This document shows positions 1-64,000 of a stretch of DNA of 64,000 nt, piece by piece (the first letter of the stretch is position 1; the number at the start of each line of letters is the position of its first letter). Under the pieces are notes generated by a model. It searched no databases and was not told the origin of the DNA. It was given only the letters and a program-made list of their open reading frames with translations. A program made the translations under genes and the position numbers. This DNA is from Actinomycetes bacterium (GTDB taxonomy: Bacteria > Actinomycetota > Acidimicrobiia > Acidimicrobiales > RAAP-2), in assembly GCA_021823525.1 (NCBI GenBank), contig JAKANY010000002.1:103700-167699 (forward strand), in the 5' to 3' direction.

Positions 1-562
1 GAACACGCGCTTCGGCGTCGAGCGCTGCGTGCGCTACGCCTTCGAGCGCGCCGCGCGCCGGGACCGCCCGCGACTGACCCTGGTGCACAAGACCAACGTC
101 CTGACCTACGCGGGCGACCTGTGGTCGCGCGTCGTGGCCGAGGTGGCGCCCGCGTATCCCGGTGTCGAGGTCGACTACCACCACGTCGACGCCGCGTGCA
201 TCTACCTGGTCGAGGATCCGGGCCGCTACGGGGTGATCGTCACCGACAACCTCTTCGGGGACATCCTGTCGGACCTCGCCGGTGCGGTGGCCGGGGGCAT
301 CGGCTTCGCCGCGAGCGCCAATCTGAATCCGGACCGCACCGGTCCCTCGATGTTCGAGCCGGTCCACGGAGCGGCCCACGACATCGTGGGGACGGGTCGC
401 GCCAACCCGCTGGCGGCCGTCTCGTCGGCGGCCCTCATGCTCGAGCACCTCGGAGAGGCCGACGCCGCACGGCGTGTCTCGTCGGCAGTGGCAGACTTGC
501 AGGACGAGACGCTCCACGGCACCACCGCGGAGATCACCGAGCAGCTGATAGCGAGGTTGTGA
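1..562 (+). CDS. leuB: 3-isopropylmalate dehydrogenase, 5' truncated by window edge
   Basis: Frame open from base 2; [14 protein letters not shown]...VHKTNVL...[31 protein letters not shown]...[22 protein letters not shown] is typical of the LeuB/isocitrate dehydrogenase family. Confidence 0.93.
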
Positions 563-1488
563 TGCCCATCACCGAGACGAGCAAGATCTGGATGGACGGC
601 ACGTTGGTCGACTGGGCCGACGCGACGACGCACGTGCTCAGCCACGGCTTGCACTACGGGACCGGCGCCTTCGAGGGCATCCGGGCCTACCCGACACCCC
701 AGGGGGTCGCCGTGTTCCGCCTGCGCGAGCACATGGCCCGGCTGCTGCGCAGCTGCAAGATCCTGATGATCGAGGTGCCCTACACCCTCGACGAGCTGGT
801 CGACGCCGTCGCGGCGACGGTTCGCGCCAACGACCTGGTGAACGGCTGCTACATCCGCCCCCTGGTCTTCCTGGGCTACGGCGAGATGGGCGTCAACCCG
901 CTGCCGGCCCCCGTGCGCGTCGCGATCGCGGCCTGGCCGTGGGGTGCGTACCTGGGCGAGGAGGGCCTGGCGCGCGGCGTGCGGATGAAGATCTCGAGCT
1001 GGCAGCGCCACGACCCCAACGCCATGCCCACGGCGGCCAAGGGGACCGGGATGTACCTCAACTCGGGCCTGGCCAAGATGGAGGCCATCAAGGCGGGCTA
1101 CGACGAGGCCATCATGCTGGGACCCGACGGACGGATCTCCGAGTGCACCGGCGAGAACCTCTTCGTCGTGCGCGATGGCGTCGTCCTCACGCCCCAGCCC
1201 TCGGCGGCCGGGGCGCTGCCGGGCATCACGCAGGACACCGTCGTCTCGCTCGCGACCGACCTGGGCTACGAGGTGCGCTTCGAGACGCTGATCCGCACCG
1301 ATCTCTACCTGGCCGATGAGGCCTTCCTGACCGGCACCGCCGCCGAGGTCGTGCCGATCTCGTCGGTGGACGACCGCACGGTGGGCGACGGCGCCCCGGG
1401 TCCGATCACGACGCGGCTCCAGCAGACGTACTTCCAGGCGGTGCGCGGCGAGCTCGATCGGTACGCGGGCTGGCTCACGGTCGTCTGA
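562..1488 (+). CDS. ilvE: branched-chain amino acid aminotransferase
   Basis: ATG at 562 overlaps the leuB TGA; SHGLHYGTGAFEGIRAY, GYDEAIMLGPDGRISECTGENLFVV, TGTAAEVVPI motifs of class IV aminotransferases. Confidence 0.94.
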   Translation: MPITETSKIWMDGTLVDWADATTHVLSHGLHYGTGAFEGIRAYPTPQGVAVFRLREHMARLLRSCKILMIEVPYTLDELVDAVAATVRANDLVNGCYIRPLVFLGYGEMGVNPLPAPVRVAIAAWPWGAYLGEEGLARGVRMKISSWQRHDPNAMPTAAKGTGMYLNSGLAKMEAIKAGYDEAIMLGPDGRISECTGENLFVVRDGVVLTPQPSAAGALPGITQDTVVSLATDLGYEVRFETLIRTDLYLADEAFLTGTAAEVVPISSVDDRTVGDGAPGPITTRLQQTYFQAVRGELDRYAGWLTVV

Positions 1489-1511
1489 GACGCCCGCAGT
1501 AGGCTCGAAAG

Positions 1512-1967
1512 GTGACACAGCCAGCGTTCGTCCCCGTCCCCGCGGCTGGCGCCGTGCGGGCGACCATGGCCACGCCCGCGCCGGTGCGCGTCCGGGCGAA
1601 GGTCGGCCTCCAGCGCTCCCCGCATCGCGCCTCGGGCCCTCAGCAGGGCACGCCGGCTCCGGATGCCGGGTTCGCGCTCACGATCGCCGCGCGGGTCGTG
1701 GGCCAGCTGGCCTTCGAGCACGAGCACGACCGCCACGACGTGGCCCTGGGCGTCGCCCTGGTGGCCGCCAAGCGGGCGAGCCTGATCGGGCGCGGGCCCA
1801 CCCTCGATGACGTGCGCGCGGCCATGTCGGTGCTGGGCGTCCCCTCGGGGGCGCCGGTCAGTGCGAGCGTCGCGAGGGCCTTCCGCGGGATCGGGCACAG
1901 TTACGTGGGCCAGCGCGCCCTGGTCGACGCCGTCGACGTCGAGGCGCTCCTCGCCTTCTCGTCGTAG
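1512..1967 (+). CDS. conserved hypothetical protein
   Basis: 151-aa ORF with GTG start exactly 6 nt after a TAGGCT box; no family recognised. Confidence 0.6.
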   Translation: MTQPAFVPVPAAGAVRATMATPAPVRVRAKVGLQRSPHRASGPQQGTPAPDAGFALTIAARVVGQLAFEHEHDRHDVALGVALVAAKRASLIGRGPTLDDVRAAMSVLGVPSGAPVSASVARAFRGIGHSYVGQRALVDAVDVEALLAFSS

Positions 1968-1986
1968 ACCCCAGGAAGGATGAACA

Positions 1987-3129
1987 ATGTCGTTCGTACT
2001 GACCGATGAGCATCGAGCGTTCCGCGATGTCATGCGTTCGTTCGTTGACCAGCGCGTGGCGCCGCATGCCGCGCGCTACGACCGGGACCAGGAGTTCCCC
2101 CAGGAGAGCTTCGACGCGTGCGTCGACATGGGTCTTGCGGCCCTCTGGGTGCCCGAGGCCTACGGCGGGGCCGGCGCGGACATGGTGACCCAGGCCATCA
2201 TGGCCGAGGAGCTCGCGCGCGGCTGCGCGTCGACCTCGGTGACGATGCTGATCTCCAAGCTCGGCATGCTGCCGATCATGAACTTCGCCTCCGAGGAGAT
2301 CAAGCACGCGTACCTGCCGCGCATCGCCTCGGGCGAGATCCAGGCCAGCTACTGCCTATCGGAGGCCGACGCGGGATCCGACGTTGCCTCGCTGCGTACC
2401 CGCGCCGTGCGCGACGGCGACTCGTACGTGCTCAACGGCTCGAAGTACTGGATCACCAACGCCGGCGTGTCCGACACCTACACCGTCTTCGCGACCACCG
2501 ACCCTGACGCTCGGGGCCGGGGGATCACCTGCTTCCTGGTGGAGAAGTCCTGGGGGCTCGAGTTCCCCAAGCACGAGGACAAGATGGGGCTTCGCGCCTC
2601 GCCCACGGGCGAGGTGGTGCTCCACGATGTCCGGGTCCCCGTGTCGCACCGCATCGGTGAGGAGGGCGAGGGGTTCAAGATCGCCATGCACACGCTGGAT
2701 CGCTCGCGCCCCACCATCGGTGCGCAAGCCGTGGGGATCGCCCAGGCGGCCATCGACTTCGCCGCTCAGTACCTGCCCCAGCGTCGAGCCTTCGGTGGAC
2801 GGCTCAGCGACCTGCAGGCTCTTCGCTTCATGATCGCCGACATGGCGATCCGCACCGAGGCGTCGCGCGCCCTCGTCTACCAGGCGTGCGCCACCATCGA
2901 CGCCGGGGACCCGGATCACCAACTCAGCTACCTGACCGCCGCGGCCAAGGCTTTCGCGTCGGACACCGCGATGGCCGTGACGACCGACGCCGTGCAGCTG
3001 CTCGGCGGCTACGGGTACACCAAGGACTTCCCCGTCGAGCGATTCATGCGCGACGCCAAGATCACCCAGATCTATGAGGGCACCAACCAGGTCCAGCGCG
3101 TCGTGGTCGCCAAGCACCTCTTGAACTAG
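1987..3129 (+). CDS. acyl-CoA dehydrogenase
   Basis: YCLSEADAGSDVASLRTRA, QLLGGYGYTKDFPVERFMRDAKITQIYEGTNQVQR; SD AGGAAGGA upstream. Confidence 0.95.
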   Translation: MSFVLTDEHRAFRDVMRSFVDQRVAPHAARYDRDQEFPQESFDACVDMGLAALWVPEAYGGAGADMVTQAIMAEELARGCASTSVTMLISKLGMLPIMNFASEEIKHAYLPRIASGEIQASYCLSEADAGSDVASLRTRAVRDGDSYVLNGSKYWITNAGVSDTYTVFATTDPDARGRGITCFLVEKSWGLEFPKHEDKMGLRASPTGEVVLHDVRVPVSHRIGEEGEGFKIAMHTLDRSRPTIGAQAVGIAQAAIDFAAQYLPQRRAFGGRLSDLQALRFMIADMAIRTEASRALVYQACATIDAGDPDHQLSYLTAAAKAFASDTAMAVTTDAVQLLGGYGYTKDFPVERFMRDAKITQIYEGTNQVQRVVVAKHLLN

Positions 3130-3286
3130 CGGATCGGGCTCCCACGTCGAGCGCACGCGGAGAAGGCCGCCTCAATCGCTGGACAGCCGTCCAACACCGC
3201 GAGCGCGAAGTGTCGTGCTCTGGACACGTGCCCGGGCGATGGCCGTGCCGTAGCGCGCCGGGAGACTCTTCGCCCGCACGCAGCGA

Positions 3287-3348
3287 TACCATCCGCTGTA
3301 CGACACCTGCGGGTTACTCCTCGCCGTAAGAAGGAGGTGCGGGTGTCG
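3287..3348 (+). promoter_or_regulatory. TACCAT -10 box followed by a hairpin that would sequester a strong SD sequence
   Basis: TACCAT 3287-3292; stem CGACACCTGC (3301-3310)/GCGGGTGTCG (3339-3348), inner CTCCT (3317-3321)/AGGAG (3332-3336) within AAGGAGGT. Confidence 0.45.
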
Positions 3349-3425
3349 GGTGCGCCCCCGCGGGCGCGAGAGCGCGTCGATCGGACCTCGTTGGGGGGTC
3401 GGGACTCCATCGTGACGGTCCGCGC

Positions 3426-4004
3426 GTGAAGGGACGGCAGAGCGGAATGTCCGACGAGGCAGCGTGGGAGACGTTCTATGAGCCCAGCGCCGCCGTGGCG
3501 GCACCGTTCGGCCCCCAACCGCTGCGCGGCGACGTGATCGAGTTCGGGTGCGGCCACGGGACCTTCACGGTGGCCGCGGCCGCTCACACGCCCGGGACCG
3601 TCACGGCACTGGATATCGAGGCTCAGATGGTTGCAGCCACCCGCCAGCGCCTCGCGCGGGCGGGAGTGACCAACGTGCACGTCGTCTTGCGCGATGCGGT
3701 GGTGGAAGGGCCAGGCGTGCCCCCCGCAGTCGCAGATCCACGCGATGATCTATAACCTGCTCCATATCGAGGACCCGACCAAACTCCTCGACGACGCGCG
3801 GGTGGTCTTGCGCCGGGGCGGCCACCTGTCGGTGATGCGCTGGCGAAGTGACATCGAGACCCCCGGGGCCCGACGCTCGAGATCCGTCCAACGCTCCAGC
3901 AGTGCGCGAGCTGGATGGCGGAGGTGGGATTCACCCACATCGTGCCGGTCGACCTGGGCACCGGGAATCCGTGCCACTTCGGCCTCGTGGGCACGGCGCC
4001 GTAG
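3426..4004 (+). pseudogene. class I SAM-dependent methyltransferase interrupted by two compensating frameshifts
   Basis: Frame 3: VIEFGCGHGTFTVAAA..VTALDIEAQM..; continues in frame 1: HAMIYNLLHIEDPTKLLDDARVVLRRGGHLSVMRWRSD; then frame 3 again: RGPTLEIRPTLQQCASWMAEVGFTHIVPVDLGTGNPCHFGLVGTAP*. Shifts lie near C6 (3720-3725) and C/G runs (~3860-3870). Confidence 0.65.
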
Positions 4005-4350
4005 CCGCCGCCGCCATCGGGCTTCCGGCGGTGAGTGCGGCCCCTCGGATGCCCTCCTCTCCCCGTGCAATCGTCGGGGTGGCTTCGCGCGTCCCGTCGA
4101 GGCCACCGGGCAGGAGCGGGCCATTCCCATAGAACCAGTAGGGAAACTGGAGATCGACGACTCGTGAGCGTATGGTCAAGCCAGTGCGTTGCGACACTTC
4201 TCCAATGGCCGAACGTTGGCGTCAACTCCGTGTGACTGCGCACCCGCGGAACAGACGTCGACCCCGGTGCGCCGGTCTGGCAGGGGGGCGGTCCTGACGG
4301 GCACCGGACGGCCTGGTGAGTGACGACGCCGGACAAAGGAGAACACAGAT

Positions 4351-4896
4351 ATGCGCAAGGTTCGCTGGACCCTCTGGCCAGTGCTCGTCATCGGGGTGAT
4401 CCTCATCGTGGCGCCCCTCGTCATCTCGTTGCCCTCAAAGGGAAGCGCTGGGCAGAAGATGCTCAACAACTTCCACTCGATGATGCAGCCCGCGGCGGTG
4501 AAGACCACCCAGAACTACTTCACAGACTTCGAAGCCCTCCGACCGGTCGCCCAGGGAGGCGTCGCGGCGGCGAGCGAGATCCCCGTCATGCTCGGACAGA
4601 TCGCGGCCGGCATGCACATGAGCCAGGCTCAACTCTCGGCGTACATGGCCAAGCAGTTCCCGGCCATGACGTCGCTGCTCGGCGCCCTGCCGCAGATGAC
4701 GTCCGTCTTCAAGCAGGTACCTCCCGGCCTCGACTGGTACAAGCCGATCATCGCCACGATGGCCGCCAACCAGAGCAACTACAGCCAGGTGGACAGCCTG
4801 CCCAACTTCAACCTGTTCACGTGGTTCTTCGAGATCCCGGGCATCCTGCTCGTGCTTCTGGCCATCGCCGGCCTGATGGCCCTGCGTCGCGAGTGA
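4351..4896 (+). CDS. hypothetical membrane protein with N- and C-terminal TM segments
   Basis: MRKVRWTLWPVLVIGVILIVAPLVISL ... IPGILLVLLAIAGLMALRRE. Confidence 0.7.
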   Translation: MRKVRWTLWPVLVIGVILIVAPLVISLPSKGSAGQKMLNNFHSMMQPAAVKTTQNYFTDFEALRPVAQGGVAAASEIPVMLGQIAAGMHMSQAQLSAYMAKQFPAMTSLLGALPQMTSVFKQVPPGLDWYKPIIATMAANQSNYSQVDSLPNFNLFTWFFEIPGILLVLLAIAGLMALRRE

Positions 4897-4902
4897 GTCG
4901 TC

Positions 4903-4953
4903 GCGTGCACGTCTCGGGGGCCAGCCGTCGCGCGACCCCCGAGACGCGCACGC
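4903..4953 (+). terminator. long inverted repeat just after the 4896 stop, terminator-like (no clear U-tract)
   Basis: GCGTGC-A-CGTCTCGGGGG (4903-4920) / CCCCCGAGACG-C-GCACGC (4936-4953). Confidence 0.55.
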
Positions 4954-5064
4954 TTCACTCGGTCCCGTCGTCTGCGGTTCGCGGGATCGAGAAGCGCGCC
5001 GGGCGCCAGTGACGGCGCCGTCACGCCGCCGCGTCTTAGGCGCCTTGGATACGCTGTCTCGATC

Positions 5065-6093
5065 ATGAGCGACGACGCGCAGCCCGAGGAGACGTCCCCG
5101 AGTCCCGAAGTAGGCGATCCGCCGGCCCTGGTCGCCCGCCGGAGCCTGGCGCTGTTCGACGACGCGACCGTGCTGGAAGTCGTCGACGGACTGGACCTGC
5201 GACCGAGCTCGCGGGTGTCACCCGCCATCGCGGTGTTCCTGCGAGGTCTGCAGCAGCGTCATGACGTGCGGGCCTTCGTCACGGGTGCGCCCACCCCAGC
5301 GGTGCGCGCGCTCCTGGAGCTGCTGGTGTCGGGCACGCTCGAAGACGTGGTGCGCGAGCTCGGTGCGTCGGCCGACGACCCGAGCTACGACGAGCTCACT
5401 CGCGCGCTCGACGCACTGTCGGCGCAGGGGACGCCACCGGAGCGCATCGCCGCCCTGCTCGGCCACGCCGTCGCCGAGTCCTTTCCGGCGGCGCCCCACT
5501 GCCGGCGGCTCCTCGGCGAGCGGCCCGAGTGGACCCTGCCATCGGTCGACCGGGCCCCGGCCCCCTCGGTCCTCGCACCGCGGGAGGTCGATCCCGAAGT
5601 CCGCGAGAGGCGGCGAGAGCGTCGCGCGGCCCGCCGCGTGACCTCGCCACGCCCCCGTCCGGTTCACCCACCGCGCTCGCGGCACGCGTCTCCCGCGGAG
5701 GACGAGGAGGTGTCCGCGCCGGCGCCACGGTCGCTCTCGTGGCGGCGCACGCCGCTCACGCCAGCCGAGGCGCGCGAGGTCACGGACCGCCATCCGCTGG
5801 TCGGGGCCGTCGTCATGATTGAGGTCCCCTTCGATGCCGTCGACCCGACGCGTCCCGACGAGCGCGAGAAGCGCCGACCGGCGCTCGTCGTCGCGGCGTC
5901 CGAGAGTCAGCTGCTCGTGCGGGCACTCTTCACCAAGCCCCGACCCGGCCGCATCCCCTTCCGTCCATGGCGACGGGTGGGTCTCGATCACCCGTCCTTT
6001 CTGAGCGACGAGCGCACCAGCGTGGATCGGGGTGAGGTCGGCGTGGTCGAGCTCGGACGCCTGAGTGCTGCCGAGTGGAACGGGCTCTGGTAG
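5065..6093 (+). CDS. hypothetical protein with C-terminal PemK/MazF-like domain
   Basis: C-terminus GAVVMIEVPFDAVDPTRPDEREKRRPALVVAASESQLLVRALFTK...VELGRLSAAEWNGLW resembles PemK-like beta-barrels; long charged N-terminal region. Confidence 0.6.
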   Translation: MSDDAQPEETSPSPEVGDPPALVARRSLALFDDATVLEVVDGLDLRPSSRVSPAIAVFLRGLQQRHDVRAFVTGAPTPAVRALLELLVSGTLEDVVRELGASADDPSYDELTRALDALSAQGTPPERIAALLGHAVAESFPAAPHCRRLLGERPEWTLPSVDRAPAPSVLAPREVDPEVRERRRERRAARRVTSPRPRPVHPPRSRHASPAEDEEVSAPAPRSLSWRRTPLTPAEAREVTDRHPLVGAVVMIEVPFDAVDPTRPDEREKRRPALVVAASESQLLVRALFTKPRPGRIPFRPWRRVGLDHPSFLSDERTSVDRGEVGVVELGRLSAAEWNGLW

Positions 6094-6114
6094 CCCGGGG
6101 CCTACCATCGAGCC

Positions 6115-7494
6115 ATGCCCTACGAGTTCCAGACCATCATCGAGCCCTTTCGCATCCACTCGGTGGAGCCCCTGCGCCTGACGAGCCCCGAGCAGCGGCA
6201 TGCGGCGATGGCCGAGGCGGGCTTCAACCTGTTCAACCTCCGCGCCGACGACGTGTTGATCGACCTGCTCACAGACTCGGGCACCGGAGCCATGTCGCGG
6301 GACCAGTGGGCGGCCATCCAGCACGGTGACGAGAGCTACGCCGGGTCGCCGTCGTGGTTTCGCTTCGAGGCTGCGGTCAAGGACCTGTTCCCGTTCCGGC
6401 ACGTCATCCCGACCCACCAGGGCCGAGCCGCCGAGAAGATCCTGTTCACCGCTATCGGCGGACCGGGCCGCGTGGTGCCCTCGAACACGCACTTCGACAC
6501 GACCCGGGCCAACGTCGAGGCGTCGGGCGCTGAAGCGGTGGACCTGGTGATCGCCGAGGGCCTCGACCCGCGATCCCTGCACCCCTTCAAGGGCAACATG
6601 GACCTCGAGGCCCTCGACCGATTGCTGCGCGAGCGCGGGGCCGACGTGCCCGTCGTGATGGTGACCGTCACCAACAACTCGGGGGGCGGGCAGCCCGTGT
6701 CGCTCGCGAACCTCCGGGCCGTCAGCGCACTGTGCCACTCCTACGGCGTGCCCCTGTTCCTGGACGCGTGCCGCTTCGCCGAGAACGCGTGGTTCATCCA
6801 CGAGCGCGAGGAGGGCCAGTCCGAGCGCGACGTCGCCGACATCGTTCGCGACATGGCGCGCCTCGCCGACGGCATGACCATGTCCGCGAAGAAGGATCCC
6901 TTTGGCAACATCGGGGGATGGCTCGCGCTCAACGACGACGGCCTCGCCGAGCGGTGCCGCAACCTCCTGATCCTGACCGAGGGATTCCCCACCTACGGCG
7001 GTCTGGCCGGGCGCGACCTCGAGGCCCTCGCCCAGGGGCTGTCCGAGGCGGTGAGCCACGACTACCTGCGCTACCGCATCCGCTCGACGACCTACCTAGG
7101 CGAGGCGCTCGACCGCGCTGGCGTCCCGGTGGTCCTGCCCATCGGCGGCCACGCCGTCTACCTGGACGCGCGCGCCCTGCTGCCCCACGTCGAGCCCCTC
7201 ACGTACCCGGGACAGGCCCTCGCGGTCGCGCTCTACGAGGCGGGCGGCGTGCGGTCGGTGGAGATCGGCACGGTGATGTTCGGCCGCCATCCTGACGGCA
7301 GCGAGCACCCCGCCCCTCTCGAGCTGGTGCGCCTGGCCATCCCGCGGCGCACCTACACCCAGAGCCACATCGACTACGTGATCGAGGTCGTCACCGCGGT
7401 GGCGCGCGACGCGGACCGACTCGGCGGGTACCGCATGGTCTACGAGCCCCCGGCGCTGCGCCACTTCACGGCGCGCTTCGAGCCCCTGGACTGA
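6115..7494 (+). CDS. tnaA: tryptophanase / beta-eliminating lyase
   Basis: PFRIHSVEPLRLTS, DLLTDSGTGAMS, IPTHQGRAAEKI, SGGGQPVSLANL, SAKKDPFGNIGG (PLP Lys), GVRSVEIGTVMFGR; tryptophanase-like VEIG where tyrosine phenol-lyase has MERG. Confidence 0.85.
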   Translation: MPYEFQTIIEPFRIHSVEPLRLTSPEQRHAAMAEAGFNLFNLRADDVLIDLLTDSGTGAMSRDQWAAIQHGDESYAGSPSWFRFEAAVKDLFPFRHVIPTHQGRAAEKILFTAIGGPGRVVPSNTHFDTTRANVEASGAEAVDLVIAEGLDPRSLHPFKGNMDLEALDRLLRERGADVPVVMVTVTNNSGGGQPVSLANLRAVSALCHSYGVPLFLDACRFAENAWFIHEREEGQSERDVADIVRDMARLADGMTMSAKKDPFGNIGGWLALNDDGLAERCRNLLILTEGFPTYGGLAGRDLEALAQGLSEAVSHDYLRYRIRSTTYLGEALDRAGVPVVLPIGGHAVYLDARALLPHVEPLTYPGQALAVALYEAGGVRSVEIGTVMFGRHPDGSEHPAPLELVRLAIPRRTYTQSHIDYVIEVVTAVARDADRLGGYRMVYEPPALRHFTARFEPLD

Positions 7495-8257
7495 CCCTCT
7501 GGCGCGCCCCACGGCGCGTGCACACCAGCGCACTGGCCACCCCCGAAGCCGCCAGGACGAGTCCGGCGAGCTGCACGCCCACCGAGCCGCTATGGGAGTG
7601 CTGGCCGAGCAGGAGGTGCTCGTCGAGGGTGCGCACCAGTCCCCACACGATCATCGCGAGCGAGGCCACGAGGCCGTCGACACGTCCGCGCAGCCGGCGC
7701 TGCACGGCGAGCAGGCCCAGCCAGAGCGTGCCGTCCTCGAGGCCCTGGATCAGGGGAACCGGGACGCGCCGGCCGGCCTGCCCCGCGTAGCGCATCCCGA
7801 ACCACTGGTGGGTCAGGTGGCCGCCCCCCTGGTACATGAACTGCGGACCGAGCACCCGCCCGATCGCCCAGCCCGCCACGAGAGCGGGCACGACGGCGTC
7901 GGCGAATCGCGCCAGTGACGCCTCGGGCCACCAGCGCCGGCGCAGGGCCAGCGCGACGGGTACCCCCGCGCCGATGCCGCCGAAGCTCGCCAGGCCGCCG
8001 TTCCACAGCGCGAGCCACTGACCGGGGCGCGGGCCGTAGTAGGACCAGTTCGTGGCCACGTTGGCCGCGCGAGCCCCGATCAGCGCCGCGACGAGGACGG
8101 CGACGCTGAAGCGCGCCCACGGAGCGCGGCTCAGGCCCGCCCGCTCTAGGCGCCGCCGGGCGTAGCTGTAGGTGATCAGCGCGGCCAGCGCCAGTCCGAT
8201 GCCGTAGAGGTGGAAGGTCAGGGGACCCACGTGGATGCTGGTGGGGATGGGCTCCAC
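7466..8257 (-). CDS. prolipoprotein diacylglyceryl transferase-like protein (divergent Lgt)
   Basis: FHLYGIGLALA..., WNGGLASFGGIGAG, GWAIGRVLGPQF, multiple TM segments. Confidence 0.75.
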   Translation of the reverse strand: MEPIPTSIHVGPLTFHLYGIGLALAALITYSYARRRLERAGLSRAPWARFSVAVLVAALIGARAANVATNWSYYGPRPGQWLALWNGGLASFGGIGAGVPVALALRRRWWPEASLARFADAVVPALVAGWAIGRVLGPQFMYQGGGHLTHQWFGMRYAGQAGRRVPVPLIQGLEDGTLWLGLLAVQRRLRGRVDGLVASLAMIVWGLVRTLDEHLLLGQHSHSGSVGVQLAGLVLAASGVASALVCTRRGARQRVSPGARSAP

Positions 8258-8260
8258 GGC

Positions 8261-9352
8261 CTAGGCGCGGGGTCGGCCCGCTCCCGCGAACCCGTACCCG
8301 AGGCGGATCGGGGTGACGTGCACCGTGTAGCCGGCCTGGGGCGCCTCGATCATCATGCCGTGGCCCAGGTACATCGCCACGTGCTGGTCACCGTCGTAGC
8401 CGTAGAAGAGCAGGTCGCCGGGCTGGAGGTCCCACAGCGGCACGCGCACGGTGTCGGCGAACTGGGCCCCCGAGTAGTGCGGGAGGTAGATGCCCGCGGC
8501 GTCGTAGGCCAGCATCACCAAGCCCGAGCAGTCGACGCCGGCGCGCGACGCGCCGCCCCACACGTAGGGCACGCCGAGGTACGAGAGCGCCGCGCGCACC
8601 GCGATGTCGGCGCGCGAGTTGGCCGGGGGAGCCGGGAACCCGGCGATCGGTGTGGCGTTGGCGAGCGTCCCGGCGGACTGCGCGGCGGCGGCGGCCTCCT
8701 GCTGGCTGATGAAGTACGCGATCTGCCCCTTGACCTTGGAGAGCGCGTTCTGGAGGGTCGCCTGGAGGAGCTTGGCCTCGTGGAAGGCGCGGGCGGCGGT
8801 GCGGGCCGCCGCGGCGGCCTGGCGGTCCTCGGCGGCCAGGAGGGAGCGCTCCTGGGTCAGCTTGAGCCGGTAGCTCTTGAGGTTGGCCAGGGTGGTGGCC
8901 ACGTTGCCCTGGGCAACCTGGTTGTAGACCTGGACCGCGCCGATCTTGGTCGCCGTGGGGGAGAAGAGGGGATTGGCACCCGTGACGCCACTGGTGACGT
9001 AGGCGTAGACGGCGTCGGCGCGCAGTTGGGTGTTGCCGTGCTGGAGGTCGCGCTCGATCTGGGCGACGATGCTCTTGGTGTTGGTGATGACGTGGGCGAT
9101 GTCGTGGAGCTTGATCAACGTCATGTCGTACTTCTGCCCGAGGAAGCCCACGCGCCCGTCGATGTACTGGATCTGCTTGTAGAGGGTGGCCGCCTGCGCG
9201 CGGGCGCCCGTCAGGCTGGCGCCGCCGACGGGCGCACCGCCACCAGCAGCCAGGGCCGCCGCGAGGAGCGCTCCGGCGAGGCGCCCCGCAGGGCTCCACC
9301 GCCCGCGGGGCCGTGGCGACGAGAGGCGCCAGAGGCGCTTGACGTCAGGCAC
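8261..9352 (-). CDS. NlpC/P60 family cell-wall hydrolase with N-terminal coiled-coil
   Basis: YLGVPYVWGGASRAGVDCSGLVMLAYDAAGIYLPHYSGAQF...LQPGDLLFY...HVAMYLGHGMMIEAP. Start placed at GTG 9352 because TAGCCT lies 7 nt upstream (ORF track start 9466). Confidence 0.87.
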   Translation of the reverse strand: MPDVKRLWRLSSPRPRGRWSPAGRLAGALLAAALAAGGGAPVGGASLTGARAQAATLYKQIQYIDGRVGFLGQKYDMTLIKLHDIAHVITNTKSIVAQIERDLQHGNTQLRADAVYAYVTSGVTGANPLFSPTATKIGAVQVYNQVAQGNVATTLANLKSYRLKLTQERSLLAAEDRQAAAAARTAARAFHEAKLLQATLQNALSKVKGQIAYFISQQEAAAAAQSAGTLANATPIAGFPAPPANSRADIAVRAALSYLGVPYVWGGASRAGVDCSGLVMLAYDAAGIYLPHYSGAQFADTVRVPLWDLQPGDLLFYGYDGDQHVAMYLGHGMMIEAPQAGYTVHVTPIRLGYGFAGAGRPRA

Positions 9353-9492
9353 GAGGGCCAGGCTACCCCCTGAGGTCCACTCATCGGACGCCATCCGACG
9401 GGGGAATCGACGTCTGTCCTGGTCACGCGGTCGCGCCAGCGCGGGAGACGTGACGGGCGGGGCCACGTAGAGGCGTCACGTAGGCTCGTCCC

Positions 9493-10431
9493 ATGTCAGA
9501 ACGCTCACGCAACCTCCCGCGTCGCTCCTGCCTGTCGACCCCGGGCTCGTCGGACCGTTTCCTCGCCAAGGCGCCCGCCGTGACCGCGGACATGACCTTC
9601 CTCGACCTCGAGGACTCGGTGGCCCCGGCCGAGAAGGTGGCGGCGCGCGCCAAGGTCGTCGAGGCCGTCCGAACGCTGCCCTGGGACGACCGCGTCCTGT
9701 GCGTGCGGGTCAACGCGTGGGACACGCCGTGGACCTACGGCGACGTGATCGACGTGGTCGGGCAGGCGGGCCCCCGCCTCGATGAGGTCATGCTGCCCAA
9801 GGTGCAGTCCGCGGCCGAGGTGGTGGCGCTGGACCTGCTGCTGACGCAGGTCGAGCGCAACGCCGGCCTCGAGCCCGGTCACATCGGCATCGAGGCCCAG
9901 ATCGAGACGGCGCGCGGCCTCATCAACGTCGACGAGATCTGCGCGGCGTCACCCCGCCTCGAGACGATCATCTTCGGTCCGGCCGACTTCGCAGCCTCGA
10001 TCGAGATGCCCGTGCTGACCGGGGGCGTCGCGATCGACGAGTACCCGGGCGACCACTTCCACTACGTGTTCTCGCGCATCCTGATGGCGGGCCGGGCCAA
10101 CGGACTCCAGGTGATCGACGGTCCGTTCCTCAAGGTCCGCGAGCTCGACGCGCTGCGCGACTTCGCCCAGCGCACGCGCGTGCTGGGCTATGACGGCAAG
10201 TGGGCGCTAACTCCCGACCAGGCCCGCGTCCTCAACGAGGTGTACTCGCCCACCCAGGAGCAGTTCGACCGCGCCTGGGACATCCTCGAGGCCTACCGAG
10301 TCGCCACCGAGGAGCAGCGCACCGGGGCCGTGATGTTTGGCGACGAGATGATCGACGAGGCCAGTCGCAAGATGGCCGTGAAGTTCGTCACGCGCGGCGA
10401 GCGGGCGGGCTTGGCGCGTTCGGCCTCCTGA
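9493..10431 (+). CDS. HpcH/HpaI aldolase / CitE-like (malyl-CoA lyase family) protein
   Basis: RSCLSTPGSSDRFLAKA, FLDLEDSVAPAEK, VMLPKVQSA, IEAQIETARGLINV, IIFGPADFAASI. Confidence 0.88.
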   Translation: MSERSRNLPRRSCLSTPGSSDRFLAKAPAVTADMTFLDLEDSVAPAEKVAARAKVVEAVRTLPWDDRVLCVRVNAWDTPWTYGDVIDVVGQAGPRLDEVMLPKVQSAAEVVALDLLLTQVERNAGLEPGHIGIEAQIETARGLINVDEICAASPRLETIIFGPADFAASIEMPVLTGGVAIDEYPGDHFHYVFSRILMAGRANGLQVIDGPFLKVRELDALRDFAQRTRVLGYDGKWALTPDQARVLNEVYSPTQEQFDRAWDILEAYRVATEEQRTGAVMFGDEMIDEASRKMAVKFVTRGERAGLARSAS

Positions 10432-10440
10432 GGCGCTTAT

Positions 10441-10470
10441 CAGGAATCACTCCTGCTAGGTCGCTAGTCT
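10441..10470 (+). promoter_or_regulatory. NiCoT promoter region: inverted repeat CAGGA-N5-TCCTG plus TAGTCT box 6 nt before the GTG start
   Basis: CAGGAATCACTCCTG at 10441-10455; TAGTCT at 10465-10470; GTG at 10477. Confidence 0.45.
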
Positions 10471-10476
10471 GGCGAC

Positions 10477-11670
10477 GTGACCACAGTCGAGACGGTCTCG
10501 CGGCGCTCTCGCCTTCGTGCGGCGCTCTCGCCTGCCGAGTGGCGCCAAGTGGGGGCCATGGGTGGGGTGGTGGTCTTCCTCCACGCGCTGGGCTGGACGC
10601 TGCTCGTGCTCGCCGCCACGCGCCACTACGCCATCGGCTCGAGACAGGTCCTCGGCGTGGGTACCGGCGTGCTGGCCTACACGCTGGGCATGCGTCACGC
10701 CTTCGACGCCGATCACATCGCGGCGATCGACAACACGACGCGCAAGTTCATGACCGAGGGCCGGCGACCGCTCTCGGTGGGCTTCTTCTTCTCCCTGGGG
10801 CACTCGAGCGTCGTCTTCGCGCTCACGGTGCTGCTGGGACTGGGCGCGCGAGCCCTCGGCTCCCAGGTGCGGAACCCGAACTCGCCCCTCCACCACATCG
10901 GGGGGCTCATCGGCACCATCGTCTCGGGCGGGTTCCTCTACCTCATCGCCATCTTGAACCTGGTGGTCCTGATCGGGATCGTGCGCCTCTTCGTCCAGAT
11001 GCGCCAGGGACGCTTCGACGACTCCGAGCTGGAGAAGCACCTCAACGACCGTGGTCTGATGATGCGGTTCTTCGGACCGCTGGCCCGTTCGGTGGACCAG
11101 CCCTGGAAGATGTACCCCATCGGCGTGCTGTTCGGGCTGGGCTTCGACACCGCGACCGAGGTGGCGTTCCTGGTGCTGGCCGGGACCTCGGTCGCTGCGG
11201 GGCTCCCGTTCTGGGCGATCCTCAGCCTGCCGCTCCTCTTCGCCGCGGGCATGAGCCTGCTCGACACGATCGACGGTTCGTTCATGAACTTCGCCTACGG
11301 CTGGGCGTTCTCGCGACCCGTGCGCAAGGTGTACTACAACATCACCATCACGGGGCTGAGCGTCTTCGTCGCCTTGTACATCGGCACGCTCGAGCTGCTC
11401 CAGGTGCTCGCCAGCGAGCTCGGCTTGTGCCACGGGATCTGGACGTACGCCAGCTCCTTCAACATCAACCAGGCGGGCTTCGTCATCGTGTCGATCTTCG
11501 TCGTGGTGTGGCTCGGCGCCCTGGCGATCTGGCGCTACGGCCACATCGAGGAGCGCTGGGAGCGCTCGGCCATGCGGGCCCAGCGGGCGCGCGGCGAGAA
11601 GGTCGACCGGCACTCCGCGGGACTGACCCTCGGGGCCGTGCACGCGCCCTTCACGATCGACGAGGAGTAG
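10477..11670 (+). CDS. HoxN/NixA-type nickel/cobalt transporter
   Basis: RHAFDADHIAAIDNTTRKF signature, GFFFSLGHSSVVF, LGFDTATEVAFL. Confidence 0.93.
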   Translation: MTTVETVSRRSRLRAALSPAEWRQVGAMGGVVVFLHALGWTLLVLAATRHYAIGSRQVLGVGTGVLAYTLGMRHAFDADHIAAIDNTTRKFMTEGRRPLSVGFFFSLGHSSVVFALTVLLGLGARALGSQVRNPNSPLHHIGGLIGTIVSGGFLYLIAILNLVVLIGIVRLFVQMRQGRFDDSELEKHLNDRGLMMRFFGPLARSVDQPWKMYPIGVLFGLGFDTATEVAFLVLAGTSVAAGLPFWAILSLPLLFAAGMSLLDTIDGSFMNFAYGWAFSRPVRKVYYNITITGLSVFVALYIGTLELLQVLASELGLCHGIWTYASSFNINQAGFVIVSIFVVVWLGALAIWRYGHIEERWERSAMRAQRARGEKVDRHSAGLTLGAVHAPFTIDEE

Positions 11671-11671
11671 G

Positions 11672-12964
11672 TCAGCCGAAGAGCTGGACGGGCGCGGACC
11701 GGCTGACACGTCCGAGCGCGGGCGTGGCCAGTGCCGACACACCCATCAGGACCGCCATCGCGGCGAAGGCGCCCCCGAGGTGGGCGACGTCGCCTCCCAT
11801 CAGGAGGCTCACCGCGAGCGGTCCGAGCGCCTGACCCCCCGTCGAGCCCACGCCCCACACCAGGGCATTGCCGGTGGCCGAGGCGGCGCGCGGAACGTAG
11901 TCGCTCACCAGGGAGATCAGGAGCGGGAAGCCGCTGAAGGTGAACACGCCGAAGACGAGGAGGCTGAGGAGCGCCATCCCGCCGTGACCCGACGTCGACA
12001 GGAACCACACGATGCCCACGGCCGAGCCCAGGCTGTTGAGGGCGAGGACGGCGCGCTTGTCGAAGCGATCGGCGAGGAGGCCGAAGGCCAGCTGCCCGAC
12101 GATCCCCCCCGCGTACATGACGGTGACCGTGACGCCGAGGGTCGTTGAGGTCCCGGCGTGGCGTTGGGTCGTCAGATAGATGGGCACCCACGAGACCACC
12201 CCGATGAACGCGAGCGAGCGCACCAGCGAGATCACCATCAGCACCCCGACGCTGCGCGTGACCAGCGAGCGCAACGATCGCGACGGCGCGTCGGCGGGTT
12301 GGGCGCCTCCGTGGACGCGGGCGTCGTTGGCGTCGCTCGCGTGGAGACCGACGGCGATGCCCGCGGCGGCCAGGATCGCGACGCCCCCGAAGACGATCGC
12401 CGTGGCCGGCTTGGAGATGCCGAGAGCCGCGATGACGAAGAAGAGTGCGGGGTAGAGGGCCCGGCCCAGGCTGCCGAAGGCGCCGTTGACACCCAAGGCC
12501 TTGCCCCGGGCGCCCGCGGTGAAGGTCAGCTGCAGGATCGACCCTCCCAGCGGGTGGTACACCGAGCTGCCCACGCCGGCCACCAGCGCGGCCGCGATAG
12601 CGAGCGCGTCGCCCGCCGGCGCCGCCGTCGCCAGCGCGGCGTAGAAGCCGAAGAGGCTCAGCCCCAAGGTGGCGATGCCGATGGCGATGAGCGATCCGCG
12701 GTGCCCCAGGCGGTCAGCGAGGAGGCCGACGGCCACGCCCACGCCCGCCGAGGTCAGGTAGAAGATGGTCAGCATCGTCGTGATCATGGCCGTGGACGCG
12801 TGTCGATCGGCAACCAGCAGGTCGGAGACCACCGGGATGAAGAAGATGATGCCGTCGTTCATGAAGTGGGCGAACGACGTCATCGCGAGGAGCTGCCCGG
12901 GACGGGACGTCGCTTGTGCGAGCGGCCGTCCGGACGCCCCGGGGTCGGGGTGCGAGGCGCTCAC
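11672..12964 (-). CDS. MFS transporter
   Basis: 12-TM pattern; MTSFAHFMNDGIIFFIPV, GLLADRLGHRGSLIAIG, GSSVYHPLGGS. Confidence 0.9.
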   Translation of the reverse strand: MSASHPDPGASGRPLAQATSRPGQLLAMTSFAHFMNDGIIFFIPVVSDLLVADRHASTAMITTMLTIFYLTSAGVGVAVGLLADRLGHRGSLIAIGIATLGLSLFGFYAALATAAPAGDALAIAAALVAGVGSSVYHPLGGSILQLTFTAGARGKALGVNGAFGSLGRALYPALFFVIAALGISKPATAIVFGGVAILAAAGIAVGLHASDANDARVHGGAQPADAPSRSLRSLVTRSVGVLMVISLVRSLAFIGVVSWVPIYLTTQRHAGTSTTLGVTVTVMYAGGIVGQLAFGLLADRFDKRAVLALNSLGSAVGIVWFLSTSGHGGMALLSLLVFGVFTFSGFPLLISLVSDYVPRAASATGNALVWGVGSTGGQALGPLAVSLLMGGDVAHLGGAFAAMAVLMGVSALATPALGRVSRSAPVQLFG

Positions 12965-13011
12965 GATCCCTCCACGCGCCTCGACTCACCGGGATCGGGG
13001 TGTCGTTGCAT

Positions 13012-14595
13012 CTACGCGGGTGAGCTGACCAGTCCGCGACTGATCACCTTGAGGCACAGCGTCTCGTCGGCACCTTCGAAGATGGACAGGACCCGCGCGT
13101 CCACGTAGTACCGGCTCACTGGGAACTCCTCGGCGTAGCCCATGCCGCCGTGGATCTGCATCGCCTCGCGCGTCACCCATTCGGCGGCGCGGCACACGTA
13201 CGCCTTGGCCATCGCGGCCTCGCGCGAGCCGCCTCCCGTGGTCATGCGCCGGGCGACGGCCAGCGCGAACTGGCGTGAGCACTGGATGATCGCGGCCATC
13301 GTGCCCAGCTTCACGCGCGTCAGCTCGTAGTCCACGATCGGCGTCCCGAACACCGAGCGCTGGCGCGCGTACGCGAGGGCCGCCTCGTAGGCCGCCTGCA
13401 TCACCCCCAGCGCGCGCGCCGCGGTCTGGAGCCGGCCGTTCTCGAACCCGGCCATCTGGTAGTAGAAGCCCTGGCCGATCCCGTCGGGACCGCCCACGAC
13501 GTGGGAGTCGGGGACGAACCAGTTGGCCAGGCTGACCTCGTAGGAGTGCATGCCGCGGTAGCCGAGGGTGTCGATGGGGCGGCCCTCGAGGCGTCCGCCA
13601 CGGCCGGGCTGGTCGAGGACGAAGCCGTGGCCGTCGGCGGTGGGCTTCTCTACGAGGAAGAGGGTGAGCCCGCGGTGGGCCTTGGCGCGGTCGGGATCGG
13701 TGCGAGCCAGAACGACCAGCACCGTCGCGCGCGCGGCGAACGTGCACCACGTCTTGACGCCGTTGAGGAGCCAACCGCCCTCGGTGCGCGTGGCCGTAGT
13801 GGTCAGGTGCGCGACGTCGCTGCCGTAGTCGGGTTCGGTCACGGCGATCGCGGCGAGGACCTCGGCCGACGCGACGCGGGGCAGCCACTGGCTCTTCTGC
13901 TCCTCGGTGCCGCCCGCCAGGAGCGCGCGCGCGAGGATCTCGGGACGGGTGATGAGCGACCCGCCGATACCGAGGCTGGCCCGCGACAGCTCCTCGGTGG
14001 CCACGACCATCGCGACGTACTCGTGCTCGTCGCCGGTGGCGTCGCCGCCGTAGCGTGTGGGCACGGACAGCCCGAAGCCGCCCAGGTCGCGCAGTCCGGC
14101 GATCACGCTCTCGGGGATGTCGGCGTTGGCGCGGTGGACGTGTTCGGCGTGCGGGCGGACCTGGTCGTCGGCGAAGCGGCGGAACACGTCTTGGACCATC
14201 GCGAAGTCCTCGCCGAGGTGACGCTCGTCGGGCACCTCGGCCAGTGCCGCCAGGACGGCCGGATCACGCTGGCGCGCTACGAAGGGTGCGAGGTCGTCGA
14301 ACCATCCGGCCGAGACACCCCAGAGATCTTCGCGCCCCAGCACCCGCTGGTGCAGGTCCGCCAGCGCCAGTCCGGTGAAGGCTTCGACCAGTGCGCGCTC
14401 CGTGGGCCCGAACGCGGCGAACGCGAGGCTGGCGCGGGCGGTGGCCAGTGCGCTGGCCGCGTGCGCCAGGTCGTAGGCGAGGCTCTGGGCGGCGTCGGGA
14501 CCACCCGCGTCGCGCAGCGAGCGCGTCGCGCCCGCGACCACGCGGTCGGCCTGGTCGAGCAGGGAGGCGAGATCCAGCGCAGGTCCGGTCGTCAT
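13012..14595 (-). CDS. acyl-CoA dehydrogenase (long form)
   Basis: AVTEPDYGSDVAHLTTTATRTEGGWLLNGVKTWCTFAARA, QIHGGMGYAEEFPVSRYYVDARVLSIFEGADE; TAGGTT 6 nt before ATG 14595. Confidence 0.93.
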   Translation of the reverse strand: MTTGPALDLASLLDQADRVVAGATRSLRDAGGPDAAQSLAYDLAHAASALATARASLAFAAFGPTERALVEAFTGLALADLHQRVLGREDLWGVSAGWFDDLAPFVARQRDPAVLAALAEVPDERHLGEDFAMVQDVFRRFADDQVRPHAEHVHRANADIPESVIAGLRDLGGFGLSVPTRYGGDATGDEHEYVAMVVATEELSRASLGIGGSLITRPEILARALLAGGTEEQKSQWLPRVASAEVLAAIAVTEPDYGSDVAHLTTTATRTEGGWLLNGVKTWCTFAARATVLVVLARTDPDRAKAHRGLTLFLVEKPTADGHGFVLDQPGRGGRLEGRPIDTLGYRGMHSYEVSLANWFVPDSHVVGGPDGIGQGFYYQMAGFENGRLQTAARALGVMQAAYEAALAYARQRSVFGTPIVDYELTRVKLGTMAAIIQCSRQFALAVARRMTTGGGSREAAMAKAYVCRAAEWVTREAMQIHGGMGYAEEFPVSRYYVDARVLSIFEGADETLCLKVISRGLVSSPA

Positions 14596-14647
14596 GGTGG
14601 AAACCTAGCCGAAGGGTGCGGGCCCTCCGCCTGGATAGGCTGACGGC

Positions 14648-15076
14648 GTGCAGGTGACGATGCTTCTCGCGGACTCGGCACAGGTGGCCGACGGCAAGTT
14701 GTACATCCTGGGCGGCGGGTGGTCGGTGACGGGACCCGAGCCGGTGCCCTCGGCGGTGGTCATCAAGGTGGGCGTCGACGTCCCGGAGTTCAACAGCGAG
14801 CACCACTGGGAGCTCTTCCTCGAGGACGCCGACGGCCGTCCGGTGAGTTTCGAGACCCCTGACGGCGTTCAGCCCATCGAGGTGCGCGGCGACTTCACGG
14901 CCACCGAGCCCCTCGGCGTGCCCGCCGGGACCCCCGTCGACGTCCCGATCGCCGTGAACTTCGGCCCGATCCCCCTCGCCCCCGGGGCGCGCTACTCGTG
15001 GCGTCTCGTCGTCGACGGCGAGTCCCTGCCGGGGGCTCAGGCCTCCTTCGCCACCCGCCCCACCCCGCTCGTCTGA
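14648..15076 (+). CDS. conserved hypothetical protein
   Basis: 142-aa ORF VQVTMLLADSAQVADGKLYILGGGWSVTGP...; TAGGCT 6 nt before GTG. Confidence 0.7.
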   Translation: MQVTMLLADSAQVADGKLYILGGGWSVTGPEPVPSAVVIKVGVDVPEFNSEHHWELFLEDADGRPVSFETPDGVQPIEVRGDFTATEPLGVPAGTPVDVPIAVNFGPIPLAPGARYSWRLVVDGESLPGAQASFATRPTPLV

Positions 15077-15098
15077 CGCCGTCGGGCACAATGGGTCG

Positions 15099-15611
15099 AT
15101 GACCACCTACGACCGACCCTTCGGGCGCTACCTCGAGGACTTCGTCCCCGGGGACATCTACCGCCACTGGCCCGGCAAGACCATCACCGAGGCCGACGAC
15201 CACCTCTTCTGCATGATCACCATGAATCACCATCCGCTGCACACCAACGCGTGGTTCGCCGAGCACGAGTCGGTGCAGGGCCGCAACGTCGTGGTGGGCA
15301 ACCTCGTCTACTCGCTGGTGCTCGGCATGAGCGTGCCCGACGTGTCGGGTGCCGCGATCGCCAACCTCGAGGTGGAGCAGCTGGTCCACCGCTACCCGAC
15401 CTTCCACGGCGACACCATCTACGCCGAGACCCGCGTCCTCGAGGTGGTCCCCTCGACGTCGAAGCCGGATCGCGGCGTCGTGCGCGTCGAGACCAAGGGG
15501 TTCAACCAGGACGGGCGGGAGGTCTGCTACTTCCGTCGCCGGGTCATGGTCTGGCGGCGCGACGCGGCCCCCGCGCGCCAGCGTCCCTACGGTGACGACG
15601 CCTGGTCCTGA
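15099..15611 (+). CDS. MaoC-like hydratase (mesaconyl/itaconyl-CoA hydratase type)
   Basis: GRYLEDFVPGDIYRHWPGKTITEADDHLFCMITMNHHPLHTNAWFAE hot-dog hydratase family. Confidence 0.87.
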   Translation: MTTYDRPFGRYLEDFVPGDIYRHWPGKTITEADDHLFCMITMNHHPLHTNAWFAEHESVQGRNVVVGNLVYSLVLGMSVPDVSGAAIANLEVEQLVHRYPTFHGDTIYAETRVLEVVPSTSKPDRGVVRVETKGFNQDGREVCYFRRRVMVWRRDAAPARQRPYGDDAWS

Positions 15612-16473
15612 GCTGCGAGCCCTGCGGCGCGCACTGGGACAGGCCCGCGCGCAGCTGGCTCGCCCGCTGCCGTGGGTCGGCGTCGACGAGCCGTGGGCGA
15701 TCCTCGTCGCCGAGGTGATGCTCCAGCAGACCTCGACGGGGCGCGTCCGCGAGGCGTGGCGACCCTTCCTGGACCGGTTCCCCTCGCCGGCGGCCTGCGC
15801 CCACGCGCCGCAGGCCGCGGTCGTCGCGGCGTGGGTCGGGCTGGGCTACAACCGCCGCGCCGTCGCGCTGCATCGCGCGGCGCGCAGCATCGTCGAGGAC
15901 CACGGGGGGCGTGTTCCGAGCACCGTGGCCGAGCTCCAGGACCTGGCGGGCATCGGTCCCTACACGGCGCGCGCCGTGGCGAGCTTCGCGTTCGGCCGGG
16001 CCGTCGGGGTCGTGGATACCAATGCGGGGCGCGTCCTGGCACGCGCCGTCGCCAACGCCCGGCTGCGCGCGGCCGAGGCCCAGGGGCTGGCTGACCAGCT
16101 CGTGCGGGGCGCGGCCAGCGCCCCGGTCAACCAGTCGCTGCTGGATCTCGGAGCCCAGTACTGCCGTCCCCGTCCCCGCTGCTCGGACTGCCCGGCCCTC
16201 GGGGCGTGCCGGTGGCGTCGCGACGGCGGTCCCGACCCCGCGGTGCGCAGCGCGGGCGTCACCGGTCCGCAGGGCCCGTTCGCGGGATCGGGGCGCCAGG
16301 CGCGGGGCGCCGTCGTGCGGTCGCTGCGCGACGGCCCCCGAGGCGTCCGCGCCGTGGCGGGCGACACGGGTCTGTCCGACGACCGCCTCGCACGGGCGCT
16401 GGTCTCCCTGGTGCGCGACGGCCTGATCGAGGAGCGCGGGGACCGCATCGCCCTGCGTGGTGAGCGACGCTAG
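15592..16473 (+). CDS. mutY: A/G-specific adenine glycosylase (MutY-type, no NUDIX domain)
   Basis: EVMLQQTSTGRV, LAGIGPYTARAVASFAFGRAVGVVDTNAGRVLAR, C-x5-C-x2-C-x5-C Fe-S loop. Confidence 0.87.
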   Translation: MTTPGPELRALRRALGQARAQLARPLPWVGVDEPWAILVAEVMLQQTSTGRVREAWRPFLDRFPSPAACAHAPQAAVVAAWVGLGYNRRAVALHRAARSIVEDHGGRVPSTVAELQDLAGIGPYTARAVASFAFGRAVGVVDTNAGRVLARAVANARLRAAEAQGLADQLVRGAASAPVNQSLLDLGAQYCRPRPRCSDCPALGACRWRRDGGPDPAVRSAGVTGPQGPFAGSGRQARGAVVRSLRDGPRGVRAVAGDTGLSDDRLARALVSLVRDGLIEERGDRIALRGERR

Positions 16474-16483
16474 GGTCGCGATG

Positions 16484-16960
16484 ATGTCCGACGACCTGAT
16501 GCGCTACAAGGAGGTCGTGGGCCGCTTCGCGACGGGCGTGGTCGTGGTGACCGCCGCGACCGCCGAGGGCCCGGTCGGCTTCACGTGCCAGACGTTCGGC
16601 TCGCTCTCCCTGGAGCCACGCCTCATCACCTTCGCCGCCGCGGTCGACTCGCGGACCTGGCCCCAGATCCGCACGCGCGGGGTGGCGGGGGTGAGCGTGC
16701 TGTCCGAGGAGCAGGCCGCGCTGGCCCGCCGCTTCGCGACACGCGACGTCGATCGCTTCGCCGGCGTGCCGTGGCACGCCGGCCCCCAGGGGTCGCCCCT
16801 GCTCGTCGGGGCGATCGCCCAGCTCGAGGGCTCGATCGTCAGCGTGCACCGTCTCGGCGACCACGAAGTGGCCGTGATCGCCGTCGACCACGCCTGGGCG
16901 GGTCCCGGCCAACCGCTGCTCTACCACCGCGGGCGCTACGGAGCCTTCAGCGGCTCATGA
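16484..16960 (+). CDS. flavin reductase-like domain protein
   Basis: FATGVVVVTA...GPVGFTCQTFGSLSLEPRLITFAAA...FAGVPWHAGPQGSPLL. ATG 16484 chosen because TAGGGT lies 7 nt upstream; ATG 16481 also possible. Confidence 0.88.
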   Translation: MSDDLMRYKEVVGRFATGVVVVTAATAEGPVGFTCQTFGSLSLEPRLITFAAAVDSRTWPQIRTRGVAGVSVLSEEQAALARRFATRDVDRFAGVPWHAGPQGSPLLVGAIAQLEGSIVSVHRLGDHEVAVIAVDHAWAGPGQPLLYHRGRYGAFSGS

Positions 16961-16999
16961 GGGCTCACTACGCTCCAAGGTGAGAGTCAGGGGAGCGGC

Positions 17000-17416
17000 G
17001 TGGTTAAGTCGGTGATCGCCGGGGCGGTGGTGATTGCGATCGTGATGGTCGTCGTCATCGCACGCGTCCGGTCCCACCACGATCGGTCCCAGTGGGATCG
17101 CGCCGCTCGCCACCCCAGTGCTGCCGCATCGCCCGGCGCGCCGCGCAGCGTGCACCTGACGAGCGATGGCGAGGTCGGCACGCACGCACCGCCGGCCCCG
17201 CCGCGCCTGCACGTCGCGCCGGGCCACGTGTTCGGTGAGGCGGAGCCCGCGGAGAAGCCGGTGGCCCCTCACGGACGGGACGTCCAGCGCGCCCTCGAAC
17301 GCGCCGCGCACCGCTCGCGCTGGCCGCGCCGGCACCCCCGCCGGGGGCGCCGGCGCCTCATCGCCTCAGCGATCGTCGTCGCTGCCGCCGCCGTCGCCCT
17401 GGCGATCTGGCACTGA
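17000..17416 (+). CDS. hypothetical protein with N- and C-terminal TM segments
   Basis: VKSVIAGAVVIAIVMVVVIARV...[20 protein letters not shown]; 3' end overlaps ptrB convergently. Confidence 0.5.
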   Translation: MVKSVIAGAVVIAIVMVVVIARVRSHHDRSQWDRAARHPSAAASPGAPRSVHLTSDGEVGTHAPPAPPRLHVAPGHVFGEAEPAEKPVAPHGRDVQRALERAAHRSRWPRRHPRRGRRRLIASAIVVAAAAVALAIWH

Positions 17417-19594
17417 GGCTCCCGCCAGCCCGAGCGACGCCGGGGCGATGGAGTCCAGGACGAAGGCGGTCACCAGAGCCTCGTCGCGCCACGCGTCGTA
17501 GCGTCCCGAGGGCCCCCCGTGACCTGCGCCCATCTCGGTCTTGAGGTAGGCCTCGACGTCGGCGCCCGACGCGCGCAGCGCTTGGACCCACTTGGCGGGC
17601 TCCCAGAAGCCGACGCGCGAGTCGTTGAGCCCCCCGGTCGCCAGCAGGCGGGGATAGGGGCGCGCCGTGCCGTCGCTCTCCCGTCCGCGGATGTTGTCGT
17701 AGGGGGAGTAGGAGCGGATCGTGCGGTAGGCGCGCGGATCGGCGTCGGGGTCTCCCCACTCCTCCCACTCGCCGATGGTCAGGGGCAGGGTCGGGTCGAG
17801 CATGGTGGTCAGGACGTCGACGAAGGGGACCTCGGCCACGACGGCGCGCCACAGCTCAGGGGCCTCGTTCATGACCGCGCCCATCAGCAGGCCTCCGGCC
17901 GAGCCGCCACGCGCGGCGAGCCGTGGGGGATCGGTCCATCCCGCGGCGACCAGGTGCCGCGCCACGGTGACGAAGTCGCTGAAGGTCGTGGGCTTCTGGG
18001 CCAGGCGCCCCATCTCGTACCACGCGCGCCCCATCTCGCCGCCGCCGCGAACGTGGGCGATCGCGAAGATCACGCCGCGGTCGAGCAGCGAGAGGCGGAT
18101 CGAGGAGAAGCCCGGATCGATGGAGATCTCGTAGCTGCCGTACCCGTACAGCAGCAGCGGTCCGGGCACGCGCGGCCGCAGCTGGCCGTCGCGATCCTCG
18201 AGCAGCTCGCGGCGTGCCACCCACGACACCGGGATGCGCTGCCCGTCGCTGGCGTCCACCCACAGCCGTCCGGTCGCGTAGTGCGTGGGATCGTACCCGC
18301 CCCGCACGCGCTGCTGCTTGCGCACGACGATCGCGCGCGTCGCGAGGTCCACATCCCCGATGAGATAGGGCGTGACCAGGGAGGTCAGGCCCACGCGCAG
18401 CGAAGGCGTCACGTAGTTGGGGTTCGCCCCCAGGCCGATGGTGCTGGGCTGCTCGGGTCCCTCGACCAGCCACGAGCGTGCGAGGAGGTCTCCCTCCCAC
18501 GGGTCCTCGCCCAGGGGGATGATGCGCACTGCCTCCGAGCCCTCGAGGCGCTCGGCGAGCACCAGCGTGCCCGCGAAGGCCTCGACGCCGTCGATGCGCG
18601 TCCCGGGCCGGTGCGCGATCAGCTCACGCCAGGTGGCCTCGCTGGCGTCGCGGACCAGGACGCGAAAGTCCGTGGCTCCCTCGTTGGTGAGCTTGAGCCA
18701 GTATCGCCGCCCGTGGGCGTCGACAACGTGCTCGAGGGCGTATTCGATGCCGGTGCGCCGCGGCTCGAACACCTCGGGCTCGGCGGTCGGGTCCAGGGCG
18801 GGCAGCCAGCGCACCTCGGTCGTCGTGGACGACGAGCTCACCACGACGATGACCTCGTTGTCACGGCTCCGCCCCACGGTCAGGGAGAACTGCGGGTCAC
18901 CCTCCTCGAACACCAAGACGTCGTCACGAGGGTCCGTGCCGAGGGTGTGGCGCCAGAGCTGGTGAGGCCGCATCGACGCATCGACGCGGGTGTAGAAGAA
19001 GACGCGGCTGTCGCCCGACCAGGTGGCGCCGTAGTAGACGTCGTCGACCTGCTCGTCCACCGGGTCCTGACCCAGCAGGGCCCGAAACGTGAGGCGGTGG
19101 TGCTCGGCCCCCTCGGTGTCGCTGGCCACGGCGAGCCAGCGATCGTCGGGGCTCACCTCGAGCACCCCAACCGCGTAGAACTCGTGGCCCTCGGCCTCGT
19201 GATTCTCGTCGAGCAGCACGACCTCGCCGGGGATCGCCGCGTGCGCGTCGACGGCCGGGGGCTCGTCGGCGTCCCCGGCCGGGACCCGGCAGGTGAGGGG
19301 GTAGTCGAGACCCTCCCGCGTGCGCTCGAAGTACCACCACGCTCCGCGGCGCACGGGCACCGAGATGTCGGTCTCGTCGATGCGCTGCCGGATCTCGTCG
19401 TAGATCCGCTCGCGCACGTCGGCCAGGTCCGCCAGGGACTCGGCCAGGAAGTCATTCTCGGCCCGCAGCACGCTTAGGACCTCCGGATCAGTCCGATCCA
19501 TCAGCCAGTAGTAGGGGTCGTCACGCACATCGCCGTGACGGGTGATCGCGTGGGGGCGGCGCGCGGCGCGCGGTGGCTGGGGCACGGGCTCCAC
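17366..19594 (-). CDS. ptrB: prolyl oligopeptidase family / oligopeptidase B
   Basis: [65 protein letters not shown]. Confidence 0.93.
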
Positions 19595-19634
19595 TCTGCC
19601 AGTATTTTCGGGACGGGCGAAGAGAGGTTGTTAC

Positions 19635-19649
19635 TACTATGGCCATAGT
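19635..19649 (+). promoter_or_regulatory. sufB promoter/operator: TACTAT box overlapped by the perfect 14-bp palindrome ACTATGGCCATAGT
   Basis: Palindrome 19636-19649, 21 nt upstream of the sufB GTG; TACTAT 19635-19640. Confidence 0.6.
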
Positions 19650-19670
19650 GAAAACTCCCGGAGGTGGGGC

Positions 19671-21071
19671 GTGACCATCGACAACCTCGACTTCAGCCGC
19701 TACCAGTTGGGGTGGTCGGACGATCAAGTTCCGGTGTTCAAGCCGAAGAAGGGCCTCAACGAGGCGATCGTGCGCGAGATGTCGGCGATGAAGGATGAAG
19801 CCGCGTGGATGCGCTCGTTCCGGCTCAACGCCCTGAAGCGCTTCGAGGCCAAGCCGATGGCGCCGTGGTTCGCGTCGCGGATGCCCGAGCTGGACTTCGA
19901 CGACATCTACTACTACGTCAAGCCCACCGAGCAGCAGGTCGACCGCTGGGAGGACCTGCCCGACGCGATCAAGACGACCTACGAGCGCCTGGGGATCCCC
20001 GAGGCCGAGCGCAAGTACCTGGCGGGGGTGACCGCGCAGTACGAGTCGGAGGTGGTGTTCCACCGCAATCGTGCCGACCTGGAGCGCCAGGGCGTCCTGT
20101 TTTGCGACATGGACACGGCGGTGCGCGAGTACCCGGACCTGGTGCGTCGGTACTTCGGCAAGGTGATCCCTCCCAACGACAACAAGTTCGCAGCGCTGAA
20201 CTCGGCGGTGTGGAGTGGGGGATCCTTCATCTACGTCCCCCCCGGGGTCACGGTGGACCAGCCGCTCCAGGCGTACTTCCGCATCAACACCGAGAACATG
20301 GGGCAGTTCGAGCGGACCCTGATCATCGCCGACGAGGGCTCGCAGGTCCACTACGTCGAGGGGTGCTCGGCCCCGGTGTACTCGACGGACTCGCTGCACT
20401 CGGCGGTGGTCGAGCTGGTGGCGCTGCGCGGCTCGCGGATCACCTACACGACGATCCAGAACTGGTCCAACAACGTGTACAACCTCGTCACCAAGCGGGC
20501 GCGCGCCGAGGCGGAGGCCCACGTCGAGTGGGTGGACGGCAACATCGGCTCGCGCCTCACGATGAAGTACCCCTCGGTCTACCTGATGGGCCCCAAGGCG
20601 TCCGGGGAGGTGCTCTCGGTCGCCTACGCCGGACCCGGACAGGTCCAGGACGCGGGCGCCAAGATGGTCCACGCCGCCCCCGAGACGACCTCGACGATCA
20701 TCTCGAAGTCGATCTCCAAGGACGGGGGCGTGACGACTTACCGCGGCCTGGTTCGGGTCGAGGAGGGTGCGCGCGGCGCCAAGAGCTTCGTGCGCTGTGA
20801 CGCCCTGATCCTGGACGAGGAGTCGACGTCCGAGACCAAGCCCTATATGGAGGTGGGCGAGCAGGACGCCTCCGTGGGCCACGAGGCGACGGTCTCGAAG
20901 ATCGGTGACGACCAGCTCTTCTACCTCATGAGCCGGGGACTCACCGAGAGCCAGGCGATGAGCATGATCGTCAATGGCTTCATCGAGCCCGTGACCCGGA
21001 CGCTGCCCATGGAGTACGCCGTTGAGTGGTCGCGCCTGATCGAGCTCCAGATGGAGGGCTCGGTCGGCTGA
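19671..21071 (+). CDS. sufB: Fe-S cluster assembly protein SufB
   Basis: [95 protein letters not shown] 19671 after GGAGG. Confidence 0.97.
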
Positions 21072-21117
21072 GCGGCTGCCTGGTCACGGGCGGCCCGATG
21101 CTGCGAGGATGGTGACC

Positions 21118-21492
21118 ATGCCCATGCGCGAGGAGTGCAAGCACTTCCAGAGCCGCACGTACGCGTCGGGCGAGGTGGCGCGCTTCTGCGTGCTGGGCAA
21201 CGCGCCCGATCAGCCGTGGTCCTGCCCGGCCGACTGCGTGACCTACGAACGCCGGCTGGCCGACGTGGGATGGTCGCACGGGACGCTGGTGGATCGACCC
21301 GTCGAGGCGGCCCCGGCGGGTTCGTCGGCCGACGAGCGGCGCCAGGTGCTCGACGAGGCCGATCACGTGCTTGACCAGGTGGCACCAGGCATCCTGGCCG
21401 AGCACCGCGAGGAGCTCGATCGCGCGGCTCGCTCCGCGCGCGGCTGGCGATTCTGGCGTCGGGGCCCCGGGGGGCGCCCTACCGGCCGGTGA
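21118..21492 (+). CDS. small Cys-rich hypothetical protein downstream of sufB
   Basis: MREECKHFQSRTYASGEVARFCVLGNAPDQPWSCPADCVTYERR; GAGGAT box 7 nt before ATG 21118 (ORF track start 21109). Confidence 0.6.
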   Translation: MPMREECKHFQSRTYASGEVARFCVLGNAPDQPWSCPADCVTYERRLADVGWSHGTLVDRPVEAAPAGSSADERRQVLDEADHVLDQVAPGILAEHREELDRAARSARGWRFWRRGPGGRPTGR

Positions 21493-22306
21493 AGTTCGGC
21501 GGACGGCGCTCCAAGAAGGCGCCGAGGGCCTCGACCAGGTCGTCGTTCTCCAGGAAGAGCGCGTTCCATCGGGCGACGAAGTCCAAGCCCTCGTCGATGC
21601 TGCGTCCGTCGTTGGCGCGCAGGACCGCCTTGGTCCCCCGCACCGCCCACGGCGAGTTGGCCGCGATCGTGGCGGCCAGGTCGTGCGCGGCGGCGATCGC
21701 GTCGTCGGCGGCGGGTCCCACCACGCGGTTGACCAGGCCGATGGCGGCGGCGCGCTCGGCGTCGATGTCCTGGCCCGTGAAGGCCAGCTCGGCCGCGTGA
21801 CCGGGGCCCACGATGCGCGGGAGGCGCTGGAGGGTGCCCAGGTCGGCGACGATCGCCATGCGCGTCTCGCGCACCGAGAAGACGGCATCGGGCGCCGCGA
21901 CACGAATGTCGCAGGCGGTGATCAGGTCGACGCCCCCGCCCAGGCAGTAGCCGCTCACCGCGGCGATCACCGGCACGGGCAGCTCGGCCACCGACGAGAT
22001 CGCCTGCTGCATGCGCCGCACCGACTCCAGGCGCCCCCGCGCGCGCGCCGCGGCGGAGCCGCGCGCGCCGCCGCCCGTCAGGCTCGCGCCCAGTTCCTTG
22101 AGGTCGAGGCCGACGGTGAAGTGGCCGCCGCGCGGCGCGATGACCACGGCGCGTACCTGTGGATCGGCCGCGAGGACGGCCGTGGCGCGGGGGAGGTCGG
22201 CCCAGAAAGCGGTGCCCAAGGCGTTGCGGGCGTCGACCCGATTCAGCCAGAGGGTGGCGACCGCCCCCTCGCGCGTCAGCTCGATGACGTCGGACGCGAA
22301 ACTCAC
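21479..22306 (-). CDS. enoyl-CoA hydratase/isomerase family protein
   Basis: VKRV-type fold: NRVDARNALG, GGHFTVGLDLKEL, AVSGYCLGGGVDLITACDIRVAAPDAVFSVRE. Confidence 0.92.
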   Translation of the reverse strand: MSFASDVIELTREGAVATLWLNRVDARNALGTAFWADLPRATAVLAADPQVRAVVIAPRGGHFTVGLDLKELGASLTGGGARGSAAARARGRLESVRRMQQAISSVAELPVPVIAAVSGYCLGGGVDLITACDIRVAAPDAVFSVRETRMAIVADLGTLQRLPRIVGPGHAAELAFTGQDIDAERAAAIGLVNRVVGPAADDAIAAAHDLAATIAANSPWAVRGTKAVLRANDGRSIDEGLDFVARWNALFLENDDLVEALGAFLERRPPNFTGR

Positions 22307-22389
22307 GGGTACCTCATGCCCGCGAGCATAGACAGGCAGTCCCCGGGGTGGGGGCGGGAGCGCCGCCAGTACACTGGCCAGGCCCCGAT

Positions 22390-23616
22390 ATGGCTTCCTT
22401 CCGCGACACCGCCCTCCACTTTGTGCGTACGCGTCCTGACGCGTCCCAGCGCGGCGCGAGCTTCCAGCGATTCCTCGACACCGGGCTGCCCAGCGCCAGC
22501 GAGGAGGTGTGGCGCTACGCACCCCTCGAGGACCTGGACCTCGACGGGTTCGCGTTGGCGACCGAGCCCCGCGCCGAGGCCCTCGGGCCGGTGGCCGCGG
22601 CACTCGCGCCCCTCGCGAGTCGCACGATCCACCTGGTCGACGGGTTCGTCGTCGACGAGGGCCGACCGACCGAGGGCGTCGACGTGGTGGTCGACGCGGT
22701 GGACCCGGAGGGGGCCCTCGAGGCCTACGCGAGCGACGCCTTCGCCCTGCTCAACAACGCCCTGACACCGGGCGTCGTGACGGTGACCGTCCGCGCGGGC
22801 GTCGCGCTGGAGGCACCGATCGTGATCGCTGCCGGCGCCGGGTCGGCGGCGTCGTTCCCCCGCGTGCGCGTGGTGCTCGAGCGAGGCGCTCGCGCCGTGC
22901 TCGTCGAGGTCTACGAGGGTGGATCGGGCTCCCTGGTCGACGTGGTGGGCGAGTACGAGGTCGGCCCCGACGCGCACCTGGCCCTGGTCGCGTACCAGCG
23001 GCTGGACCACCGCAGCTGGCACGTCGCCCGCACGTCGGCGCGGTTAGCGAGCGACGCGCGGCTCAGCCACGCGGTGGTGGGGCTGGGTGCCCGCTACGAC
23101 CGCTCGCGCAACGACGCGACCCTGGAGGGCCGCGGGGCCGAGAACGTGCTGCGCACGACCTTCTTCGGCGCGGGCGACCAGGTCCACGACTTTCGCACGC
23201 GCCAGTTCCACGTGGCGGCGCACACGCGCTCGACCCTCCTGTCCAAGGGGGCCGTCGCCGATCAGTCCCGCTCGATCTACACCGGGCTCATCGAGATCGA
23301 GCACGGGGCGCGCAAGACCGACGCCCGTCAGACCAACCACAACCTGCTCCTGTCGCCCAGCGCTCACGCCGACTCCGTGCCGAACTTGGAGATCCGCGAG
23401 AACGACGTGGTGTGCGCGCACGCCTCGAGTGTGGGCCCCCTCGACGAGCTGCAGCTGTGGTACCTCGAGTCCCGGGGCGTCCCCCGACCCGAGGCGCAGC
23501 GACTGATGATCCGGGGGTTCTTCCTCGAGATGCTCGACGCCCTGCCGCGGGTCGTGGCCGACCTCCTGACGGCCGACGTCGACGCCTCTCTCGGAGCGCT
23601 CGAGGTGGTCGCGTGA
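22390..23616 (+). CDS. sufD: Fe-S cluster assembly protein SufD
   Basis: NVLRTTFFGAGDQVHDFRTRQFHVA...TGLIEIEHGARKTDARQTNHNLLLSPSAHADSVPNLEIRENDVVCAHASSVGPLDELQLWYLESRG. Confidence 0.96.
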   Translation: MASFRDTALHFVRTRPDASQRGASFQRFLDTGLPSASEEVWRYAPLEDLDLDGFALATEPRAEALGPVAAALAPLASRTIHLVDGFVVDEGRPTEGVDVVVDAVDPEGALEAYASDAFALLNNALTPGVVTVTVRAGVALEAPIVIAAGAGSAASFPRVRVVLERGARAVLVEVYEGGSGSLVDVVGEYEVGPDAHLALVAYQRLDHRSWHVARTSARLASDARLSHAVVGLGARYDRSRNDATLEGRGAENVLRTTFFGAGDQVHDFRTRQFHVAAHTRSTLLSKGAVADQSRSIYTGLIEIEHGARKTDARQTNHNLLLSPSAHADSVPNLEIRENDVVCAHASSVGPLDELQLWYLESRGVPRPEAQRLMIRGFFLEMLDALPRVVADLLTADVDASLGALEVVA

Positions 23617-23927
23617 ACGTCGTGGACGCCGGAGCCCTCGAGGACTTCGCCGACGCGACGACGCGCCAGGTGACTCTTGGCGACCGCGTCGTCGTGATCG
23701 TGCGCCTGGGCGACGACGTCTACGTCCTCGACGACCGGTGCAGCCACGAGGACTTCAGCCTGGCGCGAGGCACCGTCGACCCGGACGAGTGCACCATCGA
23801 GTGCGCGCGCCACGGAGCGCTCTTCTCGCTCAAGGACGGTGAGGCGCTCACGTTGCCGGCGACCCATCCGGTGCGCCGCTACGAGGCGACCGTTCGCGAC
23901 GGTCGGGTGGAGGTGAGCGTCGCGTGA
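23613..23927 (+). CDS. Rieske [2Fe-2S] ferredoxin-like protein
   Basis: CSHEDFSLARG...CARHGALFSLKDGEAL (C-x-H ... C-x2-H motifs); start overlaps the sufD stop. Confidence 0.93.
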   Translation: MNVVDAGALEDFADATTRQVTLGDRVVVIVRLGDDVYVLDDRCSHEDFSLARGTVDPDECTIECARHGALFSLKDGEALTLPATHPVRRYEATVRDGRVEVSVA

Positions 23928-24649
23928 GCGTCTTGACGATCCAGGGGCTGCGCGTCGCGGTCGCCGGACGCGAGGTCGTGCAGGGGTTCGACCTCACGAT
24001 GCGCTCGGGCGAGGTGCACGTGATCATGGGTCCCAACGGCTCGGGCAAGTCCACGCTGGCTCTGGCGCTGGCGGGCCACCCCGGCTACCAGGTCGTCGGG
24101 GGCACCGCGGAGATCGACGGCGTGTCGCTCCTCGACCAGTCGCCCACCGGCCGCGTGCGCACCGGGCTCTTCCTCGCGCTCCAGCAGCCCCTCGAGGTCC
24201 CGGGCGTCCTCCTGCGCGACGTCCTGCGCGCGGCGGGCGCGGACGGAGAGGACCTGGCGGCGCGCATCCAGGACGAGGCGAAGCGTGTCGACCTGCGCCC
24301 GGCGCTGGTCGAACGCTTCCTCAACGTGGATCTCTCGGGCGGCGAGCGCAAGCGAGCCGAGGTCGTGCAGTTCGGCGTCCTGCGTCCCGCGTTCGGACTC
24401 TTCGACGAGGTCGACTCGGGTCTCGACGTGGACTCCCTAGGGGCCGTGGCCCGGCGACTGGCGGCCGCGACCCACGAGTGGCACTGCGGCGTTCTCGTGA
24501 TCACGCACTTCCAGCGGCTCCTCCAGGAGCTGACGCCAACGACGATCCACGTCATGCGCGCGGGGAGGATCGTGGCCCACGGTGGTCCCGAGCTGGCCGC
24601 GACGCTTGAGCGCGAGGGCTACGAGCCCTTCGCCACGGCGTCCGAGTAG
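23924..24649 (+). CDS. sufC: SufC-type ATPase (paralogue 1)
   Basis: IMGPNGSGKSTLALALAGHPGYQVV, LSGGERKRAEVVQF, LFDEVDSGLDVDSL. Confidence 0.94.
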   Translation: MSVLTIQGLRVAVAGREVVQGFDLTMRSGEVHVIMGPNGSGKSTLALALAGHPGYQVVGGTAEIDGVSLLDQSPTGRVRTGLFLALQQPLEVPGVLLRDVLRAAGADGEDLAARIQDEAKRVDLRPALVERFLNVDLSGGERKRAEVVQFGVLRPAFGLFDEVDSGLDVDSLGAVARRLAAATHEWHCGVLVITHFQRLLQELTPTTIHVMRAGRIVAHGGPELAATLEREGYEPFATASE

Positions 24650-24672
24650 TGCGGTCTCGGTAGGATTGTCCG

Positions 24673-26004
24673 ATGCCTGAGCGACGCCACAGCGCGGGCG
24701 GGCGGCCGGGACGCCGCCACGGGCCGCTGGCCAACAGCGACCGGCTCGAGGAGCTCGGGGCGGCGATCGACCAGCGCGCCAATCCCACGGCGCGGCGCCG
24801 GCGGCGCGCGCCGCGCGGCCGGCGGCGTGGGGTCCGCATCACCGCGATCGTCGCGATCGTGCTCGTAGGTCTCGTGGTCGCGCTGATCGGCGGGGGATAC
24901 CTCTACGCGCGGTACCGCTTCGACCAGATCCCCAAGGTCAACGTGGCCGGTGAGCTGCCCCAGCTGTCGGGTCGACCCTTCAACATCCTGGAGATCGGTT
25001 CGGACTCGCGGGCGGGGCTGACCGGCCAGGTGGCGCGTCAGACGGGCGCCTCGGCCGGTCTCGTCAGCGGCCAGCGCAGCGACGTGGTCAAGATCATGCA
25101 CATCGACCCGGCCGCGGGCACGATCACGATCGTGTCGATCCCTCGCGACACGATGGTGACGCTGCTGGCCAACCAGCGCCTCTACGGCCGGTTCAACCGC
25201 ATCAACGTCAACTACGGCGGCGGGCCCTCGCTGCTCGCCCAGACGATCACGGCCAACTACGGCATTCCCATCAACCACGTGATCCAGGTGAGCTTCGCGG
25301 GTCTCATCAACGCCGCTGACGCCATCGGCGGGGTGTTCCTCGACTTCCCCTACCCGGCCAAGGACGCCTACTCGGGCCTGAACATCCCCCACGCGGGCTG
25401 CCAGCTGGTGACGGGCTTCCAGGCGCTCGCGGTCGCGCGGAGTCGGCACTACCAGTGGTTCCAGGGGGGTGTCTGGCACTACGACCCGACGAGCGACTTC
25501 GGCCGCATCGATCGCCAGAATGTGTTCATCCGCGCGCTGATCAGCCGGGCCAAGCACCTGTACAACCCGTTGACGATCAACTCGTTCCTGGCCAAGATCC
25601 CTCAGGGCATCACGCTCGACAGCGGGTTCACCCTGAACGAGCTCATCGCCCTGGCGGTGAAGTTTCACGGCTACAACCCGGCGAGCATGCTGACCTACAC
25701 GTTGCCCACGGTGCCCGCCACGCTTCCGGGTCTGGGCGACGTCCTGTTCACCCAGCAGCCCGAGACCCAGCAGCTGCTGGTGAGCGTCTTCGGCTCCTCG
25801 CTCCTGGCGCCGACCAACCCGCCACCGAACGCGCAGCTCCAGACGCCGCTGCCCCCCAAGATCGCGCCCACGACCACGACGACGATCGCGCATCCCACGA
25901 CGACCGTTCCGGCGAGGACCACCACGACCCGCCCGAAGGTCACGACGCCCGCCAACCCGACGAGCGTGGTGCCCTACTTCGACCCGGTGCCCTGCACGCC
26001 CTAG
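24673..26004 (+). CDS. LytR-CpsA-Psr (LCP) family protein with Thr-rich C-terminal tail
   Basis: GSDSRAG...SDVVKIMHIDPAAGTITIVSIPRDTMV...YGRFNRINVNY...GLINAADAIGGV; TM near N-terminus; TTTTT-rich tail. Confidence 0.92.
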   Translation: MPERRHSAGGRPGRRHGPLANSDRLEELGAAIDQRANPTARRRRRAPRGRRRGVRITAIVAIVLVGLVVALIGGGYLYARYRFDQIPKVNVAGELPQLSGRPFNILEIGSDSRAGLTGQVARQTGASAGLVSGQRSDVVKIMHIDPAAGTITIVSIPRDTMVTLLANQRLYGRFNRINVNYGGGPSLLAQTITANYGIPINHVIQVSFAGLINAADAIGGVFLDFPYPAKDAYSGLNIPHAGCQLVTGFQALAVARSRHYQWFQGGVWHYDPTSDFGRIDRQNVFIRALISRAKHLYNPLTINSFLAKIPQGITLDSGFTLNELIALAVKFHGYNPASMLTYTLPTVPATLPGLGDVLFTQQPETQQLLVSVFGSSLLAPTNPPPNAQLQTPLPPKIAPTTTTTIAHPTTTVPARTTTTRPKVTTPANPTSVVPYFDPVPCTP

Positions 26005-26462
26005 GCGCGCGCGGCGTCGTCGATCGCCTGGGTGAGGGTGTTCCAGGCGAGCGTCGCGCACTTGATGCGCACGGGGAACTTCACGACGCCCGCCAGGGCC
26101 GCGAGCTCGCCGTCGGTGCGAAGGTCGGGGGTGACGGCCGCTTCGGGGTCCGTCCCGTCCTCGTGCACGGTCATCATCGACTTGAAGCGGTCGATGATCT
26201 GGCGCACGTCGCTGAGGGGCTTGCCCTTGACGGCGGCGCTCATCATCGACGACGAGGCCTGGGAGATCGAGCATCCGTGGCCCGTGAGCTTGATGTCCTC
26301 GAGCACGCCGTCGCGCACGACCAGGTAGACGACGAGCTCATCGCCACACAGGGGGTTGAACCCCTCGGTCCGCGCCGTGGGGTGGTCGAGCTCGCCGCGG
26401 TTGCGCGGTGAGCGATAGTGGTCGAGGATGATCTCGCGGTAGAGGTCGTCCAGTCCGGCCAT
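26001..26462 (-). CDS. sufU: SufU/IscU-type Fe-S scaffold
   Basis: LYREIILDHYRSPRNRGELDHPTA...NPLCGDELVVYL...GHGCSISQASSSMMSAAVKGK...IKCATLAWNTLTQAI. Confidence 0.95.
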   Translation of the reverse strand: MAGLDDLYREIILDHYRSPRNRGELDHPTARTEGFNPLCGDELVVYLVVRDGVLEDIKLTGHGCSISQASSSMMSAAVKGKPLSDVRQIIDRFKSMMTVHEDGTDPEAAVTPDLRTDGELAALAGVVKFPVRIKCATLAWNTLTQAIDDAARA

Positions 26463-26464
26463 CG

Positions 26465-27700
26465 CTACCCGAACAGCTTCACGGTGGCCTGGAGGGCCTC
26501 GACGAGCACGTCGAGATCGCCGCGCAGCGTGTAGGGCCCCAACGAGGCGCGCGCGGTGGCCGCGAGCCCGTAGCGCCGCATGAGGGGCTTGGCGCAGTGG
26601 TGCCCCGGCCGAACGCACACGCCGTACTCGTCGAGCACCTGGGCGACGTCGTGCGGGTGCACGCCCTCGACGTCGAGGCTGAACACGCCCGTGCGCTCGG
26701 TGGCCTCTCGCGGTCCGATGACGCGCACCCGGCCGTCGACCGACTCGGCGAGCAGGTCGAGGGCGGTCACCGTCAAGGCGTGCTCGTACTCGGCGACCGC
26801 GTCGAGCCCCAGACCGGTGAGGTACCGCACCGCCGCGCGCAGGCCGGCGGCCTCGGCGATGGGTGGCGTTCCCGCCTCGAAGCGCGTGGGGCCGCTCGCG
26901 GGGACGAAGCCATCGGTGCGCACGTCGGCGATCATGCCGCCACCGCCGAGGAACGGCGGCATCGACGCGAGGATCGCCGCCCGGGTCCAGAAGACCCCGA
27001 GACCCGTCGGGCCGAGCATCTTGTGGGCCGAGAAGCACACGAAGTCGGCGTCCCAGGCGCGCACGTCGGTCCGCTGGTGGCCGACCGCCTGCGCGGCGTC
27101 GACCGCCGCCAGCGCACCGTGGTCGTGGGCGGCTCGCACCAGCGCGGCCACCGGGTTGCGCGTGCCCAGGACGTTGGAGATCGCGGTGAAGGAGAAGAGT
27201 TTGACGCCCTCGAACAGTCGGTCCAGGTCCTTCAGGTCGAGGCGGAAGTCGTCGCCGAGGGGAACGAAGCGGACCTCGATGCCGCGCTCCTCGCGCAGCT
27301 GGAACCACGGGACGATGTTGGCGTGGTGCTCCATCTCGGTGACCAGGACGACGTCGCCGGCCCGCAGGTTGGCCGCCCCCCAGGAGCGGGCGAGCAGGTT
27401 GAACGCCTCGGTGGTGTTCTTGGTGAACACCACCTCGTTCTCGGGGTCGGGGGCGCCGATGAAGCGCCCCACCTCGGCGCGGGCTCCCTCGTAGATCTCA
27501 GTGGCCTCATTGGCCGTCTGGTAGACGCCGCGGTGGACGTTGGCGTGATGCCCCGTGTAGTAGCGATCCATGGCCTCGATCACCGCGCGGGGTGGCAGCG
27601 TCGAGGAGGCCGAGTCGAGATAGGTGATGGGGCGCCCGTGGATCTCGCGCGTGAGCAGGGGCGTGTCGATGCGCACGCGGCGTGGGTCGAACGACGTCAT
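26465..27700 (-). CDS. sufS: cysteine desulfurase SufS
   Basis: YLDSASSTLPPRAVIEAM, HHANVHRGVYQTANEAT, FSAHKMLGPTGLGVFW, RPGHHCAKPLMRR. Confidence 0.96.
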   Translation of the reverse strand: MTSFDPRRVRIDTPLLTREIHGRPITYLDSASSTLPPRAVIEAMDRYYTGHHANVHRGVYQTANEATEIYEGARAEVGRFIGAPDPENEVVFTKNTTEAFNLLARSWGAANLRAGDVVLVTEMEHHANIVPWFQLREERGIEVRFVPLGDDFRLDLKDLDRLFEGVKLFSFTAISNVLGTRNPVAALVRAAHDHGALAAVDAAQAVGHQRTDVRAWDADFVCFSAHKMLGPTGLGVFWTRAAILASMPPFLGGGGMIADVRTDGFVPASGPTRFEAGTPPIAEAAGLRAAVRYLTGLGLDAVAEYEHALTVTALDLLAESVDGRVRVIGPREATERTGVFSLDVEGVHPHDVAQVLDEYGVCVRPGHHCAKPLMRRYGLAATARASLGPYTLRGDLDVLVEALQATVKLFG

Positions 27701-28455
27701 CGGGCCACCGCCCGCCAGGTGTCGTAGCCCTGGTGCTCGATGGTCTGGGCCAGCTCCGCGCCCCCGGTGTCGACGATGCGCCCGTCGATGAGGATGTGGA
27801 CCCGGTCCGGCTCGATCTCCTCGAGGAGCTTGACGTAGTGGGTGACCACGACGATGCCCAGCTCACCGCGGCGCTCCCGGACGGTACGCACGCCTCGCGC
27901 GACCACGCGCAGGGCGTCGATGTCCAGGCCCGAGTCGGTCTCGTCGAGCAGCGCAACCACCGGATCGAGCAGCGCCATCTGGAGAACCTCGTTGCGCTTG
28001 CGCTCGCCGCCGCTGAAGCCTTCGTTCAGGTGGCGCTCGGCGAACGCGGGATCCATCCCGAGGCGCTCCATCCACTCCATCAGCTCGAGGCGCACCTCGA
28101 GCACCGAGAGCTGCTCGACGCCCCGTCGGGCCAGCATCGCCTGGCGGAGGAACTGGATGACCGACACCCCGCTGATCGCCTCGGGGTACTGGAAGGCCAA
28201 GAAGACGCCCGAGCGCGCTCGCGCGTCGGGCGTCCAGTCCGCGATGTCCTGTCCGCGAAAGAGGATCTGGCCGCTGGTCAGGTGATATCCAGGGTGACCC
28301 ATGATGAGGCTGGCCAGTGTCGACTTGCCTGCGCCATTGGGACCCATAAGGGCGTGGACCTCGCCCGCGCGCACGGTGAGGTCGACGCCACGCAGGATCG
28401 TCGTCCCGTCAGCCTCGGCGTGCACGTCGCGCAACTCCAGGAGCGTCTCAGACAC
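27697..28455 (-). CDS. sufC: Fe-S cluster assembly ATPase SufC (paralogue 2)
   Basis: MGPNGAGKSTLASLIMGHPGYHLTSGQILFRGQDI, FSGGERKRNEVLQMALLDP, LLDETDSGLDIDALR; TAGGCT 6 nt before GTG 28455. Confidence 0.96.
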   Translation of the reverse strand: MSETLLELRDVHAEADGTTILRGVDLTVRAGEVHALMGPNGAGKSTLASLIMGHPGYHLTSGQILFRGQDIADWTPDARARSGVFLAFQYPEAISGVSVIQFLRQAMLARRGVEQLSVLEVRLELMEWMERLGMDPAFAERHLNEGFSGGERKRNEVLQMALLDPVVALLDETDSGLDIDALRVVARGVRTVRERRGELGIVVVTHYVKLLEEIEPDRVHILIDGRIVDTGGAELAQTIEHQGYDTWRAVAR

Positions 28456-28583
28456 GTCCGCAGCCTAACGGGCGTCCTCCCCGCTCCCTTCGGGCTCGAC
28501 CGGCGGCCGCGAGTCCCAGCGCGGGAGATTGAGTAGTCTCGCAGGTGCCACACCGTACTGGGCAGTAGGAACTGAGGGCGACC

Positions 28584-29699
28584 ATGAATTTCGGTTTCAC
28601 CGACGAGCAGGACGAGCTTCGCAGGATGGTCCGCCGCTTCCTTGAGGAGAAGTCTCCCGAGAGTGAGGTTCGTCGTCTCATGGCGACCCCCGAGGGCTAC
28701 GACGCGGCGGTGTGGCGCCAGATGGCCGACGAGATGGCGCTCCAGGGCCTGGCCATCCCCGAGGAGTTCGGGGGGCAGGGCTTCGGTCCGGTCGAGCTGT
28801 ACGTCGTGTTCGAGGAGATGGGAGCGGCGTTGCTGTGCGCCCCGTTCTTTGCCACCGTGGCCCTGGCGGCGCCGGCGATCATGGCGGTGGGCACTCCCGA
28901 GGACCAGCGCCGGCTCCTGCCGGGGATCGCCGACGGGACGACGATCGCGACGCTCGCGCTCACCGACGACGGGGGCTCGTGGGACCTGGCCGACACCTCG
29001 ACCCTCGCGCACGAGGGCGACCACGGCTGGACGGTCTCGGGGGTGCGCAGCTACGTGCTCGACGGCGCGGTCGCCTCGCTCATCCTGGTTCCCGCCAAGA
29101 CGACGAGCGGCCTGTCGCTGTTCGCCGTCGAGGCGGGTGCACCCGGGATGTCGGTCGAGGCCCTCGCCACCATGGACCAGACGCGCAAGCAGGCGCGCCT
29201 GACCTTCGCCGCGACGCCCGCGACCCTGGTCGGTGCCGAGGGTGCCGCCGCGGAGGGGCTGGCCACCGCGGTGCAGGTGGCCCTCGCGGCGCTGGCCGCC
29301 GAGCAGGTGGGCGGCGCCCAGCGGGTGCTCGACAACGCGGTCGCCTACGCCAAGGAGCGCATCCAGTTCGGGCGACCCATCGGCTCGTTCCAGGCGATCA
29401 AGCACAAGTGCGCCGACATGCTCCTCGACGTCGAGTCCGCGAAGTCGGCGGCCTACTACGCCGCGTGGGCCGCCCAGGAGAAGAGCTCCGAGCTGCCGAT
29501 CGCGGCCAGCCTGGCCAAGTCGTTCTGCTCCGAGGCCTACTTCCACTGCGCCGCGGAGAACATCCAGATCCACGGCGGCATCGGCTTCACCTGGGAGCAC
29601 CACGCGCACCTCTACTTCAAGCGTGCGAAGAGCTCCGAACTGCTCTTTGGCGATCCCGCCTACCACCGCAACCTCCTGGCCCAGCATCTGGGCATCTGA
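28584..29699 (+). CDS. acyl-CoA dehydrogenase
   Basis: MNFGFTDEQDELRRMVRRFLEEKSPESEVR, YAKERIQFGRPIGSFQAIKHKCADM, ENIQIHGGIGFTWEHHAHLYFKRAKSSELLFG. Confidence 0.94.
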   Translation: MNFGFTDEQDELRRMVRRFLEEKSPESEVRRLMATPEGYDAAVWRQMADEMALQGLAIPEEFGGQGFGPVELYVVFEEMGAALLCAPFFATVALAAPAIMAVGTPEDQRRLLPGIADGTTIATLALTDDGGSWDLADTSTLAHEGDHGWTVSGVRSYVLDGAVASLILVPAKTTSGLSLFAVEAGAPGMSVEALATMDQTRKQARLTFAATPATLVGAEGAAAEGLATAVQVALAALAAEQVGGAQRVLDNAVAYAKERIQFGRPIGSFQAIKHKCADMLLDVESAKSAAYYAAWAAQEKSSELPIAASLAKSFCSEAYFHCAAENIQIHGGIGFTWEHHAHLYFKRAKSSELLFGDPAYHRNLLAQHLGI

Positions 29700-29703
29700 C
29701 CGC

Positions 29704-30447
29704 GTGCTCACCCACGAGCGCCTCGAGATCGACGGCACCTACCTCGATCTCAAGGTGGCGGCCGGGTCCCGCGCAGCAGCGGGGCGCACCCTGATCCTCG
29801 TCCACGGCCTGCCGCGCGCGGCGGGCATGGGGCGTCACGCCGCCGGACTGCTGCCCGAGCTGGCCGAGCATCTGGCCGCCGAGTCGGGGTGGAGCGTCGC
29901 GACTGGGACACTGTCGGGCGTCGGGGGCAGCACGGGCACCTTCTCGGCTCCGCGCTGGCGGCGCGACCTGGGCCGGGTGATCGACTGGGCCGCGGTGGGA
30001 GACGCCCGCATCTCGCTCGCGGGCTTCGGCTTCGGAGGTGCTCTGGCCCTCGCGGTGGCCGCCGACGACGAGCGAGTGCGCGGCGTGGCGACCTTCGCTG
30101 CGCCGGCGCACCTGGAGGCCTGGTGCGGCTCGGCCGAGCACCTGCGCCAGCGCACGATCGAGGCGGGCGTGGTCTCGTCCATCGAGGAGCTCCCCGAGGC
30201 CGACGAGCTGCGCGCGGGCGTGCTGGCGGTGGCGCCGCTGGAGGCCGTGACGCGGATCCCGCCGCGCCGGCTGCTGGTGGGCCACGGGACCGACGACGTG
30301 GAGGTGCCGGTGTCCGACGCGCGCGACCTCGTCGACGCGGCGGACGGACGGGCCGAACTGCGGCTAATCCAGGGTGCGGGGCATCAGTTGCGGGCCGACC
30401 CCCGGATGGTCGCCACCCTGCTCGGCTGGCTCGACCGCCACCGCTGA
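29704..30447 (+). CDS. alpha/beta hydrolase
   Basis: LILVHGLPRAAG, SLAGFGFGGALALAVA, LLVGHGTDDVEVPV. Confidence 0.8.
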   Translation: MLTHERLEIDGTYLDLKVAAGSRAAAGRTLILVHGLPRAAGMGRHAAGLLPELAEHLAAESGWSVATGTLSGVGGSTGTFSAPRWRRDLGRVIDWAAVGDARISLAGFGFGGALALAVAADDERVRGVATFAAPAHLEAWCGSAEHLRQRTIEAGVVSSIEELPEADELRAGVLAVAPLEAVTRIPPRRLLVGHGTDDVEVPVSDARDLVDAADGRAELRLIQGAGHQLRADPRMVATLLGWLDRHR

Positions 30448-31074
30448 GCGCGCCGCCAGAGCCTCGTCGAGGCGCTGGCGCACCGCGGCGGCCGCCCGGC
30501 GCGGGTCGGCGGCCTCGACGACGGCGCGCACGACCACGAAGCGCTCCATCCCCGCTGCCACCAGGTCCGCGACGTTGTGCGGTCCGACCCCGCCGGTCAC
30601 GAACACCGGTCGCCCGGCCGTGCGCGTCGCCTCCACGGCGTAGGCGACGCCGGTGCCAGCCCGACCCGGCTTGGTCGGCGTGGGGACGATCGGCCCGGCG
30701 CTCAGGTAGGTCGCATCGAGACCTCGGGCGCGCGCGAGTTCGGCGGGCGCGTGCGTCGAGAGCCCGACGATCGCCTGGTCCCCGAGCACCGCGCGGCATC
30801 GTTCGACGGGCACGTCGTCCTGGCCGACGTGGACGCCGTCGGCTTCGAGGTCGGCCGCCAGGGTCGGGTCGTCGTTGACGATGAACGGGACGCCGGCGTC
30901 ACGGCACAGGTCCGCGAGCAGCCGTCCGGCGACGAGCTGACGCGAGCGGTCCGTGGACTTGTCGCGCAGCTGGACGACGTCGACACCCCCGTCGAGGGCC
31001 GCGCGCACCAGCCGGGCCACGTCGTCGCGGGCCCCGACGCACAGGTACAGGCGCCGATCGGCGAGGGTGAGCAC
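30364..31074 (-). CDS. thiE: thiamine-phosphate synthase
   Basis: VVQLRDKSTDRSRQL, VPFIVNDDPTLAADLEADGVHVGQDD, VGLSTHAPAEL, SAGPIVPTPTKPGRAGTG, VFVTGGVGPHNV; TAGAGT 6 nt before GTG. Confidence 0.94.
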   Translation of the reverse strand: MLTLADRRLYLCVGARDDVARLVRAALDGGVDVVQLRDKSTDRSRQLVAGRLLADLCRDAGVPFIVNDDPTLAADLEADGVHVGQDDVPVERCRAVLGDQAIVGLSTHAPAELARARGLDATYLSAGPIVPTPTKPGRAGTGVAYAVEATRTAGRPVFVTGGVGPHNVADLVAAGMERFVVVRAVVEAADPRRAAAAVRQRLDEALAARSAVAVEPAEQGGDHPGVGPQLMPRTLD

Positions 31075-31133
31075 GCCGTCACTCTAGAGTCGCCTCGCAC
31101 GTGCGCCCCGGGCGGCTGGGGCAGAATGGGGAC

Positions 31134-31592
31134 GTGCAGATCCCCGCCAAGGCCGAGTACGCCATTCGAGCGTTGCTCACGCTGGCGGGCAGCCCCACCT
31201 CGGTCAGCGCCGAGCATCTCGCGGCCGAGCAGGGCCTGCCCGCCAAGTTCCTCGGAGCGATCCTCTCGGACCTCCGCCGCGGTGGGCTCGTCAGCAGCCA
31301 GCGCGGTCCCGAGGGTGGATTCCGCCTCGCCCGCGACGCGGACAGCATCTGCATCGCCGATGTCCTGCGCGTGGTGACCGGGCCGATGGCCGGGGTGCGG
31401 GGGATGCGTCCCGAGACCTTGAGCTACGGGGGGGAGGCCACGTACCTGCGCGACGTGTGGGTCGCCGTGCGCGGAGCCCTGCGCGAGGTCCTCGAGCACG
31501 TCAGCGTCGGGCAGATCCTGCGCGGCGAGCTTCCCGAGTCGGTCACGAGGTTCACGCGGGATCCCGACGCCTGGGTCACGCGGCAGCGGTGA
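31134..31592 (+). CDS. Rrf2 family transcriptional regulator lacking the IscR cluster cysteines
   Basis: IPAKAEYAIRALLTLAG...SAEHLAAEQGLPAKFLGAILSDLRRGGLVSSQRGPEGGFRLAR; no Cys in the expected C-terminal Fe-S ligand region. Confidence 0.87.
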   Translation: MQIPAKAEYAIRALLTLAGSPTSVSAEHLAAEQGLPAKFLGAILSDLRRGGLVSSQRGPEGGFRLARDADSICIADVLRVVTGPMAGVRGMRPETLSYGGEATYLRDVWVAVRGALREVLEHVSVGQILRGELPESVTRFTRDPDAWVTRQR

Positions 31593-32041
31593 ACGTCGTC
31601 TACACCGATGGCGCGTGCCGGGGCAATCCCGGTCCGGGGGGCTGGGCCTGGGCCGTCTCGTCCGAGCACTACGGCAGTGGTGCCGAGGCGCACACCACGA
31701 ACCAGCGCATGGAGCTGCGCGCGGTGCTCGAGGCGCTGCGGGTCCTGGGAACCGATGATCTCGAGGTCGTCAGCGACTCCTCCTACGTCGTGAAGTGCTT
31801 CCACGACCGGTGGTACGAGGGGTGGCGCGGCCGCGGGTGGCGCAACACGCAGGGTCGGCCGGTGGCCAACCGTGACCTGTGGGAGCCCCTGATCGACCAG
31901 GTGATGACGGCCCAGACCGTCCGATTCCGGTGGGTCAAGGGTCACGCGGGCGAGCCCCTCAACGAGTTCGTCGACCTCCTGGCCACGGCTGCGGCGGATC
32001 GCCAGCGCGGCGAGTCGCGGCTGCCGGCTCCGCCGACCTGA
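31589..32041 (+). CDS. rnhA: ribonuclease HI
   Basis: VVYTDGACRGNPGPGGWA, TTNQRMELRAVLEAL, VSDSSYVVKCF, RWVKGHAGEPLNEFVDLLA. Confidence 0.94.
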   Translation: MNVVYTDGACRGNPGPGGWAWAVSSEHYGSGAEAHTTNQRMELRAVLEALRVLGTDDLEVVSDSSYVVKCFHDRWYEGWRGRGWRNTQGRPVANRDLWEPLIDQVMTAQTVRFRWVKGHAGEPLNEFVDLLATAAADRQRGESRLPAPPT

Positions 32042-32088
32042 ACATTAGGATTCTCTGGTCGGGAGCGGTCGAGGGAAAGGGACGGAAC

Positions 32089-33510
32089 GTGGCTGACGAG
32101 GTCCAGGAGTTTGACGTCGTGATCGTCGGCGGGGGGCCCGGAGGCTACGCCGCCGCGCTCTACGGAGCCGCCGGCGGGCTGCGGGTCGCCATGGTCGAGA
32201 AGGACAAGGTCGGGGGCACGTGCCTGCACCGGGGCTGCGTGCCGGCCAAGGAGTTCCTCGAGACGGCCCACGTGCGCCGGACCCTCGAGCACGCCAGCGC
32301 GTTCGGCTTCGCGGTCGAGAGCGTGACGACGGACTTCGCCGTGAGCCAGCGTCGCAAGGTCGAGGTCGTCGATCGACTCCACAAGGGACTGAGCGGACTG
32401 CTCAAGGGGCGCAAGGTGACGATCTTCGAGGGGACCGGCCGCCTCGATGCGGACCGGACCGTTCGCGTGGTCGAGGGCGCAGACGCCGGCGTGGTGTGCC
32501 GCGGCACCGACGTCATCCTGGCCGCGGGCTCGGTTCCGCGCACCCTGCCCGGCTTCGAGGTGGACGGCCACTTCGTGATGACCTCGGACGAGTTCCTCGA
32601 CCTGTCCAGCCTGCCGAGCAGCGCTGTGGTGATCGGCGGGGGAGCGATCGGGTGCGAGTTCGCCTCGATGCTGGCCGACATGGGCACGACCGTGACGATC
32701 CTCGAGAGCCTGCCGAGCATCCTGGCGGGATGCGACACCGAGGTCGTGAGCGTGGTCCAGCGCGTCTTCAAGAAGCGCGGCATCGAGGTGCGCACGGGCG
32801 TCACGGTGACCGGGCACACGCCGACGAAGGGGCGGCGCACCACCAAGGTCCACGTCGAGGGTGGCGAGGACGTCGAGGTCGAGGCGGTCGTCTTGTCGGT
32901 GGGTCGTCGCCCCCGCAGTGAGGGCCTGCTCGGCGAGGGCACGGGAGTCGAGATCAACGACCGTGGCTTCGTCGTGGCCGATCCCTCGATGCGCACCGCC
33001 AACCCGCACGTGTACGCGATCGGCGACATCGTGGCCAACACGCCCCAGCTGGCCCACGTCGGCTTCGCCGAGGCGATCGTGGCGATCAAGTCGATCCTGG
33101 GCGAGCCCGTGACGCCCGTCGACTACGACCGGGTTCCTTGGGCGATCTACTCCAACCCCGAGGTCGCGTTCTGCGGACTCACCGAGGCGACCGCCAAGGA
33201 GCGCGGCTACGACGTCATCGTCAAGAAGGACCCCTACGGAGGTAACAGCCGGGCCCAGATCATCGGGGAGACCGACGGCGTCGTCAAGGTCATCGCCGAG
33301 AAGCGTGCCGACGGGACGGCCGGTCAGATCCTCGGGGTGCACATGGCCGGACCGTGGGTGACCGAGCAGCTCGGTGCGGGGTACTACGCCGTGAACTGGG
33401 AAGCCACGGCCGAGGAGGCCGCGGCGCTCATCCAGCCGCACCCGTCACTGTCCGAGACCTTCGGCGAGACGTTGCTGGCGCTGTCGGGCAGGGGGTTGCA
33501 CGTTGGCTGA
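32089..33510 (+). CDS. lpdA: dihydrolipoyl dehydrogenase
   Basis: VVIVGGGPGGYAAALYGA, KVGGTCLHRGCVPAKEFLE, YAIGDIVANTPQLAHVGFAE, IQPHPSLSETFGE. Confidence 0.96.
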   Translation: MADEVQEFDVVIVGGGPGGYAAALYGAAGGLRVAMVEKDKVGGTCLHRGCVPAKEFLETAHVRRTLEHASAFGFAVESVTTDFAVSQRRKVEVVDRLHKGLSGLLKGRKVTIFEGTGRLDADRTVRVVEGADAGVVCRGTDVILAAGSVPRTLPGFEVDGHFVMTSDEFLDLSSLPSSAVVIGGGAIGCEFASMLADMGTTVTILESLPSILAGCDTEVVSVVQRVFKKRGIEVRTGVTVTGHTPTKGRRTTKVHVEGGEDVEVEAVVLSVGRRPRSEGLLGEGTGVEINDRGFVVADPSMRTANPHVYAIGDIVANTPQLAHVGFAEAIVAIKSILGEPVTPVDYDRVPWAIYSNPEVAFCGLTEATAKERGYDVIVKKDPYGGNSRAQIIGETDGVVKVIAEKRADGTAGQILGVHMAGPWVTEQLGAGYYAVNWEATAEEAAALIQPHPSLSETFGETLLALSGRGLHVG

Positions 33511-34744
33511 CGTGACACTCCCGTCGCTGGGCGAGTCGGTGACCGAGGGCGTCATCACCCGCTGGTTCAAGCGCGTCGGCGACCTCGTCGCGCGCGACGA
33601 GCCGCTCTTCGAGATCTCCACCGACAAGGTCGACTCCGAGATGCCCTCACCGGCCGCGGGCGTGCTCGTGCAGATCCTGGCCGACGAGGGCGACACCGTC
33701 GAGACGGGTGCGCGCGTCGCGGTCATCGACGAGAGCGCCCAGGTCGCGCCGGCGGAGCCGCCGAGCGCACCGGCGCCGCCGTCGCCGGCCGCACCTCCCT
33801 CGGGGGGGACCGCGACCCCCGTGGCTCCGGCCGCGGTGGCGCCCGCGCGCCCGCCCGAGCCGGTCGCCCCCGCTCCCGGGCTCGAGCCGGCCACGGGTGG
33901 GGAGCGCGCCGGACTGGTGACCTCGCCGGTCGTGCGGCGGATCCTCGCCGACGGCGGCGTCGACCCCGCGAGCATTCACGGGTCGGGCCCGGGCGGCGCC
34001 ATCACGCGGCGCGATGCCGAGCGGGCGGTGGCCAACGGTCCCACCGACGACCAGGTGGTGCCCCTGTCGCACGGCCTGCGGCGCATGGGCCAGCACATGG
34101 CGCTGTCGGCCCAGACCACGCCGCACGGCTTCGTCGCGATCGAGATCGACGGGGACGTGTTCGTCGAGCTCGAGCGCCTCGGGCGTCACACGCGCGATGG
34201 CGTGCCGATCGCCGACGAGATGGTGGTGGGCCTGGCCGCCGTGCGCGCGCTGGGCGAGTTCGAGTTCCTCAACGCCACCTTCGCCGGTGACGAGCTCGTG
34301 GTCCACCGCACCGTGAACCTCGGGTTCATGCGCGAGGTGCACCGCGACGGGATGCTCGTTCCCGTCGTCCACGCTGCGGCCGGCCTCACGCTGCGCGCGC
34401 TGGCGCGCCGCGTCCACGAGCTCGGCGAGCGCGTCGACTCGCGCCAGCTGACGACCGACGACTTGATGGGCGGGACGTTCACCCTGGTCGGCCCGACTGG
34501 CGCGCGCACCCTGTGGACCCAGCCCATCATCATCCAGCCCCAGGTGGCGGTGCTCTCGATGGGCGCGGTGCGCCAGTCGGCCATCGTGCGCGATGACGGC
34601 GGCGTGCCGCGCGTGGACGTCGGGGCGCGGCTGGTCCTAGGCCTGTCGTTCGACCACCGCGTCTGCGAGCCCTTCACGGCGACGGCGTATCTCGAGCGCG
34701 TGGGCGAGCTGATCGCGGGCCTCGACCTGGAGAGCGAGCGCTAG
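33503..34744 (+). CDS. 2-oxo acid dehydrogenase E2 component (dihydrolipoamide acyltransferase) with atypical active-site motif
   Basis: Lipoyl domain EISTDKVDSEMPSP; E3-binding domain VRRILADGGVDPASIHGSGPGGAITRRD; catalytic region FDHRVCEPF instead of DHRxxDG; TTG start overlaps lpdA. Confidence 0.9.
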   Translation: MADVTLPSLGESVTEGVITRWFKRVGDLVARDEPLFEISTDKVDSEMPSPAAGVLVQILADEGDTVETGARVAVIDESAQVAPAEPPSAPAPPSPAAPPSGGTATPVAPAAVAPARPPEPVAPAPGLEPATGGERAGLVTSPVVRRILADGGVDPASIHGSGPGGAITRRDAERAVANGPTDDQVVPLSHGLRRMGQHMALSAQTTPHGFVAIEIDGDVFVELERLGRHTRDGVPIADEMVVGLAAVRALGEFEFLNATFAGDELVVHRTVNLGFMREVHRDGMLVPVVHAAAGLTLRALARRVHELGERVDSRQLTTDDLMGGTFTLVGPTGARTLWTQPIIIQPQVAVLSMGAVRQSAIVRDDGGVPRVDVGARLVLGLSFDHRVCEPFTATAYLERVGELIAGLDLESER

Positions 34745-36376
34745 GTGCTGCGGCGCCGCCACGTGGGGCGCGTCAGCTTCCGCGAGGCGAACGACCTCCA
34801 GCGGGCGCTGGTGGACGCGTCCGACGACTACGTCCTGGTGATGGAGCATCCACCCACCTACACGCTGGGCGTGCGGGCGGTGCCCGAGCACTTCCTCGTG
34901 CCGGCCGACTCGCTCGCGGCCGACGTCGTGGAGGCCGATCGAGGCGGTGACGTCACGTACCACGGCCCGGGCCAAGTCGTCGCGTGGGCCATCGTGAGCG
35001 TGGGCGACGATCCTGGTGCGGGTCGAGCGCACGTCCATCGTCTCGAGGACGCGGTGATCGACACGGTGCGCCACTTCGATCCCGAGGGGCGCCTGGGCGC
35101 GGTCGGGCGTCTCGAGGGCTACCCCGGTGTGTGGGCGCACCTGGAGTCGCGACCCGCCAAGGTGGCGGCCGTGGGCGTGCGCACCGAGCGCAACCGGTCC
35201 GGCGTCCGGCGCACCCTGCACGGGGTCGCCCTGAACGTGGACGTGGACCTCGCCGCGTTCGCGGCGATCGTCCCGTGCGGGATCCCCGACAAGCCCGTCG
35301 CCTCGATGCGCTCGCTCGGACTCGAGGCGCCCGCGCGCGAGGTCGAGGCGTATCTGGGCGCGGCGCTCGACCGGCAGCTCGCGGGGGGTGTCGCGCGCGT
35401 GGCCTCGGTCGATCGCGGCGTGGCCCAACCCAGTGACGAGGCGCCGGCGCGTCGTCGGCTGCGGCGCGCGGGCGTCGATCCCGACGCGGGCATCGACGTG
35501 CACGCGCGCAAGCCCGTGTGGATGCGCGTCGAGGCGGACCTCGGCGCCGGCTACCGGTCCATGAAGCGGCTGAACGAGGACCTCCGCCTGGTCACGGTGT
35601 GCGAGGAGGCCGGCTGCCCCAACATCTTCGAGTGCTGGGATGCGGGGACGGCCACCTTCATGGTCAACGGGGAGCGCTGTACGCGGGCGTGCACCTTCTG
35701 CCTCGTGGACACCCGCAAGCCCCTGGCGCTCGACCCCAGCGAGCCGTCGCGCGTGGCCGAGGCCGTGGTGCGTCTGGGCCTGCGTCACGCCGTGATCACG
35801 TGCGTGGCCCGCGACGACCTGCCCGACGGCGGCGCCGGGGCGATCGCCGCGACGATCCGCGCGGTCCGGGAGCGGTCGCCCGACACCAGCGTCGAGGTTC
35901 TCATCAGCGACGTCCGGGGCGACGCGGGGTCGCTGCAGGTCATCATCGATGAGCGACCCGACGTGCTGAACCACAACATCGAGACCGTCGCGCGCCTCCA
36001 GCGTGCCGTGCGCCCGAGCGCGGGATACCTCCGCTCGCTCACCGTGCTGGCCCGCGCGGGTGCCGCGGGCCTGACGACCAAGTCCGGTCTGATGGTCGGG
36101 CTGGGGGAGAGCGCCGACGAGGTGGAAGAGACGCTCGCGGACCTCGCCGCGGTCGGCGTCTCGATCGCCACCATCGGCCAGTACGTGCGGCCCACGCAGG
36201 CGCACTCCCCGGTGATGCGGTGGTGGGAGCCCGACGAGTTCGTGGACCTGGCCGCGCGGGGCCGACGGCTCGGGCTCGCCCACGTCCAGGCGTCACCCCT
36301 GACGCGCTCGAGCTACCACGCGGGCGAGGCGCTCGCGCGCGCGGTCCCGGTCGCGGTGCGCGGCGCGTCCACCTGA
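34745..36376 (+). CDS. fused octanoyltransferase (LipB) - lipoyl synthase (LipA)
   Basis: LipB: ADRGGDVTYHGPGQVVAW, KVAAVGVR, IVPCGIPDKPVASM; LipA: VTVCEEAGCPNIFECW, CTRACTFCLVDTRKP, LTTKSGLMVGLGES, TRSSYHAGE; one uninterrupted frame. Confidence 0.92.
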   Translation: MLRRRHVGRVSFREANDLQRALVDASDDYVLVMEHPPTYTLGVRAVPEHFLVPADSLAADVVEADRGGDVTYHGPGQVVAWAIVSVGDDPGAGRAHVHRLEDAVIDTVRHFDPEGRLGAVGRLEGYPGVWAHLESRPAKVAAVGVRTERNRSGVRRTLHGVALNVDVDLAAFAAIVPCGIPDKPVASMRSLGLEAPAREVEAYLGAALDRQLAGGVARVASVDRGVAQPSDEAPARRRLRRAGVDPDAGIDVHARKPVWMRVEADLGAGYRSMKRLNEDLRLVTVCEEAGCPNIFECWDAGTATFMVNGERCTRACTFCLVDTRKPLALDPSEPSRVAEAVVRLGLRHAVITCVARDDLPDGGAGAIAATIRAVRERSPDTSVEVLISDVRGDAGSLQVIIDERPDVLNHNIETVARLQRAVRPSAGYLRSLTVLARAGAAGLTTKSGLMVGLGESADEVEETLADLAAVGVSIATIGQYVRPTQAHSPVMRWWEPDEFVDLAARGRRLGLAHVQASPLTRSSYHAGEALARAVPVAVRGAST

Positions 36377-36485
36377 ACCGCCGACCGCGTGCTGGGGCCA
36401 CCGGGATGACCCGTGCGCGACGGGCCGCGGCGTGGTAGAACCCGGATGGGGCCGGCCCGGCCACGGGCGGGCCGAGGGGGGAACC

Positions 36486-36920
36486 ATGGAGAGAACACGG
36501 ACGCGCCGCTGGACGGCGCTGGCGCTCACGATCGGCCTGACGCTCGGGTCGACCGGAATCGTGGGACTGGGCGGTTCCGTCGGCGCGGCAGGGACGCTGG
36601 AGGCATCCGCCAGCGCGTTCTGCCACACGCTCGAGACCTTCCACCCGCACGCACCGGTCAATCCGAAGAACGCCGGGGCCTACGCGGCGTTCGCCAAGTC
36701 GGAGTTGCCCACGTTCGAGGCGCTCGAGAGGACCGCTCCCAGCAAGGCCGTCCACGACGTCTTCGCCAGCCTGGTGCTCATCTTGAAGTTCTACGCCGCG
36801 CACCAGAAGATTTCTGCGCTCTACACGAAGTTCGAGACCGCGCACGCGCGCTACTGGGTGACCGACTGGAAGGCCTTCTACTCGGCCATCATGTCGTGCG
36901 TGGGCGCGAACCTCGGATAG
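36486..36920 (+). CDS. hypothetical secreted protein
   Basis: N-terminal signal-like segment RRWTALALTIGLTLGSTGIVGLGGSVGAAG; GAGGGGGGAACC before ATG. Confidence 0.65.
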   Translation: MERTRTRRWTALALTIGLTLGSTGIVGLGGSVGAAGTLEASASAFCHTLETFHPHAPVNPKNAGAYAAFAKSELPTFEALERTAPSKAVHDVFASLVLILKFYAAHQKISALYTKFETAHARYWVTDWKAFYSAIMSCVGANLG

Positions 36921-37058
36921 GCAGGGAGGCGAGGGGACGCTGACCCGATCGGTTCATCCGGGCCGTGTGCCGGCAACCGGGTGAGTACGTCGCGGGGATG
37001 TGAGCGTCCCTGGGCGGCGGGTGACGCCACCACGGCGGGGTTGTCACGCCGGCGACCT

Positions 37059-40553
<3,495 letters not shown>

Positions 40554-40561
40554 CGGGGGTC

Positions 40562-40592
40562 AGGCTACCGGCCCCGTGCCGATCACTACGCT
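40562..40592. promoter_or_regulatory. divergent metH / cobalamin adenosyltransferase promoter pair
   Basis: Minus-strand TAGCCT (40567-40562) 8 nt before metH ATG; plus-strand TACGCT (40587-40592) 7 nt before GTG 40600. Confidence 0.55.
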
Positions 40593-40599
40593 TCCCAAG

Positions 40600-41139
40600 G
40601 TGAGGATCTACACGCGTCGGGGCGACGACGGCACGACCGGGCGCTACCTGGGCGGGCGGGTGCGCAAGGACGCCGATCCCATCGAGGTCAACGGCGCGGT
40701 TGATGAGGCGCAGGCGACGCTGGGCTGGGCCCGGTCGTGGTGCGAGCCCGATGGTCGGCTCGACCGGCTGCTGGTGTCGGTCGAGCGCGATCTGTGGGTC
40801 CTGATGGCCGAGGTGGCCACCGACTCGGCCAACCGCCACAAGCTGGTGGCGGGCCAAACCCTGGTCGACGCCGACATGGTGCGCCGGCTCGAGCTCGAGA
40901 TCGACGCACTGGCCTCCGAGACGCCCATGCCCACCGAGTTCGTGGTCCCCGGCGAGGATCGGGTCGCCGCGGCGCTCGACGTCGCTCGCACCGTGGTACG
41001 CCGGGCCGAGCGCGTCGCCGTGGGCCGCGTCGAGGAGTCCAGTCACGTCCTGGGATACCTCAACCGGCTGAGCGACCTGGTGTGGACGATGGCGCGCTAC
41101 GCCGAGGGGCCCCGGCACCGAACGGCCAAGGAGGGCTAG
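40600..41139 (+). CDS. cob(I)alamin adenosyltransferase, PduO type
   Basis: VRIYTRRGDDGTTGRYLGG, VNGAVDEAQATLGWARS, FVVPGEDRVAAALDVARTVVRRAER. GTG 40600 preferred over 40576. Confidence 0.93.
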   Translation: MRIYTRRGDDGTTGRYLGGRVRKDADPIEVNGAVDEAQATLGWARSWCEPDGRLDRLLVSVERDLWVLMAEVATDSANRHKLVAGQTLVDADMVRRLELEIDALASETPMPTEFVVPGEDRVAAALDVARTVVRRAERVAVGRVEESSHVLGYLNRLSDLVWTMARYAEGPRHRTAKEG

Positions 41140-41141
41140 GG

Positions 41142-42647
41142 ATGTTGCGCGCGCGCGTGATCGGACGTCAGGATCTGGGGCGGTGGCCGACGGTGGGGGT
41201 GCCCGTCGCGGTGCGCGACGGCGCTCTCGTCCTGCCCCCGGGCCTCGGGGCCGTCGTGGCGGGCTGGGCGCTGCCCGAGGAGCTGCCCGCGAGCTTCGGC
41301 GCGCGCCACGGGCTGGCGGCCGGGCCCGGCAGTGCCCTGGTGTGGCCCACCGTCGCCGGACCGACGGTGGTCCTCGCGCCGACGGGACCGAGCCCGGACC
41401 CGGACGAGGGCTACCGCCTGGCCGGAGCGGCCCTGGCGCGCGCGAGCGGCGACGGCGATCTGGCCATCGTGCTGCCCACGCGCGAGCCCGAGAGCCTCGT
41501 TCGTGCCGCGCGAGCCCTGGTCGAGGGCGCGGCGCTGGCGTCCTTCCGTGCCGACGGCGACCAGACCCGATCCCTCGGGATCCTGCCCTGGGGCCAGCCC
41601 CTGCCCACCGTTCCCGAGCACGACGTGGTCGCGCGCGCCACGTCCGAGGGAGACATCGTGGCCGAGGCGGTGGACTGGGCGCGGCACCTGATCCAGCAGC
41701 CGGCCAACGAGCTGAGCCCGCGGGCGCTCGCCGACGCCGCCCTCGAGCGGCTCGCCGGCGACCCCCACGTGGACGCCGAGGCGTGGACCGAGTCGCGGAT
41801 CCGCGCCGAGCGCCTCGGCGGGCTGCTGGCCGTGAGCGAGGGTTCGGCCCAGCCGGCCCGTTTGGTGCGCGCCGCCTACGATCCCGCGCCCGGCACCGCC
41901 CTGGCACACCTGGTGCTCGTGGGCAAGGGCGTCACCTTCGACTCCGGAGGACTGTCGCTCAAGCCCGCGGCGGCCATGACCAACCAGAAGACCGACATGA
42001 CCGGCGCCGCGGTGGTCCTCGCGGCCCTGTCGGCCATCAGCCGGCTGGGACTGCGCCTGCGCGTGACCGCGATCGCTCCGATGGCCGAGAACCTGCCCGG
42101 GGGCCGGGCGCTGCGCCCCGGCGACGTGGTGTCCGTGCGCGACGGGACCCGCGTCGAGGTGCTCAACACCGACGCCGAGGGGCGGATGCTGCTGGCCGAC
42201 GCGCTGACCCTCGCCCACGAGCTCACCCCCGATCTCATCGTCGACGTCGCGACGCTCACGGGTGCCCAGCGCATGGCGCTGGGCGAGGACATCGGTGCGC
42301 TCTTCGCCTCCGATGACGGCGTCGCCGACTTGCTCGCGGGTGCGAGCGCGCGCAGCGGCGAGCTGCTGTGGCGCCTGCCGCTGGCCCACGGGTACCGCGG
42401 TCGGCTGCGCTCGGACGTGGCTGACGTGTCGAACGTCGAGGCCGGCGCCTCCAAGTCCGCCGGTGCGCTGGTGGCCGCCCTGTTCCTGGAGCGCTTCGTG
42501 GGCGAGTCGCGGTGGGCCCACCTGGACATCGCGGGTCCCGCGCGCTCGGAGTCCGCGCACGGCTACGTGCCGCGCGGCGGCACCGCCTTCTCGCTACGCA
42601 CCCTCATCGCGCTGGCCGAGCGGGTGGCGGCGACGCCACCCGGGTGA
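41142..42647 (+). CDS. pepA: leucyl aminopeptidase (M17)
   Basis: LVGKGVTFDSGGLSLKPAAAM...KTDMTGAAVVLAAL...VLNTDAEGRMLLADAL. Confidence 0.95.
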   Translation: MLRARVIGRQDLGRWPTVGVPVAVRDGALVLPPGLGAVVAGWALPEELPASFGARHGLAAGPGSALVWPTVAGPTVVLAPTGPSPDPDEGYRLAGAALARASGDGDLAIVLPTREPESLVRAARALVEGAALASFRADGDQTRSLGILPWGQPLPTVPEHDVVARATSEGDIVAEAVDWARHLIQQPANELSPRALADAALERLAGDPHVDAEAWTESRIRAERLGGLLAVSEGSAQPARLVRAAYDPAPGTALAHLVLVGKGVTFDSGGLSLKPAAAMTNQKTDMTGAAVVLAALSAISRLGLRLRVTAIAPMAENLPGGRALRPGDVVSVRDGTRVEVLNTDAEGRMLLADALTLAHELTPDLIVDVATLTGAQRMALGEDIGALFASDDGVADLLAGASARSGELLWRLPLAHGYRGRLRSDVADVSNVEAGASKSAGALVAALFLERFVGESRWAHLDIAGPARSESAHGYVPRGGTAFSLRTLIALAERVAATPPG

Positions 42648-43224
42648 CGCGAGCGTGCCGCGGCGGCGTGGCGCGCTCCAGGGAGGCCGAGCGACGGTCG
42701 CGCCCGTCGGCGCGCCCCACCAGCACGGACGCGAACAGGGTCTCGTCGGGAGTCCCGAGCCACGCGAGCAGCGCCTCGGCCCGGCCGAAGTCTCCCCACA
42801 GGGCCGCCGACCATCCCGCCTCCTCGAGCAGGAGGAGCAGTGCCATGGTGGCCATCGCCGCGTCGCCGTGCCAGTAGGGGACGGGCCAGGCGTCCAGCGC
42901 CGCCAGCCCGGAGGCGCGCTTGTCGGGCTCGCCGTAGCGCGCGGCGTAGTCGCTCGGTCGCGAGGTGACCACGACCACCGCGCCCGCGCGCGCGAGGCCC
43001 GGGTACCGCGTCGATCGCTCGCGCCACGTCGCGTCGGTGGTGCACGCGAAGAAGGGGTCGATGGCCGACGCGTAGAGGGTGTGCATGCGCACGCCCGCGC
43101 AGTTCCCGGCCGTCGGCGCCCACAGTGCCGTCGCGCACGTCGCGTCGAGCCAGGACGGGTCCACCGGCGTCCCGTCGAAGGAGCGGACCATGCGTCGGCG
43201 CGCCAGCAGACCCGCCACGTCCAT
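42604..43224 (-). CDS. nitroreductase family protein
   Basis: LARRRMVRSFDGTPVDPSWLDA, LWAPTAGNCAGVRMHTL, MATMALLLLLEEAGWSAALWGDF. Confidence 0.84.
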   Translation of the reverse strand: MDVAGLLARRRMVRSFDGTPVDPSWLDATCATALWAPTAGNCAGVRMHTLYASAIDPFFACTTDATWRERSTRYPGLARAGAVVVVTSRPSDYAARYGEPDKRASGLAALDAWPVPYWHGDAAMATMALLLLLEEAGWSAALWGDFGRAEALLAWLGTPDETLFASVLVGRADGRDRRSASLERATPPRHARVTRVASPPPARPAR

Positions 43225-43289
43225 GTCCCCTTCTACCACGCCGTCGAGATTCCCCACCTACCGACTAGAATTCCCGCGATGGAGCAGCG

Positions 43290-44459
43290 GTGAGCACGCC
43301 CCGGGACCTTTTGAACGCGGCCAGGGAGCAGGTGCGCGAGGTCTCACCCCACGACGTGGCGGCCCGTCTGGACCACTACGTGCTGCTCGACGTGCGCGAG
43401 GCCGACGAGTACGAGCAGGGCTCGGTGCCCGGCGCGGTCCACATCCCTCGGGGCACGCTCGAGTTCTCCGTCGAGGGTCGCCTCCTCGACAAGGGCGCCC
43501 CCGTGGCGGTCTTCTGCGCGGGGGGCGTGCGCTCGATCTTCGCGGCGCGCACGCTTCAAGAGCTCGGGTTCCGGGACGTCGTGTCCATCACCGGCGGGTT
43601 CAATCGCTGGAAGGACGAGGGCTTCCCGTGGCGCCAGCCGCGCACGCTCACCCCGAGCCAGCGGCACCGCTACAGCCGGCACCTCTTGCTGCCCGAGGTC
43701 GGTGAAGAGGGGCAGCTGCGCCTGCTGGACGCGCGCGTGCTGCTGCTGGGCGCCGGCGGGCTGGGCTCGCCAGCGGCGCTCTACCTGGCGGCTGCGGGCG
43801 TGGGCACGCTGGGCGTCATCGACATGGACGTCGTAGACGAGTCGAACCTGCAGCGCCAGATCCTCCACAACGTCGAGCGGATCGGTCAGCGCAAGGTCGA
43901 CAGCGCGCGCCAGACGCTGACCGCTCTCAACCCCGACGTCGACGTCGTGACCTACGACACGCGCCTGGGGGCCGACAACGTCCTGGACATCCTCGAGGGC
44001 TACGACGTGATCGTCGACGGCACCGACAACTTCCCGACGCGCTACCTGGTCAACGACGCGGCACTGCTCCTGCGGATCCCCGTCGTCCACGGGTCGATCT
44101 TCCGCTTCGACGGGCAGGTGACGATCTTCAGCCCCTACGTCGGGCCCTGCTATCGCTGCATGATCCCCGAACCGCCCCCGGCCGAGCTCGCTCCGAGCTG
44201 CGCCGAGGCCGGGGTCCTGGGCGTGCTGCCGGGAATCGTCGGCTCCCTCCAGGCGGTCGAGACGATCAAGATCCTCCTCGGGCTCGGCGAGCCGCTCATC
44301 GGCCGACTGCTCACCTACGACGCGCTCGACCAGAGTTTCCGCAGCTACAAGGTGCGGCGCGACCCCTCGTGTCCCGCCTGCGGCGAGGGAGCCGGGCCGA
44401 TCCAGATCGCCGAGTACGACGATCTGTGCATGCCCCACGTCGCGGTCGCTACCGCGTGA
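43290..44459 (+). CDS. N-terminal rhodanese domain fused to ThiF/MoeB-type adenylyltransferase
   Basis: LLDVREADEYEQGSVPGAVHIPRG...VFCAGGVRSIFAARTL; then YSRHLLLPEVGEEGQLRLLDARVLLLGAGGLGSPAALYLAAAGVGTLGVIDMDVVDESNLQRQ, CPAC zinc motif. Confidence 0.93.
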   Translation: MSTPRDLLNAAREQVREVSPHDVAARLDHYVLLDVREADEYEQGSVPGAVHIPRGTLEFSVEGRLLDKGAPVAVFCAGGVRSIFAARTLQELGFRDVVSITGGFNRWKDEGFPWRQPRTLTPSQRHRYSRHLLLPEVGEEGQLRLLDARVLLLGAGGLGSPAALYLAAAGVGTLGVIDMDVVDESNLQRQILHNVERIGQRKVDSARQTLTALNPDVDVVTYDTRLGADNVLDILEGYDVIVDGTDNFPTRYLVNDAALLLRIPVVHGSIFRFDGQVTIFSPYVGPCYRCMIPEPPPAELAPSCAEAGVLGVLPGIVGSLQAVETIKILLGLGEPLIGRLLTYDALDQSFRSYKVRRDPSCPACGEGAGPIQIAEYDDLCMPHVAVATA

Positions 44460-44498
44460 GGAACCGCGCGATCGCCCTCGCGGCGTAATCTACGCTCC

Positions 44499-46079
44499 GT
44501 GGAACCCGACGCGCGACGCACCGACTCCGGCATCGAGCTGCGGACGCTCTACGAGGCCGGCGACCTGGAGGGGTTCGACCCCGTCGAGCGCCTGGGTCGA
44601 CCGGGGGCGTTCCCCTTCACGCGCGGCGTGCACCCCACGATGTACCGGGGTCGCCTGTGGACCATGCGCCAGTACGCCGGGTTCGGGACGGCCGAGGCCA
44701 CCAACGAGCGCTTCAAGTTCCTGCTGCGCGCGGGCCAGACCGGACTCTCGTGCGCCTTCGACCTGCCCACGCAGATGGGCTACGACTCGGACCACGCCCG
44801 CGCCGAGGGCGAGGTCGGCCGCGTCGGCGTGGCCGTCTCGTCGCTGGCCGACATGCGCCTGCTGCTCGACGGACTGCCGCTGGGCGAGGTCACGACGTCG
44901 ATGACCATCAACGCCACGGCCGCGACGCTGCTGCTGCTCTACCAGCTGGTCGCCGAAGAGCAGGGGGTCCCGGGCAGCGCGCTGCGCGGCACGATCCAGA
45001 ACGACATCTTGAAGGAGTACGTGGCGCGCGGCACGTACATCTACCCGCCGCGACCCTCGATGCGCCTGATCGTGGACACCTTCGCCTACTGCGCGCGCGA
45101 GATGCCCGCGTGGAACACGATCTCGATCTCCGGCTACCACATCCGCGAGGCCGGCTCGACGGCGGTCCAGGAGGTCGCCTTCACGCTGGCCAACGGCATC
45201 GCCTACGTCGAGGCAGCCCTGGCCGCGGGCCTGTCCCTGGACGCGTTTGCACCCCGGCTGAGCTTCTTCTTCAACGCGCACAACGCGCTGTTCGAGGAGG
45301 TGGCCAAGTTCCGCGCGGCGCGGCGCCTCTGGGCGACCATCATGCGCGATCGCTTCGGGGCGACTGACCCGCGCGCCCAGATGCTCCGATTCCACACGCA
45401 GACCGGCGGGTCGACCCTGACCGCCCAGCAGCCCGAGAACAACATCGTGCGCGTCACCGTGCAGGCGCTGGCCGCGGCACTGGGCGGGACCCAGAGCCTG
45501 CACACCAACAGCTTCGACGAGGCCCTCGGCCTGCCGACGGAGCGCTCGGCCCGCCTCGCGCTGCGCACCCAGCAGATCCTGGGCTACGAGTCGGGTGTGG
45601 CCGACACGGTCGACCCCCTGGCCGGCTCCTACTACGTGGAGTCGCTCACCAACGAAATCGAGGAGCGCGCGCGCGAGTACCTCGAGGCGATCGACGCGCG
45701 CGGCGGTGCCGTCGCCGCCATCGAGAGCCGCTATCTGCAAGAGGAGATCGAGAACGCCGCCTACGACGCAGCGCGGCGCATCGATCGCGGGGCGTCGGTC
45801 GTCGTGGGCGTGAACCGCTTCCAGGACGACGAGACGACGGCCGCCGAGGTCTTCCCCATCGACGCGCAGCAGCAGCGCGCCCAGGTCGAGCGCGTGCGCC
45901 GGGTGCGCGCCGAGCGCGACGAGGCGGCCGTCCGCTCGGCACTCGACGACCTGGACCGGGCCGCGCGCGGTTCGGCCAACGTGCTGTACCCGATGAAGAT
46001 CGCGTTGGCCCGCCTGGCCACCCTGGGCGAGGTGGCCGACACCCTCCGCGGGGCGTTCGGCGTCTACCGCCCGTCGTGA
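44499..46079 (+). CDS. methylmalonyl-CoA mutase large subunit lacking the B12-binding domain
   Basis: [101 protein letters not shown] 7 nt before GTG. Confidence 0.94.
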
Positions 46080-46080
46080 G

Positions 46081-46374
46081 TCAGCGCGCCAGCGGGTCCG
46101 AGAAGTGCGTGACCTCGGGCGGCTCTCGGTAGAAGGGGTGGGTCGCGGCGCGCCACTGCTCGAACAGGGGCGTCGCGCGGAACGCGAGGTGCGCCTCGAC
46201 CGACTCCCAGCGCACGGTGAGCAGGAAGACGGACGGGTCCTCGTGCTGGACGCGCACGTCGGCTCCGTGGCAGGCCGGGGCGGACTCGATGATGCGCAGC
46301 GCGTCGCGCACGGCGTCCCGGTAGGCGTCGGCTTGGCCCTCGCGGATGTGCAGCAGGGCGTGTTCGATGATCAT
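46081..46374 (-). CDS. antibiotic biosynthesis monooxygenase (ABM) domain protein
   Basis: 97-aa MIIEHALLHIREGQADAYRDAVRDALRIIESAPACHGADV...SVFLLTVRWESVEAHLAFRATPLFEQW. Confidence 0.82.
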   Translation of the reverse strand: MIIEHALLHIREGQADAYRDAVRDALRIIESAPACHGADVRVQHEDPSVFLLTVRWESVEAHLAFRATPLFEQWRAATHPFYREPPEVTHFSDPLAR

Positions 46375-47528
46375 GATCGCTCCTCCAGACGGTGGCGCAG
46401 GGGTGTGTCGAGGGCGACGGCGATGACGGTCGTCGCGAGGGCCAGCGCGCCGTCGAGGATGGCGCGCTCCGCGTCCGGTCCCACGCACGCGGCGGCGAAC
46501 GCCGGCTGGTGGTTGACCGCGCCGTGGGTCTCGATGCCCAGCAGGGGGTGGATGGTGGGCACGACGAGCGAGACGTTCGCCATGTCGGTCGACAGGGTCG
46601 GCGGGGGATCGCCGGCGTCATCGCGGGCGAACGAACGTCCGAGACTCTCGGCCGCGGCGCGGTAGTGGGCCAGGAGGTCCTGGTCGGCGCGCATGTTCGT
46701 GAAGCGATGGCCGAGCGCGCGCACGTGGAGGGAGGCGCCGGTCGCCAGGGCGCCAGCGCGCCAGCACGCGTCGACGCGCTGGCGCAGCTCCTCGAGCCTC
46801 TCGACGGTGGTCGCGCGGCACATGAACTGGGCCACGGCGCGCGACGGGATCACGTTCGGGGCGCTGCCGGCCTCGAGCACGTAGCCGTGGACCTGGTCGC
46901 CGGGACGCAGTTGCTGACGCAGCAGCCCGATCGCGACCTGGGCGATGGTGAGCGCGTCGAGGGCGTTGACGCCCTCCCAGGGTGCGGCCGAGGCGTGGGC
47001 GTCGCGTCCCTCGTAGACGACCTCGAGGTGGTCGACGGCCAGGCACGTCGCGTCGAGGCGGTCCTCGGGCCAGGGGTGGACCATCACGGCGAGGTGGACC
47101 CCCTCAAAATATCCGGCCTCGATGAGGTCGATCTTGCCGCCCCCGCCCTCCTCGGAGGGGGTGCCCAGGAGATCGATCGTCAGGTCGAGGTCGTCGGCGA
47201 CGGCCGCGAGCCCGAGGGCCGCGCCGAGCGACGCCGCCGCGATGATGTTGTGGCCACACGCGTGGCCGACATCGGGCAGCGCGTCGTACTCCGCGCACAC
47301 GGCCACGTGCAGGTGCCCCGTCCCGGCGCGCGCGCGGAAGGCCGTCGGCCGGCCGGCCGATCCGCGCTCGACCGCGAAGCCGGCGGCCTCGGCCGCCCGG
47401 GCGACGGCCTGCGCGCTCTCGTGCTCCTCGTACCCGAGCTCGGGATGGGCGTGGATGAACTGGCTCAGGGCCAGCAGATCGGGTCCGGCCGCCGCGATCG
47501 TCGCCGCCGCGACGTCTCGTGCGCTCAT
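46371..47528 (-). CDS. M20 family amidohydrolase
   Basis: CAEYDALPDVGHACGHNIIAAASLGAALGLA, GTPSEEGGGGKIDLIEAG, GRDAHASAAPWEGVNALDA. Confidence 0.93.
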   Translation of the reverse strand: MSARDVAAATIAAAGPDLLALSQFIHAHPELGYEEHESAQAVARAAEAAGFAVERGSAGRPTAFRARAGTGHLHVAVCAEYDALPDVGHACGHNIIAAASLGAALGLAAVADDLDLTIDLLGTPSEEGGGGKIDLIEAGYFEGVHLAVMVHPWPEDRLDATCLAVDHLEVVYEGRDAHASAAPWEGVNALDALTIAQVAIGLLRQQLRPGDQVHGYVLEAGSAPNVIPSRAVAQFMCRATTVERLEELRQRVDACWRAGALATGASLHVRALGHRFTNMRADQDLLAHYRAAAESLGRSFARDDAGDPPPTLSTDMANVSLVVPTIHPLLGIETHGAVNHQPAFAAACVGPDAERAILDGALALATTVIAVALDTPLRHRLEERS

Positions 47529-49270
47529 GCCACGTGCGCGACCACGTCGCCGGCGCTGACCGCGTCGCCGGGCTTGACGGTGACCGACGTCACGACGCCG
47601 TCGCGCTCGGCCGTCACGGCGTTCTCCATCTTCATGGCCTCGAGGATGACGATCGTGTCACCGGCGTGGACCTCCTGGTCGACTTCCACGGCGACCTTCA
47701 CAATGGTGCCCTGCATGGGCACGCGCACGGTGCCCGAGCCGCTGCCCACGACCGCCGAGGGGTGCCCCCGGCGGGCCTTGGCCGCGCCGGCGGGTCGCGT
47801 CGCGCCCGTCGCCGCGCCGTCGAGCCACAGCGCCACGCTGACCCGGCGACCATCGACCTCGGCGACGACGTCGTGGCGCACGCGGCTCGCGTCGGAGCCC
47901 GGGGCGCCCGGCGCGGCAGCGATCCCCGAGAAGTCCAGGCTCTCCTCCACCCACTTGGTCGAGTGCGCGCCCTCGATGAAGGCGGGATCCGACAGGATGA
48001 CGGTGTCGGCCGGCAGGGTCGTGGCCACGCCGCGGATCTCGGTCTCCTCGATGGCCCGCAGCAGGCGCCGCCGGGCGCGCTCGCGATCGGGCGCCCACAC
48101 CACCAGCTTGGCGATCAGGTTGTCGTAGTACTGCGAGATGCTGTCTCCGGCCTCGTAGCCCGCGTCGAGGCGGACACCGGGCCCCGCCGGCGCGCGGAAG
48201 GCCGAGATCGTGCCGGGAGACGGCGTGAAGCGCCCGTCGGCGGGGTCCTCGGCGTTGATGCGCACCTCGATGGCGTGCCCCGAGCGCGCGATCTCGTGCT
48301 GGGTGAAGGGAAGGGCCTCGCCACTGGCGATGCGCAGTTGCCACTCGACCAGGTCCAGACCGGTGACCAGCTCGGTCACGGGGTGCTCGACCTGCAGCCG
48401 CGTGTTCATCTCCAGGAAGTAGAACTCGCCGTCTTGGTAGAGGAACTCGACGGTGCCCGCGTTGACGTAGCCGCACGCCTCGGACACGCGCACGGCGGCC
48501 TCGCCCATCGCCTGGCGCACGGCGTCGGGGAAGTTGGCGGCCGGCGACTCCTCGATCAGCTTCTGGTGCCGGCGCTGCGAGGAGCAGTCGCGCTCGCCCA
48601 GCCACAGAGTGTGCCCGTGGGTGTCGGCGAGCACCTGCATCTCGATGTGCCGGGGCCAGGTGAGGTAGCGCTCGAGGTAGCACTCGGAGCGCCCGAAGTA
48701 GCTGAGGGCCTCGCGCTGGGCGCTCTCGAGGGCGTCGACGGCCTGCTCGGGACTCGCCACCACCCTCATGCCGCGGCCCCCGCCGCCGTAGGCCGCCTTG
48801 ATGGCGACGGGCCAGCCGTGCTCGGCGCCGAAGGCGACCACCTCCTCGGGCGAGGTGAGCACCTCGCTGCGTCCGGGAACCCCCGCGACGCCGGCGCGCT
48901 CGGCGGCCAGGCGCGAGGAGATCTTGTCGCCCATGACCTCGATCGCCTCGGGCGGCGGCCCGATGAAGGTCACGCCCCGCGCGGTGATGGCGCGGGCGAA
49001 GTCGGTGTTCTCGGAGAAGAACCCGTAGCCGGGGTGCACGCCGTCCGCCCCGCTGCGCTCGATGATCCCGAGGATCGCCTCGGTGTTGAGGTAGCTCTCG
49101 GCGGCCGTCGACCCGCCCAGCGCGTAGGCCTCGTCGGCGAGGCGCACATGGAGGGCGTCACGGTCGAGCTCGGAGTAGATCGCCACGGTTGCGATCCCCA
49201 GCTCCCGGCAGGTCCGCGCGACGCGCACCGCGATCTCGCCGCGGTTGGCGATGACGACCTTGTTCAGCAC
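47525..49270 (-). CDS. acetyl/propionyl-CoA carboxylase alpha subunit (biotin carboxylase + BCCP)
   Basis: VVIANRGEIAVRVARTCRELGIATVAIYSELDRDALHV, KAAYGGGGRGMRVV, FLEMNTRLQVEHPVTE, biotinyl motif EAMKME. Confidence 0.96.
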   Translation of the reverse strand: MLNKVVIANRGEIAVRVARTCRELGIATVAIYSELDRDALHVRLADEAYALGGSTAAESYLNTEAILGIIERSGADGVHPGYGFFSENTDFARAITARGVTFIGPPPEAIEVMGDKISSRLAAERAGVAGVPGRSEVLTSPEEVVAFGAEHGWPVAIKAAYGGGGRGMRVVASPEQAVDALESAQREALSYFGRSECYLERYLTWPRHIEMQVLADTHGHTLWLGERDCSSQRRHQKLIEESPAANFPDAVRQAMGEAAVRVSEACGYVNAGTVEFLYQDGEFYFLEMNTRLQVEHPVTELVTGLDLVEWQLRIASGEALPFTQHEIARSGHAIEVRINAEDPADGRFTPSPGTISAFRAPAGPGVRLDAGYEAGDSISQYYDNLIAKLVVWAPDRERARRRLLRAIEETEIRGVATTLPADTVILSDPAFIEGAHSTKWVEESLDFSGIAAAPGAPGSDASRVRHDVVAEVDGRRVSVALWLDGAATGATRPAGAAKARRGHPSAVVGSGSGTVRVPMQGTIVKVAVEVDQEVHAGDTIVILEAMKMENAVTAERDGVVTSVTVKPGDAVSAGDVVAHVA

Positions 49271-49333
49271 CCGATCCTCCGTCCCAGCATCGCTCAGTTC
49301 TACCACCGGACCCCGAAATCGTAGAGTCGAACC

Positions 49334-50071
49334 ATGGCAGCGATCGTCTGGCGCCTCGAGACCGTCGAGTCCGTGGACTCCACCAACGCCTGGCTGGCGG
49401 CGGAGGCCCGCGGTGGGGCACCCGAGGGGCGCGCGGTGTTGACGTACCACCAGACGGCCGGTCGGGGGAGGATGGACCGGGTATGGGAGGAGCGACCCGG
49501 CAGCGCGCTGCTGGTCTCGTTGCTCCTGCGGCCGACCCACCTCCAGGGCCTGACCTGGTGCACGGCGGCGGTCTCCCTGGCCGCGCGCGACGCCCTGACG
49601 CGGCTCGCTGGCGTGCGCCCCGACCTGAAGTGGCCCAACGACCTGCTCGTCGGCGACCGCAAGCTCGGGGGCGTGCTGGCCCAGCTGGTGGCCGCCGAGC
49701 CGCCCGCGGTGGTCGTGGGCCTGGGGGTGAACCTCACCGCGCACCCCGAGGGCGTCGGGGCGACCGACGTGCGCGCCTGTGCGGGCGTGACCCTCGAGCC
49801 GGTCGCCGTGTGTGACCTCCTCTTCGAGGGGGTGGAGAGGCGCCGTGCGGCCTTGGACGACGCGCGGGGTCGCGAGGCACTGCGCGACGAGTACGCCAGC
49901 GCCCTGGCCACCCTGGGCCAGGAGGTCCGGATCGCCCTGGCGGATCGGGAGGTCCGCGGCCGGGCCCTGGACGTCGACGCCGAGGGGAGGCTGCGGGTCG
50001 AGAGCGGGGGCGAGGTGCTCGCGTTCGCAGCCGGCGACGTCGTGCACCTGCGGGCGGCGGGCGACCGGTGA
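49334..50071 (+). CDS. birA: biotin-[acetyl-CoA-carboxylase] ligase
   Basis: ESVDSTNAWLAAEARGG, VLTYHQTAGRGRMDRVWEE, DLKWPNDLLVGDRKLGGVLAQ; TAGAGT 6 nt before ATG. Confidence 0.94.
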   Translation: MAAIVWRLETVESVDSTNAWLAAEARGGAPEGRAVLTYHQTAGRGRMDRVWEERPGSALLVSLLLRPTHLQGLTWCTAAVSLAARDALTRLAGVRPDLKWPNDLLVGDRKLGGVLAQLVAAEPPAVVVGLGVNLTAHPEGVGATDVRACAGVTLEPVAVCDLLFEGVERRRAALDDARGREALRDEYASALATLGQEVRIALADREVRGRALDVDAEGRLRVESGGEVLAFAAGDVVHLRAAGDR

Positions 50072-50985
50072 GGGCGACGCGCGTCCTGGTGACGGGGGCG
50101 GGTGGCCAGGTCGGCCAGGACGTGGTGGACCTGCTGGGCGCCGTCACGCCCCCCGGCGGCGATCCCGCGCTGCAACTCGACGGGCGCGCCGTGGTCGAGG
50201 GCGAGTTCGAGGTCGCGGCGCTGACGCGCCACGACCTCGACGTGACCGATCGGGCTGCGGTCTTCGCCGCGGTGGCCGCGTTCCGCCCGGCGGCCGTCGT
50301 GCACCTGGCGGCCTACACCGCGGTGGACCGTGCCGAGGGTGACGTCGCCACGTGCCTGGCCGTCAACGCCGACGGCACGGGGAACGTGAGCGACGCGTGC
50401 GCCGCGACCGGGTGTCACCTGATCGCGGTGTCGACCGACTACGTCTTTGACGGAGGCGCCGTACGCGCCCTGCGGGAGGACGACGTCCCGCGGCCCCACA
50501 GCGTCTACGGGATGTCGAAGCTCCTGGGCGAGCGCCGCTGTCGCGCGTCGGACACCGTCGTGCGCACCTCGTGGGTGATGGGGGTGCGGGGTCGCAGCGT
50601 CATCCACGTCATCGCCCAGCGCGCGCGCGCCGGCGAGTTCGTGCGCTTCGTCGACGACCAGCGGGGAACCGTCACGGTCGCGGCGGACCTGGCGCGAGCG
50701 CTGGTGACCCTGGTGCGCGAGCGGCCTGGCGGCCTCTGGCACGTGGCCAACACCGGCTCGCTGACGTGGTTCGATCTTGCGCGGTTCGTGGGCCAGTGGT
50801 TCGGGCGCGACGACGACTTCGCCACGGCGATCGCGACCCGAGACCTCGTGCCGCCGCCACGGGCACCGCGGCCGGCGCGCAGCGACCTGGACACGAGCCG
50901 GTTCGCCTCGCGCTGGGCGCCGCTGCCGGCGTGGACCGCCGGCGTCGACCGGCTGCTGGCCGCCTGGAACGCGGGGGCCGCGTGA
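50068..50985 (+). CDS. rfbD: dTDP-4-dehydrorhamnose reductase
   Basis: VLVTGAGGQVGQDV, VVHLAAYTAVDRAEGD, LIAVSTDYVFDGG, SVYGMSKLLGE, TSWVMG. Confidence 0.92.
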   Translation: MRATRVLVTGAGGQVGQDVVDLLGAVTPPGGDPALQLDGRAVVEGEFEVAALTRHDLDVTDRAAVFAAVAAFRPAAVVHLAAYTAVDRAEGDVATCLAVNADGTGNVSDACAATGCHLIAVSTDYVFDGGAVRALREDDVPRPHSVYGMSKLLGERRCRASDTVVRTSWVMGVRGRSVIHVIAQRARAGEFVRFVDDQRGTVTVAADLARALVTLVRERPGGLWHVANTGSLTWFDLARFVGQWFGRDDDFATAIATRDLVPPPRAPRPARSDLDTSRFASRWAPLPAWTAGVDRLLAAWNAGAA

Positions 50986-51821
50986 GCACGGTGGGGGCCG
51001 TCGTCGTCGACTTCCGCGCCGGCGAGGCCCTGCGGGCCTGCGTCGACTCGCTCGTCGCCAACGGCCTGGAGCGCATCGTCGTGGTCGACAACGACGCATC
51101 TGGGTCGGCGCACGCGGCGGTCGGCGACCGGGCGCGCGTGGTGGAGCCGGGCCGCAACCTCGGCTACGGCGCGGGCGTCAACCGGGGTGTGGCCGCGCTG
51201 GGCCCGGACGCCGACCACGTGCTGGTGCTCAATCCCGACGTCGTGGTCCACGACGGGACGGTCGCGGCGCTCGCGCACCACCTCGACGAGAACCTGAGCG
51301 TAGGCATCGTCGGTCCGGCGATCGAGCGTCCTGACGGGACGACGTACCCGGCCCATCGCGTCTTTCCGAGCCCGCTCCTGGCGGCGGCCCACGCCGTGCT
51401 CGGCTCGCGGTGGCCGCAGAACCCCTTCACCCGCCGCTACCGGTCGCCGCGCCCCGACGGGACCGTCGACTGGGTCTCGGGTGCCTGCTTCCTCGTGCGG
51501 CGCGAGGTCTTCGAGCGGGTGGGAGGCTTCGACGAGCGCTACTTCATGTTCGCCGAGGACATGGACCTGTGCTGGCGCATCCAGAGGTCGGGCTCGCGAG
51601 TCGCGGCCCTGCCGGGCTGCGCGGTGACGCACGTCGAGGGTCTTTCGCGACGGCACGCGAGCCTGGCGATGGTCGTTGCGCACCACCGCAGCGCCCTGCG
51701 CTTCGAGGCGGCCACGGCGCGCGGGTGGCGCCGCGCCACGCTCCCGCTGGCGGCGGCGCTCCTCGGCGTGCGCCTCGCCCTGAGCGTGGCCGGCCAGGTC
51801 GTGACGCGCCGCTCGACGTAG
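50982..51821 (+). CDS. family 2 glycosyltransferase (rhamnosyltransferase-like)
   Basis: IVVVDNDASGSAH, NLGYGAGVNRGV, VLVLNPDVVV, VDWVSGACFLVRREVFERVGGFDERYFMFAEDMDLCWR. Confidence 0.91.
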   Translation: MSTVGAVVVDFRAGEALRACVDSLVANGLERIVVVDNDASGSAHAAVGDRARVVEPGRNLGYGAGVNRGVAALGPDADHVLVLNPDVVVHDGTVAALAHHLDENLSVGIVGPAIERPDGTTYPAHRVFPSPLLAAAHAVLGSRWPQNPFTRRYRSPRPDGTVDWVSGACFLVRREVFERVGGFDERYFMFAEDMDLCWRIQRSGSRVAALPGCAVTHVEGLSRRHASLAMVVAHHRSALRFEAATARGWRRATLPLAAALLGVRLALSVAGQVVTRRST

Positions 51822-51824
51822 ACT
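51819..51824 (+). promoter_or_regulatory. TAGACT -10 box overlapping the glycosyltransferase stop, predicted promoter of the ncRNA
   Basis: 6-nt gap places the TSS at ~51831, the 5' edge of the closing helix. Confidence 0.5.
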
Positions 51825-51829
51825 GGCGC

Positions 51830-52082
51830 GGGGCTGCGGACGGTTCTGTGGTTGCAAGTCGAGGCCAGCCGCGGGCGAAACGACCCACGTAAGGCGTCTC
51901 TGGGACGCTGAGCATGGCGCGGTTTAGAGGTAAGTCCTGCCTCCTCGGTGCCACCGTGGCACCGAGGAGAGCCGACGGAGTGCGTGCGGTCGCTTCCGGA
52001 GAGCTTCGGCTGCCGGGAGCGCATGCGGACGTCGCCGCAGGCCAGTGTGGGGTCAAAGACCAGGTCAGACGGCCGCAGCCCC
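51830..52082 (+). ncRNA. candidate structured noncoding RNA upstream of secA (family not recognised)
   Basis: Closing helix GGGGCTGCGG (51830-51839)/CCGCAGCCCC (52073-52082); 14-bp hairpin 51941-51969; cUUCGg hairpin 51991-52021; GGGCG-AAA-CGACCC 51873-51886; GCGTC-N5-GACGC 51894-51908; GGTC-AAA-GACC 52051-52061. Confidence 0.6.
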
Positions 52083-52120
52083 TCGACGAGGTCCGCACGG
52101 CCGGTAGGGTGAAGCACGAC

Positions 52121-54785
<2,665 letters not shown>

Positions 54786-54799
<14 letters not shown>

Positions 54800-55931
54800 G
54801 GCCGAGGCCGCCCAGCGCGAAGCCCGGTCCGCACTCGAGGAGCTCGAGGAGCGATGGCGCGCCGCGGCGGGGTATCTGCGTATCGAGGAGCACCGGGAGC
54901 GCGCGCGGGCGCTCGGCGAGGAGGCCGCGTCGCCCGATCTGTGGAGCGACGTCGACCACGCGCGCGAGGTCACCAAGGAGCTCGGGCGCCTGAGCAGCCA
55001 GCTGGAGTCCTTCGACGCGCTGCGCCGCGCGCTGGACGACTGCGAGGTCCTGGCCGACTTCTCGGGTCAGGCACTGGCTGACGGGTCGGCCGACTGGTCG
55101 CTCCTGGGCGAGCTGGGCGAGGCGATCAACCGCCTCGAGGCCGACCTGTCCGCGCTCGAGACCCAGAGCCTGCTCAGCGGTCCCTACGACGAGAACGACG
55201 CCATCGCCGAGCTGCACGCCGGGGCCGGGGGGACCGACGCGCAGGACTGGACCGAGATGCTGCTGCGCATGTACGTGCGCTGGGCGGAGCGGCGGGGCTT
55301 CGGCGTGGAGATCGATGAGGTGACCGAGGGACAGGAGGCCGGCCTGCTCTCGGCGACGATGATCGTCAAGGGCCCCTACGCCTACGGGTGGCTCTCGGCC
55401 GAGCGCGGCGTGCACCGCCTGGTGCGCATCAGCCCCTTCGACTCGCAGGCCCGCCGCCAGACCAGCTTCGCCAGTCTCGAGGTGACGCCGCTGCTCGCCG
55501 ACGACGCGCACGAGGTCGAGGTCGACGAGCGCGATCTGCGCATCGACACCTACCGGTCCTCGGGGGCCGGCGGCCAGCACGTCAACAAGACGGACTCGGC
55601 GATCCGGATCACGCACCTGCCCACCGGCATCGTCGTCAGCTGCCAGAACGAGCGCAGCCAGCACCAGAACCGCGCGCGGGCGATGCAGATCCTCACGGCC
55701 AAGCTGGCCGAGCGCGCACGCGCCGAGCGACAGGCCGCGATGGACAGCCTCACCGGCGAACGAGCCGACAACGCGTGGGGCTCGCAGATCCGCTCCTACG
55801 TGCAGGCGCCCTACCAACTCGTGAAGGATCACCGCACCGAGGCCGAGACCGGGAACGTCGACGCGGTGCTCGACGGCGATCTGGACGAGTTCATGGAGGC
55901 CGAGCTGCGCCGCCAGCGCGCCCGCCAGTGA
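54786..55931 (+). CDS. prfB: peptide chain release factor 2
   Basis: [42 protein letters not shown] (SPF), [22 protein letters not shown] (GGQ); ATG overlaps the secA 3' end; no programmed frameshift needed. Confidence 0.95.
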
Positions 55932-56028
55932 CCGCGGGCCCGGTTCGAGCGCGGCGACGGGCGCCACTAGGCTACAGAGGGCGCCGTCGCGAGGCGGGCG
56001 GTCGAGATCTCCCCGAGGGGGTGCAGTC

Positions 56029-56729
<701 letters not shown>

Positions 56730-56730
<1 letters not shown>

Positions 56731-57584
56731 TGCGCGTCTACCTGCGCTACGCCGTTCGCGAGACGCTGAGCAACCTCTGGCGCAATCGCATGATGACGAT
56801 CGCGGCCGTCCTGACCGTCGCCGTGTCCCTCTCCCTGGTCGGCGCGGCCCTCCTGCTCAAGCAGAGCGCCGCCCAGGCCTCCGCGCAGTGGCAGCAGGGG
56901 ACCCGCGTGACCGTGTGGATGCAGCCCTCGGCGACGGCCAGCGAGCTGACCAACGTCCGCAGCCAGCTCGAGAGCCTGCCCATCGTCAAGGACTGCGTCT
57001 ACTACACCCAGGCCCAGGACTACCAGGAGGCGCACAAGATCCTGCCCTTGGTGGAGTGGTCCGTCCTCAAGGTGAGCGACGTCCCCTCGTCGTTCCGCTG
57101 TATCCCGACGGTGCCGTCCAATGCCTTCGTGGTCGAGTCGACGTTCTCGAACCAGCCCGGCGTCTACAAGGTCACGGCTCCCGAGCAGCAGATCCGCGAG
57201 ATGAATCGGGCGATCCGCATCCTCCAGATCGTCTTCCTGGTGCTCGCCGCCGTGCTGTTGCTCTCGGCGACAGTGCTCATCTTGAACACCATCCGGATGG
57301 CGATCTTCGCGCGTCGACGCGAGGTCTCGGTGATGAAGCTGGTGGGCGCCACCAACTGGTTCATCCGTATCCCCTACATGACCGAGGGCTTCATCCAGGG
57401 GCTGCTGGGATCGGTTGTGGCGATCGGCGCGGTCACGGCCCTGCACACCTGGTATCCGCTCCACAACGAGTTTCAGCTGAACACCGGGGCGCTGGTGGGG
57501 ACCAACGTGGTCGTCCTCGTGGTCGGTGTGCTCATCGGATCCGTGGGATCCGCGCTCGCCATCCGGCGATTCCTGGACGTCTAG
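56730..57584 (+). CDS. ftsX: cell division protein FtsX
   Basis: MRVYLRYAVRETLSNLWRNRMMTIAAVLTVAVSLSLVGAALL; VLLLSATVLILNTIRMAIFARRREVSVMKLVGATNWFIRIPYMTEGFIQGLLGS. Confidence 0.95.
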
Positions 57585-57988
57585 TCGGTGGCCGTCTCGG
57601 TCGGCTCGAAGTCCATCGCCAGGGAGTTCACGCAGTAGCGCAGCCCCGTGGCGGTCGGACCGTCGTCGAACACGTGGCCGAGATGCCCTCCACACGACGC
57701 GCAGAGGATCTCGGTGCGCGCGCGTCGTAGCGACGTGTCCGGGCGCTCGACGATGGCGCCGGGCGCGCAGGCGTCGAAGCTCGGCCACCCGCATCCCGCG
57801 TCGAACTTCGTGGCGGCGTCGAACAGCGCCTGTCCGCAGCCGCCGCAGCGGTAGGTGCCGTCCTGGTCGAGAGCCAGCAGGCTGCCCGAGAACGGCACTT
57901 CGGTCGCGGCCTGGCGCAGCACCGCGTAGCGCTCGGGCGCGAGCCGCGCGCGCCACTCCTCCTCAGAGTGCTCGACGGCGTAGTTCAC
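57581..57988 (-). CDS. msrB: peptide-methionine (R)-S-oxide reductase
   Basis: CGGCGQALFDAATKFDAGCGWPSFD, CASCGGHLGHVFDDGP, RYCVNSLAMDF. Confidence 0.94.
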   Translation of the reverse strand: MNYAVEHSEEEWRARLAPERYAVLRQAATEVPFSGSLLALDQDGTYRCGGCGQALFDAATKFDAGCGWPSFDACAPGAIVERPDTSLRRARTEILCASCGGHLGHVFDDGPTATGLRYCVNSLAMDFEPTETATD

Positions 57989-57992
57989 GAGC

Positions 57993-59942
57993 TCACCGTA
58001 GCGGGGGAGCCACGGACCCCGGGCGGTCCTCGGGTCGCGGCGTCTCGGGGATGCGCCGGGGGAACTCGGGCTCGTCGCGCAGCATGCGGGTGAAGGCGCT
58101 GGCCAGCCCGCCGGGATTGAGTCCGAGGTCCTCGAGGAGGTTGTCGGGACGATCGTGGCGCAGGTAGGCCCGCGGCACGCCCAGGATGCGCGTGGGCGGG
58201 AAGGGCAGGCCTCGCTCCTGGGCTCGCTCCCGGACCGCCGAGACCATGAACGTCCCCGCCCCGCCGTGGCGGGTGCCGTCCTCGACGGTGATGACCCGTC
58301 GGTGGTCGAGCGCGTCGTCGATCATCGCCGGGTCCGGAGGCAGCACGCGCACGTCGTAGAGGGTGATGCTCGACGCGTCGGCCATCTCGGACAGCGCGGC
58401 GTAGGCCGCCGGCGCCATCTTGCCCACCGCGAGCACGCACAGCTCGCCCGTTCCGCGCACGACCTGGCGCGCGCGTCGTCCCTCGCCCACGCGGCCGTCG
58501 AAGGGGCGCGGCAGCGTCTTGGGGAAGCGCAGCGCGGTCGGTGTCGACATCGACAGGGCCGTGGCGAGCATGCCCGGGATCTCCTCGACGCTCGAGGGAG
58601 CGAAGACGGTGATGTTGGGGATGGTCAGGCACAGCGCCATGTCGAGGATCCCGTGGTGGCTCGGCCCGTCGTCTCCCGTGATGCCGGCCCGGTCGAACAC
58701 GAAGACGACGGGGAGATTGAGCAGCCCGACGTCCAGGTGCGCCTGGTCGAACGCGCGGCTGAAGAACGTCGCGTAGATCGCCACAACCGGCTTGAGGCCG
58801 CCAAGCGCCATGCCGGCGGCCGCCGTCACCGCGTGCTGCTCGGCGATGCCCACGTCGAAGAAGCGTCGCGGGTAGCGCTCCTGGAACTGGAGCAGGCCCG
58901 TGGGACCCGCCATCGCGGCCGTGATGGCCACGATCCGATCGTCGAGCCCGGCCATCGTCACCAGCGCGTCGGAGAACGCCTGGGTGAACGACTGGGGCAC
59001 CACGTCCTCGTCGTTGAGGCGTGGCGGGAGCTTGAAGTCGTGCATGCGCAGCGAGTCCGACACCGCGGGCTCGTACCCACGGCCCTTCTGGGTCAGCACG
59101 TGCACCAGGATCGGGCCGTCCCAGTCGGCCGCGCTGCGCAAGACGGTCTCCATGGCGGCGATGTTGTGGCCGTTGATGGGACCGACGTAGCGCACGCCCA
59201 GCGTCTCGAAGAACGTTCGAGGGGTGACCATCTCGCGCACCACCGACGTGAAGCCGTCGATGCTGCGGTAGGCCGCGCTGCCCAGTCCCGGGACGCCGCG
59301 CACCAGGCGCCGCAGGCGGTCACGCCAGGTGAGGTAGGTCTTGTTGAGCCGCAGCGCCGTCAGCGACGCCGACAGGCGCGACACCGTGGGCGCGTAGCTG
59401 CGGCCGTTGTCGTTGAGGACGATCACGACGGGCTGATTCGCGTGACCCAGGTTGTTGAGCGCCTCGTAGGCCATTCCTCCCGTCAAGGAGCCGTCGCCCA
59501 CGACGGCCACAACGTGGCGCGAGCCGCCCCGCCCCGCGAGCTGGTGCTGGCGCTCCAGGGCGACCGACATGCCGTGCGCGTACGACAGCGCGGTCGAGGC
59601 GTGAGAGGACTCGATCCAGTCGTGGGGGCTCTCGGCGCGATTGGGGTAGCCCGAGAGCCCGCCGCGCTGGCGCAGGCGCGCGAAGTCGGGCTGGCGACCG
59701 GTCAGGATCTTGTGCACGTAGGCCTGGTGACCCGTGTCGAAGAGCAGGACGTCGTGGGGCGAGTCGAAGACGCGATGCAGTGCGATCGTGAGCTCGACGA
59801 CGCCCAGGTTGGAGCCGAGATGGCCGCCCGTGGAGGTGACCGTGTCGATGATCAGCGTTCGGATCTCCGCGCTCAACTGGTTCAGGTCCGCGTAGGAGAG
59901 CCCGCGCAGGTCATCCGGGGACTGGATTGACGGCAGAAGCAC
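57993..59942 (-). CDS. dxs: 1-deoxy-D-xylulose-5-phosphate synthase
   Basis: GGHLGSNLGVVELTIALHRVFDSPHDVLLFDTGHQAYVHKILTGR, GDGSLTGGMAYEALNN, GPINGHN, FDRAGITGDDGPSHHGILDMAL. Start GTG 59942 is 7 nt after TAGTGT (ORF track 59951). Confidence 0.96.
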   Translation of the reverse strand: MLLPSIQSPDDLRGLSYADLNQLSAEIRTLIIDTVTSTGGHLGSNLGVVELTIALHRVFDSPHDVLLFDTGHQAYVHKILTGRQPDFARLRQRGGLSGYPNRAESPHDWIESSHASTALSYAHGMSVALERQHQLAGRGGSRHVVAVVGDGSLTGGMAYEALNNLGHANQPVVIVLNDNGRSYAPTVSRLSASLTALRLNKTYLTWRDRLRRLVRGVPGLGSAAYRSIDGFTSVVREMVTPRTFFETLGVRYVGPINGHNIAAMETVLRSAADWDGPILVHVLTQKGRGYEPAVSDSLRMHDFKLPPRLNDEDVVPQSFTQAFSDALVTMAGLDDRIVAITAAMAGPTGLLQFQERYPRRFFDVGIAEQHAVTAAAGMALGGLKPVVAIYATFFSRAFDQAHLDVGLLNLPVVFVFDRAGITGDDGPSHHGILDMALCLTIPNITVFAPSSVEEIPGMLATALSMSTPTALRFPKTLPRPFDGRVGEGRRARQVVRGTGELCVLAVGKMAPAAYAALSEMADASSITLYDVRVLPPDPAMIDDALDHRRVITVEDGTRHGGAGTFMVSAVRERAQERGLPFPPTRILGVPRAYLRHDRPDNLLEDLGLNPGGLASAFTRMLRDEPEFPRRIPETPRPEDRPGSVAPPLR

Positions 59943-59999
59943 CGGAACCACACTACCGGTCGGTACCGTCCCCGACGTGCCCGTGGATGGGTGGCGCGC

Positions 60000-60203
60000 T
60001 CAGTCCGAGGACGAGCTCGACGAGGTCTTGCGACTGTCGGTCTTGTAGAAGCCGCTGCCCTTGAACACGATGCCCACGGCCGAGATCACCTTGCGCACCG
60101 GTCCTCCGCATCGAGGGCACTGCGTCAGCTCGGGCTCGGAGAAGCCGCGTACCAGCTCGAATCGATCGCGGCACTGTTCGCACTCATACTCGTAGGTCGG
60201 CAT
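60000..60203 (-). CDS. FmdB family zinc-ribbon protein
   Basis: MPTYEYECEQCRDRFELVRGFSEPELTQCPRCGGPVRKVISAVGIVFKGSGFYKTDSR. Confidence 0.92.
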   Translation of the reverse strand: MPTYEYECEQCRDRFELVRGFSEPELTQCPRCGGPVRKVISAVGIVFKGSGFYKTDSRKTSSSSSSD

Positions 60204-60287
60204 CGAACTGGACTCCTGGATCAGGCAACGTCCCCGCCAGTCTACCGGCCCCCTCGAAGGTCGGATCGGGCTCGGTAGCATGGCGCC

Positions 60288-60782
60288 GTGGACGACTTCG
60301 CCCAGGCTCGCCGGCTGCCGCGCGAGGGCCCACTGCCCCGCGACCTGAGCCCCGGTGACGCCACGGTGCGGCGGGCGATGGCGCGCGGGCGCGTGAGCAT
60401 GCTGCCCACGACCACGGCAGCCGTCGCGTCCAACGAGGTCGGCAAGGGCGACGTCCTGGCCACCGCTCGCGTGGCGGGGATCCAGGCCGCCAAGCAGGCG
60501 GCCCTGCTGCTGCCCATGGCGCACCCGGTCCTGGTGGGGAACGTCTACGTGAACTTCACCATCGGTGACGCGGACATCGGCGTCGAGGTCAGCGTCGACG
60601 CGGTCGATCGTACGGGGGTGGAGATGGAGGCGCTGGTCGCGGTGACCGCGGCCGCCCTGACCATCTACGACATGTGCAAGTCGATCGATCGGACGATGGT
60701 CGTGTGCGACGTGGCGCTCTGGGAGAAGTCGGGCGGGCGCTCGGGTCTCTGGCGCCGCGACGACGAGGCCGAGCCGGCGTGA
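60288..60782 (+). CDS. moaC: cyclic pyranopterin monophosphate synthase
   Basis: VSMLPTTTAAV...GIQAAKQAALLLPMAHPVLVGNV...RTGVEMEALVAVTAAALTIYDMCKSID; TAGCAT 6 nt before GTG. Confidence 0.93.
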   Translation: MDDFAQARRLPREGPLPRDLSPGDATVRRAMARGRVSMLPTTTAAVASNEVGKGDVLATARVAGIQAAKQAALLLPMAHPVLVGNVYVNFTIGDADIGVEVSVDAVDRTGVEMEALVAVTAAALTIYDMCKSIDRTMVVCDVALWEKSGGRSGLWRRDDEAEPA

Positions 60783-60786
60783 GCGG

Positions 60787-62754
60787 GTGCTCCACGCGCG
60801 GCGAGCGGGGGCGTCCGTGACGGTTCGCTCCGGGGTCGAAGAGAGCCGCGAACGCCTCGTCGCGCTCACCCTGCTCTTGCAGAGCGCATCGCGAACCCGG
60901 CCGTTGTCCCAGGAGACCATCGTCAACGAGCTGCTGATCGACGAGTACCCCCAGCGTGGCCGGGTGCCCCGGAAGGTGCACGCCTACGAGGGGGCCCCGG
61001 TGGCCGTGCGCCAGAAGTTCGAGCGCGACAAGGCACGCATCCGTGAGCTGGGCTGGCAGATCGAGACGGGCGCGTCCGACGACGGCACCATTGGCTACTG
61101 GATCGATGCCGAGAGCGTGATGGCGCCCGCGCTGACCTGGACCGACGAGGAACGCCGGGTGATTCAGCTCGCGCTGCGCCTGTACGGCTTCGGCGCCTCG
61201 GGGGCCTTCAGTCTGTTCAACGAGGGGCCCGGTGCCGACAGCGGGCTCGAGGACTCCACGTACCTCAACCCGATCCTCCGAGGCGTGCGCCTGCGCCGGG
61301 TCGTGCGCTTCGACTACCACTCGTCGTCCCTGCGACCTCGCGTCGTCGAGCCCCTCGTCCTCGACCTGTTCCACGGGGTCGTCTACCTGGTCGCTCGCGT
61401 GCGCGGGACCGAGCAGGTCAAGGGCTTCCGACTTTCGCGCATGACGTCGATGCCCTACGTCACCGACGAGCGCTTCGACGTGGACGACGAGGCCCTGGCC
61501 GTGGCGCGCGCCTGGCGTCCGGAGTTCGGGCCGGCACCTCGCCCGGTACGCGCCGAGTTCGCCGCCTCCGAGAGCTCGGCGCGCCTGCTGGCGCGCCAGT
61601 ACCCGGCGGCGGAGGTGACACCGATGCGGGGGACGGCCGTGCGGGTGACGCTCAACTTCGAGAGCCTTCGCGCGGCGCTGCGCTTCGCCTTGCGTGCGGG
61701 CGACCGCGTCCGCGTCCTGGGTCCCAAGGTGCTGCGGGGCGCGCTCCACGACTGGCTCGGCGACGTCAACGTCGGTCCGGTCCCGTCGCTCGAGGGGCTG
61801 ACCTTCGACGCACCGACCGCCGACAGCACGCTCGGCCAGGCGCTGCGACTGCTGCACATGGTGCACCTCAGCGACGGGGGACTGCGGCTCAGCGCTCTCG
61901 CGCAGCGCTCGGGACTGCCCAGCGACGTCGTGCGCCACATCATGGACCGCCTGGTGACCTTCGAGCCGCTGCGGGGGCGCTACGGGTTCCCCGCCCACGT
62001 CATCAAGGAGTGCGACGACTGGGAGCACGAGGACACGCAGGACGCGCTGTACCACACCGAGGAGTTCGCCGACGACGCCAGCGCCCTGCCCGCGCTGAGC
62101 TGGCGCGACCTGTTCGAGGTGAACATCGCCGTGCGCGAGGCGCTGGCGGTGCACGACGACCCCGTGATGCGCGCCGTCGTGGACAAGATCGAGAAGGTCG
62201 CCGAGGGCTGGGTGCAGATGGACGAGATGGTCCCCGACGAGGTTCGAGGGCAGGTGCACGACGCGCTGGACGCCCACGAGCGGCTGAAGATCCGCTACAC
62301 CTCGGGCACGACCGGTGAGACGACCGATCGCACGATCGAGCCTCGCGAGATGCGCGTGCTCAACGGCTACACGTACGTGCGCGCGTACTGCCTGACCCAC
62401 GATGGGTGGCGGACCTTCCGCGTCGACCGGATCGTCGACATCCTCGCACGCTCGCCCGCCGATGTCCCGCGTCCCTCCGACGAGGTCACCAATTGGCTTA
62501 CGCAGGTCGGCGACGTTGGCGAGGACGTGGACGTCGTCGTCGAGGCCGCGTCGCGGTGGCTGTTCGAGACGCTCCCGCGCGCGCAGTGGCACGCGCTCGG
62601 CGATGGACGGCACGTCGTGCGCTTCCGTGTCGCCAACGACGCGTTCCTCGACCAGCTGATGCTCGAGGCGGGCGCTGGCGCCGTCGTGGTGACGCCGCGC
62701 TACCGCTCGGCCGGACACGACCTGGCGGGTCGCATCGACCGCACGCTGGCGTAG
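60787..62754 (+). CDS. PafBC-type double WYL-domain transcriptional regulator (tandem fusion)
   Basis: Two HTH-WYL halves: ESRERLVALTLLLQS...LRRVVRFDYHSSSLRPRVVEPLVLDLFHGVVYLVARV and LGQALRLLHMVHLSDGGLRLSALAQRSGLPSDVV...LKIRYTSGTTGETTDRTIEPREMRVLNGYTYVRAYCL. Confidence 0.87.
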   Translation: MLHARRAGASVTVRSGVEESRERLVALTLLLQSASRTRPLSQETIVNELLIDEYPQRGRVPRKVHAYEGAPVAVRQKFERDKARIRELGWQIETGASDDGTIGYWIDAESVMAPALTWTDEERRVIQLALRLYGFGASGAFSLFNEGPGADSGLEDSTYLNPILRGVRLRRVVRFDYHSSSLRPRVVEPLVLDLFHGVVYLVARVRGTEQVKGFRLSRMTSMPYVTDERFDVDDEALAVARAWRPEFGPAPRPVRAEFAASESSARLLARQYPAAEVTPMRGTAVRVTLNFESLRAALRFALRAGDRVRVLGPKVLRGALHDWLGDVNVGPVPSLEGLTFDAPTADSTLGQALRLLHMVHLSDGGLRLSALAQRSGLPSDVVRHIMDRLVTFEPLRGRYGFPAHVIKECDDWEHEDTQDALYHTEEFADDASALPALSWRDLFEVNIAVREALAVHDDPVMRAVVDKIEKVAEGWVQMDEMVPDEVRGQVHDALDAHERLKIRYTSGTTGETTDRTIEPREMRVLNGYTYVRAYCLTHDGWRTFRVDRIVDILARSPADVPRPSDEVTNWLTQVGDVGEDVDVVVEAASRWLFETLPRAQWHALGDGRHVVRFRVANDAFLDQLMLEAGAGAVVVTPRYRSAGHDLAGRIDRTLA

Positions 62755-62755
62755 T

Positions 62756-62772
62756 CCGACCGTTGGGGTCGG
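62756..62772 (+). terminator. short hairpin after the pafBC stop
   Basis: CCGACC-GTTGG-GGTCGG. Confidence 0.35.
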
Positions 62773-62799
62773 GGGTGGTGAGTCCTGATCCGACTTCTG

Positions 62800-63837
62800 G
62801 TGCGCCGAACGCGCGACGTCGCGTACCTGGTGCGCGATGGCGGAGGCGAGCTCGAAGGCTGCCGGGCCGACGCGGGATGGTGGTGGCGAGGTGGTGGTGA
62901 CGTGCACCGCGAGGACGACGTCGGCCGCGTCCTGCAGACCTCCGCGCGCTCGGGCATCACGGGCTACGACCTGGTGTTCGCGGCGCCCCGCGCGGTGTCG
63001 ATCCTGCTCGCCGTCGATCCGGCGGCCGGGCCCGCCCTGGTCGCAGCCCAGCGGGCGAGCGTCGGCGCCGCGCTCTCCTACCTGGAGCGCCGGGCGCTCG
63101 TCGTGCCCACCACCCGATGGGGGGAGCGCTTCGGGGCGCCCGCGTCCTGGTCAGCCGTGGTGAGCTTCACCCACGGCATCAATCGCGCCGGTGAACCCCA
63201 TCTCCACGATCACGTGCTCGTGGGAGCCCGTCCCGACGGTCACGCGGGCGTCCTGGACGGCCAAGCCCTGCGCACGCACCTGCCGGCGGCCGACGCCCTC
63301 TACCGCGCGGCCTTGCGCGAGGAGGTCAAATTGGCCACGACGTGGCGCGTGTGGAGTCAGCGCGGGCACGAGCACGTGAGCGACCTCGACGAGGGCTACC
63401 GGGCACTGTGGCCCGGCCACGAGGACGAGCGCCTGCCCAAGCACCACTGGACGCGGTCCGGGGCGCTCGGACACTGGCGCGACGACCTGCAGCGCATGAC
63501 GCCGATTGCGTTGGTGTCGCCTCCGACGGAGCGTGACTTCGACCCTCACGCCTACGCCGCCGCATTCGAAGGCGCGCTGACGATCCACCGGAGCGACCTC
63601 GTGCGCGCGTGGGCCGACGCGTCGCCCTACGGCGCGCGGCCCGACGAGATCGACGAGGCGATCGATCGGGTGCACCCGATGCTGCGCTACGAGCGCGGGC
63701 GCCCTCGCCGCCCCCTCACCGTGGCGGAGGCGCGCCGGACCGTCGGGCGGGGCCGCGAGCTCGAGGTCGATGTGGCCGACGGCGCTCAGCGGGCGCGCAC
63801 CGCGCGCTCGTCGTCGCGCGCCCTCGATCTGCGCTGA
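62800..63837 (+). CDS. TrwC/MobF-type relaxase-domain protein without helicase domain
   Basis: GITGYDLVFAAPRAVSILLAVDP (TrwC GxDLTFSAPKSVS-like) and HGINRAGEPHLHDHVLV (His-triad metal site); possible catalytic Tyr in RRTRDVAYLVRDGGG. Start uncertain. Confidence 0.72.
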   Translation: MRRTRDVAYLVRDGGGELEGCRADAGWWWRGGGDVHREDDVGRVLQTSARSGITGYDLVFAAPRAVSILLAVDPAAGPALVAAQRASVGAALSYLERRALVVPTTRWGERFGAPASWSAVVSFTHGINRAGEPHLHDHVLVGARPDGHAGVLDGQALRTHLPAADALYRAALREEVKLATTWRVWSQRGHEHVSDLDEGYRALWPGHEDERLPKHHWTRSGALGHWRDDLQRMTPIALVSPPTERDFDPHAYAAAFEGALTIHRSDLVRAWADASPYGARPDEIDEAIDRVHPMLRYERGRPRRPLTVAEARRTVGRGRELEVDVADGAQRARTARSSSRALDLR

Positions 63838-64000
63838 GCCCCGGTGTCGCGAAACCGCGCGTCGCGGTGAGCGGGGGTGAGCTGGATCCATCCCAGCGAC
63901 TTGTCGGCACCGAGTCCCAGGGCGTAGCCCGGCCGTCCGGTGGCCACCTCGGCGACCGTCAGCCGCTCGCGCTCGACCCAGCTGGTCGAGACCGACGAGG
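63786..64000 (-). CDS. 3' part of a hypothetical protein running off the window
   Basis: Open minus frame SSVSTSWVERERLTVAEVATGRPGYALGLGADKSLGWIQLTPAHRDARFRDTGAQRRS...*; overlaps the relaxase-like 3' end convergently. Confidence 0.4.
   Translation of the reverse strand, partial: SSVSTSWVERERLTVAEVATGRPGYALGLGADKSLGWIQLTPAHRDARFRDTGAQRRSRARDDERAVRAR

Follow-up and report, generated by a model that had tools for sequence, protein, structure and literature searches.

ModT, the raiA RNA of Clostridioides difficile, is an abundant, trans-acting RNA that influences the passage into stationary phase (PMC11706538). Cryo-EM of the raiA RNA of Clostridium acetobutylicum revealed a fold that is compact and monomeric and contains two pseudoknots (PMC11751092, PMC12286853). 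The usual neighbours of raiA RNAs are comFC (74%) and raiA/hpf (66%), genes that are common at these loci and do not define the family (PMC11706538). A natural question is whether the RNA works with the RaiA/HPF protein that is often encoded beside it. The cryo-EM entries of the C. acetobutylicum RNA are 9CXF and 9ELY.

A raiA RNA was found upstream of secA in the 64-kb window analysed here, the whole stretch of DNA from an uncultured actinobacterium of the order Acidimicrobiales. As an RNA it is ordinary; the useful part is its setting, a genome without hpf.

Identity and structure of the RNA

The element occupies a gap of about 300 bp that extends from the stop codon of a glycosyltransferase gene (51819-51821) to the start of secA at 52121. 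The features of the locus are as follows.

51819-51824, + strand: TAGACT, -10-like promoter box of the raiA RNA, overlapping the glycosyltransferase stop codon TAG
About 51830-51832, + strand: predicted transcript start of the raiA RNA
51830-52082, + strand: raiA RNA (ModT) with full closing helix, RF03072 match; outer P1 pairs 51831-51834/52078-52081 covary
51830-51843, + strand: 5' strand of P1, partner 52069-52082; A-G mismatch at 51840/52072, 51843/52069 unpaired
51846-51853, + strand: 5' strand of inner P1, CTGTGGTT, partner 52058-52068; nearly invariant (helix 2, 100% of cells paired)
51864-51876, + strand: P3 hairpin GCC-AGCCGCG-GGC; loop 51867-51873 supplies the 5' strand of pseudoknot pk-1
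51918-51924, + strand: 3' strand of pk-1, CGCGGTT, 7 bp with 51867-51873
51942-51970, + strand: variable hairpin arm; hairpin retained in relatives, sequence highly variable
51973-52034, + strand: second variable arm with UUCG-capped hairpin, missing in several relatives
52046-52068, + strand: most conserved 3' block, TGTGGGGTCAAAGACCAGGTCAG; nearly all columns invariant or near-invariant in 89 sequences
52105-52110, + strand: TAGGGT, extended CCGGTAGGGT, -10-like box of secA, 10 nt before the ATG
52121-54799, + strand: secA, in-frame ORF

A covariance-model search matched positions 51835-52077 (+) to the Rfam family RF03072 (raiA RNA/ModT) with 135.4 bits (E 3.1e-33), far above the gathering cut-off of 101.3 bits. 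The match spans the complete model (1-209) without truncation and is the sole Rfam match at the gathering threshold in the whole window; the source genome carries a single copy. An earlier note on this DNA had announced a new structured non-coding RNA. The gap does hold a discrete structured RNA, but its novelty does not stand: the element upstream of secA is a raiA-motif RNA, a new member of an already known family, and the RF03072 match rules out a new class. The note had also guessed at kinship with 6S/Ms1 RNAs, whose paired ends the element shares. The probability of such a relationship is virtually nil, as the raiA match is full-length, the raiA-specific pseudoknot is conserved and a search of 51700-52200 against Rfam at E <= 0.1 returned no family except raiA.

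The base pairs, hairpins and boxes described earlier are present where they had been placed, including the 10-bp closing helix GGGGCTGCGG/CCGCAGCCCC (51830-51839/52073-52082), its inward extension by CTG (51846-51848) with CAG (52066-52068), and the UUCG-capped arm. The hairpin CTCCTCGGTGCCAC-C-GTGGCACCGAGGAG (51942-51970) is likewise present in the sequence, but not with the 14 bp assigned to it, since steric constraints forbid a loop of 1 nt; with a loop of 3 nt, 13 bp can form. The fold is more than chance, with a minimum free energy of -141.2 kcal/mol against -121.6 +/- 5.0 kcal/mol for dinucleotide shuffles (z = -3.9), none of 200 shuffles being as stable. This hairpin and the arm capped by UUCG had looked strongest; in the raiA family they are the variable arms. 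The conserved parts, namely inner P1, P3, the 7-bp pseudoknot, TTAGAnGTAAGTCC and TGTGGGGTCAAAGACCAGGTCAG, had been left out of the earlier description. The P3 hairpin and its loop correspond to the P3 loop/pk-Loop pk-1 seen by cryo-EM (PMC11751092).

Short raiA RNAs, with a core of about 156-160 nt and no second variable arm, were seen at loci L091, L093, L096, L097, L099, L102, L103, L016, L029 and L031. They belong to several separate families or genera, so that the second arm has apparently been lost more than once.

Conservation among Acidimicrobiales loci

The raiA RNAs of 89 non-redundant Acidimicrobiales loci were aligned, and the Rfam structure together with the P3/pk-1 geometry of the cryo-EM structure (PMC11751092) was mapped on the alignment. 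Over the 89 sequences 86.1% of cells were paired, compared with 34-46% when the 3' partners were slid, and 32 pairs had compensatory changes against 22.6 in shuffles, with none of 500 shuffles as high. Compensatory changes are present in helices 1 and 4, that is, in P1 and in the 7-bp pairing of P3/pk-1. In helix 1 (P1), 96.5% of cells were paired and 13 of the 16 pairs changed on both sides. All cells of helix 3 were paired in the 89 sequences (100%), and in helix 4 (pk-1) the value was 99.4%, its innermost pair having changed on both sides, from AU to GC, in 33 of the 89. Covariation at related loci, proposed earlier as a check on the structure, is thus strong, and the alignment supports a discrete, conserved and covarying RNA.

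Coding through the gap was considered and rejected. An open frame runs from 51914 into secA, but a coding reading is opposed by the covarying stems, by variation in arm length and by invariant non-codon columns in the alignment.

Relation of the RNA to secA

The SecA protein encoded here shares 89% identity with that of an Actinomycetes MAG; tblastn yielded 592 relatives. A TANNNT box, represented here by TAGACT, was found in 88 of 88 non-redundant Acidimicrobiales loci within a window of 14 bases immediately before P1; by shuffling, a TANNNT start is expected within the 6-position peak window in about 4%. A consensus scan found no canonical sigma-70 -35/-10 pair, and the -35 element went unrecognised. 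The TAGGGT box that had been attributed to secA is present, and secA has a TANNNT counterpart at 74 of 75 loci, -12 to -19 from the start codon (-15 or -16 in 64 of them). This second box usually precedes the ATG by 9-10 nt, whether hpf lies between the RNA and secA or not, which suggests a near-leaderless secA mRNA and would place the raiA RNA outside the main secA message. The two separate conserved boxes give good support to the first proposal, an independent RNA and not a secA leader. Spacers upstream of hpf have a Shine-Dalgarno-like site in 37 of 37 cases (36 after removal of the chimeric locus L047, described below), but just 2 of them contain a TANNNT box, where 10.8 would be expected; hpf is thus probably read from the raiA RNA promoter, and secA is not.

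The raiA RNA might instead be a cis-acting, riboswitch-like leader that became the 5' untranslated region of secA once hpf was lost. The two lie on the same strand, 44 nt apart, Rfam assigns RF03072 to the type Cis-reg/riboswitch, and a scan for intrinsic terminators found none, including between the RNA and secA, so that the RNA has no defined 3' end and transcription may continue into secA. A main role as secA leader is nevertheless disfavoured by the separate secA box, which keeps its distance to the ATG with or without hpf in between. The spacer between the RNA and secA is otherwise unconserved, and the C. difficile ModT acts in trans (PMC11706538). On balance the leader reading is unlikely.

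Loss of hpf and retention of the RNA

Neither comFC nor raiA/hpf adjoins the RNA in this genome. The missing raiA neighbour is compatible with membership of the family, since C. difficile too has no raiA neighbour. The S30AE domain (PF02482) and the S30AE C-terminal domain (PF16321) were found neither in the source genome, which is 95% complete, nor in 5 sampled congeners; the S30AE search was positive in 11 of 14 control genomes. With hpf absent from the genome, the raiA RNA cannot be a cis-regulator of hpf here.

Most sampled genomes with a raiA RNA do have the HPF/RaiA gene (hpf), and in Acidimicrobiales it often lies just downstream of the RNA. Among 199 genomes sampled from the phylum (requested completeness at least 95%), the RNA was present in 68, of which 62 had hpf. 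All RNA-bearing genomes outside Acidimicrobiales had HPF (62/62); the 6 that did not were all Acidimicrobiales, 5 of them from the family of the source genome. That GTDB family has the RNA in 49 of 61 genomes, with hpf adjoining it in 16 of the 49, and in none of the 61 did the RNA-adjoining type of hpf occur without the RNA. At the level of loci, with redundancy kept, HPF was missing in 62 of 62 with a short RNA-secA gap and present in 46 of the 52 whose gap was at least 220 nt. In a SecA tree, labelled from about 2.5 kb of upstream DNA (so that 'noRNA' means absence at the secA-upstream locus), the hpf-less, RNA-bearing group that contains the source locus is deep and comprises 35 rows; the hpf state changes at least 5 times, a rough number given a quick tree with a weak base.

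In the same family, all sampled genomes of genera g120 and g126 have neither the raiA RNA nor hpf, which indicates that loss can also affect the RNA. At sites distant from the raiA locus, genomes G155, G157, G158, G169, G185 and G187 encode proteins about 400-630 aa long with 1-2 PF16321 matches and a weak N-terminal S30AE match or none; these are possibly an HPF-like protein of another kind. At loci L004, L009, L026 and L028 about 1 kb without an HPF match separates the raiA RNA from secA, and a different gene apparently sits where hpf would be.

Locus L047 (G192:C130, 1-390), an apparent hpf-bearing exception in an hpf-less genus, was excluded as most likely an assembly chimera, because its DNA from the 3' block of the raiA RNA onwards, including the start of hpf, is identical to that of L058 from another genus. 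The highly conserved raiA RNA seems to be a point at which MAG assemblies mis-join, and false synteny can result.

The RNA could be imagined as a decaying, functionless relic of hpf loss, in view of the disappearance of its usual companion gene and of the 12 genomes in the source family that are without both RNA and hpf. This is highly improbable: conservation reaches at least 97% in 93 columns of the hpf-less loci and in 92 of the hpf-bearing ones, 80 of the 92 being common to both, the promoter box is retained in 44 of 44 hpf-less loci, and the hpf-less group is deep on the SecA tree. As judged from the aligned loci, the raiA RNA shows no decay after hpf loss.

Proposed role and comparison with known RNAs

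The reading that we consider highly probable is a free-standing ModT RNA with its own promoter, separate from secA, that was kept after the loss of hpf and acts in trans in a growth transition. The covariance-model match and the covariation show the known raiA architecture, in which P1 closes the ends around the P3 hairpin, the 7-bp pk-1 and the variable arms. Transcription would probably start from the conserved TANNNT box at 51819-51824 and yield a free-standing RNA roughly 250 nt long, while secA would be expressed from its separate promoter as a near-leaderless mRNA, the RNA not being primarily its leader or riboswitch. Relatives suggest an ancestral state in which the raiA RNA promoter also fed an hpf gene located between the RNA and secA; the source lineage would then have lost hpf and kept the RNA with its promoter. 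By analogy with the C. difficile ModT, the RNA most likely acts in trans at the exponential-to-stationary transition, and the phenotype seen in C. difficile (sporulation, c-di-GMP) may not be transferable to an uncultured actinobacterium. That the raiA RNA took over, or always shared, a stationary-phase ribosome or translation role and so made HPF dispensable in Acidimicrobiales is very unlikely; if true, it would account for the persistence of the RNA where the protein was lost.

A lineage without hpf that retains the RNA, its promoter and its conserved residues amounts to a natural deletion experiment. It points to a conserved function of the raiA RNA that is independent of HPF, and to an RNA that is more than an hpf leader. 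The hpf-less context likewise speaks against classing the family as cis-regulatory/riboswitch in Acidimicrobiales. As far as checked, in sources other than the synteny paper of Soares et al. 2024, this context has no earlier report.

Compared with 6S/Ms1 RNAs, the element is likewise a long RNA with paired ends, but it has no match to the 6S/Ms1 models, and in place of their open-promoter-like bulge it has the pseudoknotted raiA core. With described raiA/ModT RNAs it shares P1, P3, the 7-bp pk-1, the conserved junction sequences and a promoter-like box of its own. It differs from them in its two long GC-rich variable arms and in its surroundings, with a glycosyltransferase gene upstream, secA downstream and a genome that lacks hpf (raiA; no PF02482).
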